A DNA stretch of 40,534 bases, from positions 1 to 40,534 of the forward strand of contig JAEFAM010000017.1 of NCBI GenBank assembly GCA_016287565.1, written 5' to 3'. The position numbers and the translations under genes were made by a program. The DNA is from Clostridia bacterium (lineage in GTDB: Bacteria > Bacillota > Clostridia > UBA1212 > UBA1255). Under the pieces are notes generated by a model. The model saw only the letters and a program-made list of their open reading frames with translations, had not been told where the DNA came from and did not search any database. This document shows positions 1 through 40,534 of this stretch, piece by piece. Positions within the stretch are counted from its first letter, which is position 1, and each line of letters starts with the position of its first letter.

Positions 1-309
1 ATGCCCGACGATACGTGGTATGTTGTCCGCAATATTCGCGGCGTGACGGGATTCGTGGGATTCGGAAACAAACCCACGCCCCTGACCGAGCAGGAGATAG
101 TTGCCCTGGGCGTCGACGCTTCCGTGAAACCCGTGGTGGATTACGGAGTGGGCGATACCGTCAGGATCATTTCCGGAGCTCTCGAGAACTTTACCGGCGT
201 TGTGGAAAGCATCAACACCGAGAAGGCGCAGGTAAAAGTTAAAGTTTCCATGTTCGGCCGTGAGATCGCGGCGGAACTCGAATACGCGCAGGTACAGCGC
301 GTGTTCTGA
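1..309 (+). CDS. nusG: Transcription termination/antitermination protein NusG, 3' part
   Basis: This is the C-terminal 102 residues of NusG, which binds RNA polymerase and modulates elongation, pausing and Rho-dependent termination. The visible part has the end of the NGN domain (DDTWYVVRNIRGVTGFVG) and a complete KOW domain (about residues 47-100, with VGDTVRIISGALENFTGVV). The ATG at position 1 is an internal Met: family members are about 170-180 residues and the NGN start is missing, so the gene begins upstream of the window. It is followed by rplK after 72 bases, the usual bacterial order. A small GC hairpin (325-339) followed ten bases later by a T run lies in the gap and is not a convincing terminator. 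Identity is very secure. Confidence 0.96.
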   Translation: MPDDTWYVVRNIRGVTGFVGFGNKPTPLTEQEIVALGVDASVKPVVDYGVGDTVRIISGALENFTGVVESINTEKAQVKVKVSMFGREIAAELEYAQVQRVF

Positions 310-381
310 TGAACGAGGCTTGGACCCGCAAAACGCGGGCAGGCATAGATTTTTTTCAACACTATTGGGAGGTGGACCGTA

Positions 382-807
382 ATGGCAAAGAAAGTAGTTG
401 CACTGGTTAAACTGCAGATACCTGCAGGTAAAGCGGCGCCTACACCACCGGTTGGACCAGCATTGGGTCAGCATGGCCTTAATATCATGGGCTTTTGCAA
501 AGAGTTCAATGAGAGAACGAAAGCGGACGCGGGACTTATTATCCCCGTTATAATCACTGTCTACGCTGACAGAACGTTTACGTTCATCACGAAGACTCCT
601 CCGGCGGCGGTGCTTCTTAAGAAAGCATGCAAGATCGAGAGCGGATCCGGCAGACCTAACAGAGACAAGGTCGCCACGATCACAAAAGCAGAGGTTCTCA
701 AGATCGCGGAACAGAAGAAAGTGGACATGAACGCGGCATCCGTAGAGGCTGCTGCCAGCATGATCGCCGGAACTGCCCGCAGTATGGGAATCGTAGTCGT
801 CGACTGA
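382..807 (+). CDS. rplK: 50S ribosomal protein L11
   Basis: L11 (141 residues, normal length) binds the GTPase-associated centre of 23S rRNA and is needed for factor-dependent GTP hydrolysis and the stringent response. The N-terminal domain shows [20 protein letters not shown] and the C-terminal RNA-binding domain ends with [17 protein letters not shown]. The ATG follows a good ribosome binding site (GGGAGGTGG). It lies between nusG and rplA as in most bacteria and is presumably cotranscribed with rplA. No internal damage is visible. Confidence 0.98.
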
Positions 808-841
808 GGCGGCAGGAATACAGACAGGAGGGTGAATTAAT

Positions 842-1531
842 ATGTTCAGAGGAAAGAACTATAAAGAGAGCAAAAAGCTCATCGATTCCGCCAAACTGTA
901 TGATCCTGCAGAAGGACTTGACCTGGTGGTCAAGGCTTCGAAGGCCAAGTTTGACGAGACAGTTGAAGCGCACATCAGACTGGGCGTCGACTCCAGACAT
1001 GCAGACCAGCAGGTCAGAGGCGCCGTGGTGCTTCCCAACGGAACAGGTAAGACCGTCAGAGTCCTCGTTTTCGCGAAAGGCGCGAAAGCCGACGAGGCCA
1101 GAGAAGGCGGAGCCGATTTCGTGGGAGCCGAAGATCTGGTTGCCAAGATTCAGGGCGAAAACTGGTTTGATTTTGACGTAGTCGTTGCCACGCCTGACAT
1201 GATGGGTGTCGTGGGACGTCTCGGTAAGATCCTCGGTCCTAAAGGATTGATGCCCAACCCCAAAGCAGGAACCGTTACCATGGACGTTAAGAAGGCTATT
1301 GCCGATCTTAAAGCCGGTAAGATCGAGTACAGACTCGACAAGACCAACATCATCCACTGCGTTATCGGTAAAGTTTCCTTCGGCGCCGACAAGCTGAACG
1401 AAAACTATTCCACGCTTTACGACGCCATCGCCAAGGCGAAGCCCGCCGCCGCGAAAGGCCAGTACTTCAGAAGCATTACCGTAGTTTCCACCATGGGACC
1501 CGCGGTACGCCTGAACCCCGCAAAGAACTGA
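842..1531 (+). CDS. rplA: 50S ribosomal protein L1
   Basis: L1 (229 residues) forms the mobile L1 stalk that helps move deacylated tRNA from the E site. In many bacteria it also represses its own operon by binding the mRNA. The motif [18 protein letters not shown] is clear, as is the C-terminal [17 protein letters not shown]. Start is the ATG preceded by GGAGGGTGAATTA. The gene is 34 bases after rplK. A stretch of about 200 bases separates it from rplJ and holds the L10 leader. Confidence 0.98.
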
Positions 1532-1587
1532 AGCGAAGGTAATACCCGAAGCGGAAGTTTTTAATAATTAAATACGTAAGATTGCAC

Positions 1588-1703
1588 TTAAGACAGCAGG
1601 CGTTGACGGACGGGTGACCGGAGTCATGTAAGGCCAGCCGAGGTGAGGTCGGACGAACGATTGATCCAACACCTTGTCTGTCTTTGTGCGGACAAGGTTT
1701 TTT
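1588..1703 (+). promoter_or_regulatory. L10 leader (ribosomal protein autoregulatory element)
   Basis: The untranslated RNA before rplJ contains the hallmarks of the Firmicutes L10 leader: AAGACAGCAGG near its start, a kink-turn-like segment with CCAGCCGAGGTGAGGTC, and an intrinsic terminator just before the rplJ ribosome binding site. In this family the L10-(L12)4 complex binds the leader and promotes premature termination, so excess L10/L12 shuts down rplJ-rplL. The exact 5' end is an estimate, and I see no canonical promoter just upstream. Confidence 0.85.
1672..1703 (+). terminator. Intrinsic terminator/attenuator of the L10 leader
   Basis: CCTTGTCTG pairs with CGGACAAGG (one GU pair) around an 8-base loop and is followed directly by six T residues. 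It ends 25 bases before the rplJ start, which is the expected place for attenuation by the leader. Confidence 0.88.
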
Positions 1704-1728
1704 ATATCCGGAAGGAGGTGTTTGTTGG

Positions 1729-2256
1729 ATGCCGAGTATTAAGGTTTTAGAAGCAAAAAAGGCCGTCGTGGCGGAGATCGCGGAGGATATCAAGAATTCT
1801 CCCGCTACCATCATCGTTGCCACGAGAGGTCTGACTGTTGAAGAAGATACCGAACTTCGTAACGAGCTTCGCGCAGCAGGCGTAAAGTTTGCCGTGCGTA
1901 AGAACACTCTTGTGACGAAGGCGGTCGAATCGCTGGGGATCGAAGGCGCGGAAGATTATTTCAAAGGGCCTACCGCTATCGCCACCGCGAATTCGTACAC
2001 CGAAGCCGCTAAGATCCTTGTGAAATTCGAAGCTAAACACGAAGAGATCAAGGTCAAGGGCGGTCTCGTTGAGGGAAAAGTAATTGACGCCGCGCAGGTC
2101 AAGGACCTCGCCAAGATGCCTTCGAAAGAAGAGCTCATCGCGAGAGTTCTGGGCGGTTTCAACGCTCCGCTCAGCGGTCTGGTCAATGTCCTGAACGGAA
2201 ACATCCGCGGACTGGTGATCGCGTTGAACGCTATCGCCGAGAAGAAAGAAGCCTGA
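1729..2256 (+). CDS. rplJ: 50S ribosomal protein L10
   Basis: L10 (175 residues) anchors L7/L12 dimers to the ribosomal stalk base and is the autoregulator of this operon. The N-terminal rRNA-binding domain includes [20 protein letters not shown]. The C-terminal helix (about residues 135-170, [20 protein letters not shown]) binds L12 dimers. I chose the ATG at 1729 because GGAAGGAGGTG lies 8 bases upstream and the protein then starts [17 protein letters not shown] as in the family. An upstream in-frame ATG at 1684 lies inside the attenuator stem and is rejected. Confidence 0.97.
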
Positions 2257-2353
2257 CTTTCATAACGACACAGGGGCGCAAATCCAAACACACAGGCGCT
2301 CATCAGGCAGCAAAACAAAAAAACAGCTAACAAAAAAATGGAGGAAAATTATC

Positions 2354-2743
2354 ATGGCTAGCGAAAAAGTTACAAAATTGATCGAAGACGTAAAGGCTCT
2401 TACCGTTCTTGAACTCTCTGAACTTGTTAAAGCTCTCGAAGAGGAATTCGGCGTTTCCGCCGCTGCTCCCGTTATGGTCGGTGCTGCTCCCGCAGCCGCT
2501 GCCGCCGAGGCTCCCGCAGCTGAAGCTGAGCAGACCGAGTTCGACGTTATCCTTAAGGATGCCGGCCCCACGAAGATGGACGTTATCAAGGCCGTTAAGG
2601 AAGTTACCGGCGTATCCCTTATGGACGCCAAGAAGCTCGTTGACGGAGCTCCTGCTACCATCAAAGAGAAAGTTTCCAAAGAGGATGCCGACGCTGCCGA
2701 AGCTAAACTTAAAGCTGCCGGCGCTACCGTCGAGATCAAATAA
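2354..2743 (+). CDS. rplL: 50S ribosomal protein L7/L12
   Basis: L12 (129 residues) is the flexible stalk protein that recruits translation factors. It has the N-terminal dimerisation domain (about 1-35), an Ala/Pro-rich hinge (about 36-58) and the C-terminal factor-binding domain with KTE-type residues ([19 protein letters not shown] and [15 protein letters not shown]). Start is preceded by GGAGGAAAATTATC. It is 97 bases after rplJ and is the last gene of the operon: a terminator follows and rpoB is not next, unlike the common arrangement. Confidence 0.98.
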
Positions 2744-2788
2744 TATCCTTTACCGGACATTTCTCGAAGGATCTTGAAAAAGACCGGG

Positions 2789-2826
2789 ACCGGGCTGACA
2801 GGGAAGACCTGCGGCCCGGTTTTTTT
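2789..2826 (+). terminator. Rho-independent terminator after rplL
   Basis: ACCGGGC (2789-2795) pairs perfectly with GCCCGGT (2814-2820), with a nested CAGG/CCTG stem inside, and seven T residues follow. It ends the ribosomal protein operon. Confidence 0.93.
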
Positions 2827-2872
2827 GTAGCATTTTGTGACGCGCCCGACGCGCCGTGTTGCGTTTTGTCAC

Positions 2873-2901
2873 TTGTTTAACTCATTTCGGTGTGATATGA
2901 T
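2873..2901 (+). promoter_or_regulatory. Sigma-70-type promoter of the lipoprotein gene
   Basis: TTGTTT (-35) and TATGAT (-10) are separated by 17 bases. The pair lies 32 bases upstream of the start codon of the lipoprotein gene and after the preceding terminator. Confidence 0.6.
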
Positions 2902-2933
2902 GATATTCGAAGCAGCGGAAAGGAGTGAGCGGC

Positions 2934-4289
2934 GTGAAGAAATTGACGTTTGTTTTGTGTTTGATATGCATTCTGGTGTTGACGGCCTGCGGGACCAGAA
3001 CGGGGAACGAGGCGGTGGAAACGCCCGATATTCCCACGGACGGCACATCCGCTCCCTCACGCACATACGCGCCGACCGACGCCCGCACCGATGCCCCCAC
3101 TGAGGCGCCTGACGATGATCCTGACGATCCGGAAGCGACGACCGAGATTGATCATATGTACGAACTGGCGCAGTATGTTCAGTACGGCACGATGCTGATC
3201 CATACGGACAAGTACGGCCGCACGGCGGTGCCGACGGTCAAAATACTGGAATATTTCCGCGACCGTTATAATTTTTCGCAGCTGTACGATATGAGCTACG
3301 TCACCCGGCCGGGGGATGAGGCAGGGACGGTCGACACCGCTCCGAACGTGGTATACGTCAATGCCGAATGCACCACCGCTGAAGGCGAGACGCTTTACGT
3401 CGACGTCTATTACGACGAAGACACGGACACTTTTTATTCCAGCCGGTACGCTGAAGCGGTCAATAAAGATCTGTACGACGAGGTGGCAGCCTCTCTCGGA
3501 CTGACCGGCGCGGTGGACGTCAACGTCAGCATCAGGGATAAAGACGGCCTCATCCCGTGCCTTCGGGACGACGTCAGGACGCTCGCGGATATGAAGGAAA
3601 AGGGCCTGCTGAAAAACTGCCTGGTGGAAGTGCGGCTGCTCTACGACGATCCTGCCGCGGACCTGCAGGCGCTTCCGAGGGAAACGCTGGAGAAAACGCT
3701 GGCGGAAGTCCAGGTGGATTCACTGTCCCTGTCGCTGCTGCGTGAAGGCCCCGTTCAGAGCGCCGCCGCGGACCGCACCGGTTATTACGTCCGGGAAGCC
3801 GTTGACGCGCGGATCGACGAGAGTACGGGCAATATTACCATTTCCCCTGTAAAGTACGGCCTGGCCAAAGGCCCCGGCGGCGTTGTCCTCGCTTTTCAGG
3901 AGCAATACGTCAATGCCCAGCTCACCGAGATCACCGAATTCTCTCAGCTCCCCGATGCGCTGAAAGGCGGCGACATTTATCGCGCCTTCAGGATAGACGC
4001 GCAAAAACTTGACGGACCCGAAAACGTTTCCGGCGGCAATGACGTTCGTGAATACGACAACGCCTGCGGCGGAAAGACTGTTGTGGCCCGGTACGGCGTA
4101 TACGACCTCTGCCTGATGCCCGGAGACGCTTTCAACGAGTTTTATTACAAAGATGAGAACGGCGGCTTTTTATACGAAGGAAGCGGCTATCGCAAAGAAT
4201 CGGCCGTGGCCGTCAACGTTTCCGATGACGACTTCACGGACGGCAGCTTCGTCAGGTATTTCGTGTTCGACAATTATCATTTCGACTAA
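2934..4289 (+). CDS. Putative lipoprotein of unknown function
   Basis: A 451-residue predicted lipoprotein. The signal peptide ends in the lipobox LTAC (Cys about residue 19), followed by a Thr/Pro/Asp-rich stalk to about residue 65 (PTDARTDAPTEAPDDDPDD) and then a globular region rich in Tyr and Asp. I recognise no domain. I chose the GTG at 2934 because it has AAGGAG 8 bases upstream and gives a normal MKKLTFVLCLIC signal; the GTG at 2925 overlaps the ribosome binding site. It has its own promoter, sits after the ribosomal operon terminator, and converges with the histidine kinase gene with only 18 bases between the stop codons. The location is outside the cytoplasmic membrane; the function is unknown. 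Confidence 0.85.
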   Translation: MKKLTFVLCLICILVLTACGTRTGNEAVETPDIPTDGTSAPSRTYAPTDARTDAPTEAPDDDPDDPEATTEIDHMYELAQYVQYGTMLIHTDKYGRTAVPTVKILEYFRDRYNFSQLYDMSYVTRPGDEAGTVDTAPNVVYVNAECTTAEGETLYVDVYYDEDTDTFYSSRYAEAVNKDLYDEVAASLGLTGAVDVNVSIRDKDGLIPCLRDDVRTLADMKEKGLLKNCLVEVRLLYDDPAADLQALPRETLEKTLAEVQVDSLSLSLLREGPVQSAAADRTGYYVREAVDARIDESTGNITISPVKYGLAKGPGGVVLAFQEQYVNAQLTEITEFSQLPDALKGGDIYRAFRIDAQKLDGPENVSGGNDVREYDNACGGKTVVARYGVYDLCLMPGDAFNEFYYKDENGGFLYEGSGYRKESAVAVNVSDDDFTDGSFVRYFVFDNYHFD

Positions 4290-4307
4290 AGACCGTCAAC
4301 AAATGAT

Positions 4308-5414
4308 TCAGGTCACCGGCAGATACACGTTGAACGTGGTGCCCTCTTCCACGGAGGATTCCACCTTGATGGCGCCCCGGTGCAGAGCCACTATGCGCTT
4401 CACGATAGGCAGCCCCAGGCCGCAGCCCGTTGACGCGTGGGACCGGTCCGTTTGATAGAATTTGGCGAATATGCGGTCCCGTTCCTCCTCAGGAATGAAC
4501 GAGCCGGAGTTGCGGACGGACACCAGGCACACGTCCGAGGACTGGGACACGGAAACGTCCAGCGAAGCCCCTTCCGGAGCGTATTTCACCGCGTTGTCGA
4601 GTATGTTTATCCAAACCCGGCGCAGCAGCTCGTCGGAGCCGTTGACGTAATATTCGTCGAAATCCGCCCGAAGGTCCATATGTTTGCCCTCTATCTTGTT
4701 CTCCAGCAAAAGCACGCAGGTGCGCACCTGCTCGGACAGGTTCAGTTTCCGGACGTCGCTCGGGGCATTCAGTTTTTCCAGCCGTGTAAGGTCGAGCACG
4801 TCGGTGGCCATTGACGCCAGCCGCTCCGATTCCGACTCGATTATTGACGCGTATTCCAGTTTCTGCTCCTCGCTGATGTCCGGGCGCCTCAGCAGGCCCG
4901 CAAAGCCCTTGATGGACGTGATGGGCGTCTTAAATTCGTGAGAAAAGTTGTTGACGAAATCCGAGCTCAGCATCTCGGTATTGCCCAGTTCTTCTGCCAT
5001 CTTGTTGAAACTGTGGTTCAGCTCGTTAAAAATATGGATGCGGCTGTCCCGGAGCCGGACGGAATAATCGCCCAGCGACAGGCGGTGCATAGCGTCGATC
5101 AGGCGGTTCAGCGGGGACAACGGTATGCGGCCCCACAGGAAGGCTATGATGGCAATAATTACGACGGTGCTTATGGCGAACACCAGCAGTATCAGCGAAA
5201 AATGGGGGAAGGACAACGCGGGTATCGCGCCGGTGCGGTAGAGCATAAAGGCCAGGCCGTACACCAGCAGCATTGCCGTGGTGGCGATCAGTATGACGAT
5301 GACCGTAAAGAATACGTTGAACCACCTTTTGCGGAAACGCGGTATGGATTTAAGCATCACGATAGGGGAGTCGGAGGGGAGCTCGCGGCTCTTCTTTTTA
5401 TTGTCCTTCTTCAT
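4308..5414 (-). CDS. Two-component sensor histidine kinase
   Basis: A 368-residue membrane kinase that should phosphorylate the regulator encoded just upstream. Two transmembrane helices (about 31-58 and 71-96) are joined by a loop of only a dozen residues. They are followed by a HAMP domain (about 97-150), the HisKA domain with H-box FSHEFKTPITSIKGF (His159), the N-box around WINILDNAVKY (Asn270/Asn274) and G2 box GCGLGLPIVKRI. The G1 region reads VRNSGSFIPEE, a common variant rather than a canonical DxGxG. There is practically no extracellular sensor domain, so the signal is probably sensed in or at the membrane. The start codon is 2 bases beyond the regulator stop, with GGAAGGTG as ribosome binding site inside the regulator's end. 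The ligand and regulon are unknown. Confidence 0.95.
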   Translation of the reverse strand: MKKDNKKKSRELPSDSPIVMLKSIPRFRKRWFNVFFTVIVILIATTAMLLVYGLAFMLYRTGAIPALSFPHFSLILLVFAISTVVIIAIIAFLWGRIPLSPLNRLIDAMHRLSLGDYSVRLRDSRIHIFNELNHSFNKMAEELGNTEMLSSDFVNNFSHEFKTPITSIKGFAGLLRRPDISEEQKLEYASIIESESERLASMATDVLDLTRLEKLNAPSDVRKLNLSEQVRTCVLLLENKIEGKHMDLRADFDEYYVNGSDELLRRVWINILDNAVKYAPEGASLDVSVSQSSDVCLVSVRNSGSFIPEEERDRIFAKFYQTDRSHASTGCGLGLPIVKRIVALHRGAIKVESSVEEGTTFNVYLPVT

Positions 5415-5416
5415 AA

Positions 5417-6091
5417 TTACACCTTCCTGACCGCTTTATAGCCCAGTCCCCGCACCGATACCAGCTCGAATTCGTCCCAGCCTTCGAACCGCTTTCTGAG
5501 CCGCCCGATATGCACCGTCACCGTCTCGGGGCCGCTGTCTGAATCCATGCCCCAGATCTCGTCCATCAGCTGTATCCTGGTAAAAATCTGCCCCGGATAC
5601 GACAGCAGCTTGTACAGCAGCAGAAATTCCTTCTGGGGCAGCTCCACCGTCTGGCCGTGGCCCCGAACCGTAAAACTATCGTAATCCAGCACCGCGTCTC
5701 CCGCCACGATGCGCCTTTCCGAAGCGATCTGGGACCGCCTGAGCAGCGCCTTGATGCGTAATATCAGTTCCTCTTCGTCGAAGGGCTTGGTCATATAATC
5801 GTCCGCGCCTGAAATGAATCCCTGCTTCCTGTCCGCCGGAAGCTGCTTGGCGGAGACCATAAGGACCGGCAGCGTGCTGCCTGTTTCCCTGAGCGTGCGC
5901 ACCAGCTCGTACCCGTCCATCTCGGGCATCATCACGTCCAGCAGGGCAAGGTCGATCTTTTCGTGCTCCATTGCCTCCAGCGCGTCAAGGCCGTTCTTCG
6001 CCGTCACCACTTCGTAATGTTCCGCGGTCAATACGGCGGACAGATATTTTCTGGCGTTTTCATTGTCGTCGACTACAAGTATTTTGAACAT
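5417..6091 (-). CDS. OmpR/PhoB-family response regulator
   Basis: A 224-residue DNA-binding response regulator paired with the kinase downstream. The receiver domain (about 1-118) has the acidic pair D8/D9, the phosphoacceptor D52 in LALLDVMMPEMDG, and the conserved Lys in DDYMTKPFD. The C-terminal winged-helix effector (about 128-222) shows ELPQKEFLLLYKLL and VTVHIGRLRKRFE, ending in VRGLGYKAV. I start at the ATG giving MFKILVVDDNE, with GGGAG about 10 bases upstream. An earlier in-frame ATG at 6115 would add eight atypical residues. It is divergent from the polysaccharide operon. No clear promoter of its own was found. Confidence 0.95.
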   Translation of the reverse strand: MFKILVVDDNENARKYLSAVLTAEHYEVVTAKNGLDALEAMEHEKIDLALLDVMMPEMDGYELVRTLRETGSTLPVLMVSAKQLPADRKQGFISGADDYMTKPFDEEELILRIKALLRRSQIASERRIVAGDAVLDYDSFTVRGHGQTVELPQKEFLLLYKLLSYPGQIFTRIQLMDEIWGMDSDSGPETVTVHIGRLRKRFEGWDEFELVSVRGLGYKAVRKV

Positions 6092-6433
6092 TTTATCGTT
6101 TCTCCCGTGCGGCAACCGGCCCCGGACAGGACCGGCCGTTGTCGAACAATTCTCTTCCGCTGCTCATTTTACACTAAATCCGGGACAAATTCCACGAAAA
6201 CCTCCCCGAAAGGCAGAGAAAACCTTCCTGAAACGCGGCGGGCAAGTTGAATAGTGTGGCAGGAAAGTGATATAATCATTAGTCGGGAGAGGCGGCGGGA
6301 CGGTCCGGTACCGCAGCCGTTAGCTCCCGCGCAGCGCTTCCACGTCGCCGCGGCAGGCGCAGACGCGAACGAATACCAGACGGATACTAAAGATATTTAA
6401 AACACGCCGAAGACAAAACGATCAGATCGAAGA
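6092..6433. other. Intergenic region between the response regulator and the polysaccharide operon
   Basis: This 342-base divergent spacer holds the strong rightward promoter at 6247-6276 and a long leader of about 150 bases before the permease start. The leader contains a possible long-range stem CGGGAG...CTCCCG (near 6284-6330). On the leftward side there is a GC inverted repeat (AACCGGCC...GGCCGTT, near 6115-6141) upstream of the regulator gene and only a weak -10-like TAAAAT (6171-6166). No gene is visible here. Confidence 0.6.
6247..6276 (+). promoter_or_regulatory. Promoter of the polysaccharide export operon
   Basis: TTGAAT (-35) and TATAAT (-10) are separated by 18 bases. The predicted transcript starts near 6283, leaving an untranslated leader of about 150 bases, long enough for post-initiation control. 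It has no obvious ops/JUMPstart sequence. Confidence 0.7.
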
Positions 6434-7300
6434 ATGGAAAAAGGTCAGTTTAAAACAGTCATCACAAGCAAGCACCGCCTGCTGGATCTCCACGTCAGGG
6501 AAACGCTCCATTACCGCGACCTCATACTGCTGTTCGTGAAGCGCGACTTTATCGCGCTGTACAAGCAGACCATACTGGGACCGCTCTGGGCAGTGATCCA
6601 GCCGCTCCTCACCACCGTAGTATTCACCTTCGTGTTCGGAAATCTGGCCAAATTGACCACTCTCGACGTGCCGGGAGACTGGGTGGTGCCCGGATTCCTG
6701 TTTTATATGGCGGGCAGCATCTGCTGGACCTTCTTTGCCGCCATCGTCGAAGCCACTTCCAACACGTTCATACGCAATCATGCCACCATGGGGAAGGTGT
6801 ACTACCCAAGGCTCGTGTCGCCCGTTGCCACCGCCATATCGCAGCTCATATCCTTCGGCATCCAGCTGGGCATGTTCATAGTGATCTGGGCCGTGGTACT
6901 GATCCGGGGAGGCACAAGCATCCGCCTGTCTCCGGCGCTGCTGCTCGTCCCGCTGCTCATATTGCAGATGATGGTATTGTCCACCGGCTTCGGCATAATC
7001 ATTTCTTCCGTGACGACGAAATACCGGGACCTGGCCAAGCTGGTGGGTTTCGGGCTTCATCTGTGGCAATACGCTTCTCCCATCGCCTACGGCCTCCTGC
7101 TGGTACCGGCAAAATACGCCACCCTGTATATGCTGAACCCCGTAACGCCCATCATAACAACTTTCCGCTACGCCTTTTTCGGCTTCGGTTATTTCAACAT
7201 AGGCTTTTATCTCATAAGCTGGGCGGTAAGCCTGGTGATCTTCTTCATCGGGCTGGTGCTGTTCAGCCGGATCGAGAGAACGTTTATGGATACGATATGA
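6434..7300 (+). CDS. ABC-2 type polysaccharide export permease (Wzm/TagG-like)
   Basis: A 288-residue inner-membrane permease that should form the channel of an ABC exporter for a lipid-linked glycan. The N-terminal cytoplasmic segment with LHYRDLILLFVKRDFIALYK and YKQTILGPLWAVIQPL is the signature of the Wzm/TagG/RfbA family. About six hydrophobic segments follow, including the IIISSVTTKYRDLAKLVGFG loop typical of the family. The length is normal. The ribosome binding site is weak. The partner ATPase lies three genes downstream (9415-10713), with a glycosyltransferase and a Stealth transferase between, so the cargo is probably a capsule-like or teichoic-acid-like phosphoglycan. The exact glycan cannot be read from the sequence. 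Confidence 0.93.
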   Translation: MEKGQFKTVITSKHRLLDLHVRETLHYRDLILLFVKRDFIALYKQTILGPLWAVIQPLLTTVVFTFVFGNLAKLTTLDVPGDWVVPGFLFYMAGSICWTFFAAIVEATSNTFIRNHATMGKVYYPRLVSPVATAISQLISFGIQLGMFIVIWAVVLIRGGTSIRLSPALLLVPLLILQMMVLSTGFGIIISSVTTKYRDLAKLVGFGLHLWQYASPIAYGLLLVPAKYATLYMLNPVTPIITTFRYAFFGFGYFNIGFYLISWAVSLVIFFIGLVLFSRIERTFMDTI

Positions 7301-7312
7301 CGGAGGACGCCG

Positions 7313-8326
7313 ATGCCTGTAATTAGCGTTGTGATGCCTGTATACAATACGGAGATCCCGCTGCTGAAGGACGCTGTGGAAAGCATTCTGGGCCAGACAT
7401 TCCGCGACTTCGAGTTCCTGATCGTCGACGACGGGGCGCCCGAAGAGGTAAAAGAGTATCTGGCAGGTATCGCGGATCCCCGGGTGCGGATCATGCGGAA
7501 TCCGGGCAATATCGGCATAACCAGGTCCCTGAACATCGGGTTCGGGGAGGCGAAGGGCAAGTATATCGCCCGGATGGACAGCGACGATATATCGTTGCCG
7601 GAGCGGTTCGAAAAACAGCTGGCTTTTATGGAGGACGACCCGGACGTGATCGTGTGCGGGGCATTGACCGTGGATTACGATAAGCTTCCCGGGAAGCGGC
7701 AGGAGAAGCCGGGCAAGATGGAAGACTTCGAAAGCTACAAGGTCAGGATGCTGTTTTCCAACCCGGGCCCGAGGCACCCAACGGCTTTCTTCAACCGGGA
7801 GCTGCTGGACAAATATCATATCAGGTACGATGAGGAACTGAGGTTCGCCCAGGATTACGGCATGTATATGACGGTCAGTCAGTTCAGCCGGGTGTGCATA
7901 CTGCCTGAAGTGCTGCTGGTCCGCCGTCATCCCGCCACTCAGGTAACTCAGACGCGCCGGGAGGAACAGATAGCCTGCGATAAGATGACCCAGCGCAAAC
8001 TGCTCTCGAGGCTGCTGGGGGACGTCACCGACGAGGAGCTCGACCGCCACTATCACTGCTCCATGGTGCAGTACAAGGAAGAGAAGATAGACCCCCAGAT
8101 ATCCGGCTGGTACGACCGGCTGATCGAGGCCAACAAGGTCAAGAAACTGTATGACCGGAGGAAGCTGAAGAAACAGATCCTCAAGATCAAAAAGCGGCTG
8201 GTCAAACAGACTCTTACGGAGGATATGACGAAGGGCGAAAAGCTGAAGACCGTGTTCCGCTACCTGCCTTTCGGTTCGGCGCTCAGATTCCTGGCAGGAA
8301 GGCTGAAAGCGAAAATTAAAAGTTAA
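7313..8326 (+). CDS. Family 2 glycosyltransferase
   Basis: A 337-residue cytoplasmic GT-A fold transferase. The N-terminal catalytic domain (about 3-220) starts PVISVVMPVYNTEIPLLKDA, has the nucleotide-binding VDDG and the DxD-like metal site RMDSDDISLPERF, and a downstream RHPATQVTQTRREEQ segment. The C-terminal 100 residues are highly basic (KLKKQILKIKKRLVK), which may hold the enzyme at the membrane. Donor and acceptor sugars are unknown. It starts 12 bases after the permease stop with GGAGG upstream, so it is cotranscribed and probably adds a sugar to the exported glycan. Confidence 0.93.
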   Translation: MPVISVVMPVYNTEIPLLKDAVESILGQTFRDFEFLIVDDGAPEEVKEYLAGIADPRVRIMRNPGNIGITRSLNIGFGEAKGKYIARMDSDDISLPERFEKQLAFMEDDPDVIVCGALTVDYDKLPGKRQEKPGKMEDFESYKVRMLFSNPGPRHPTAFFNRELLDKYHIRYDEELRFAQDYGMYMTVSQFSRVCILPEVLLVRRHPATQVTQTRREEQIACDKMTQRKLLSRLLGDVTDEELDRHYHCSMVQYKEEKIDPQISGWYDRLIEANKVKKLYDRRKLKKQILKIKKRLVKQTLTEDMTKGEKLKTVFRYLPFGSALRFLAGRLKAKIKS

Positions 8327-8384
8327 AAAATAACAGATGATTCGCGCCGATGAAAAAGATACATCGGCAAGGAGACAGTTGACG

Positions 8385-9392
8385 GTGGATATAGATTTTG
8401 TGGTGCTGTGGGTCGACGGAAGCGATCCGGCCTGGCTGGCAGAGAAAGAAAAATACGAGCCCGAAAGAGTGTTGCCCGACGGCGGGAAAAACCGCTGGCG
8501 GGACTGGGGCCTTATGCCATACTGGTTCAGGAGCGTCGAGCAGTACGCACCCTGGGTCAATAAGGTGTATTTCGTTACCTGGGGCCATCTGCCTGCGTTT
8601 CTGAATACGGAGGCGCCCAAGCTCAAGATCGTGAAGCACGAAGATTTTATGCCGGAGCAATACCTGCCTTCTTTCAACTCCTGCTCCATCGAAATGAACG
8701 TTCACCGGATAGAGGGATTGTCCGAGCAGTTCGTGTATTTCAACGACGATCTGTTTTTGATGAAGCCGGTGAAGCCGGAAGACTTCTTCGTTGACGGACT
8801 GCCCTGCGCCTACGGAGCCGAATCACCACGCAAGTCGATGGGGTTCGAGACCTGGGAGCACCACCTGCAAAACTGCCTTACCGCGGTCAACCGGAATTTC
8901 AGCAAAAAGGAGCAGGTCAAAAAGAACCGCTCTAAATACGTTTCGAGGAAATACAGCGGTAAAGCCAACCTCCGCACGTGGTTCCTGGAAAAGCTTTACC
9001 GCAGGTTTTTCGTGGGCTTTTATACGCCTCATGCCCCTGCGGCATACCTGAAAAGCACTTTCGAGGAGATCTGGGAGAAGGAACCTGAACTGCTTGACGT
9101 CACCTGCAAAGAAAAATTCAGATCATACGATCAGGTGAACCAATATATAGCGTACTGGTGGCAGATCGCCAAAGGGGATTTTTATCCATACGTTCCCGAC
9201 AACCGCTGCCTGGGCCTGAGGGAGGAGAACGGAGACGAGATCTGCGCTTCCATAATCAAACAGGAGCATCGGTTCCTGTGCCTCCAGGACGGAAACATGA
9301 ACACCGGGGACGAAGCGTTCAACGCCTTGTCCGGGCGGATCGCGGAAGCTTTTGAAACGGCGTTCCCGCAGAAGAGCAGCTTCGAACTGTAA
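8385..9392 (+). CDS. Stealth-family sugar-phosphate transferase
   Basis: A Stealth protein of about 335 residues. The family transfers hexose-1-phosphate units to build phosphodiester-linked capsular glycans and is related to GlcNAc-1-phosphotransferase. Conserved region 1 is DIDFVVLWVDGSDPAW. Region 2 spans RSVEQYAPWVNKVYFVTWGH through FNSCSIEMNVHRI and FVYFNDDLFLMKPV (about residues 50-140). Regions 3 and 4 are weaker, with FYTPHAPAAYLKS and a C-terminal VPDNRCLGLREENGDE. I prefer the GTG at 8385 (AAGGAG 10 bases upstream), which begins VDIDFVVLW as in the family. The ATG at 8337 has no ribosome binding site and adds 16 atypical residues. It implies that the exported polymer contains phosphodiester links. 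Confidence 0.92.
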   Translation: MDIDFVVLWVDGSDPAWLAEKEKYEPERVLPDGGKNRWRDWGLMPYWFRSVEQYAPWVNKVYFVTWGHLPAFLNTEAPKLKIVKHEDFMPEQYLPSFNSCSIEMNVHRIEGLSEQFVYFNDDLFLMKPVKPEDFFVDGLPCAYGAESPRKSMGFETWEHHLQNCLTAVNRNFSKKEQVKKNRSKYVSRKYSGKANLRTWFLEKLYRRFFVGFYTPHAPAAYLKSTFEEIWEKEPELLDVTCKEKFRSYDQVNQYIAYWWQIAKGDFYPYVPDNRCLGLREENGDEICASIIKQEHRFLCLQDGNMNTGDEAFNALSGRIAEAFETAFPQKSSFEL

Positions 9393-9414
9393 AGAAAGGT
9401 CTGGTATCACGATC

Positions 9415-10713
9415 ATGAGCGACCCGATGATCAGAATCGAACACATATCCAAACAATACCGGCTGGGACAGATAGGCGGAACGACGCTGCGTGAGGAGCT
9501 GCAGAGGCTGGGCGCCCGGATCCGCCACAAGGAGGATCCCACGAAGCGCATAGGCGCCAGGTCCTACGAAAAAGGCGAGACGTTCCTGGCTCTCGACGAC
9601 GTGACTTTCGACGTCATGAGCGGCGAGCGGGTGGGCATCATCGGCAGAAACGGCGCCGGCAAGTCTACGCTGCTGAAGCTCATCTCCCGTGTCACGGCTC
9701 CCACCGGCGGCTCCATCGGGCTGAACGGACGGGTGGCGTCGATGCTGGAAGTCGGAACTGGATTCCACGGGGAATTGACGGGGCGAGAAAATATCTATAT
9801 GAACGGCGCCATCCTGGGTATGAGCAAGCGGGAGATCGATGCCAAAATGGAGGACATAATCGATTTCTCGGAGTGCCGCCAGTTTATTGACACGCCCGTA
9901 AAGCGATACTCCAGCGGAATGTACGTAAAGCTGGCATTCGCCGTTGCCGCGCACCTGGATTCCGAGATAATGATAATGGACGAGGTGCTGGCCGTGGGCG
10001 ACATGGCTTTCCAGAAGAAATGCCTTGACAAGATGAGCGACGTTTCCGCCACCCAGGGCAGGACGATCCTCTACGTGAGCCACAATATGAATACCATACG
10101 GCAGCTCTGCGACCGGTGCGTGGTGCTGGATCACGGCAAACTGGTGTACCACGGCGACGTGGAAGAGGCGATTAAGATCTATATGGATATCGGCGGCGCT
10201 TCTTTCAGCCGGGAGACCGACCTCACTGAGGCCCCGCGCAACCAGGGCATCTCCCGGAAGATACTGTTTACCGGTGCGGATATCAACAGGGACAACAACC
10301 TCTACACCTGCGAGGAGAGCATGCGCGTCTCCTTCGACATCGATTCCACCGTGGATTACGACGACGTGCGGCTGATGCTTATACTGTTTTATCAGGACGG
10401 CACCCGGATCGGCAAGACGGAATCCGGCAATTTCTCGGTGAAGAAAGGGGCCAATCGCGTGGAGGCCAGCGTGCCCTGCAGGGGCCTGGCGGACGGTTCC
10501 TATTATTTCGAGATCTCCATACTGCAGCGGAGCCATTCCTTCTCACGGGAGAAGTGCGACTCGATCCCCAACGTGCTGCCGTTCAATATAAGTAATCAGG
10601 CGGTGTTCGGGGTCAACGGCGGCAAGTGGTCCAGCAGGTACTGGGGGCATATAATGCTGGAGCCCACGGAAGTGGTGGCGGTCAATGGCGAAGCGGAGCC
10701 GGGGGATGAGTGA
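9415..10713 (+). CDS. ABC transporter ATPase for polysaccharide export with C-terminal Wzt-like domain
   Basis: A 432-residue ATPase partnering the permease at 6434. The nucleotide-binding domain (about 5-260) has Walker A GRNGAGKST, signature YSSGMYVKLAFAVA, Walker B IMIMDEVLAVGD and the switch His in LYVSHN. The stretch MLEVGTGFHGELTGRENIYM is diagnostic of the Wzt/TagH/RfbB group. The C-terminal region (about 270-430) is a beta-rich Wzt-type domain with SFDIDSTVDYDDVRLMLILF and LADGSYYFEISILQ, which in Wzt recognises the capped end of the glycan; such a domain suggests chain-length or terminus recognition. I start at the ATG giving MSDPMIRIEHISKQY; the ribosome binding site is weak. It is the last gene of the operon and is followed by a hairpin array. 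Confidence 0.93.
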   Translation: MSDPMIRIEHISKQYRLGQIGGTTLREELQRLGARIRHKEDPTKRIGARSYEKGETFLALDDVTFDVMSGERVGIIGRNGAGKSTLLKLISRVTAPTGGSIGLNGRVASMLEVGTGFHGELTGRENIYMNGAILGMSKREIDAKMEDIIDFSECRQFIDTPVKRYSSGMYVKLAFAVAAHLDSEIMIMDEVLAVGDMAFQKKCLDKMSDVSATQGRTILYVSHNMNTIRQLCDRCVVLDHGKLVYHGDVEEAIKIYMDIGGASFSRETDLTEAPRNQGISRKILFTGADINRDNNLYTCEESMRVSFDIDSTVDYDDVRLMLILFYQDGTRIGKTESGNFSVKKGANRVEASVPCRGLADGSYYFEISILQRSHSFSREKCDSIPNVLPFNISNQAVFGVNGGKWSSRYWGHIMLEPTEVVAVNGEAEPGDE

Positions 10714-10718
10714 TTTTG

Positions 10719-10891
10719 TTCGCTGACGCGAACAGCTAAATTGCGTGCAGAGCACGCAGCGAAATTGAAAGCCGGAGGCTTTCGGCGAAATGAAATATTC
10801 CACCGTTCGGCGAAGCCGAATTTAGCTCGACGAAGTCGAATTTAGCTCCGCGCAGCGGAATTTAGCTCGGGCGTCAGCACGAAGTTAGCTC
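10719..10891. repeat. Array of short hairpins with conserved linker (AATTTAGCTC type)
   Basis: Between the ATPase and the metallohydrolase genes lies a chain of small inverted repeats with different stems: TTCGC-tgac-GCGAA (10719-10732), GCGTGC-aga-GCACGC (10743-10757), GAAAGCC-gga-GGCTTTC (10767-10783), TTCGGC-gaa-GCCGAA (10806-10820), TCGAC-gaa-GTCGA (10827-10839), TCCGC-gca-GCGGA (10847-10859), and a degenerate last unit (about 10867-10882). The right-hand units are joined by AATTTAGCTC; the left-hand ones by its reverse complement form CAGCTAAATT. The outermost units are imperfect reverse complements of each other (GCTGACGC 10722-10729 versus GCGTCAGC 10871-10878). It is noncoding in all frames. 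Confidence 0.85.
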
Positions 10892-10937
10892 GCTTAAGAT
10901 AAAAATACATACAACTCTACCAAGGAGGATGACAGGT

Positions 10938-11768
10938 ATGAAGATCCAATATTTAGGCACTGCGGCGGCGGAAGGCTGGCCGGCGCTGTTCTGCACCTGC
11001 AAGCCGTGCATGCTTGCCCGGGAAAAGGGCGGCAGGAACGTGCGCACTAGGTCGCAGAGCATTATTGACGGGAAGCTGCTGATCGATTTTTCTGCGGATA
11101 CCTACTGGCATTTTGTGAAGAACGACATACATCTTGACGAGATCCGCGCCTGCCTGATCACGCACGCTCACGAGGATCACCTTTACCCGCTGGAATTCTG
11201 CAACCGCCGGGTGGGTTTTGCGTACCTTGACGAGGGCTCGGCGCCGATGCTTACGGTGTACGGCACCAAAAGGCCTGTGGAAATGGTTGCCAGGGCAATT
11301 GCCGGGGCCGCCGAGGACCGGGTGCGCGTGCAGGAGCTGGAGCGCTTCAAGACCGTGGAGATAGAGGGATATTCCGTGACCGCCATTGACGCGGACCACG
11401 ATCCTCACGCGGATTCGGTGATATATATCATCAGCGACGGCAAAAAAACGATGCTGTACGCGCACGACACGGGCATTTTCCCGGAGTCCGACTGGAATTA
11501 TATGCTGGACAAGGGCCTGCGCTTCGACTACGTGTCTCTGGACTGCACCGGCGGTCTGTACGCGCAATACGAGCACGGCCATATGGGCACCAACGCCTGC
11601 GAAAAGATGCGCGAAAAGCTGCTGGCAGCGGGGCTCGCCGACGAGCGGACGGTGTTCTGCCTAAACCATTTCTCCCACAACGGCGGCGCGATTTACGACG
11701 AGATCGCTCCGGCAATGGCGCCAAAGGGCTTCCTGGTGTCCTACGACGGGATGGAAGTGGAATTCTAA
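10938..11768 (+). CDS. MBL-fold metallo-hydrolase, PhnP-like
   Basis: A 276-residue metallo-beta-lactamase-fold enzyme, predicted cytoplasmic phosphodiesterase or related hydrolase. It has the metal motif THAHEDH (His76, His78, Asp80, His81), a further metal ligand in DADHDPHADS, AHDTG in the middle, and a late His in NHFSHNGG. The N-terminal FCTCKPCMLAREKGGRN resembles the structural zinc cysteines of PhnP, a cyclic phosphodiesterase. The ATG at 10938 is preferred because AAGGAGG is 9 bases upstream; the ATG at 10929 overlaps the ribosome binding site. No phosphonate genes are nearby, so the substrate is unknown. Confidence 0.85.
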   Translation: MKIQYLGTAAAEGWPALFCTCKPCMLAREKGGRNVRTRSQSIIDGKLLIDFSADTYWHFVKNDIHLDEIRACLITHAHEDHLYPLEFCNRRVGFAYLDEGSAPMLTVYGTKRPVEMVARAIAGAAEDRVRVQELERFKTVEIEGYSVTAIDADHDPHADSVIYIISDGKKTMLYAHDTGIFPESDWNYMLDKGLRFDYVSLDCTGGLYAQYEHGHMGTNACEKMREKLLAAGLADERTVFCLNHFSHNGGAIYDEIAPAMAPKGFLVSYDGMEVEF

Positions 11769-11816
11769 AACGCGTTGACCCGGGCATTTGTCCGGCCGCG
11801 GAAAGGGAAGCTGCTT

Positions 11817-12695
11817 ATGGACGGAAGAAGATCGACGAAGATGCTGCGCCCGTTATTGCCTCTGATCCCGTGCCTGGTATTGTGCGCGGCGGCAATATTG
11901 TCCGGTTGCGGCAATACCGGTTCGGACAGGGAAGAGGCGGGGCTCCCGTACAATATCCACCTGCTTGACCCGGACAAAAACTATACCGCCGTGGGCACCC
12001 GGCTGTTCGATTACGGCTCGGACGATCCTGCGTATTCCGTCCGCCAGGGAGCATATTTCGACGGCAAATATCTGTACGCCGCCGCGGTGTCCCATCCCGA
12101 GGGATCCCCGGAGACCGCCAGGATAATTGTGATCGACGCCAAGGGCAAGAAGAAAAAAGAGAGCGGGCCGCTGCCCCTTGACCACGCCAACTGTATCACC
12201 TGCGTGCCGGGAAAAGGGCTGCTGGTGTCCCATTGCCAGTCCGACGACGGGCACTATAACCGGTATTCCATCGTAAGCCTCAAAAATCTGAAGGTGACCG
12301 AGACGAAAGACCTGGAGCATCCCTTTTTCTCCATGGCGTACGCACCGGACGTGGGGAAATACGCGTCGGGAGAATGGTCGGGAGAGGCAATCGACATTTG
12401 GGACCGTGACCTGAAATGCGTGCTTCACAGGAACGTGGAGATGCCCTCGACGCTGTCCCAGGGTGTGTTCGCAGACAAGGAAGGGATCTATTTCGTGCGC
12501 TCCTCCCAGAACGGGTACGGGTCAGAGATACGTGTCTACAGCTGGGAATGCGAGCTTATGCGGGTCATCCCGCTGGAGCTGGAAGGGAACATCGAACCGG
12601 AATCCATAAATATCGTTGACGGAAAAATGTACGTCACGGGCAACGACTGGGGCCTGGGCGTGGGAGCGCTGTTCCTCATAGAGTTCAGAGATTGA
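11817..12695 (+). CDS. Putative lipoprotein, beta-propeller-like
   Basis: A 292-residue predicted lipoprotein. The N-terminus MDGRRSTKMLRPLLPLIPC leads into a hydrophobic segment ending in the lipobox LSGC. The mature part has repeated short blocks of the type FDGKYLYAAAV, KGLLVSHCQS, KEGIYFVRSS and VDGKMYVTGND, which suggest a beta-propeller, though no named family is certain. The start is the ATG at 11817, with AAAGGGA about 10 bases upstream; an in-frame ATG at 11775 lies just after the preceding stop and would lengthen the signal. It follows the metallohydrolase by 48 bases and could be cotranscribed. The function is unknown. Confidence 0.8.
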   Translation: MDGRRSTKMLRPLLPLIPCLVLCAAAILSGCGNTGSDREEAGLPYNIHLLDPDKNYTAVGTRLFDYGSDDPAYSVRQGAYFDGKYLYAAAVSHPEGSPETARIIVIDAKGKKKKESGPLPLDHANCITCVPGKGLLVSHCQSDDGHYNRYSIVSLKNLKVTETKDLEHPFFSMAYAPDVGKYASGEWSGEAIDIWDRDLKCVLHRNVEMPSTLSQGVFADKEGIYFVRSSQNGYGSEIRVYSWECELMRVIPLELEGNIEPESINIVDGKMYVTGNDWGLGVGALFLIEFRD

Positions 12696-12712
12696 CCTGA
12701 GCGCGCGGGAGA

Positions 12713-12737
12713 GGCCGCTCCCAAAAGCGGCCGTTCT
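12713..12737 (+). terminator. Possible terminator
   Basis: GGCCGCT and AGCGGCC form a 7-bp perfect stem around CCCAAA, followed by a weak T-rich tract (GTTCTATT). It lies 17 bases past the lipoprotein stop. The tract overlaps the next promoter's -35. Confidence 0.5.
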
Positions 12738-12738
12738 A

Positions 12739-12767
12739 TTGACTTTCGCGCGGCAATAATATAATAT
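12739..12767 (+). promoter_or_regulatory. Promoter of the transglutaminase-fold gene
   Basis: TTGACT (12739-12744) is followed by overlapping -10 candidates TATAAT (12760, spacing 15) and TAATAT (12762, spacing 17). It is about 75 bases upstream of the start codon. Confidence 0.6.
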
Positions 12768-12842
12768 TCACCGTGACAATACAGCTTCCTGAATTCCGGA
12801 ATATGATTTGCGATTTGTTTCCTTTGAAGGGGGAAATAGTTT

Positions 12843-14795
12843 ATGTATTTGAGATATAAAAATGATCTGAAGCGGAGGCTCCTGTCGTTCGCGCTGAGCG
12901 TTGCCCTCGTTCTGTCGCTGCTGCCGACGGGTCCTTTGGCGAAGGCCGAGGACACGGCTCCGGTGCGGTGGCAGATCGGCGAACCGTACGATGCGGAGAC
13001 GGAGGAATCGATTGCCGTCGAAGACGTTGACGAGCTCTGCGAGACGCACCTGGATTGCGTGAAACGGCGCGTGGGATCCTTCGAGTTGACGATGCAGGTC
13101 GAGTGTACCGCGGAAGAATACCCAAGTATGTATCAGGCTATTTACGAAGAGGTGGAGAACAGGACGAAAGCAGTATTCGAGACGCATACGGGCGTTCCGG
13201 ACGAAGGGGACTACATCAGGTACCAGACAGGCGGATATGGATGCAGCTGTTCCGGCAGCGTTTCCGCCCTGGACAACGGCAACTTGCTGCTCGATATTTC
13301 ATTCTATTTCAACAACAATTATTACACCACAGCCGATGAGGAGCAGGCAGTCACCGAGAGGCTCGGTGAGGTCATGGATGAACTTGATCTCGGCGGGAAG
13401 TCAACGTATTTCAAGATCAAAGCCATTCACGATTATATCGTCAGAAACGTAACGTATGACTTTGAACATCTGGGCAATACGGATTACAAGACGCAATTTA
13501 CAGCGTATGGCGCGCTTATTTACGGCACGGCGGTCTGCCAGGGTTACGCTCTGCTCTTCTACCGCATGTGCCTCGAAGCGGGCGTTGACGTGAGGATCGT
13601 TACCGGCGAGGCACAGTCAGATGAAGGCCGCGAAGCTCACGCCTGGAATATCGCAAAGGTGGGCAGCCTGTACTATTATGTTGACGTGACCTGGGACGAT
13701 CCCTACGTCGAAGGCGGCGATCCCGGCACTGTCTACACGGATTATTTCCTGGCAGGCAGTAATACGATCGGAACAGATCACTTCCTTGGCGAGGAGTTTT
13801 TAGACGACGATTTTATTTACGAATACCCCGTTTCAGACGAGGATTACGAATACAGCTATTATGACGACTATTCCGATGACGAGCCTTCCTTAGTGAGTCA
13901 GAGCGCTACCCTCGGCGGACAGATCGAAGCAAATCTGCTTATGAAACTTCCGGAGATCGAAGGCTGCAACTACGAGGACAGTTATATGGAGTTCGTCATA
14001 AAGGACTACGAGGAGCGCGCGGAGATAGACACTTTTGATCCGGACGACCGGAGCAAGGACGGCAGGCTTTTCAAGTTCTCGGTCCGCGTCAGTTCGATCC
14101 AGATGGCAGATCTCATCAATGTGTTCTTCCACTACTACGTGAACGGCCATGAGGAGGTTCAGGAGTATTATTTCAAGCTTGAGGATTACCTTATAGCCCT
14201 GGAGGAACGCGAGGACTCGTCCCCGGAGCTTATCGAATTGGCCCAGGCGATCAGGGAATACGGTTATTTCGCGCAGCGCTACCTGTCTGTTTACTCCAAA
14301 AATCCTTGGAACTACGGCGGTTACCACGAAAAAATGGACGGTTTTTCCGACGACCACACCATAGAGAGCTCCTCCAATTTGAGAGATTTCGGGAACTACC
14401 AAAAGAATCTGGCCGAAGACGTACGGTCTGTGAAAATGTCACTTACGCTTGACAGCGACACGGCAATAAACCTGTTTGTGAAAACAGAGGACGGCTATTC
14501 GGGCGGTGTCACAGCCTATGTCAACGGCGATCCGGAAGGCGGGGCGCTTAAGGTCTCGAAAGAATCATTAGGTTTGTACAAGATCACTATCCCGGGCATC
14601 GCCGCCCATAAACTCGGTGAACCGTTCGACGTCAAGATCGGGACCGACGCAGGGGAGTCCACCTTGTTCTTCATTTCGGCTCTGACGTACGCGTGCATCT
14701 GCGTTGAAAACGAAACGCCCGCCAGAGACGTCATGATCGCCCTGTATAACTATTACGAAGCGGCCTGCGCATACGTAATGTCCCTGAACTCATAA
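12843..14795 (+). CDS. Secreted transglutaminase-like cysteine protein
   Basis: A 650-residue exported protein with a signal peptide (about 1-35, FALSVALVLSLLPTGPLAKA). The transglutaminase/protease-like core lies around residues 190-290, with the triad Cys232 (GTAVCQGYALLFYRM), His266 (REAHAWNIAKVG) and Asp281 (YYVDVTWDDP). The family includes peptidases and cross-linking enzymes. The acidic middle (about 300-360) is rich in Asp, Glu and Tyr. The C-terminal module (about 420-650) contains LIELAQAIREYGYFAQRYLS and ends in MIALYNYYEAACAYVMS, a pattern I associate with surface proteins of gut Clostridia. There is no sortase or membrane anchor. The ribosome binding site GAAGGGGGA is strong. A 33-codon gene follows after 16 bases. 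The substrate is unknown. Confidence 0.85.
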   Translation: MYLRYKNDLKRRLLSFALSVALVLSLLPTGPLAKAEDTAPVRWQIGEPYDAETEESIAVEDVDELCETHLDCVKRRVGSFELTMQVECTAEEYPSMYQAIYEEVENRTKAVFETHTGVPDEGDYIRYQTGGYGCSCSGSVSALDNGNLLLDISFYFNNNYYTTADEEQAVTERLGEVMDELDLGGKSTYFKIKAIHDYIVRNVTYDFEHLGNTDYKTQFTAYGALIYGTAVCQGYALLFYRMCLEAGVDVRIVTGEAQSDEGREAHAWNIAKVGSLYYYVDVTWDDPYVEGGDPGTVYTDYFLAGSNTIGTDHFLGEEFLDDDFIYEYPVSDEDYEYSYYDDYSDDEPSLVSQSATLGGQIEANLLMKLPEIEGCNYEDSYMEFVIKDYEERAEIDTFDPDDRSKDGRLFKFSVRVSSIQMADLINVFFHYYVNGHEEVQEYYFKLEDYLIALEEREDSSPELIELAQAIREYGYFAQRYLSVYSKNPWNYGGYHEKMDGFSDDHTIESSSNLRDFGNYQKNLAEDVRSVKMSLTLDSDTAINLFVKTEDGYSGGVTAYVNGDPEGGALKVSKESLGLYKITIPGIAAHKLGEPFDVKIGTDAGESTLFFISALTYACICVENETPARDVMIALYNYYEAACAYVMSLNS

Positions 14796-14811
14796 TACGA
14801 GGAGGCCGGAT

Positions 14812-14913
14812 ATGAAAAAGTATGAACCTGCAGAAATAGAGATCGTCTTTTTCGCTGCCGAGGACGTGCTGACGGCCAGCGGAGATACGGAGACACAGGA
14901 AGAGGAGCTCTGA
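14812..14913 (+). CDS. 33-residue small protein of unknown function
   Basis: A short ORF with an excellent ribosome binding site (GAGGAGG, 6-7 bases upstream) immediately after the transglutaminase-fold gene. The product begins MKKYEPAEIEIVFFAAEDVL and continues TASGDTETQEEEL: a Lys/Tyr start, a hydrophobic segment of about 7 residues, an Asp-Val-Leu-x-x-Ser-Gly motif and an acidic tail. No signal peptide or transmembrane segment is visible. From memory, tiny proteins of this form (MKKY-x-x-P...DV[IL]xxSG) are scattered in Clostridia, but I cannot attach a function. Tight spacing suggests translation with the upstream gene. It could be a peptide precursor or a chaperone-like partner; that is speculation. 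Confidence 0.7.
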   Translation: MKKYEPAEIEIVFFAAEDVLTASGDTETQEEEL

Positions 14914-14978
14914 CCGAAAAGCGGCGGAAAGAGCGCAAGAGTATATGAGCGCGCCCGTCCGTGAGCGCCACATTGACC

Positions 14979-15007
14979 TTGACAATTTCCGCCGGTTGAT
15001 GTATATT
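14979..15007 (+). promoter_or_regulatory. Promoter of pheST
   Basis: TTGACA (14979-14984) and TATATT (15002-15007) are separated by exactly 17 bases. Transcription should begin near 15014, at the start of the T-box leader. Confidence 0.85.
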
Positions 15008-15013
15008 GCCACC

Positions 15014-15246
15014 ACAACCGAATACTTGAGGCAACGATGGAGAAGAGTACCTTTCGAGGAAGCTTACAGAGAAGGGCGGCGAGGCTGAGACCGTCCGGCG
15101 GGCGCGATAGAGAAAGTTCGCTCCGGAGCCGTAAATTAAAAGAGTGTTCGCCGTTTCGACGGCGAAAAATTGGGTGGTACCGCGGATATGTTTATTCGTC
15201 CCTGTCAGTCTTGCCGCAAGGCGAGGCCGGCGGGGATCTTTTTTTT
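15014..15246 (+). promoter_or_regulatory. T-box leader controlling pheST
   Basis: The leader has GAAGAGTA at the base of stem I (near 15042), CAGAGAAGGGCGGCGAGGCTGAGACCG-type sequence after it, and the near-invariant T-box TGGGTGGTACCGCGG (15171-15185), followed by an intrinsic terminator. In this family, uncharged tRNA (here presumably tRNA-Phe) binds the leader and stabilises the antiterminator. Amino acid specificity is inferred from the downstream genes; I did not assign the specifier codon with certainty. Confidence 0.92.
15199..15246 (+). terminator. T-box-controlled terminator
   Basis: TCCCTGTC pairs with GGCGGGGA (two GU pairs) around an inner CTTGCC-GCAA-GGCGAG tetraloop hairpin, followed by T-rich sequence with eight Ts. 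It is mutually exclusive with the antiterminator that contains the T-box bulge. Confidence 0.88.
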
Positions 15247-15293
15247 GCAGAGGGCAGGAGAAAAGCTCCTGCGTTCAGAAGGAGGAAACGTTT

Positions 15294-16319
15294 ATGGGAA
15301 TAAGAGAGAACCTTGACCAGATCAGGCAGAAATTCGACGAGGCCGTCGGTCAGGCATCGGTCCTGCAGCAGCTCGAGGAAATGCGCGTGGCGTTCCTGGG
15401 CAAGAAAGGCGAACTTACGGGCGTGCTCAGGGGCATGGGCAGCCTCAGCGCGGAGGAGCGTCCGGTGATCGGACAGCGCGCCAACGAGATCCGCGTCCAT
15501 ATGGAGGAAATGCTTTCGAAGCGCGTGGAAGAGCTGAAGAAAAAAGCTCAGGAAGAGAAGCTGCAGAAAGAGGCAGTCGACGTCACCATGCCCGGGACAC
15601 CCAGGGAAAAAGGCGCGCTGCACCCCATAAATCAGATAATCGACGAGATGAAAGAGCTGTTCATCGGCATGGGATACACCGTTGCCGACGGCCCCGAGGT
15701 GGAATACGATTATTACAATTTCGAGGCGTTGAACCTGCCCGAGGGACACCCGGCCAGAGACACTCAAGACACGTTCTACATCACGGACAAGATGCTCCTC
15801 AGGACCCAGACTTCCAGCGTCCAGATCCATGTTATGGAGCACAGCAAGCCTCCTTTCCGCATCATCGCTCCCGGCAAGGTCTACCGCGCGGACAATATGG
15901 ACGCCACCCACTCTCCCATCTTCCATCAGATCGAGGGCCTGGTGGTGGACAAGGGCGTTACGATGGGCGACCTCAAAGGCACCCTTGAAGTGTACGCGAA
16001 ATACATGTTCGGAGAGAACACTAAGATAAGGCTGAGGCCTCACCACTTCCCGTTCACCGAACCCAGTGCGGAAGTCGACGTGTCATGCTGGGCCTGCGGC
16101 GGAAAAGGCTGCCGGGTCTGCAAGGGCGAGGGCTGGATCGAGGTGCTGGGCTGCGGCATGGTGCATCCCGACGTGCTGAGAAGATGCGGCATCGACCCGG
16201 AGGTCTACAGCGGGTTTGCTTTCGGAATAGGCGTCGAGCGCACGGCAATGGCGCGCTTCGGCGTAACGGACCTGCGCCAGTTCTTCGAAGGCGACGTCAG
16301 GTTCCTGGGACAGTTCTGA
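15294..16319 (+). CDS. pheS: Phenylalanine--tRNA ligase alpha subunit
   Basis: PheS (341 residues, normal length) is the catalytic subunit of the alpha2-beta2 class II synthetase that charges tRNA-Phe. It has the N-terminal coiled-coil (about 1-85) and class II motifs: EVEYDYYNFEALNLP, HPARDTQDTFYI, the ATP/Phe site RTQTSSVQIHVM, HQIEGLVVD, and motif 3 FGIGVERTAMARFG. A Cys-rich insert CWACGGKGCRVCKGEG (about residues 265-280) is the common loop seen in many bacterial PheS proteins. The ATG at 15294 follows GAAGGAGGAAACG. Upstream in-frame codons lie inside the T-box leader and are not starts. It is cotranscribed with pheT. Confidence 0.97.
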   Translation: MGIRENLDQIRQKFDEAVGQASVLQQLEEMRVAFLGKKGELTGVLRGMGSLSAEERPVIGQRANEIRVHMEEMLSKRVEELKKKAQEEKLQKEAVDVTMPGTPREKGALHPINQIIDEMKELFIGMGYTVADGPEVEYDYYNFEALNLPEGHPARDTQDTFYITDKMLLRTQTSSVQIHVMEHSKPPFRIIAPGKVYRADNMDATHSPIFHQIEGLVVDKGVTMGDLKGTLEVYAKYMFGENTKIRLRPHHFPFTEPSAEVDVSCWACGGKGCRVCKGEGWIEVLGCGMVHPDVLRRCGIDPEVYSGFAFGIGVERTAMARFGVTDLRQFFEGDVRFLGQF

Positions 16320-16355
16320 TCGCATTGGCGGCAACGCAGAAAGGGGAGATAATTT

Positions 16356-18845
16356 ATGAAAGCACCGGTCGAATGGATGCTCAGTTATACAGATATAAAA
16401 GCGGAAACCAAAGAAGAGATACGCGAGCTGGCGTCGCAGATGACGCTTTCCGGATCGAAAGTGGAGAGCGTTGACCGCGTCGGAGCGGAAATATCCAACG
16501 TGGTCATCGGCCTCGTGAAAGAGGTGCGGCCTCACGAAAATTCCGACCACCTGCAGATATGCCAGGTCGACGTGGGCGAGGACGAGGCGGCAGAGTCCGG
16601 AAGAAAGATACTGCAGATCGTCACCGGCGCGCCCAACGTGAGAGTGGGAGGCTACGTGCCCACCGCCCTTGACGGAGCCGTCATCGCCGGGGGACATACC
16701 ATCCGCAACGGCAAGCTTAGAGGCGTGGAGTCCCTGGGCATGATGTGCTCTTTCGAGGAGCTTGGCCTGAACGCGGCGGATTATCCCGGCGGCGTGGAAT
16801 ACGGGCTCATCATCCTTCAGGACATAGACGAGTTCAAGGGCCTTTCCGAGGCCGAACTGAACGGGTTCATAGGCAAAGACGTGATGCAGGTGCTGGGCGC
16901 GGAAGGCACGGTGATCGATTTCGAGATCACTTCCAACAGGGCAGACTGCTTCAGCATACTTGGCCTGGCAAGAGAAGCCGCGGTCACGGAAAACAGATTG
17001 ACCGGGAGAGGCGCGAAATTCAATTGTCCCGAACCCGTGGTCAAGGAAGAGTCCGACGCGAGGGTGGAAGAGCTGGTCAACGTGAAAGTCGAAGCGCCGG
17101 ATCTTTGCCCCAGATATATGGCAAGAGCCGTTACCGACGTGAAGATCGGTCCTTCTCCCAAATGGATGCGCAAGCGCCTGCAGGAAGCGGGCGTCCGGGC
17201 GATCAACAACATCGTGGATATCACCAATTACGTGATGCTGGAGTACGGCCAGCCCATGCACGCATTCGACATCCGCACCATACGCGGCCGTGAGATCACG
17301 GTGCGCCGGGCGGCGGACGGAGAAAAATTGACCACACTCGACGAAGTGGAACGCACCCTCGACAGCTCCATGCTGGTGATCGCCGATAAAGAAGGCGGCA
17401 TAGCCGTTGCCGGAGTAATGGGCGGCCTGGATTCTGAGATCAGGGAAGACACTCCCACGGTGGTGTTCGAATCTGCCATTTTCGACGGCGTGACCGTGCG
17501 CCGGGGCGCTAAGAAGATAGGGCTCAGGACCGAATCCTCGTCCAGATTCGAGAAAGGGCTTGACGCCGTGACCTGCGCCAAAGCGCTTGACAGAGCCGCC
17601 GAGCTGGTGGAACTGCTGGGTGCAGGCAAGGTGTGCAAGGGAGTCATCGACCGCTATTCCAGGCCGAAAGAGCCCAGGAAGGTCAAGTGCGCCGTTGACG
17701 CCATCAATAAATTCATCGGTATCCACGCAACGCGGCAGGAAATGGAAGGCATCCTCGAGGATCTGGGCTGTGAGACCCATTTCGACGAAGGCTACGTCAT
17801 TCCGCCGTCTTTCAGAGACGACCTTCTCCAGGACGCGGACATCGCGGAGGAAGTGGCAAGGTTCTACGGCTACAACCGCATCGAGTCCAGCCTGCTTTCC
17901 GGCTGCGAGTCAATGTCCGGCGGCCTCACCAGGGAGCAGAAGCTTTGCGACCGTGTGCGCAGGACGCTTACGGGCCTGGGCTACAACGAGATGCTCACAT
18001 TCTCCTTCGGCAGCCCCACGGTATTCGACAAGCTTCAGCTTCCCGCCGGCGACCCGCTGAGAGACGCCGTGGTGATCTCCAATCCTCTCGGCGAAGATTT
18101 CTCCGTCATGCGCACTTCCATGGTGCCTTCCGCCCTCGAATCACTGGCAAGGAACCACGCCCACAGAGTGGAACGGGCCGCGCTGTTCGAGATCTCCTAC
18201 GTGTATATCAAGACGGACAAATATCCCGACGAACTGCCTGAGCACCGTCGCCTGATCACCCTCGCAGGGTACGGCGATCCCAACTTCTTCGATTTCAAAG
18301 GCGACGTGGAAGCGCTGCTCAAGGCCGTGCGGGTCAAAAAATACGATTTCGAGCCCGGCGACGCCGCGGCAATGCCTTATATGCACCCCGGACGCCTCTG
18401 CCGCCTCACGGTGGATGGCAGGGATGCGGGCTTCTTCGGCCAGATCCACCCCGTGGTTGCCGCCGCTTATGAGATACCCGACGATACCATGATCGCCTGC
18501 CTGACGGCCTCCGCTCTTTTTGACGCGGTGATCGACATCCCGCAGAACAAGGAGCTGCCCAAATATCCCGCAGTCACCCGCGATATTGCCGTGGTGCTGG
18601 GCAAAGAAGTGCCTCAGGGGTACGTTGACCGGCTGATCCGTCAGCGCGGTGGCAGCATCCTGGAATCCTGCACGCTGTTCGACTGCTACGAAGGGCTGCA
18701 GGTGGGACCGGGCAAAAAGAGCCTGGCCTACGCGCTTTCGTTCCGGGCTCCGGACCGCACCCTCACCGACGAGGACGTGGACAAGGCGATGAAGAAGATC
18801 CTGAACGGTGTGGAGACGGAGTTCGGCGCATCGCTGAGAGTCTGA
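16356..18845 (+). CDS. pheT: Phenylalanine--tRNA ligase beta subunit
   Basis: PheT (829 residues, slightly above the usual 790-810) forms the heterotetramer with PheS and contributes tRNA binding and editing. The order is: N-terminal EMAP/tRNA-binding domain (about 42-160, VVIGLVKEVRPHENSDHLQI), an SNRADCFSILGLAREAA segment, the B3/B4 editing domain (about 220-400, with NNIVDITNYVMLEYGQPMHA), the B5 domain (about 420-490), a degenerate class II core, and the C-terminal FDX-ACB domain (about 735-829, KYPAVTRDIAVVLGKEVP). It starts 36 bases after pheS with AAAGGGGAG upstream. Confidence 0.97.
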   Translation: MKAPVEWMLSYTDIKAETKEEIRELASQMTLSGSKVESVDRVGAEISNVVIGLVKEVRPHENSDHLQICQVDVGEDEAAESGRKILQIVTGAPNVRVGGYVPTALDGAVIAGGHTIRNGKLRGVESLGMMCSFEELGLNAADYPGGVEYGLIILQDIDEFKGLSEAELNGFIGKDVMQVLGAEGTVIDFEITSNRADCFSILGLAREAAVTENRLTGRGAKFNCPEPVVKEESDARVEELVNVKVEAPDLCPRYMARAVTDVKIGPSPKWMRKRLQEAGVRAINNIVDITNYVMLEYGQPMHAFDIRTIRGREITVRRAADGEKLTTLDEVERTLDSSMLVIADKEGGIAVAGVMGGLDSEIREDTPTVVFESAIFDGVTVRRGAKKIGLRTESSSRFEKGLDAVTCAKALDRAAELVELLGAGKVCKGVIDRYSRPKEPRKVKCAVDAINKFIGIHATRQEMEGILEDLGCETHFDEGYVIPPSFRDDLLQDADIAEEVARFYGYNRIESSLLSGCESMSGGLTREQKLCDRVRRTLTGLGYNEMLTFSFGSPTVFDKLQLPAGDPLRDAVVISNPLGEDFSVMRTSMVPSALESLARNHAHRVERAALFEISYVYIKTDKYPDELPEHRRLITLAGYGDPNFFDFKGDVEALLKAVRVKKYDFEPGDAAAMPYMHPGRLCRLTVDGRDAGFFGQIHPVVAAAYEIPDDTMIACLTASALFDAVIDIPQNKELPKYPAVTRDIAVVLGKEVPQGYVDRLIRQRGGSILESCTLFDCYEGLQVGPGKKSLAYALSFRAPDRTLTDEDVDKAMKKILNGVETEFGASLRV

Positions 18846-18876
18846 CCGCAAAGTATGACTGAAAAGGAGAAACGGT

Positions 18877-19836
18877 ATGAGCAGCATTTATGACTGGCTG
18901 AAAGCGGAGATCGAAGCGGGAACCTTTGAAAGCGGCTGCCGCCTGCCTGACCACGCCGATCTGGGAGCCGACGGAGACGGCTGGGTCCCCGGGGCATACG
19001 AATCGCTGCTCATGCGTTCCACGTACAGCATCCGCCGCTCCTCCATACAGAATTTCCTGCTGGCCCGAAAGGTGCGCAAACAGATACTTGACCCCTCGGA
19101 GCAGAACGAAAAGGCGGAAGAAACGGCGCTGCTGAAGTCCGGCGCGCTGGCGGCGGTGGATCCCCTGATCTCCTTCCTGTATTCTATGAAGACCGACAAA
19201 GCCAAAATGCGTGACGAAGCGCTGCGCCTGGCCTCCACGTCGAGGAAGCGGGAGCTGGTGAAGGTTGGAATCGCCCTTCTGGGAGCCTGCGGTGACGAAA
19301 ACGAAGAGTGGATCGAAGGGGACAAAGAAGTATTGCTGACCCTGGCGCGCCACGAAGAATTCACTTTCTACGCCGCACCGGCCCTTAGGGCGCGCGTGGG
19401 CGCGGACAAGGTGAACGAATACCTGCTGCCTCTGTGCGACCTTGTGGACGGCTGGGGCAAGACGGCCATTCTGTACGAGCTGAATTACGAAAAAACGCCT
19501 GCCGGAACGCCCGCCATCGAATACCTCTTAAGGCGCGGCTGCAAAAACCGGCTGGGACTCGCTCTCAACGCCAATCTCTGCGCCACCAAGGGCAGGCTGG
19601 CCGAGAAGCTGGAAGAACTGTGCGCCGAAGACGCATCGCTCCCCGACGGCGAGCTCTGGACAGGCATCTGCGACGTCATGGAAGGCCTCACCGCCTTCGA
19701 CGGCATACACGACAGCCTGAACGATTACAAGTTCGGCATCCGGGCCAGAGACGCGTTTGCCACGCTGATCGGCGCGAGAACGGAATTGACCCAGATCGAC
19801 CCCCGGGGCGAAGAGATACTGCAGAGAATGAGATAG
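18877..19836 (+). CDS. Hypothetical protein, alpha-helical, possibly HEAT-like
   Basis: A 319-residue soluble protein with no signal peptide and no domain that I recognise. It looks almost entirely helical, with repeated two-helix blocks such as KMRDEALRLASTSRKRELVKVGIALLGACGDE and YAAPALRARVGADKVNEYLLP spread over residues 90-260, which suggests an HEAT/ARM-type scaffold. A good ribosome binding site (AAAAGGAG) and 31-base spacing from pheT place it in the pheST transcript, so it may be expressed under T-box control. That link does not by itself reveal a role. Confidence 0.75.
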   Translation: MSSIYDWLKAEIEAGTFESGCRLPDHADLGADGDGWVPGAYESLLMRSTYSIRRSSIQNFLLARKVRKQILDPSEQNEKAEETALLKSGALAAVDPLISFLYSMKTDKAKMRDEALRLASTSRKRELVKVGIALLGACGDENEEWIEGDKEVLLTLARHEEFTFYAAPALRARVGADKVNEYLLPLCDLVDGWGKTAILYELNYEKTPAGTPAIEYLLRRGCKNRLGLALNANLCATKGRLAEKLEELCAEDASLPDGELWTGICDVMEGLTAFDGIHDSLNDYKFGIRARDAFATLIGARTELTQIDPRGEEILQRMR

Positions 19837-19937
19837 ACCGGTATTGACCGTGCGTCCACCGGCGCGAACCACAGATCCATCGGTGTGAATTACGAATATA
19901 GAACTACGAATATACAGAAAACAAGGCGGGAAAGAAT

Positions 19938-22928
19938 ATGCGAAAGATATTGACCGTGGCCATGATCCTGCTGACCGTTGCCCTGGCGGTATCGGTGCTT
20001 GCGGGATGCAATGACAAGAGCAAAGAAAGCAAGATCGTGCGGCGCGACATCAGCGGCGACACGCCCTACGCGGATTCGATATTGTACGCCAACGATTCGG
20101 CCAACGGCGTCCAGGTGACCTACACCGACGGAGAGCGCCACGGCGTGAAGCTGGAAAACCTCACGACGAGCATGATATCGGACCTCACCAACACGGGCAA
20201 CATGGGGTTCAGCTACCTTGCCAACGCAGAAGGGAAGCACTATTTCGACAACTCCATGGACCTGTACGTGATCGACAGCGACGGCACGGAATGGGTCGAC
20301 AGGGCCTCCACCACCGCCGGGCGTTTCAACACCACCCGCCTGGGATATTACTATTACGAGACCAGGATCCAGGAGTACTCCTTCGGCCTCGCCGATCCGG
20401 ACAAATCTCTGAAACAGCCTCCCGTAAAGCTGGCTGACTTCACCGAAAACTGGGATACCAATATGGTGGAGATCAGCCAGAAGGCCAACACCAGCCTCAC
20501 CATCAACGTGAAGCATCCCACCAACGCCTACGTCCTAAAAAAGGACATGAGCGTGCCCCGGGACAGCACCACCACCGTAAAGATCACCATGAAGATCAAG
20601 GGCAGCTGCAAGACCGCCTTCTTCGTATTCATCGATTCCACCCGCAAATCCTTCAACGACCAGCAGAAACGCACGCTTTCCCTAAGCAACGACGGAGAGT
20701 ATCACGATTACTATATAGACATTTCGGAAGATCTGAAGGGCGACCTCACCTGCTACCGCCTGGAATTCCAGGGAGAGAAGGGAGACGTGGTGACGGTCAA
20801 GTCCATCGAAGGCCTTGCCCTGGGCACCGCTCCGGACCTGAAGACCAACAAGATAATGCATATGTTCCCGGACAAGATCCACCAGGAACTGAGGATATAC
20901 GGCGCCGCGGACGTTGACAACGTGAAGGAGTTCGGGCAGGTCATCAGGATCCCCGAAAACACGGTCGACGCGATAGAGATCATGGATGCGGCGGGGAAGC
21001 ACAATGACCTGAACTTCGACCCTGCCACCGTGATCTACGCTGGAGTCCACGTGAAAAAGACAGGCGTGGTGGGACTGATATTGCCCGATATCAAGGACAA
21101 TACCGCCAGGCTCACCGTGGAGCTCGAGGACGGTTATTACGTCATCCGCCAGGTGTACGGCGGAGACACCGGAAAGATCAGGCAGGGCACGTGGATCACC
21201 CTCTACAACCGCCTCTACAACGATATGTCGGACAATTTCGAGGGCCTGGCCGCGGCGGCCGAGATCGAACGCTCGCCCCTTTCCGCCATCGAAGTCACGT
21301 CAACGAATTCCGGCTGCGGCTTCCTGGGATACGACAAGATTCGCGGCGTCTACCGGTTCTACCAGGACGGAGCCGATTTCTCCACCGCGTACTACCTCGA
21401 CAAGAACGGATACAAGACCGCCACTGTAAAGGTAACCAACGATTCCGCTCAGAACAGGAACATGTACTTCTGCTTCAACACGGTCGCCGGCGCCCTGGAA
21501 TGCGCCGCGGTGGCTGACGGAGAGGGCAAGTCGCTGCTGCCCATACCCATCGAAGTGTGCAAGAACTTCTGCGGCGAATTCGAGGACCGGTTCTACGATC
21601 CGTCGGACGCCCCTTACGGCGACAGTTATTTCCCGATGGTGGTCAAGAGCGGCGAGACCGTGTCGTTTACGGAGCACCATATGTACCAGAACTGGGGAAA
21701 ATACCCGCTGAAGCAGTTGTCCTCCATACAGTTCCACGTGGGGTACTATCATCTGTCTACCGGCGTGTCGGAATCCAACTGCATTGCCCCGTATTTCGTT
21801 TACGGTAAAGACGGCTGGATCCTTCCTGACTTCCGCGGCTGCAGCAGCACCATGTGGGCTTCCCAGCCTCAGTTCAACGCCGTGGGCATCACCAAGCTGG
21901 TGTCTCATTACGGCACCGACGGCACCTACTACAAGAGCGAATACACCGGGTCCAAGATCAATTCCTACGGCCCCACCTACGCGGATATAGAGTACAGCTA
22001 CGAGGCTGACGACGGCTCTTACGAGTACACCGTGCGCCATATGGAATTCCCGCACACCGACGAGTCCAGGACCTACTACACCATGGATCTGACGTTCAAG
22101 AAGAACCTGACCGTGGCAGAGGTGCGCAGGGACTTCACGCTGCTGATGTTCAACAGCCACACCACCGCGTACCACTGGCTCACTTTCACCGATGACGGCG
22201 GCAACGTTACTATAGTCGATCTCAAGCTGGGAGGCGCGGCGTACAACAACGAGTACGTGAAGCTCCAGAAGGGTTCGTTCTGGTACACCTGGAACAACAT
22301 CACCGAACCGGCCCACGAGAATCCTCTGAACTACGGCGTGGTGGTGCGCGACTACGACGTGAAGGTGGGCGGCAAGGCGTTCAAGGGCAATTTCCTGCTG
22401 AAGAACTGCTGCGACGGTACGTACAATTCCGGCTACCTGACGCTGGATCTGGGCAAGACCACCTTCAAAAAAGGCGACCACATCCGCATATCCTTCGTGC
22501 TGATCCCCTGGGGCAACCTCGACTGGGAGTCTCACGAAAATATGGACCGGCTGTACGAAGACTGCGTCACGTCGCCCCTCGTTGTCACCGCCGAGAAGGG
22601 CAACGTGTCGGATGAGAAGTGGCTGCCGAGGCTCAGCTGCGTCCAAGAAGAAGCGGTGTTCACCGTTTCCGGCGGCCGTGGCAACACCCCCGTGCGCGTT
22701 GACGGATTCACTTCTCCGGACAAGCCCTCGATATATATCAAGGACGGCGACGGCTGGAAGGCCTATGACAATTCCGTCGTTACGGCCTACGACGGCTATA
22801 TGATCCATTTCAACGAGGACGGCACCTACGGCTTCTCCTTCGTGTTTGACCAGGCATCTCCGTCGGATTCCGTGACCTTCAGGGTCGTTGGCGCGAACTA
22901 CGTCGCCGGCGAAGCGGAGGCGGAGTAA
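19938..22928 (+). CDS. Large putative lipoprotein of unknown function
   Basis: A 996-residue predicted lipoprotein. The signal sequence ends in VLAGC (Cys about residue 29). The mature protein looks all-beta. A jelly-roll-like stretch (about 170-290, with VKITMKIKGSCKTAFFVFI) resembles a carbohydrate-binding module. It is followed by a large Trp/Tyr-rich domain (about 330-900) containing MYQNWGKYPLKQLSSIQFHV and HTTAYHWLTFTDDGG. I recognise no catalytic motif and no sortase or cell-wall anchor. A glycan-binding or glycan-processing surface role is a guess from composition. It stands alone between the pheST transcript and a GNAT gene, with GGCGGGAAAG as ribosome binding site and no clear promoter. 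Confidence 0.82.
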   Translation: MRKILTVAMILLTVALAVSVLAGCNDKSKESKIVRRDISGDTPYADSILYANDSANGVQVTYTDGERHGVKLENLTTSMISDLTNTGNMGFSYLANAEGKHYFDNSMDLYVIDSDGTEWVDRASTTAGRFNTTRLGYYYYETRIQEYSFGLADPDKSLKQPPVKLADFTENWDTNMVEISQKANTSLTINVKHPTNAYVLKKDMSVPRDSTTTVKITMKIKGSCKTAFFVFIDSTRKSFNDQQKRTLSLSNDGEYHDYYIDISEDLKGDLTCYRLEFQGEKGDVVTVKSIEGLALGTAPDLKTNKIMHMFPDKIHQELRIYGAADVDNVKEFGQVIRIPENTVDAIEIMDAAGKHNDLNFDPATVIYAGVHVKKTGVVGLILPDIKDNTARLTVELEDGYYVIRQVYGGDTGKIRQGTWITLYNRLYNDMSDNFEGLAAAAEIERSPLSAIEVTSTNSGCGFLGYDKIRGVYRFYQDGADFSTAYYLDKNGYKTATVKVTNDSAQNRNMYFCFNTVAGALECAAVADGEGKSLLPIPIEVCKNFCGEFEDRFYDPSDAPYGDSYFPMVVKSGETVSFTEHHMYQNWGKYPLKQLSSIQFHVGYYHLSTGVSESNCIAPYFVYGKDGWILPDFRGCSSTMWASQPQFNAVGITKLVSHYGTDGTYYKSEYTGSKINSYGPTYADIEYSYEADDGSYEYTVRHMEFPHTDESRTYYTMDLTFKKNLTVAEVRRDFTLLMFNSHTTAYHWLTFTDDGGNVTIVDLKLGGAAYNNEYVKLQKGSFWYTWNNITEPAHENPLNYGVVVRDYDVKVGGKAFKGNFLLKNCCDGTYNSGYLTLDLGKTTFKKGDHIRISFVLIPWGNLDWESHENMDRLYEDCVTSPLVVTAEKGNVSDEKWLPRLSCVQEEAVFTVSGGRGNTPVRVDGFTSPDKPSIYIKDGDGWKAYDNSVVTAYDGYMIHFNEDGTYGFSFVFDQASPSDSVTFRVVGANYVAGEAEAE

Positions 22929-22992
22929 GGCCGGGGCCGGGAGATATTTTTTGACGTAAGCCCGTGAGACGGAACGGGCGAAAGGCGGCCAG

Positions 22993-23520
22993 ATGTATAC
23001 TGTTCGGGATGCGTTGCCGGGCGACGCGGAAAAACTGCTGGAGATATACGGGTGGTACGTGGAAAACACCGCGATCACTTTCGAGTACGACGTGCCGGGC
23101 GTGGAAGAGTTCCGGGAACGGATCTCGAAGACGCTGGAGAAGTACCCCTATCTCGTGCTGGAAGAAGACGGCCGGATCGAGGGCTTTGCATATGCAGGCT
23201 GCCTGAAGGCCCGCAGAGCCTACGATCCCTCCGTAGAGGTCTCCATATATGTCCGGCAGGAAAAACGCCGCAGAGGGGCAGGAAAGGCCCTTTACGAGGC
23301 TCTGGAGGAACGGCTGAGGGCTCAGGGCGTGGTCAATATATACGCCTGCATCTCATACGCCGAAACCGAGGACGAATATCTCACCAACGACAGCATGCGT
23401 TTCCATCAGCATATGGGTTACCGCCTCGCCGGAAAATTCACTCGCTGCGGCGTCAAGTTCGGCCGCTGGTACAGCGTGATCTGGATGGAGAAAATAATAG
23501 GAGACCGCGAAGGACATTGA
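22993..23520 (+). CDS. GNAT N-acetyltransferase, phosphinothricin acetyltransferase-like
   Basis: A 175-residue cytoplasmic acetyl-CoA-dependent N-acetyltransferase of the Pat/Bar/MnaT type. Visible features are the N-terminal YTVRDALPGDAEKLLEIY, the motif A pyrophosphate loop RQEKRRRGAGKALYEALEE (about residues 88-106), and the C-terminal NDSMRFHQHMGYRLAGKF followed by GRWYSVIWMEK, which are characteristic of this subgroup. Known members acetylate small amines such as phosphinothricin, methionine sulfone or sulfoximine; the natural substrate here is unknown. The ribosome binding site is weak (AAAGG). A terminator follows at 23583-23617. Confidence 0.92.
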   Translation: MYTVRDALPGDAEKLLEIYGWYVENTAITFEYDVPGVEEFRERISKTLEKYPYLVLEEDGRIEGFAYAGCLKARRAYDPSVEVSIYVRQEKRRRGAGKALYEALEERLRAQGVVNIYACISYAETEDEYLTNDSMRFHQHMGYRLAGKFTRCGVKFGRWYSVIWMEKIIGDREGH

Positions 23521-23582
23521 CGGTCCCCGCGGCCTTCCGTTTCTCATTGCGATCTGTTGATTTGAATTATTCTTATAGAAAA

Positions 23583-23617
23583 GCGGCGCCGGTCTGTGTG
23601 AGCGGCGCCGTCTTTTA
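23583..23617. terminator. Bidirectional terminator between convergent genes
   Basis: CGGCGCCG (23584-23591) pairs with CGGCGCCG (23603-23610) around an 11-base loop, followed by TCTTTTATT on the plus strand and by CTTTTC on the minus strand. It lies between the GNAT gene and the convergent LamG lipoprotein gene. Confidence 0.85.
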
Positions 23618-23646
23618 TTGACTTGTTATCGACGTGGAACGGCCCG

Positions 23647-24705
23647 TCATTTTTTGACGAATTCCGCAGCGTACAGCGAATCGTTCAGTTCGATCGCCTT
23701 GTCGAACACTCGTATCTCTGCCACGGATCCTGCGAACAGCCTGCGAATCATGCCTTCCGCCGCGTCCTCGTTCTTGGAATCCGACGCGTGGCCTCCTCCG
23801 AATTTGCGGCCGACGCCCACTTCCCAGGAGTAGTCGGGGTTGGTGCAGAAAATATCGTAGAAACCGGTACGCTCATCCAGCAGCAGCTTGCCGTCCATAT
23901 AGAGCCTGACCTTTCCTTCTTGCAGAGTGAACAGCGCGTGATGCCAGACGCCGGCCGGGAGCATTACCTCGTCCAGTTCTCTGTTCAGGCTCGTGTAATC
24001 GTCTGTCAGAAGCAGCTGGATCCAGGTCTCGTTGGCGCCGAGAGTGCCGGAGTCGTCGTTGACCCATTCGGAGAGGGCGATGGAGAAGGGAGGCTCGTTC
24101 TGATCTTCCAGAACGCCCTGGCGGGAGAAGATGCCGGTGTAGCGGTTGTAGTCGTTGTCAAGCTCCGGCGAGAGTTTGAATATCACTTCGACAGAGGCTC
24201 CCCCGGTGAATTCGAAAGAGTTCAGGGGAGCGCCCTTGACGGTCTCCAGGAATTTGCCGGAAGTGTATCCGCCGGTGTAGGAAGTCTGAGAAGCTTTGTA
24301 CGGATCCACCGTCTTGGCTTTCGCCTTCGTGTTGTCCATCTTCAGGGCGGAAGTAAATCTCACTTCGGAAGCGTCAATGTCGGTGTCCCAGCTGAATATA
24401 TCCAGCTGATCTCCGTTGCCCACGGTCTTCATTATCAGGTCATTGCCGTTGCCGGAGAGATCCTTGAATCCGATCTGGTCGTCGTCAACCGATCCGGTGA
24501 AGCAGCCTTCCTGGTTCTGGAGCTTCCAGTGGGCCAGCAGCTTCGGGGCGTTGGGGTCTTCCGTAGGCTCCGCGGTGGGTCCTTCGGTGGCTTCTTCTGC
24601 AGGTCCGTCGTTTTTGGGGGCGCAGCCGCAGAATGCGGACAGAGAGAGCGTTGCCGCCAGCAGCAGCGCGATCAGGGCCGGCAGGCGTTTTTCGTAAATT
24701 TTCAT
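23647..24705 (-). CDS. LamG-domain (concanavalin A-like) lipoprotein
   Basis: A 352-residue predicted lipoprotein. The signal peptide has lipobox FCGC (Cys about residue 28), followed by a Glu/Pro/Thr linker (AEEATEGPTAEPTEDPNAP) and a LamG/concanavalin A-like fold from about residue 55 to the end. The pattern LLAHWKLQNQEGCF...FKDLSGNGNDL, PFSIALSEWVND, GVWHHALFTLQEGKVRLYMD and GSVAEIRVFDKAIELND is typical of these sugar- or protein-binding domains. No catalytic domain is fused to it. It has its own promoter (24724-24752) and an AGGAGGA ribosome binding site. It probably displays a glycan-binding domain on the cell surface. Confidence 0.9.
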   Translation of the reverse strand: MKIYEKRLPALIALLLAATLSLSAFCGCAPKNDGPAEEATEGPTAEPTEDPNAPKLLAHWKLQNQEGCFTGSVDDDQIGFKDLSGNGNDLIMKTVGNGDQLDIFSWDTDIDASEVRFTSALKMDNTKAKAKTVDPYKASQTSYTGGYTSGKFLETVKGAPLNSFEFTGGASVEVIFKLSPELDNDYNRYTGIFSRQGVLEDQNEPPFSIALSEWVNDDSGTLGANETWIQLLLTDDYTSLNRELDEVMLPAGVWHHALFTLQEGKVRLYMDGKLLLDERTGFYDIFCTNPDYSWEVGVGRKFGGGHASDSKNEDAAEGMIRRLFAGSVAEIRVFDKAIELNDSLYAAEFVKK

Positions 24706-24723
24706 CGGTATCTCCTCCTGTTT

Positions 24724-24752
24724 TCTATATTGGTTCCGCGGCGGCCGGTCAA
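24724..24752 (-). promoter_or_regulatory. Promoter of the LamG lipoprotein gene
   Basis: On the minus strand TTGACC (24752-24747) and TATAGA (24729-24724) are 17 bases apart. The -35 overlaps the stop codon of the upstream phosphatase-fold gene. Confidence 0.65.
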
Positions 24753-25723
24753 TTTTCGGCCTGTCCCGCAGCGATAATGAATTCGCAATACAATCCTAAA
24801 TGGTCCGACACTTCCACGCCGTCAACCACAGGCATGAACGTGGTGTACAGCAGGGGCGTGAAGTCGCCCTCGGTGTAGAACACGTAGTCGATGGGCTGGT
24901 GCGCCGGGTCGTATTTCGTGTCGTTTTCGTCGAAATATCTGGTCATGCTGGCGATCTTGTCCTCGTCCACCGTCTTTTCCGCGTTCAGCCGCGTGTTAGC
25001 GAACCGCATAGCCGCCTTCGTGCCGTCCTCCAGCTCGATCTCGGCCTCGCCGGTGATCATCTTGTAGAGCTTGTAATTCTTGCCCCCGGTGCTCATGGTC
25101 TGGTTCATGTCGCCGGTGAGCAGCACGGGCAGGCCGCCCAGGGAGTTAACGAAGCGGAGCAGCACTTCCGCCTGGCTGATGCGGATGGCCTTGGCCGTGT
25201 CGTTGTCGTTTTTGCCGTTGTGGTCCAGGTGAGTGTTGACGTGGACGAAGACGCTGCCGGTCTTTTTGCTCTGAAGCTTCACCCAGGTGGCGATGCGGAC
25301 GCAGTTGACGTCGGGAAATGCGGAACCGTACACGTCGGGAGTGGGAGACAGCCAGAAAGTGCCGCTGTCCAGAAGCTCGTACTTGTCCGAACGGAAGTAG
25401 ATGGGGGTGCCTTCTTCGCCGTAATTCCTGTATTCGCCTACGCCGGTCCACTTTCCGGTAAGTATCTTGCTGTCGATCTGATCGCGCCAGGCAGAGCTGA
25501 CTTCCTGGAATCCGATCACGTCGGGATCGTGCTCCTTTATAAGGCGCTTCAAGCCTGCGACTCTGGGGGCAACGGACTCTTCGTTTCCTACTTTTATGTT
25601 GAACTGCATTATTTTCAGCTTTTCGCCGCCGCTTTCGCCCGGAAGGGAACAGCCGGACAGACCTGCCGCCATACCCGCGGCCAGGGACAATATCAACAGC
25701 GCCGTCAATATTTTTCTGTTCAA
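24749..25723 (-). CDS. Endonuclease/exonuclease/phosphatase-family lipoprotein
   Basis: A 324-residue predicted lipoprotein (signal then lipobox LSGC) with the EEP (DNase I-like) fold. Its motifs in order: KIMQFNIKV, DPDVIGFQEVSSAWRDQI (metal-binding Glu), FVHVNTHLDHNGKND (catalytic His), LPVLLTGDMNQT (Asp/Asn), IDYVFYTEGDF and the final VSDHLGLYCEF (Asp-His). The active site is complete, so a phosphodiesterase or phosphatase acting outside the membrane is likely. Substrates in this superfamily range from nucleic acids to phospholipids and inositol phosphates, and I cannot choose. Its promoter lies at 25759-25788. Confidence 0.92.
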   Translation of the reverse strand: MNRKILTALLILSLAAGMAAGLSGCSLPGESGGEKLKIMQFNIKVGNEESVAPRVAGLKRLIKEHDPDVIGFQEVSSAWRDQIDSKILTGKWTGVGEYRNYGEEGTPIYFRSDKYELLDSGTFWLSPTPDVYGSAFPDVNCVRIATWVKLQSKKTGSVFVHVNTHLDHNGKNDNDTAKAIRISQAEVLLRFVNSLGGLPVLLTGDMNQTMSTGGKNYKLYKMITGEAEIELEDGTKAAMRFANTRLNAEKTVDEDKIASMTRYFDENDTKYDPAHQPIDYVFYTEGDFTPLLYTTFMPVVDGVEVSDHLGLYCEFIIAAGQAEN

Positions 25724-25758
25724 GCGTATCCCCCGCTTTCCTGTCGTCTCCGTCCAGT

Positions 25759-25788
25759 ATCATATACGCCGGATCGGTTTTTTGTCAA
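25759..25788 (-). promoter_or_regulatory. Promoter of the EEP lipoprotein gene
   Basis: Minus-strand TTGACA (25788-25783) and TATGAT (25764-25759) with 18-base spacing; an alternative -10, TATATG, gives 16. About 36 bases separate it from the start codon. Confidence 0.75.
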
Positions 25789-25870
25789 GGCTGTGGGGCG
25801 GCGGAACGCGGCGATTTTTGCCCGTTTTTGGCCGGAGCCCGGATGAGCGTCTGCCTGGAGCCAGGACAAC

Positions 25871-25899
25871 TTGACACCGGCCCTCGTTTCGGGCAAAAT
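25871..25899 (+). promoter_or_regulatory. Possible promoter of the Thr/Pro/Ala-rich protein gene
   Basis: TTGACA (25871-25876) and CAAAAT (25894-25899) with 17-base spacing. The -35 is perfect and the -10 is weak. It is about 62 bases upstream of the gene start. Confidence 0.5.
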
Positions 25900-25961
25900 T
25901 ATCTGGCCGCAGCGAATGATGATCGCCCGGCAATACGATCTAAAAACGGAAGTCAATTACA

Positions 25962-26672
25962 ATGAAGCGCAATATCCTGATGATCTGCCTGATAGCCGCG
26001 GCCGCCCTGCTGTGCGGCCTGATCGTCTTCGCTGTCATCAGCAATAAAAAAGCCGCACCCGAAGGATACGCCACCGCCACTCCGGCCGTGGCAGATACTG
26101 ACGCGCCTGCCCTGCGGACCGACCCTCCGGGCCCGACCGATGAACCGGTCTCATCCCTGCCCGCAGTCACGGAAGCGCACACCGAAGCAGTCACGACAGC
26201 CGCGTCAACGGCAGCGTCAACCGAAGAGGGGAGCACCGCTGCGCCTGAAAATGCCGGGACCGCCACTCCGGACGCTGTCACGCCTGACGCTTCGACGGCC
26301 GCTGCAACCGCCACGGCTCCTGCATCAACCCCGACCGCCGCGACCAACACTGGTTCTGCCGCCACCGCGCCCAAGACCGAAACTCCGACGTCATCCGTAA
26401 CGCCCGCATCATCCGATATTCCGGCAACGGCTGCGGTTTCCGCAGCGACTCCGACTGGAGTTCCCGCCGGTACTCCAGGTCCCACTGATGAGCCGACCGC
26501 CACTCCCGGACCTACGAATGAGCCGACCGATACTCTCGGACCTACGGATGAACTAACTGACACTCCTGGGCCAACCGAATCGGTCACGCCGGATCCCTCG
26601 CCGACGCCCACTTCCGAAGTCATCATCACTTCCGACGGCGGCATACAGCTCCCGGAAATACCCATAGGATAG
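25962..26672 (+). CDS. Membrane-anchored Thr/Pro/Ala-rich low-complexity protein
   Basis: A 236-residue protein with one N-terminal hydrophobic helix (about 5-28, MICLIAAAALLCGLIVFAVI) and an otherwise disordered Thr/Ala/Pro/Ser-rich exterior. Near the C-terminus are four 10-residue repeats of the form GPT[DN]EPT[AD]TP (about residues 173-206), ending in EVIITSDGGIQLPEIPIG. It resembles the stalks of the neighbouring lipoproteins but carries no folded domain, so it could be a truncated surface protein or a spacer-type wall protein. The ribosome binding site is weak. Codon usage fits the surrounding GC-rich genes. Function is unknown, and the low complexity makes the reverse strand open as well. 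Confidence 0.65.
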   Translation: MKRNILMICLIAAAALLCGLIVFAVISNKKAAPEGYATATPAVADTDAPALRTDPPGPTDEPVSSLPAVTEAHTEAVTTAASTAASTEEGSTAAPENAGTATPDAVTPDASTAAATATAPASTPTAATNTGSAATAPKTETPTSSVTPASSDIPATAAVSAATPTGVPAGTPGPTDEPTATPGPTNEPTDTLGPTDELTDTPGPTESVTPDPSPTPTSEVIITSDGGIQLPEIPIG

Positions 26673-26712
26673 AAACGAAGCAAAAACCAAAACGGTTGCG
26701 CAAACAAACGTA

Positions 26713-26938
26713 GTTGAACCCTGACGATCCCGCAAAACCGTCAGGGTTCAACATCACTCGCGCCCCAGCGCGAATATCACTGCCGCCTTGGGACGACTAT
26801 CACTGCCGCACCGCGGCAATATCACTACGCTTCAGGACGAATATCACTCGGCGCAGCCGAATATCACTCGCGCCCCAGCGCGAATATCACTGCCGCACCG
26901 CGGCAATATCACTGCGCGCAGCGCAATATCACTCTTCT
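26713..26938. repeat. Array of short hairpins with conserved linker (AATATCACT type)
   Basis: Between two convergent genes lies a chain of hairpins. A 14-bp perfect stem opens it: GTTGAACCCTGACG (26713-26726) with CGTCAGGGTTCAAC (26739-26752). Then follow, each separated by AATATCACT or a close variant: CGCGC-ccca-GCGCG (26759-26772), a degenerate GCCGCCTTGGGACGAC, GCCGC-acc-GCGGC (26805-26817), a degenerate ACGCTTCAGGACG, TCGGC-gca-GCCGA (26848-26860), CGCGC-ccca-GCGCG again (26869-26882), GCCGC-acc-GCGGC again (26892-26904) and GCGC-gca-GCGC (26914-26924). The architecture is that of the array at 10719-10891 but with a different linker. It is noncoding. Confidence 0.88.
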
Positions 26939-26951
26939 CCAGGCTCCATTT

Positions 26952-28040
26952 TCACACTTTGTAATACTCCTTATACCACTCGGCAAAGGCACGGAGCCCC
27001 TCGCGTATCCCGATCTTGGGAGTGAAGCCGTAATCCCGCTCCAGCGCCGCGGAATCTGCGTAAGTCACCGGCACGTCCCCGGGCTGCATGCCCACAAGCT
27101 CACGGTGCGCCTCAAAATCGTAATCCGCGCTCAGCACGCCGGCCCGGACAAGCTCCTCCTGGAGCGTTGCCACGTAATCCAGCAGGTTCTCGGGAGTGCC
27201 GCCGCCGATGTTGTACACGGCATAGGGAGGAACGGGCAGACCGTCGTTGCCCGGAGCCTTTTCGGGAGCGCCCTTCATCACCCGCAGCACGCCTTCCACG
27301 ATATCGTCTACGAACGTGAAATCACGCTGGCAGTTGCCGTAGTTGAATATCTTGATGGTGCCGCCTTTGGAGAGCGTGTCGGTGGCGGAGAAGTAGAACA
27401 TATCCGGGCGCCCGGCGGGACCGTAAACGGTGAAGAATCGGAGGCCGGTGGAAGGGATATTGTACAGTTTGGAATAGCTGTGAGCCAGGAGCTCGTTGCT
27501 CTTTTTCGTTGCCGCGTACAGCGAAACGGGGGTGTCAACCTTGTCGTCGGTGCTGAAGGGGACCTTTTTGTTTCCGCCGTAAACGGAGGAGGAAGATGCG
27601 TACACCAGATGCTCCACGCCTGTGCGGCCGTTGTCGTACGAATGGCGGCAGGCTTCCAGAATGTTGTAGAATCCGATGAGATTGCTCTCAATGTACACGT
27701 CGGGATGGTCGATGGAATAGCGCACTCCCGCCTGAGCGGCCAGGTTTACCACCACGGAGGGCTCGTATTCGGCGAAAACGCGGTCCACAAGGGCCTTGTC
27801 GCCTATGGAACCTTTAATGAACACGTGGCGTACGGGGGAGCGTTTCGCCGCCTCCTCGATGAGCCCCAGGCGGTACTCCTTCAACGCCGGATCGTAGTAG
27901 TCGTTCATATTGTCGAGGCTGATCACGGTGCCGCCGGTCAATTCTTTCAGTAGCCTTGTCACCAGATTCGCGCCCACGAAGCCGGGGGAGCCGGTGACGA
28001 GTATCACGCGGTCGTTTAGGTCAATTATCTTCTTTCCCAT
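26952..28040 (-). CDS. NAD-dependent epimerase, UDP-glucuronate 4-epimerase-like
   Basis: A 362-residue SDR-family nucleotide-sugar epimerase. The Rossmann motif is TGSPGFVGANLVTRLL (usual GxxGxxG form). The catalytic Ser/Tyr/Lys are in VYASSSSVYGGNKKVPF and SLYAATKKSNELLAHSY. DIVEGVLRVM and the C-terminal GFTPKIGIREGLRAFAEWY fit the UDP-GlcA 4-epimerase group. Together with the UDP-glucose dehydrogenase whose stop lies 2 bases upstream of this start, it would convert UDP-glucose to UDP-glucuronate and then UDP-galacturonate for surface polymer synthesis. I start at the ATG at 28040 (AGGAGGG, 7-base spacing); a TTG two codons earlier is also in frame. Specificity is inferred. Confidence 0.9.
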   Translation of the reverse strand: MGKKIIDLNDRVILVTGSPGFVGANLVTRLLKELTGGTVISLDNMNDYYDPALKEYRLGLIEEAAKRSPVRHVFIKGSIGDKALVDRVFAEYEPSVVVNLAAQAGVRYSIDHPDVYIESNLIGFYNILEACRHSYDNGRTGVEHLVYASSSSVYGGNKKVPFSTDDKVDTPVSLYAATKKSNELLAHSYSKLYNIPSTGLRFFTVYGPAGRPDMFYFSATDTLSKGGTIKIFNYGNCQRDFTFVDDIVEGVLRVMKGAPEKAPGNDGLPVPPYAVYNIGGGTPENLLDYVATLQEELVRAGVLSADYDFEAHRELVGMQPGDVPVTYADSAALERDYGFTPKIGIREGLRAFAEWYKEYYKV

Positions 28041-28042
28041 TT

Positions 28043-29581
28043 TCAATCCCTCCTGAACAGGTCGCGGGTGTAAACTTTATCTTCCACGTCTCCCAGCGCC
28101 TTCGCGTCGAATCGGTTGGCAAGGATCACGTCGGACTCCTCCTTGAACTTTTTAAGGTCGTTGACCACGCGGCTGCGGAAGAATTCGGAACCGTCTTCCA
28201 GCGTGGGTTCGTAGACGATGATGGGGATGCCCTTGGCCTTGATGCGCTTCATGACGCCCTGGATGGCGCTGGCGCGGAAATTGTCCGAATTGCTCTTCAT
28301 AGTCAGGCGGTACACGCCTACGGTCCTGGGGTTGCGGCAGATGATCTGGTCAGCGATGAAATCCTTGCGGACGCTGTTGCTCTTGACCACCGCCTCTATA
28401 AGGGTCTGAGGCACGTCTTTATAGTTGGCCAGCAGCTGCTTCGTGTCTTTGGGCAGGCAGTATCCGCCGTAGCCGAAGGAGGGGTTGTTGTAGTGGCCTC
28501 CGATGCGGGGGTCCATGCACACTCCGTCGATTATCATCTGCGTGTCAAGGCCTTTCGTCTGGGCGTAGGTGTCAAGCTCGTTGAAATACGAGACGCGCAC
28601 CGCCAGATACGTGTTGGCAAACAGTTTAATGGCTTCCGCTTCCGTGAGCCGCGTCAGCAGCACCGGTATGTCCTGTTCCGGCGCTCCGGAGCGTTTTTCT
28701 TCGGCCCTGGCGCCTTCCAGCAGCAGATCCGCGAACGTTTGCGCCTCGTCTCTCTGATTATCGCCGCAGCCCACAACAATGCGGCTGGGATGGAGATTGT
28801 CGTAGAGGGCCTTGGACTCGCGGAGAAATTCGGGGCTGAAAATGATATTGTCCGCGCCGTATTTTTTACGGACCGCTTCGGTGTAGCCCACGGGGATCGT
28901 GGATTTGATGACCATGAGGACGTTGGGATTGACCTTAAGCGTCCATTCGATGGCGTCTTCAACGGCGGAAGTGTCGAAGAAGTGGTTCACGTCGTCGTAA
29001 TTAGTGGGAGTGGCGATGATCACCAGGTCCGCGCTGCCGTAAGCCGCGGCTTTGTCGGTGGTGGTATGCAGGTTCAGCTTCCTGGTGCCTTCGCGGACTT
29101 CTTTGAAGAAACGCTCTATTTCCTCGTCCTGGATGGGGCTGATGAAGCGGTTCAGTTTCTCGGCTTTCGCTTCTGTGGTGGTTATGGCGGTTACTTCGTG
29201 GTTCTGGGCCAGCAGAACGGCAAGGGAGAGTCCGACGTAACCCACGCCGGCGACTGTTATTTTGAGGGGACGGGTGACTTTTCCGGCGCGGTCAACGGCT
29301 TCTTCCGCGGCGTCAACGGGGGAGGCGTTCTGCGAACTCCCGGAGCGCTCCTGAGAATCGGTGCGTGTATCGTCAACGAACATATCGGTGGCTTCGAAGC
29401 CCAGTATCTCTCCCAGCTTTTCCAGTTGCTCTACGGAAGGCACGTAGCCCCTGGATTCCAGCCGGGACAACATCCCCCTGTGGATCCCCGTGAGCGCGGA
29501 CAGCTCGGCCTGGGTCATTTTCAATTGTTTACGCCTCGCCACAACGGTTTCGGCCAGCAGCTCTGCAGACAGTTTTTTCAT
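28043..29581 (-). CDS. HTH (XRE-type) domain fused to UDP-glucose 6-dehydrogenase
   Basis: A 512-residue fusion. Residues about 5-68 form an XRE-type helix-turn-helix ([40 protein letters not shown]). Residues about 70-104 are a polar linker. The rest is a HasB/Cap3A-type UDP-glucose dehydrogenase of about 405 residues, with NAD site [14 protein letters not shown], a TPTNYDD segment, [20 protein letters not shown] and the catalytic Cys375 in [20 protein letters not shown]. It should make UDP-glucuronate by two NAD-dependent oxidations. All visible catalytic motifs are intact. The HTH suggests the enzyme may also bind DNA, perhaps its own promoter, where a perfect 16-bp palindrome covers the -35 (29714-29729). 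It forms an operon with the downstream epimerase. Confidence 0.92.
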
Positions 29582-29700
29582 AAATTTATTCTCAGCTTTC
29601 TATAAATTATACGGACATGACTCACGGTCAAGGTGGTCCCGCCGCCCCGCGTCATTTTAAGCGACGCCGTATCGCGTGAAGGTCAACGCGAACGATGTTT

Positions 29701-29729
29701 ATGATACCAAATTTTGACGCCGGCGTCAA
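29701..29729 (-). promoter_or_regulatory. Promoter of the UDP-glucuronate operon with overlapping palindrome
   Basis: Minus-strand TTGACG (29729-29724) and TATCAT (29706-29701) are 17 bases apart. A perfect 16-bp palindrome TTGACGCCGGCGTCAA (29714-29729) covers the -35 and is a good operator candidate. The leader would be about 110 bases. A second -10-like TATAAT nearer the gene lacks a well-spaced -35. Confidence 0.6.
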
Positions 29730-29889
29730 TAGCCGGGAGAAAATTACGTTGCGCGGCAGCAAAATGTTATTTTAAATGATAAACAGACAAAATCAAGGCA
29801 CTGTATGAACGCAAGCAGCGCCATTCGTATCACTCCGGCTTGGTTTATGCCTGATATTTGCTATATAATACAAAAAAGAGGCGATTTAT

Positions 29890-30071
29890 ATGTTTTTTAC
29901 AAATAAATCTCTGCGGTTTTGTGCTCCGCTCTTTTGCTTAATTCTGTTTTCTTTCAGAGTATCGGCGCCGAACGTAATGCGTCAAGCAGTGTGTCTGAAA
30001 GATCGGGTGCGGGTGCGGTTGAAACAGACTTCAAGTCTATAACGCTTTTGTCTAAGGAGTTGATATTATGA
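29890..30071 (+). pseudogene. Remnant of a small secreted protein gene, probably frameshifted
   Basis: The frame from the ATG at 29890 gives a signal-like hydrophobic start (NKSLRFCAPLFCLILFSF) and stops at 30042. A second frame, open from about 29907 to a TGA at 30069-30071, continues with GAERNASSSVSERSGAGAVE and ends overlapping the ATG of the next small ORF (ATGA), as in an operon. Joining the two needs one frameshift near 29955. A promoter-like pair sits 20-50 bases upstream. The product is unrecognised. It may instead be two unrelated chance frames. Confidence 0.35.
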
Positions 30072-30224
30072 AAAAAAGCATTGATTTACGCGATGGTTTT
30101 GGTGTCGTTCATCTGCATGGTTTCGTGTAAGACTTCCGGCCAGACCGCCGTCGACAAGAATGAGTTTGAAGGCGGAGGAGGCAACGCATTAGGAAGTTAT
30201 CATGAATTTGAAGCAAACCTTTGA
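30068..30224 (+). pseudogene. Small lipoprotein gene with a frameshift in a poly-A run
   Basis: ATG at 30068 has a good ribosome binding site (AAGGAG, 8 bases) and is followed by seven A residues (30071-30077). As written the frame ends after 20 codons. With six A residues it would read a 51-residue lipoprotein starting MKKALIYAMVLVSFICMVSC, then KTSGQTAVDKNEFEGGGG and a stop at 30222-30224. The corrected frame has a proper lipoprotein signal, so a real gene with a homopolymer frameshift (decay, phase variation or sequencing error) is likely. Even corrected it is very short and may be the front of a truncated gene. Confidence 0.55.
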
Positions 30225-30300
30225 AAAAGCGGATTATTTCAGATTGATTTAGAAAAAGGCACAAGTTTAATTTAAAGTGTGCAACTTCTCCTCGACTTTT

Positions 30301-30316
30301 CATATTTATAAATATG
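30301..30316. promoter_or_regulatory. 16-bp perfect AT palindrome upstream of the LRR lipoprotein gene
   Basis: CATATTTATAAATATG is perfectly self-complementary and lies 42 bases before the start codon. It could be an operator or contain a -10 (TATAAA); I found no well-placed -35. AT-rich palindromes arise easily by chance in this island. Confidence 0.35.
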
Positions 30317-30358
30317 TGATTTAATTACCGAAATTTTATCTCTTAGAAGGGTGTAAAA

Positions 30359-33300
30359 ATGAAAAGGAAAGCGTCGTTAATTCTCATCTGCATATTGATT
30401 CTATTCCTCGCCAGTTGCTCGGCTGATAGTAGCACAGAGTCTATTCCATCAGGCTCAACATCTACTGTAAGTCCATTGATTAATGAAGTAACCTCCGAAC
30501 CTTCTACGCCTTCTCCAGAGCCGTCCAATAATCATGTTCATGTCTTTGATGAATGGATAATGGTATCAAATCCAACAGAAGACGAACCGGGTTTAATGGA
30601 GCGAATCTGTCTTACTTGTGATTACAAAGAAACTCAGGAAATACCTAAATTATCACATATCCATCAATATTCCAGCACCTGGTTAAATGACGATAATCAG
30701 CACTGGCTTGTCTGTTCATGTGGTGAAAAGGATTCGGTAGCCAATCATACATTTGATGAATGGGTCATCGTCAAAGAAGCGACTGATACTACTACCGGTA
30801 TTCGCGAGCGAGCTTGCCTCGTATGTAGTTACAAACAAACAGAAGCCATTCCGCTCCTTTCACACACTCATTCCTTCGAGGAAATATGGCACAATGACAT
30901 CAACCAGCACTGGCACGAATGCACATGTGGTGAAAAAGATTCTATAGCAAATCATATTTACGGAGAATGGATCACGACTAAGGAAGCAACTGAATCTTCG
31001 AGCGGCTTGCGCGAGCATTCTTGTGCTATTTGTGGTTATACGCAGAGTGAAGTTATACCCAAATTATCACATATACACTCTTTCTCAAACAATTGGTCAT
31101 ACGATGTGAACCAACACTGGCATATCTGTTCCTGTGGAACTAAAGACTCTTTAGCAAACCATACATATGGGGAATGGATCACTACTAAAGAAGCAACCGA
31201 ATCATCGAGCGGCCTGCGCGAACATTCATGTGCTATTTGTGGTTATACACAGAGTGAAGTCATACCCAAATTATCACATGTACATTCTTTCTCTGCAAAT
31301 TGGTCTTATGATAGCAATCAACATTGGCATATTTGTTCCTGCGGAACTAAAGACTCAGTTGCGAACCATACATATGGTGAGTGGGTCACTACTAAAGAAG
31401 CCACTGAATTTTCGACCGGCTTGCGAGAGCATTCATGTGCTATTTGTGGTTATACCCAGAGTGAACTTATTCCCCAATTAACACATACTCACTCTTACTC
31501 TGTTGACTGGATATATGATGAGAATCAACATTGGCATACCTGTTCATGTGGATCAAAAGGATCAACTGCAAACCATACATATGGGGAATGGATCACTACT
31601 CTAGAAGCAACCGAATCCTCAAGCGGATTGCGAGAACATTCGTGTGCTATTTGTGGCTATACTCAGAGTGAAGTTTTACCAAAATTAACACATACACATT
31701 CTTTCACAGACAATTGGTCATATGATGAATATGTTCACTGGCACGAATGTTCTTGTGGTGAGATAAACTATATTGAGGCTCATACATATGGAGAGTGGAT
31801 AATAGTCCAGGAAGCAACTGAAGATTCAAATGGCCTGCGCGAGCATTATTGCACACTTTGTGGATATATTCAAAGTGAAGTTATTCCAAAATTAGCACAC
31901 ATACATTCTTTCTCCGAAAATTGGTTATATGATGAATCTGTTCACTGGCGCGAATGCTCATGTGGTGCAAAAGACTATATTTACGGTCATACATACGGAG
32001 ATTGGGAAACGACAATAGAACCCACGGAAAATAATACAGGGCTTAAAGAGCGAACTTGTAATGTATGCCATTATTCCGAAACATCAATTATTGATAAACT
32101 TCCACCAACCTATTCAATTCAATACATTCTAAATGGAGGTCAAAATTCAGAAAACAACCCCGCCTCAATAAGAAATGTAGATTGGGTTGTTTTATCTCCG
32201 GCATCGAAGATTGGCGCACAGTTCATTGGGTGGTATTTAGATGAAAATCATACTCAAAAGATTACTTTGCTGACAGATGTTTCATCTAATATTGTTTTAT
32301 ATGCATATTATAAAGACTTATCGTACCCCATTCACTACCATTCGAACGGTGGCGTAAACTCTTTAGAGAATCCACATTCTATAAAGTATGGTGATAGAAT
32401 AACATTAAAAAAAGCAACAAAAACAGGGTATACATTTAATGGTTGGTTTAGCGATGAGAATTTTAACACACCTGTAACAGTTTTAGAAAAATCCACATCC
32501 GCTATTGATTTATATGCTAAATACACCCCAAAATCTTTTGGCATAAATCTAGATGCGAATGGCGGTTATTTTAATAACGAATCTAATCAAGCAGAATCGT
32601 TTCTATCATTAACAGTCAGGTATGATAGCAAATATGTTTTGCCTATTCCTTCTAGGGATGATTATATATTTGTAAAATGGGTTGATCCAAAAGGCACAAC
32701 TTATTCGAGCGGTATATGGCAAAATATCACTGATGTCAATTTGACGGCAATTTGGGAGTACATTGTTCCTCCTACAGAATTAGCTTTTTCTTTATCAAAA
32801 GACGGCACATATTATATTGTTACAGGTTTAGGCGATTGTAAGGAAAAAGATATAAGTATTCCCTCAATACATAACGGATTGCCAGTAAATGAGATTGGAG
32901 AAAAAGCATTTGAATTCACTGATATTAGGTCAGTTATTATTCCAGATTCCATCATTAAAGTGGGTAACAGTGTTTTTTATGGCTGTTCAAACCTTGAACG
33001 TATGATACTACCATTTATTGGGCTACCGCAATATTCTTCGCATTATTTAAAAGATTTTTTTAGATATTATGATTATCATACGAGTCGGTGGGTTTATGAT
33101 GTACCACTATCACTGAAGACCATTATTCTTACTAAAAATGTTACAAGCATAGATAACAGTGCGTTTTCTGGTTGCACAGGGCTCACAGAAATAGTTATTC
33201 CGGACAGCGTGACAAGCATAGGAAAGTATGCTTTCGAATACTGCAATGGACTTACCAGTGTTAAAATTGGAAATGGTGTAACAACCATCGGTGATATGGC

Positions 33301-34528
33301 ATTTTGGGGTTGTTCAGGCCTCACAGAAATAATTATTCCAGACAGCGTGACAAGCATAGGCAATAGTGCGTTTAATGGTTGCACAGGCCTTGTCAATGTA
33401 ATAATCGGCGATGGTGTCACATCGTTTGGCTATGCTATCTTTAAAGATTGCAAAAATATAGAAAGCCTGACTTTACCATTTATTAAAAGTCCGTATTCTG
33501 TGTCTTCATCCAACACGTACTACACATCATATTTGGGAGGTATGTTTGGAGCTCCTACTTCTGGTCAAAACAGAAGCTACGTTTCCGGGAAACTAAAAAC
33601 AGTAACTCTGACTAAAGCAACAACAATAGGTTATGGAGCATTTGAAGGATGTTCTAGCATCCAAAAGATTATATTGCCTAATACTATTACAAAAATCGGT
33701 GGATACGCATTCGCCAGGTGCACAGGTCTAACAGAAATAATAATACCAGAAAGCGTGACAAGCATAGACGACGGTGCGTTTAATGATTGCGACGGGCTCA
33801 CGGAAATAATTATTCCGGACAGTGTTACAAACATAGGAATGTATGCTTTCCAATACTGCAATGGACTTACCAGTGTTAAAATTGGAAATGGTGTAACAAC
33901 CATCGGTGATATGGCATTTTGGGGTTGTTCAGGCCTCACAGAAATAATTATTCCGGACAGTGTGACGAAAATGGATGGTAGAGGGTTTGTTGGTTGCTCG
34001 AATCTTGAAAGTATTACAATCCCGTTTGGCAGTATTTTCCCTTTGTTTGATAATGATGTTCCGGAATCACTTAAAACAGTTATTTTTTCTAGCAATGTTA
34101 CGAGTATAGATAGTGTTCGTGGTCCAAGCATTAAAGAGGTTATAATTCCAGAGAGTGTAACGAGCATAGGCAACAACGCGTTTCAAGATTGCACTGGTCT
34201 TACAGAGATAACGATACCAAACAGTGTAACGAGTATAGGTAATTATGCATTTTCTGGTTGCACCGGACTAACAGAGATAATAATTCCAAACAATGTAACG
34301 ACTATAGGCCAGTACGCGTTTTGGAAATGTTCGAATCTTGTAAGAATAATTATACCAAACAGCGTAACAAGTATAGGCCAGTATGCCATTATGGACTGCC
34401 CGAATTTTGCTGATATCTTCTACCTTGGCACTGTATCTCAATGGTGTGCTATCCGTTTCACGCGTTGCTGGGATGGATCTTCTGTTGGATCATCATCAAA
34501 ATATAATATTCACTATTTGAATAATTAA
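30359..34528 (+). CDS. BspA-like leucine-rich-repeat surface lipoprotein with Cys/His repeats
   Basis: A 1389-residue predicted lipoprotein: signal peptide with lipobox LASC (Cys20), Ser/Thr/Pro linker (21-58), one partial and seven full 69-residue repeats (59-583), three InlB/Flg_new-type beta repeats (about 584-800; for example ITLKKATKTGYTFNGWFSDE), then BspA/TpLRR-type LRRs to about residue 1380 (units such as VTSIGNSAFNGCTGLTEIII). The end FYLGTVSQWCAIRF...YNIHYLNN is typical for these LRR proteins. LRR and InlB modules usually bind proteins or host surfaces. DNA is strikingly AT-rich compared with the flanking genes, and the gene sits with an IS256 remnant, so it was probably acquired by transfer. 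RBS is AGAAGGG. There is no sortase signal; the lipid anchors it. Confidence 0.93.
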   Translation: MKRKASLILICILILFLASCSADSSTESIPSGSTSTVSPLINEVTSEPSTPSPEPSNNHVHVFDEWIMVSNPTEDEPGLMERICLTCDYKETQEIPKLSHIHQYSSTWLNDDNQHWLVCSCGEKDSVANHTFDEWVIVKEATDTTTGIRERACLVCSYKQTEAIPLLSHTHSFEEIWHNDINQHWHECTCGEKDSIANHIYGEWITTKEATESSSGLREHSCAICGYTQSEVIPKLSHIHSFSNNWSYDVNQHWHICSCGTKDSLANHTYGEWITTKEATESSSGLREHSCAICGYTQSEVIPKLSHVHSFSANWSYDSNQHWHICSCGTKDSVANHTYGEWVTTKEATEFSTGLREHSCAICGYTQSELIPQLTHTHSYSVDWIYDENQHWHTCSCGSKGSTANHTYGEWITTLEATESSSGLREHSCAICGYTQSEVLPKLTHTHSFTDNWSYDEYVHWHECSCGEINYIEAHTYGEWIIVQEATEDSNGLREHYCTLCGYIQSEVIPKLAHIHSFSENWLYDESVHWRECSCGAKDYIYGHTYGDWETTIEPTENNTGLKERTCNVCHYSETSIIDKLPPTYSIQYILNGGQNSENNPASIRNVDWVVLSPASKIGAQFIGWYLDENHTQKITLLTDVSSNIVLYAYYKDLSYPIHYHSNGGVNSLENPHSIKYGDRITLKKATKTGYTFNGWFSDENFNTPVTVLEKSTSAIDLYAKYTPKSFGINLDANGGYFNNESNQAESFLSLTVRYDSKYVLPIPSRDDYIFVKWVDPKGTTYSSGIWQNITDVNLTAIWEYIVPPTELAFSLSKDGTYYIVTGLGDCKEKDISIPSIHNGLPVNEIGEKAFEFTDIRSVIIPDSIIKVGNSVFYGCSNLERMILPFIGLPQYSSHYLKDFFRYYDYHTSRWVYDVPLSLKTIILTKNVTSIDNSAFSGCTGLTEIVIPDSVTSIGKYAFEYCNGLTSVKIGNGVTTIGDMAFWGCSGLTEIIIPDSVTSIGNSAFNGCTGLVNVIIGDGVTSFGYAIFKDCKNIESLTLPFIKSPYSVSSSNTYYTSYLGGMFGAPTSGQNRSYVSGKLKTVTLTKATTIGYGAFEGCSSIQKIILPNTITKIGGYAFARCTGLTEIIIPESVTSIDDGAFNDCDGLTEIIIPDSVTNIGMYAFQYCNGLTSVKIGNGVTTIGDMAFWGCSGLTEIIIPDSVTKMDGRGFVGCSNLESITIPFGSIFPLFDNDVPESLKTVIFSSNVTSIDSVRGPSIKEVIIPESVTSIGNNAFQDCTGLTEITIPNSVTSIGNYAFSGCTGLTEIIIPNNVTTIGQYAFWKCSNLVRIIIPNSVTSIGQYAIMDCPNFADIFYLGTVSQWCAIRFTRCWDGSSVGSSSKYNIHYLNN
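30533..32107 (+). repeat. Seven tandem 69-residue Cys/His repeats (207 bp) plus a partial copy
   Basis: Residues 59-100 are a half copy; full copies begin at residues 101, 170, 239, 308, 377, 446 and 515. The consensus is H-x-HSF...W-x-YD...HWHxCSCG...NHTYGEW...EATExSxGLREHxCxxCGY...IPKLxH. Each copy has four Cys (CxC and CxxC) and several His. Copies 2-5 are nearly identical at the DNA level, which points to recent expansion. Spacing is exactly 69 residues throughout, with no insertions. Confidence 0.92.
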
Positions 34529-34620
34529 ACTAGTATCAATAATACGCTAATGATATTAATCTATGATTACAATGTAGCGATAATCGTTGCACTGTAAAAT
34601 AAAAAAAGGAGGCGATCATA

Positions 34621-34677
34621 ATGAAATTATTTTATTTGATTGCAACTCTCCTTGGCATAGTGATAAAAGCATTATAG
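34621..34677 (+). CDS. 18-residue hydrophobic peptide ORF
   Basis: The ORF encodes MKLFYLIATLLGIVIKAL and has a strong ribosome binding site (AAAAAAAGGAGGCGATCATA before ATG). The peptide is almost wholly hydrophobic and could insert in a membrane, which recalls small type I toxins or holin-like peptides, but it is shorter than those families. A terminator follows at 34807. I see no proof of an antisense RNA. It may also be a leader peptide or a remnant. Confidence 0.4.
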   Translation: MKLFYLIATLLGIVIKAL

Positions 34678-34806
34678 TTTTTATCATCGCTGGGGATTGT
34701 GGCTAATCCAGCAATAGTCCGCAAGATTTATAGAGCGGATTATATACTATCAATTATATTGATTGTACTTTCCTATCTATCTTTCTGTGGCTAATATGCT
34801 GCCACA

Positions 34807-34836
34807 TGCGTCAACGAATATCGTTGGCGCATTTTT
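34807..34836 (+). terminator. Intrinsic terminator
   Basis: TGCGTCAACGA (34807-34817) pairs with TCGTTGGCGCA (34821-34831), 11 bp with one GU pair and a 3-base loop, followed by TTTTTA. It ends whatever transcript covers 34621 and the spacer after it. Confidence 0.85.
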
Positions 34837-34859
34837 ATTATATTATACAAGGAGGAAAA

Positions 34860-34955
34860 ATGACAAAAAAGAAGCAGATTCCAATAAAAGATAGACATGG
34901 TCTATCGCCACTCGGTATAATGAAGTTACCACACAACAAACCGAGGAGGGGTTAG
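34860..34955 (+). CDS. 31-residue basic ORF preceding the IS256-type transposase start
   Basis: ATG with a strong AAGGAGG ribosome binding site gives MTKKKQIPIKDRHGLSPLGI followed by MKLPHNKPRRG. It is basic, with no membrane segment, and its stop lies 4 bases before the transposase fragment's start, so it looks like part of the same mobile element. Its function is unknown. Confidence 0.5.
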   Translation: MTKKKQIPIKDRHGLSPLGIMKLPHNKPRRG

Positions 34956-34959
34956 TGCC

Positions 34960-35217
34960 ATGTCAGAAAACATTATACAACTAAACGAGGCCGCAATAAA
35001 GGGGGAATTAAAGGATTTAGTTAGAAACAGCGTAGAAGAGACTCTGAATGCTTTATTAGATTATGAAACGGACGAATTGATCAATGCAGACAGATATGAG
35101 CGGACAGGAGATCGACAGGTATCTTGGCCGTGGCGCAATAATATATCTCTTGACAACCGCCGTCTATTGACTATAATTCCCATTCGTGCCGGCGCCGCGT
35201 TCAGGTCTCCGGCATAA
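34960..35217 (+). pseudogene. Truncated IS256-family (mutator-type) transposase
   Basis: The first 53 or so residues (to about 35118) match the N-terminus of IS256-type transposases: GELKDLVRNSVEETLNALLDYETDELINADRYERTGDRQ is the conserved start before the expected DTRAGxYxR stretch. Homology then breaks off, and the frame runs through unrelated GC-rich sequence to a stop at 35215-35217. The DDE catalytic region is absent, so the element is dead. The break at about 35118 coincides with the return to host-like composition, which marks the right edge of the AT-rich island. No terminal inverted repeats were recognised. Confidence 0.75.
35150..35177 (+). promoter_or_regulatory. Promoter of the antiporter gene
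   Basis: TTGACA (35150-35155) and TATAAT (35172-35177) match consensus perfectly with 16-base spacing. It lies just inside the GC-rich side of the island boundary, 65 bases before the start codon. Confidence 0.85.
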
Positions 35218-35242
35218 ATTATGGACAGAGAGAAGGGTCAAA

Positions 35243-36520
35243 ATGCAGATATTATTGTCTTTGTGCGTTGCGCTGCTGGCGGGGCTTATGCTTTCCCGTC
35301 TGACCAAACTCTGGAATCTTCCCGCGGTCACCGCGTATATCGTTGCCGGCGTGCTGATCGGCCCCTACGTACTGGGAAGGCTGGGAATTCCCGGGCTCGG
35401 ATTCGTTTCCGCGGAAGACGTCAGCCGTTATTCCATCATTTCCGACGTTGCCCTGGGCTTCATCGCCCTCACTATGGGCAACGAATTCCGGAAGGAAGAT
35501 ATAAAAAAGCTGGGCAAACAGGCCGTAGTCGTGGCTGTCTTTCAGGCGCTGACCGCCTGCGTGCTTGTTGACGTGGCGCTGATCGGGCTGCACTTCCTGA
35601 TGCCCGAAACTCTCACCCTCAGCATGGCCGTCACCCTCGGAGCCATTGCCACGGCGACCGCCCCCGCCGCCACTCTGATGATCGTCAAACAGTACAAATC
35701 CCAGGGCCCCGTGACAAAGATGCTGCTGCCTGTGGTGGCGCTGGACGACGTGGTGGGCCTCATCGTTTTCGCACTGTCCTTCGGTATCGCCCGGGCAATG
35801 GATAACGGCACCGTTGACGTGTTTTCCGTTATCGTTGATCCGCTGATCGAAGTGGTGGCCTCGCTGCTGCTGGGAGCGCTGATCGGCGCTATATTCACTT
35901 TTACGGAGCGGTTTTTCCACTCGCGCTCCAAGCGGTTGTCAATATCCGTCTGTTACGTCTTCCTGGCGGTGGCATTGTCCCAGATGTCCTTCCGCATCGG
36001 CCCCGTCACAGTGGGCTTTTCGTCTCTCCTGGTGTGCATGGTGCTGGGCACCGTGTTCTGCAACTATTGCGACTTTTCCGCAGAACTTATGGACCGCCTG
36101 GACCGCTGGACCGGACCTATTATGGTGCTGTTCTTCGTGCTGTCCGGCGCGGGCATGGAACTCAACGTGTTCACCTCATGGGAAGTGGTGGTGATCGGCG
36201 TGGTGTTCGTGCTGGTGCGTTCCGCGGGCAAGATCCTGGGCGCCAACTTTTCTTCCCGCATGGTCAAGTGCGAACCCACCGTCCAGAAATACCTGGGCAT
36301 CACGCTGCTTCCCCAGGCCGGCGTCGCCCTCGGCATGTCGATGACGGCAATGTCTCTGGGCCAGTCCGGGCTCATCATTCGCAACATCGCGCTGTTCGCC
36401 GTGCTGATCTACGAGCTTGTGGGGCCGCTGCTCACCAAGATCGCGCTGGACAAGGCAGGGGAGATCACCGAGAAGCCTGTGCCTCCTCGCAAGCAGGCGC
36501 TGCTGGACAAGAAGGGCTGA
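35243..36520 (+). CDS. CPA2-family cation:proton antiporter (Kef/NapA type)
   Basis: A 425-residue integral membrane antiporter with about 12-13 hydrophobic segments. It exchanges a monovalent cation (Na+ or K+) for protons across the cytoplasmic membrane. Features are NLPAVTAYIVAGVLIGPYVL near the N-terminus, the ion-binding LPVVALDDVVGLIVFALSFG with the paired Asp (residues about 171-172) and FVLSGAGMEL later. There is no C-terminal TrkA-N/TrkA-C regulatory domain, unlike KefB/KefC, so it is a stand-alone transporter. The ATG at 35243 follows AGAGAAGGG and begins MQILLSLCVALLAGLMLSRL. Cation specificity cannot be read. Confidence 0.9.
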   Translation: MQILLSLCVALLAGLMLSRLTKLWNLPAVTAYIVAGVLIGPYVLGRLGIPGLGFVSAEDVSRYSIISDVALGFIALTMGNEFRKEDIKKLGKQAVVVAVFQALTACVLVDVALIGLHFLMPETLTLSMAVTLGAIATATAPAATLMIVKQYKSQGPVTKMLLPVVALDDVVGLIVFALSFGIARAMDNGTVDVFSVIVDPLIEVVASLLLGALIGAIFTFTERFFHSRSKRLSISVCYVFLAVALSQMSFRIGPVTVGFSSLLVCMVLGTVFCNYCDFSAELMDRLDRWTGPIMVLFFVLSGAGMELNVFTSWEVVVIGVVFVLVRSAGKILGANFSSRMVKCEPTVQKYLGITLLPQAGVALGMSMTAMSLGQSGLIIRNIALFAVLIYELVGPLLTKIALDKAGEITEKPVPPRKQALLDKKG

Positions 36521-36591
36521 CGATTGCGGAACGCGGTCAGTTGGCATATGCAGCGCTAACTTGATCAGGTTTTGCAGGAGGATTGCGAAGG

Positions 36592-36625
36592 TAAACGGCA
36601 ATTGGTCTTAAAGCCTTGCCGTTTA
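36592..36625 (+). terminator. Possible terminator after the antiporter gene
   Basis: TAAACGGCAA pairs perfectly with TTGCCGTTTA around a 14-base loop, followed by TGCTCATTTT. The T tract is weak and offset. Confidence 0.5.
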
Positions 36626-36697
36626 TGCTCATTTTCGGGGACGTTCATCGCAAAAGAGTCAGTACATCGTTCTGCAGACGGCGCAGGATGCTCCTGC

Positions 36698-36861
36698 TTT
36701 CGAGGATAAAAACCAAAACATCTTAAATCCTCGAATTATTAAAACCGAGCCCTTTTGAGACAGCGCATCTCGGAAAAAGTTTCGAGGGAATTAACAGAAA
36801 ACCTCAAGCCCCTCGAAATATTACGGACGAGCCGTTTCGAGACGGCGCGCATCCTTTCAGC
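36698..36861. repeat. Imperfect 82-bp tandem duplication with internal inverted repeats
   Basis: TTTCGAGG recurs at 36698 and 36780, and CCTCGAA recurs about 30 bases into each copy, so each copy folds as a stem TTCGAGG/CCTCGAA. Further along, the first copy has CCGAGCCCTTTTGAGACAGC and the second ACGAGCCGTTTCGAGACGGC. Overall identity is moderate (roughly 60% by eye). Confidence 0.55.
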
Positions 36862-36890
36862 GTGGCGGTTAAACTATGCATTAAGGCAAA

Positions 36891-36930
36891 AAAACGAGAT
36901 GAACGAACTTATGATCGTTCATCTCATTTT
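36891..36930. terminator. Bidirectional terminator
   Basis: GAGATGAACGA (36896-36906) pairs with TCGTTCATCTC (36915-36925), 11 bp perfect, with AAAAAAAC on the left and ATTTTGCTTTT on the right. On the minus strand the seven-T run fits termination of the zinc-ribbon gene transcript. Confidence 0.85.
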
Positions 36931-37014
36931 GCTTTTACGCACTGCGGCCCCTGGATCGATTCACGCGACTTCAGGCGCAATTCATTTCCGCCCGGGGCGG
37001 CTGCATCTGCAGAA

Positions 37015-37443
37015 TCACGTAGCAAAATACGTGTGCTTCGTCGTCCACTTCTTCATCTTGATGGGGATCCACAGCGAATAGATGCCGATGGTGATGATGG
37101 AAAGAAGGATCCATTTGATCCAGTTGCCCATAAGCTGGCCGCCGGTGCCGTTGAAGCCGAGGCGCCGCCCCTGGATGACAGTGTGTTTCGTTTCCCACCT
37201 TGTCAGCATCACTATCCCGAAGGGCGCGCAGATGCCTATCGTGATGAAGGTGACCAGCGCGGCGAGGATGGACCATCCGATACGCTCGATGAGCTTTCCG
37301 TCGAAGTAAGATTCGCCGGCCGCCTGATTGACCACGTTAACGTTTACGGCAGGGGCAACGTAGGTCCTGAAATCGCCGCCGCAGTTGGGGCAGAATATGG
37401 CGTTGTCAACGCACTGAGCCTGACATCTTGGACATATCTTCAT
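37015..37443 (-). CDS. Zinc-ribbon membrane protein, DUF898-like
   Basis: A 142-residue protein with an N-terminal zinc ribbon (CPRCQAQCVDNAIFCPNCGG, residues 4-23, two CxxC knuckles) and, after a short linker, a membrane domain with two hydrophobic segments (about 57-80 and 110-128). The paired pattern SYFDGKLIERIGWSILAALV...TIGICAPFGIVMLTRWETKH and GFNGTGGQLMGNWIKWILLS resembles the DUF898/YjgN repeat. The function of that family is not known. The ribosome binding site is AAAGGA. It lies 65 bases downstream of the rubredoxin gene on the same strand and is probably cotranscribed. Confidence 0.8.
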   Translation of the reverse strand: MKICPRCQAQCVDNAIFCPNCGGDFRTYVAPAVNVNVVNQAAGESYFDGKLIERIGWSILAALVTFITIGICAPFGIVMLTRWETKHTVIQGRRLGFNGTGGQLMGNWIKWILLSIITIGIYSLWIPIKMKKWTTKHTYFAT

Positions 37444-37508
37444 AGTAGTCGTTCCTTTCCCGGTCCTGTATCATTGACCGTCACAGACCGCCTGAGCCGC
37501 AGGCGAGA

Positions 37509-37664
37509 TCATTCTTTCTCGAAATCTTCCTTGGAGAGGCCGCAAACGGGGCAGACCCAGTCCGCCGGAACGTCTTCCCAGGCAGTGCCGGGAGCCACGC
37601 CGTTGTCCGGATCGCCGACTTCGGGGTCGTATTCATAGCCGCAGGGGCAAACGTATTTGTCCAT
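37509..37664 (-). CDS. Rubredoxin with a CxC first knuckle
   Basis: A 51-residue rubredoxin, a one-iron electron carrier. The sequence begins [18 protein letters not shown], continues [20 protein letters not shown] and ends [13 protein letters not shown]. The second iron-binding knuckle is the usual CPVCG. The first reads C6-P-C8-G-Y, so it is CxC and not the standard CxxC: one residue is missing between the first two ligands. Everything else (GDPDNG, APGT, W-x-D-x-P-x-DWVCP) is canonical. The ribosome binding site AGGAGG and a clear promoter (37754-37783) support it. It could reduce an oxygen- or peroxide-detoxifying enzyme; no partner is in the window. Confidence 0.92.
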
Positions 37665-37753
37665 AATTCAATCCTCCTGAATCGTTTTTTTCTGTTGGCG
37701 CCCGGCTTTCGGTTAATTGTTTTCGATTTTGTCCGGACGCTCTTTCCGGTGAG

Positions 37754-37783
37754 AGTATAGCATAACCGGCGCGTCGATGACAA
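37754..37783 (-). promoter_or_regulatory. Promoter of the rubredoxin gene
   Basis: Minus-strand TTGTCA (37783-37778) and TATACT (37759-37754) with 18-base spacing, about 90 bases before the rubredoxin start. Confidence 0.7.
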
Positions 37784-37853
37784 TCGGTATTTGCCGGAAA
37801 TCATACAGGCGTTTTTGCCGCGGCTCCCGGACTATTTATGGCGCAGCTTATAT

Positions 37854-37882
37854 TGACTGCTCCGCCCGATTCCGATAGAATA
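37854..37882 (+). promoter_or_regulatory. Promoter of the surface glycoside-hydrolase-like gene
   Basis: TTGACT (37854-37859) and TAGAAT (37877-37882) with exactly 17-base spacing, about 88 bases before the start codon. Confidence 0.75.
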
Positions 37883-37969
37883 CGGTCAACGAAAACCGGC
37901 TCCGGTCCCGCGCCCTCAGCGCGGTTTCCCGATGGCCCGGATATTTGCAGAAACGAGATCTGAAACGTT

Positions 37970-40534
37970 ATGGAAAGCAAATTTATCATGCGCAGGCTGA
38001 CCGCCCTCCTGTGCTCGGCAGTTATTTTGATCGGAACGGCGGCAGGTTTCTGGACGGCGGGCGCATTGACCGCCTCCGGCAGCGAAGAGAAGAAGACCGA
38101 GTTTGACACATACGCCGAATCGACCATGATGGACGTCTTTACGCTGAAAGCCGGCGACTCGGCAGAGGTGCAGCTCCACACGCTGGAGTCCGTCGTCGGG
38201 TTCGGCATCGCCACCGAAAGTGGAGACGATGGCTGCGAGTTTACGGTGGAACTGTTCAACTGGGACGAAAATATAAAAAAGACGCTGCGGGGGACCGCGC
38301 TCCACGCCTGGACCGTATCGGAATGGGCGGAAACGGGAGAGATATTTATCGATCTCACCGAACTCGGGGGCGGCGCGCTGGAAGCAGGCGAATACGTGCT
38401 GAGATTCAGGCTCGACAACGGTTCCGGCGTGGCGCTGAAGCGCTACCGTCCCTCGGTAAGGGGCGTCAACTGCTTCGAGAACGAATATCACGTTTACGGC
38501 TCCTACGTGGGCAGGATCGTCAGCAAAGAGCCGGTGGAAAAGCTGTTGACCTTCCATTCCGCCGAGGTCAATATCGAGTACCACACCGCGCCACCCGAAT
38601 GGACCTTGCCGGAAGACAGCGCCATAGCGCAGATGGACGTTGACCCAACACAGTGGACGGCGGTCGACGGCCTGGGCCGCACGCTTCCCGACTATTCATC
38701 CGTCGGGGGCAATAAAGAGCGCAAAGTCGGTATGTTCTACTGGACCTGGCATTATGCCTGGATGCGCGCCGTGCCCTCCAGCGTGACCGAGATAATGTCG
38801 CTGTATCCGGAGGCTAAAAACGATTTCGACCACAAGGTCTGGAGCCAGTACGGCTCAGGCTACTTCTGGGACGAGCCATTGTACGGATACTATACCGAAT
38901 TCGACGATTACGTACTCAGGAAGCACGCGGAACTGCTGGCGGACGCCGGCGTGGATTTCGTGCTGTTCGACTGCACCAACGATGACGCCACCTGGGAGCA
39001 GGGATACCTGAACCTGTTAAAAGTGTGGTCGGAGGCAAGGGCCGACGGCATCAGGACGCCTCAGGTAGCGTTCATGCTGAATTTCGTCTGGGACTCTAAA
39101 TATACCTTGTCGTCGCTCCGCCAGATATACAATAAGATCTACAAGGACGGAAAATACCAGGACCTCTGGTTTTACTGGGAAGGGAAGCCCCTGGTGATGT
39201 CCCACAACGGACTGGATCAGGAGGATACTTTCCAGGCCGAAATATCCAATTTCTTTACATTTAAGGCCGGAATGGGTTCATATTTCGGCAGCGATATGGA
39301 CGACGGCTGGTGGGGCTGGCTCCACGTTTATCCCCAGTCCGTGTACAGGAATCCGGACGGCAGCGCGGAACTCACCACCGTAGGCGTCGCAATGAACGCG
39401 GATTACGAGAATATGAGCCTGTCCGCCATGAACGGAGCCCACAATATGGGCCGCAGCTTCTCGATGCAGCCGAATTACTCGTATTCCTACAGGTACGCGG
39501 GCAAGACGATCGTCTGCAATTCCAAAATGGACGATTCCGTGCTGTACGGCATCAACTTCCAGGAACAGTGGGACTATGCCCTCAAGATCGATCCCGAGAT
39601 CATATTCGTCACGGGCTGGAACGAGTGGAACGCAGGCCGCAATGTGGCGTGGGGAGGCGTTGACAACGCGTTTCCGGACGAGTTCGACGACGAAAACTCC
39701 CGGGATATCGAGCCCACGAAGGGGAGATTGAAGGACCACTATTATTACCAGCTTGTGGCCAATATCCGGCGCTACAAAGGCGTATCGAAATACGACGCGC
39801 AGCAAAAATCGCTGACCATCGACGTGAAGGCCAGTCCGGCCCAGTGGGACAACGGTGATATCGTGGCGTACAACCACTACGTCAACAACACGTACGAGCG
39901 TGACGTGGACGGCTGGGCAACGACCCATTACACGAACCCTGGCATCCGCAATGATATAAAGACGGCGAAGGTCTCCTACGACAAGGACAACGTGTATTTT
40001 TACGTGGAGACCGTCGATCCGCTCACGCCCTCGACGGACGCCAACTGGATGCGGCTCCTGCTTGACACCTCCGAGGCCACCCCGGATTATTCCGGCTGGG
40101 AAAATTTCGAATATATCCTCAACCGGGTGTCTCCCGCTTCCGACGGGCTGGTGCTGGAGCGCAGCACGGGCGGCTGGAACTGGGAAGAAGTGGGGCACGT
40201 GGATTACAGCGTTTCCGGCAACGTCCTCCAGGTCGCTATCCCGCGTAATTTGCCGGGCTTCGGTTCCGGCAGGCTGGATTTCAATTTCAAATGGTGCGAC
40301 GCCAACCTGGCGGACGGAGATATTATGACGCTCTACACGGACGGCGACGCGGCGCCGGGCGGCCGGTTCTGCTTCCACTTTACGACCAACGTGCGTACCC
40401 CGGCGGAAGTGCGCAAACTGGTGAAGACAATAATCATCTGCGCGGCGGCTGCGCTGGTGGCGGCGGCGGTCGTAACGGCGGTCGTGATCTTTATCCGGAA
40501 AAAGAGGAGAGTGCAGGCGGAATGCAACAGACAA
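37970..40534 (+). CDS. Surface glycoside-hydrolase-like protein with C-terminal membrane anchor, 3' end cut
   Basis: 855 codons are open to the window edge. A signal-like N-terminus (MRRLTALLCSAVILIGTAAG) is followed by a beta-sandwich-like region (about 45-200) and a TIM-barrel-like region (about 250-605). The latter has GMFYWTWHYAW, GYFWDEPLYGYYTEFDDYVL, HAELLADAGVDFVLFDCTND and IIFVTGWNEWNAG, a pattern like GH71/GH99-type hydrolases, where acidic residues in such loops act in catalysis. Residues about 615-805 look like a CBM9/DOMON-type carbohydrate-binding domain (VSYDKDNVYFYVETVDP, WMRLLLDTS). One transmembrane helix (about 820-843) and a basic tail (KKRR) follow, so the protein is probably anchored by its C-terminus. 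Start at 37970 or 37988 is uncertain. The substrate is unknown; it probably acts on glycan outside the cell. Confidence 0.85.
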   Translation, partial: MESKFIMRRLTALLCSAVILIGTAAGFWTAGALTASGSEEKKTEFDTYAESTMMDVFTLKAGDSAEVQLHTLESVVGFGIATESGDDGCEFTVELFNWDENIKKTLRGTALHAWTVSEWAETGEIFIDLTELGGGALEAGEYVLRFRLDNGSGVALKRYRPSVRGVNCFENEYHVYGSYVGRIVSKEPVEKLLTFHSAEVNIEYHTAPPEWTLPEDSAIAQMDVDPTQWTAVDGLGRTLPDYSSVGGNKERKVGMFYWTWHYAWMRAVPSSVTEIMSLYPEAKNDFDHKVWSQYGSGYFWDEPLYGYYTEFDDYVLRKHAELLADAGVDFVLFDCTNDDATWEQGYLNLLKVWSEARADGIRTPQVAFMLNFVWDSKYTLSSLRQIYNKIYKDGKYQDLWFYWEGKPLVMSHNGLDQEDTFQAEISNFFTFKAGMGSYFGSDMDDGWWGWLHVYPQSVYRNPDGSAELTTVGVAMNADYENMSLSAMNGAHNMGRSFSMQPNYSYSYRYAGKTIVCNSKMDDSVLYGINFQEQWDYALKIDPEIIFVTGWNEWNAGRNVAWGGVDNAFPDEFDDENSRDIEPTKGRLKDHYYYQLVANIRRYKGVSKYDAQQKSLTIDVKASPAQWDNGDIVAYNHYVNNTYERDVDGWATTHYTNPGIRNDIKTAKVSYDKDNVYFYVETVDPLTPSTDANWMRLLLDTSEATPDYSGWENFEYILNRVSPASDGLVLERSTGGWNWEEVGHVDYSVSGNVLQVAIPRNLPGFGSGRLDFNFKWCDANLADGDIMTLYTDGDAAPGGRFCFHFTTNVRTPAEVRKLVKTIIICAAAALVAAAVVTAVVIFIRKKRRVQAECNRQ

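Follow-up and report, generated by a model that had tools for sequence, protein, structure and literature searches.

What kind of element keeps its linker constant and lets its hairpin stems vary, and yet preserves the pairing within each stem? The question is posed by a short array at positions 26713-26938 of the window, the 40,534-nt stretch of a Clostridia bacterium genome (contig JAEFAM010000017.1) that we analyzed here. On the minus strand, eight mini-hairpin units alternate with 9-base linkers of the AGTGATATT type, and a 14-bp hairpin closes the run. The outer perfect stems, in minus-strand order, measure 4, 5, 5, 4, 0, 5, 0, and 5 bp, so that six of the eight units are perfect and two are degenerate; when letters were shuffled within each unit (20,000 trials), at most three of the eight units had a 4-bp stem, versus the six observed. 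All of the linkers are 9 bases long, and two are one-base variants (AACATCACT and ACTATCACT on the plus strand). Stem count and shuffling thus confirm the description, in an earlier note made from the sequence, of six perfect and two degenerate mini-hairpins on a constant 9-base linker, and the 14-bp perfect stem said to open the array is present as well. Hairpins similar to this terminal one, GAACCCTGAC..GTCAGGGTTC, end or interrupt other arrays of the same genome (L009, L013, L025, and L038). The array likely lies between convergent gene ends, as the note had it: the right-hand end, that of an epimerase gene, is clear, but the left-hand gene is uncertain, that flank consisting of two overlapping ORFs on opposite strands, the plus-strand one of which has no Pfam match. 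A large gene for a BspA-type leucine-rich-repeat surface protein is found nearby (30359-34528), and we saw no relation between it and the array. The features of the window are as follows.

26713..26938, minus strand: whole array, a one-sided copy of a Gut-1 type element (eight units, linkers, terminal hairpin)
26713..26752, unstranded: terminal hairpin, 14-bp perfect stem (26713-26726 / 26739-26752), 12-nt loop
26750..26758, minus strand: linker 1, variant, AACATCACT on the plus strand
26759..26772, unstranded: hairpin unit CGCGCCCCAGCGCG, 5-bp stem
26773..26781, minus strand: linker 2, AATATCACT
26782..26795, unstranded: degenerate unit GCCGCCTTGGGACG
26796..26804, minus strand: linker 3, variant, ACTATCACT
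26805..26817, unstranded: hairpin unit GCCGCACCGCGGC, 5-bp stem
26818..26826, minus strand: linker 4, AATATCACT
26827..26839, unstranded: degenerate unit ACGCTTCAGGACG
26840..26848, minus strand: linker 5, AATATCACT
26849..26859, unstranded: hairpin unit CGGCGCAGCCG, 4-bp stem
26860..26868, minus strand: linker 6, AATATCACT
26869..26882, unstranded: hairpin unit CGCGCCCCAGCGCG, 5-bp stem
26883..26891, minus strand: linker 7, AATATCACT
26892..26904, unstranded: hairpin unit GCCGCACCGCGGC, 5-bp stem
26905..26913, minus strand: linker 8, AATATCACT
26914..26924, unstranded: hairpin unit GCGCGCAGCGC, 4-bp stem
26925..26933, minus strand: linker 9, AATATCACT
26814..26892, minus strand: match to Rfam RF01706 (Gut-1), full model length, 58.3 bits (gathering score 50)
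26952..28046, minus strand: NAD-dependent epimerase/dehydratase gene (PF01370), 3' end at the array; context, outside the element
10709..10867, unstranded: another element of the family, smaller and with AGCTAAATT type words (three linkers forward, a short centre, and three reversed)

Family membership and anatomy of the intact element

The earlier note knew of no named family for this array, but it has one: Rfam's Gut-1, which the array matches above the gathering score. Weinberg et al. (2010, PMC2864571) described Gut-1 as a probable noncoding RNA, seen at that time in human gut DNA alone. Our literature search on Gut-1 RNA returned that paper only, and a search with the linker letters returned only primers and unrelated sequences. 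The published human-only range does not hold, as the array pattern is present in gut assemblies of goat, sheep, cattle, deer, yak, and buffalo. Matches to the pattern also occur in records labelled Bacteroidetes and Psychrobacter (L128 and L131), for which transfer, binning error, or chance are possible. Within its own lineage the family is patchy: the window genome holds 95 Gut-1 matches, in dozens of intergenic clusters, and we found zero to four in each of six genus sisters and zero to three in each of nine further family members, a distribution that is a poor fit to a housekeeping RNA. The Rfam family and the window array have hairpins and UGAWAU-type linkers in common. They differ in extent, as the RF01706 model covers only ~77 nt, part of one half of a symmetric element; here it is part of such an element, dispersed, found in Clostridia from many animal guts, and often beside an IVP gene.

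That symmetry is visible in the orientation of neighbouring linker runs in the clusters of the window genome, where 73 pairs face inward, 5 face outward, and 6 point in the same direction. In other Clostridia the element takes the form of a compact unit of ~170 bp, in which some four linkers with their hairpins are followed by a centre ending in GGCGAATAnAAT and then by some four hairpins with the linker reversed. The array had been taken as the unit; intact copies instead consist of two half-arrays inverted about a centre, often with a gene alongside, and the window array is one-sided. The constancy that had been claimed for the linker holds within one type and fails across related elements, which use other linker words.

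We aligned 45 full elements over ~170 nt and obtained 38 consensus pairs, with 98.3% of cells paired and 21 pairs changed on both sides. The covariation score of this alignment is 0.446; shuffles give 0.114 +/- 0.008, and slid controls do not exceed 0.083. Besides the local hairpins, the first linker and the first hairpin arm pair with the centre in a long-range helix, at whose variable position the 45 elements carry A-U (20), U-A (15), C-G (8), one mismatch, and one U-G. Because pairs are kept, compensatory changes are found, and the long-range helix exchanges A-U, U-A, and C-G, the pairing is very likely under selection in full elements. Single units tell the same story: outer pairs match at 0.87 among 166 distinct units of the window genome, versus 0.55 with arms shuffled, and at 0.90 among 295 units of other genomes, versus 0.39, so that the earlier observation of stems that vary while their pairing stays is borne out well beyond the window. 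The arrays of the window genome reach 25 linkers, with visible internal duplications of unit blocks (L011 and L038), and units duplicated in tandem have added to their length.

Linkage to IVP genes and parallel descent of word and protein

One array pair of the window genome (L040) encloses a 122-codon ORF that encodes a 23S_rRNA_IVP / four helix bundle protein, with profile scores of 93.8 bits for PF05635 (cut-off 33.8) and 107 bits for TIGR02436 (cut-off 24). The second IVP gene of this genome (L149, G000:C49:46004-46312) stands between inverted plain-word ATGGCAAATTG arrays without hairpins. The window copy at 26713-26938 contains no IVP/S23 (PF05635) ORF, although its sister copy L040 does. 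In several other array pairs of the same genome, the two arrays flank a noncoding core built of ~83-bp tandem repeats, and every repeat contains a large hairpin, AACGCCC..GGGCGTT (L025 3377-3661 and L038 3558-3920; comparable cores, 446-548 bp long, in L010, L013, L018, L024, and L037).

The association extends across the class. In a fixed sample of 291 of its genomes, an IVP gene is present in 89 and Gut-1 in 49; IVP occurs in 41 of the 49 genomes with Gut-1, leaving 8 with no IVP match, versus 48 of the 242 without (p=2e-17, uncorrected for relatedness). By coordinates alone, at least 11 genomes of this sample have a Gut-1 match and an IVP gene no more than ~0.5 kb apart. When the flanks are read, many IVP genes are found to stand just after a hairpin array with its own linker word (AGTGATATT, AGCTAAATT, RTGAAAT, RTGATGTT, RTGAAGT, ATATCGA, GCGATAT, ATGATAT, or ATGAATT); others stand between plain inverted word arrays without hairpins. 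The IVP start lies at a constant position outside the last word. In a blind word test that scored the best 7-mer within 300 nt upstream, 24 of 63 IVP genes had four or more copies of it, versus 3 of 82 other ORFs (upstream and downstream together, Mann-Whitney p 4e-8); the 24 of 63 is no population estimate, since the loci were partly picked from Gut-1 genomes. At one locus (L104, 4697-5099 in minus-strand coordinates), an in-frame stop breaks the IVP gene beside an intact array, so IVP decay occurs there. We found no report in the open-access literature that joins IVP genes with hairpin arrays, or Gut-1 with IVP.

Word and protein also descend in parallel. On a maximum-likelihood tree of 55 IVPs, the 14 word labels require 14 changes, where the minimum is 13 and the shuffled mean is 40.4. 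The IVPs that accompany hairpin arrays all fall in a single clade of 43 (100/98), and sister types on the tree are AGTGATATT and AGCTAAATT, ATATCGA and GCGATAT, and RTGATGTT and two of the three RTGAAGT rows. Twenty further IVP loci were labelled, nine by a word list fixed beforehand and 11 by eye, three of the 11 being plain words. IVP clades mix host families, and single genomes hold several matched pairs of word and IVP. That word labels track the IVP tree across mixed hosts shows that array and IVP gene travel as one element. The same pattern fits an IVP that recognizes the word; parallel descent would also follow from physical linkage alone, without binding. The two IVPs of the window genome are of the AGCTAAATT type and the plain-word type, and the window array, of the AGTGATATT type, has no IVP of the matching clade; likewise, a second genome (G150) has many RTGAAAT arrays, yet no RTGAAAT IVP among its seven IVPs. 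Strict dependence on an IVP in trans is thus unsupported.

Dispersal and comparison with known systems

Copies of the family are found at unrelated sites. One genome (G269) holds two 284-bp copies without an ORF, 97.9% identical, at such sites. In SIG642, a noncoding repeat of a few hundred base pairs has nine copies with differing flanks (loci named L057, L062, L064, L072, L085, L102, L110, and L114); the repeat has a half-array at one of its ends and, past it, conserved sequence. Two 416-bp copies, 97% identical and ~3.3 kb apart, occur in G228:C36 (L278 and L279), where the copied part reaches upstream beyond the element. We found no match to the array in phage records and four loci among 2.9 million viral contigs, so the family is not mainly phage-borne. 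Neither a target-site duplication nor a clean empty site was found. In two sister species, the orthologues of the window epimerase have no array after the gene; the far flank is not syntenic there, which leaves the insertion ends at the window locus undefined. The selfish element that the earlier note had listed among its possibilities is the best reading of such dispersed, near-identical copies at unrelated sites. We propose, at a probability of roughly 0.6 and having counted against it the metagenome assemblies among the genomes behind the family evidence, that the window array is a non-autonomous, one-sided copy of an IVP-linked mobile-element family, whose IVP would present the folded array to an enzyme supplied by the host.

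Gut-1 could instead be what it was first taken for, a stand-alone noncoding RNA gene, whose regulatory or sponge product exposes repeated single-stranded words between hairpins as CsrB-type decoys do. Rfam classes Gut-1 as an sRNA gene, its covariation is strong, and stems of the right half show an excess of G.T over A.C mismatches (16:3, p=0.004). This excess fits RNA-level selection on the IVP-sense strand, which neither the left half (4:7) nor the window genome (13:12) shows; the right-half bias was not replicated in the RTGAAAT class, where the test is without power. An RNA gene is unlikely, however, to reach 95 matches in one genome, be nearly absent from its sisters, and have many copies at unrelated sites, and its linker word would not be expected to change among lineages together with an adjacent protein gene.

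Where the elements sit bears on a further alternative. Fourteen of 65 canonical elements follow a same-strand tRNA gene and start 25-38 nt past its 3' end; at none of the 65 was a tRNA gene found on the opposite strand or downstream. A perfect hairpin of at least 6 bp abuts 49 of the 65 (3.8% at random places), with a T-tract in 25. Termination was rejected as the sole role, because the arrays stand outside this terminator-like hairpin. The arrays could, however, have pre-existed in bidirectional termination or insulation, with IVP elements inserting into them or riding on them as cargo and the IVP itself unneeded. Arrays without an IVP do outnumber those with one, terminator-like hairpins abut most canonical elements, and arrays and IVPs that do not match coexist in the window genome and in G150. 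Independent insertion would not, on the other hand, produce an almost one-to-one relation between word type and IVP clade at 55 loci in many host families, nor does it sit well with an IVP start held constant outside the last word, and we regard cargo status as improbable.

A third alternative, already weak, would make the family REP/REPIN-like, with a Y1 (TnpA/RAYT) transposase that works on single-stranded hairpins as its mover. Like REP/BIME and REPINs, the arrays are dispersed intergenic hairpins and presumably non-autonomous, with constant flanks, and the window genome has three Y1_Tnp genes. None of these three is framed by words, whereas IVP genes are; the array has variable stems and constant linkers, and its companion is an IVP gene and not a Y1 transposase. 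To our knowledge, the array words do not fit the REP pattern, and we consider this origin very unlikely. CRISPR arrays consist of constant repeats of ~23-47 nt and unique, non-palindromic spacers. Here the constant part is 9 nt and the variable parts are 11-14 nt, palindromic, and in some cases recurrent within the array, so that CRISPR was rejected too and the layout is, as had been noted, unlike either system. Least probable of all is replication slippage with template switching at quasi-palindromes, with no element or function, which the unit-block duplications and the lack of strand bias among window-genome mismatches would suit and which could explain the growth of single arrays like that of the window, but which is contradicted for full elements by position-specific hairpins, a conserved long-range helix, a four-plus-four architecture in many genomes, and the IVP linkage.

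Among the known systems close to an IVP-linked mobile element are the intervening sequences of 23S rRNA, which share with it the IVP/S23 protein family, inverted flanks, short words before the ORF, a patchy distribution, and suspected mobility. In one genome (G234:C1, L230 and L231), identical IVP genes are framed by inverted GTTAGAAG words; we take the surrounding sequence to be 23S rRNA, so that this looks like a classical intervening sequence with a word-array layout. In the 23S rRNA intervening sequence of Coxiella, three GACAGAT heptamers stand before the S23p ORF (PMC4990558). Intervening sequences lie inside rRNA helices, from which RNase III removes them, whereas Gut-1 elements stand between genes, often after tRNA genes, carry hairpin arrays, and mostly lack an ORF. 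As to inverted ends, the family shows inverted half-arrays and the window copy is one-sided; being intergenic beside an epimerase gene and without an IVP ORF, that copy was rejected as a 23S rRNA intervening sequence. Reports on mitochondrial double-hairpin elements, which have two hairpins per unit, and on repetitive hairpin elements describe these as short and dispersed and treat them as mobile (e.g., PMC7218506, PMC2800124); they are organellar and resemble the array by analogy only.

A possible mechanism and its meaning

The predicted structure of the IVP (pLDDT 95) matches the S23-family structures 2rld (Z 21.8) and 2gsc (Z 17.2) and, at ~15% identity, Avd of diversity-generating retroelements (8ub8, the retroelement reverse-transcriptase RNP, Z 15.1; 4dwl, Z 14.1; the Avd entries are 4DWL and 8UB7/8UB8). 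The resemblance to Avd is suggestive only: unrelated helical bundles reach Z values of up to ~13-14, so the match leans also on the published homology of the IVP/S23 and Avd families (PMC10053308). The partnership of Avd with structured RNA nevertheless provides a model for how an IVP-linked element might move. The intact element would consist of two inverted half-arrays of a 9-base word and a variable mini-hairpin around a centre, with some copies then carrying a gene for a four-helix-bundle IVP of the 23S-rRNA intervening-sequence family (PF05635/TIGR02436). The IVP would recognize the folded word array, more likely as RNA than as single-stranded DNA, and hand it to an enzyme that it does not itself encode, that of the host, much as Avd serves the reverse transcriptase of diversity-generating retroelements. 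Where an IVP is missing, a copy may be a relic, or something else may move it, be it an IVP in trans or other factors. From the likeness of the IVP to Avd, an RNA- and RT-binding subunit, we infer by analogy that movement proceeds through folded RNA. Diversity-generating retroelements place an Avd-like protein beside a reverse transcriptase with template and variable repeats; no adjacent reverse transcriptase was found for the elements described here, and the window array was rejected as a diversity-generating retroelement, as the sole RVT_1 gene of the genome is on another contig with no words around it.

A bolder extension, which is possible but which we regard as doubtful, would cast IVPs as the factor that acts in trans for small mobile elements of a broad class, each protein lineage with a word of its own. 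Gut-1 arrays, plain word arrays, and 23S rRNA intervening sequences would all be members, and the class would move via folded RNA and a borrowed reverse transcriptase, as Avd-dependent retroelements do.

Gut-1 was known already as an RNA family; what is new, on our best reading, is that its array is part of a symmetric, IVP-linked element. Gut-1 has stood as an orphan among RNA families since 2010, and the mobility and function of rRNA intervening sequences and of their S23/IVP proteins are likewise questions of long standing. Matched lineages of word and protein tie Gut-1 and the IVPs into a single testable system with a shared explanation. If this is true, short words and self-pairing spacers would make up a new sort of small mobile element, spread across many families of Clostridia.
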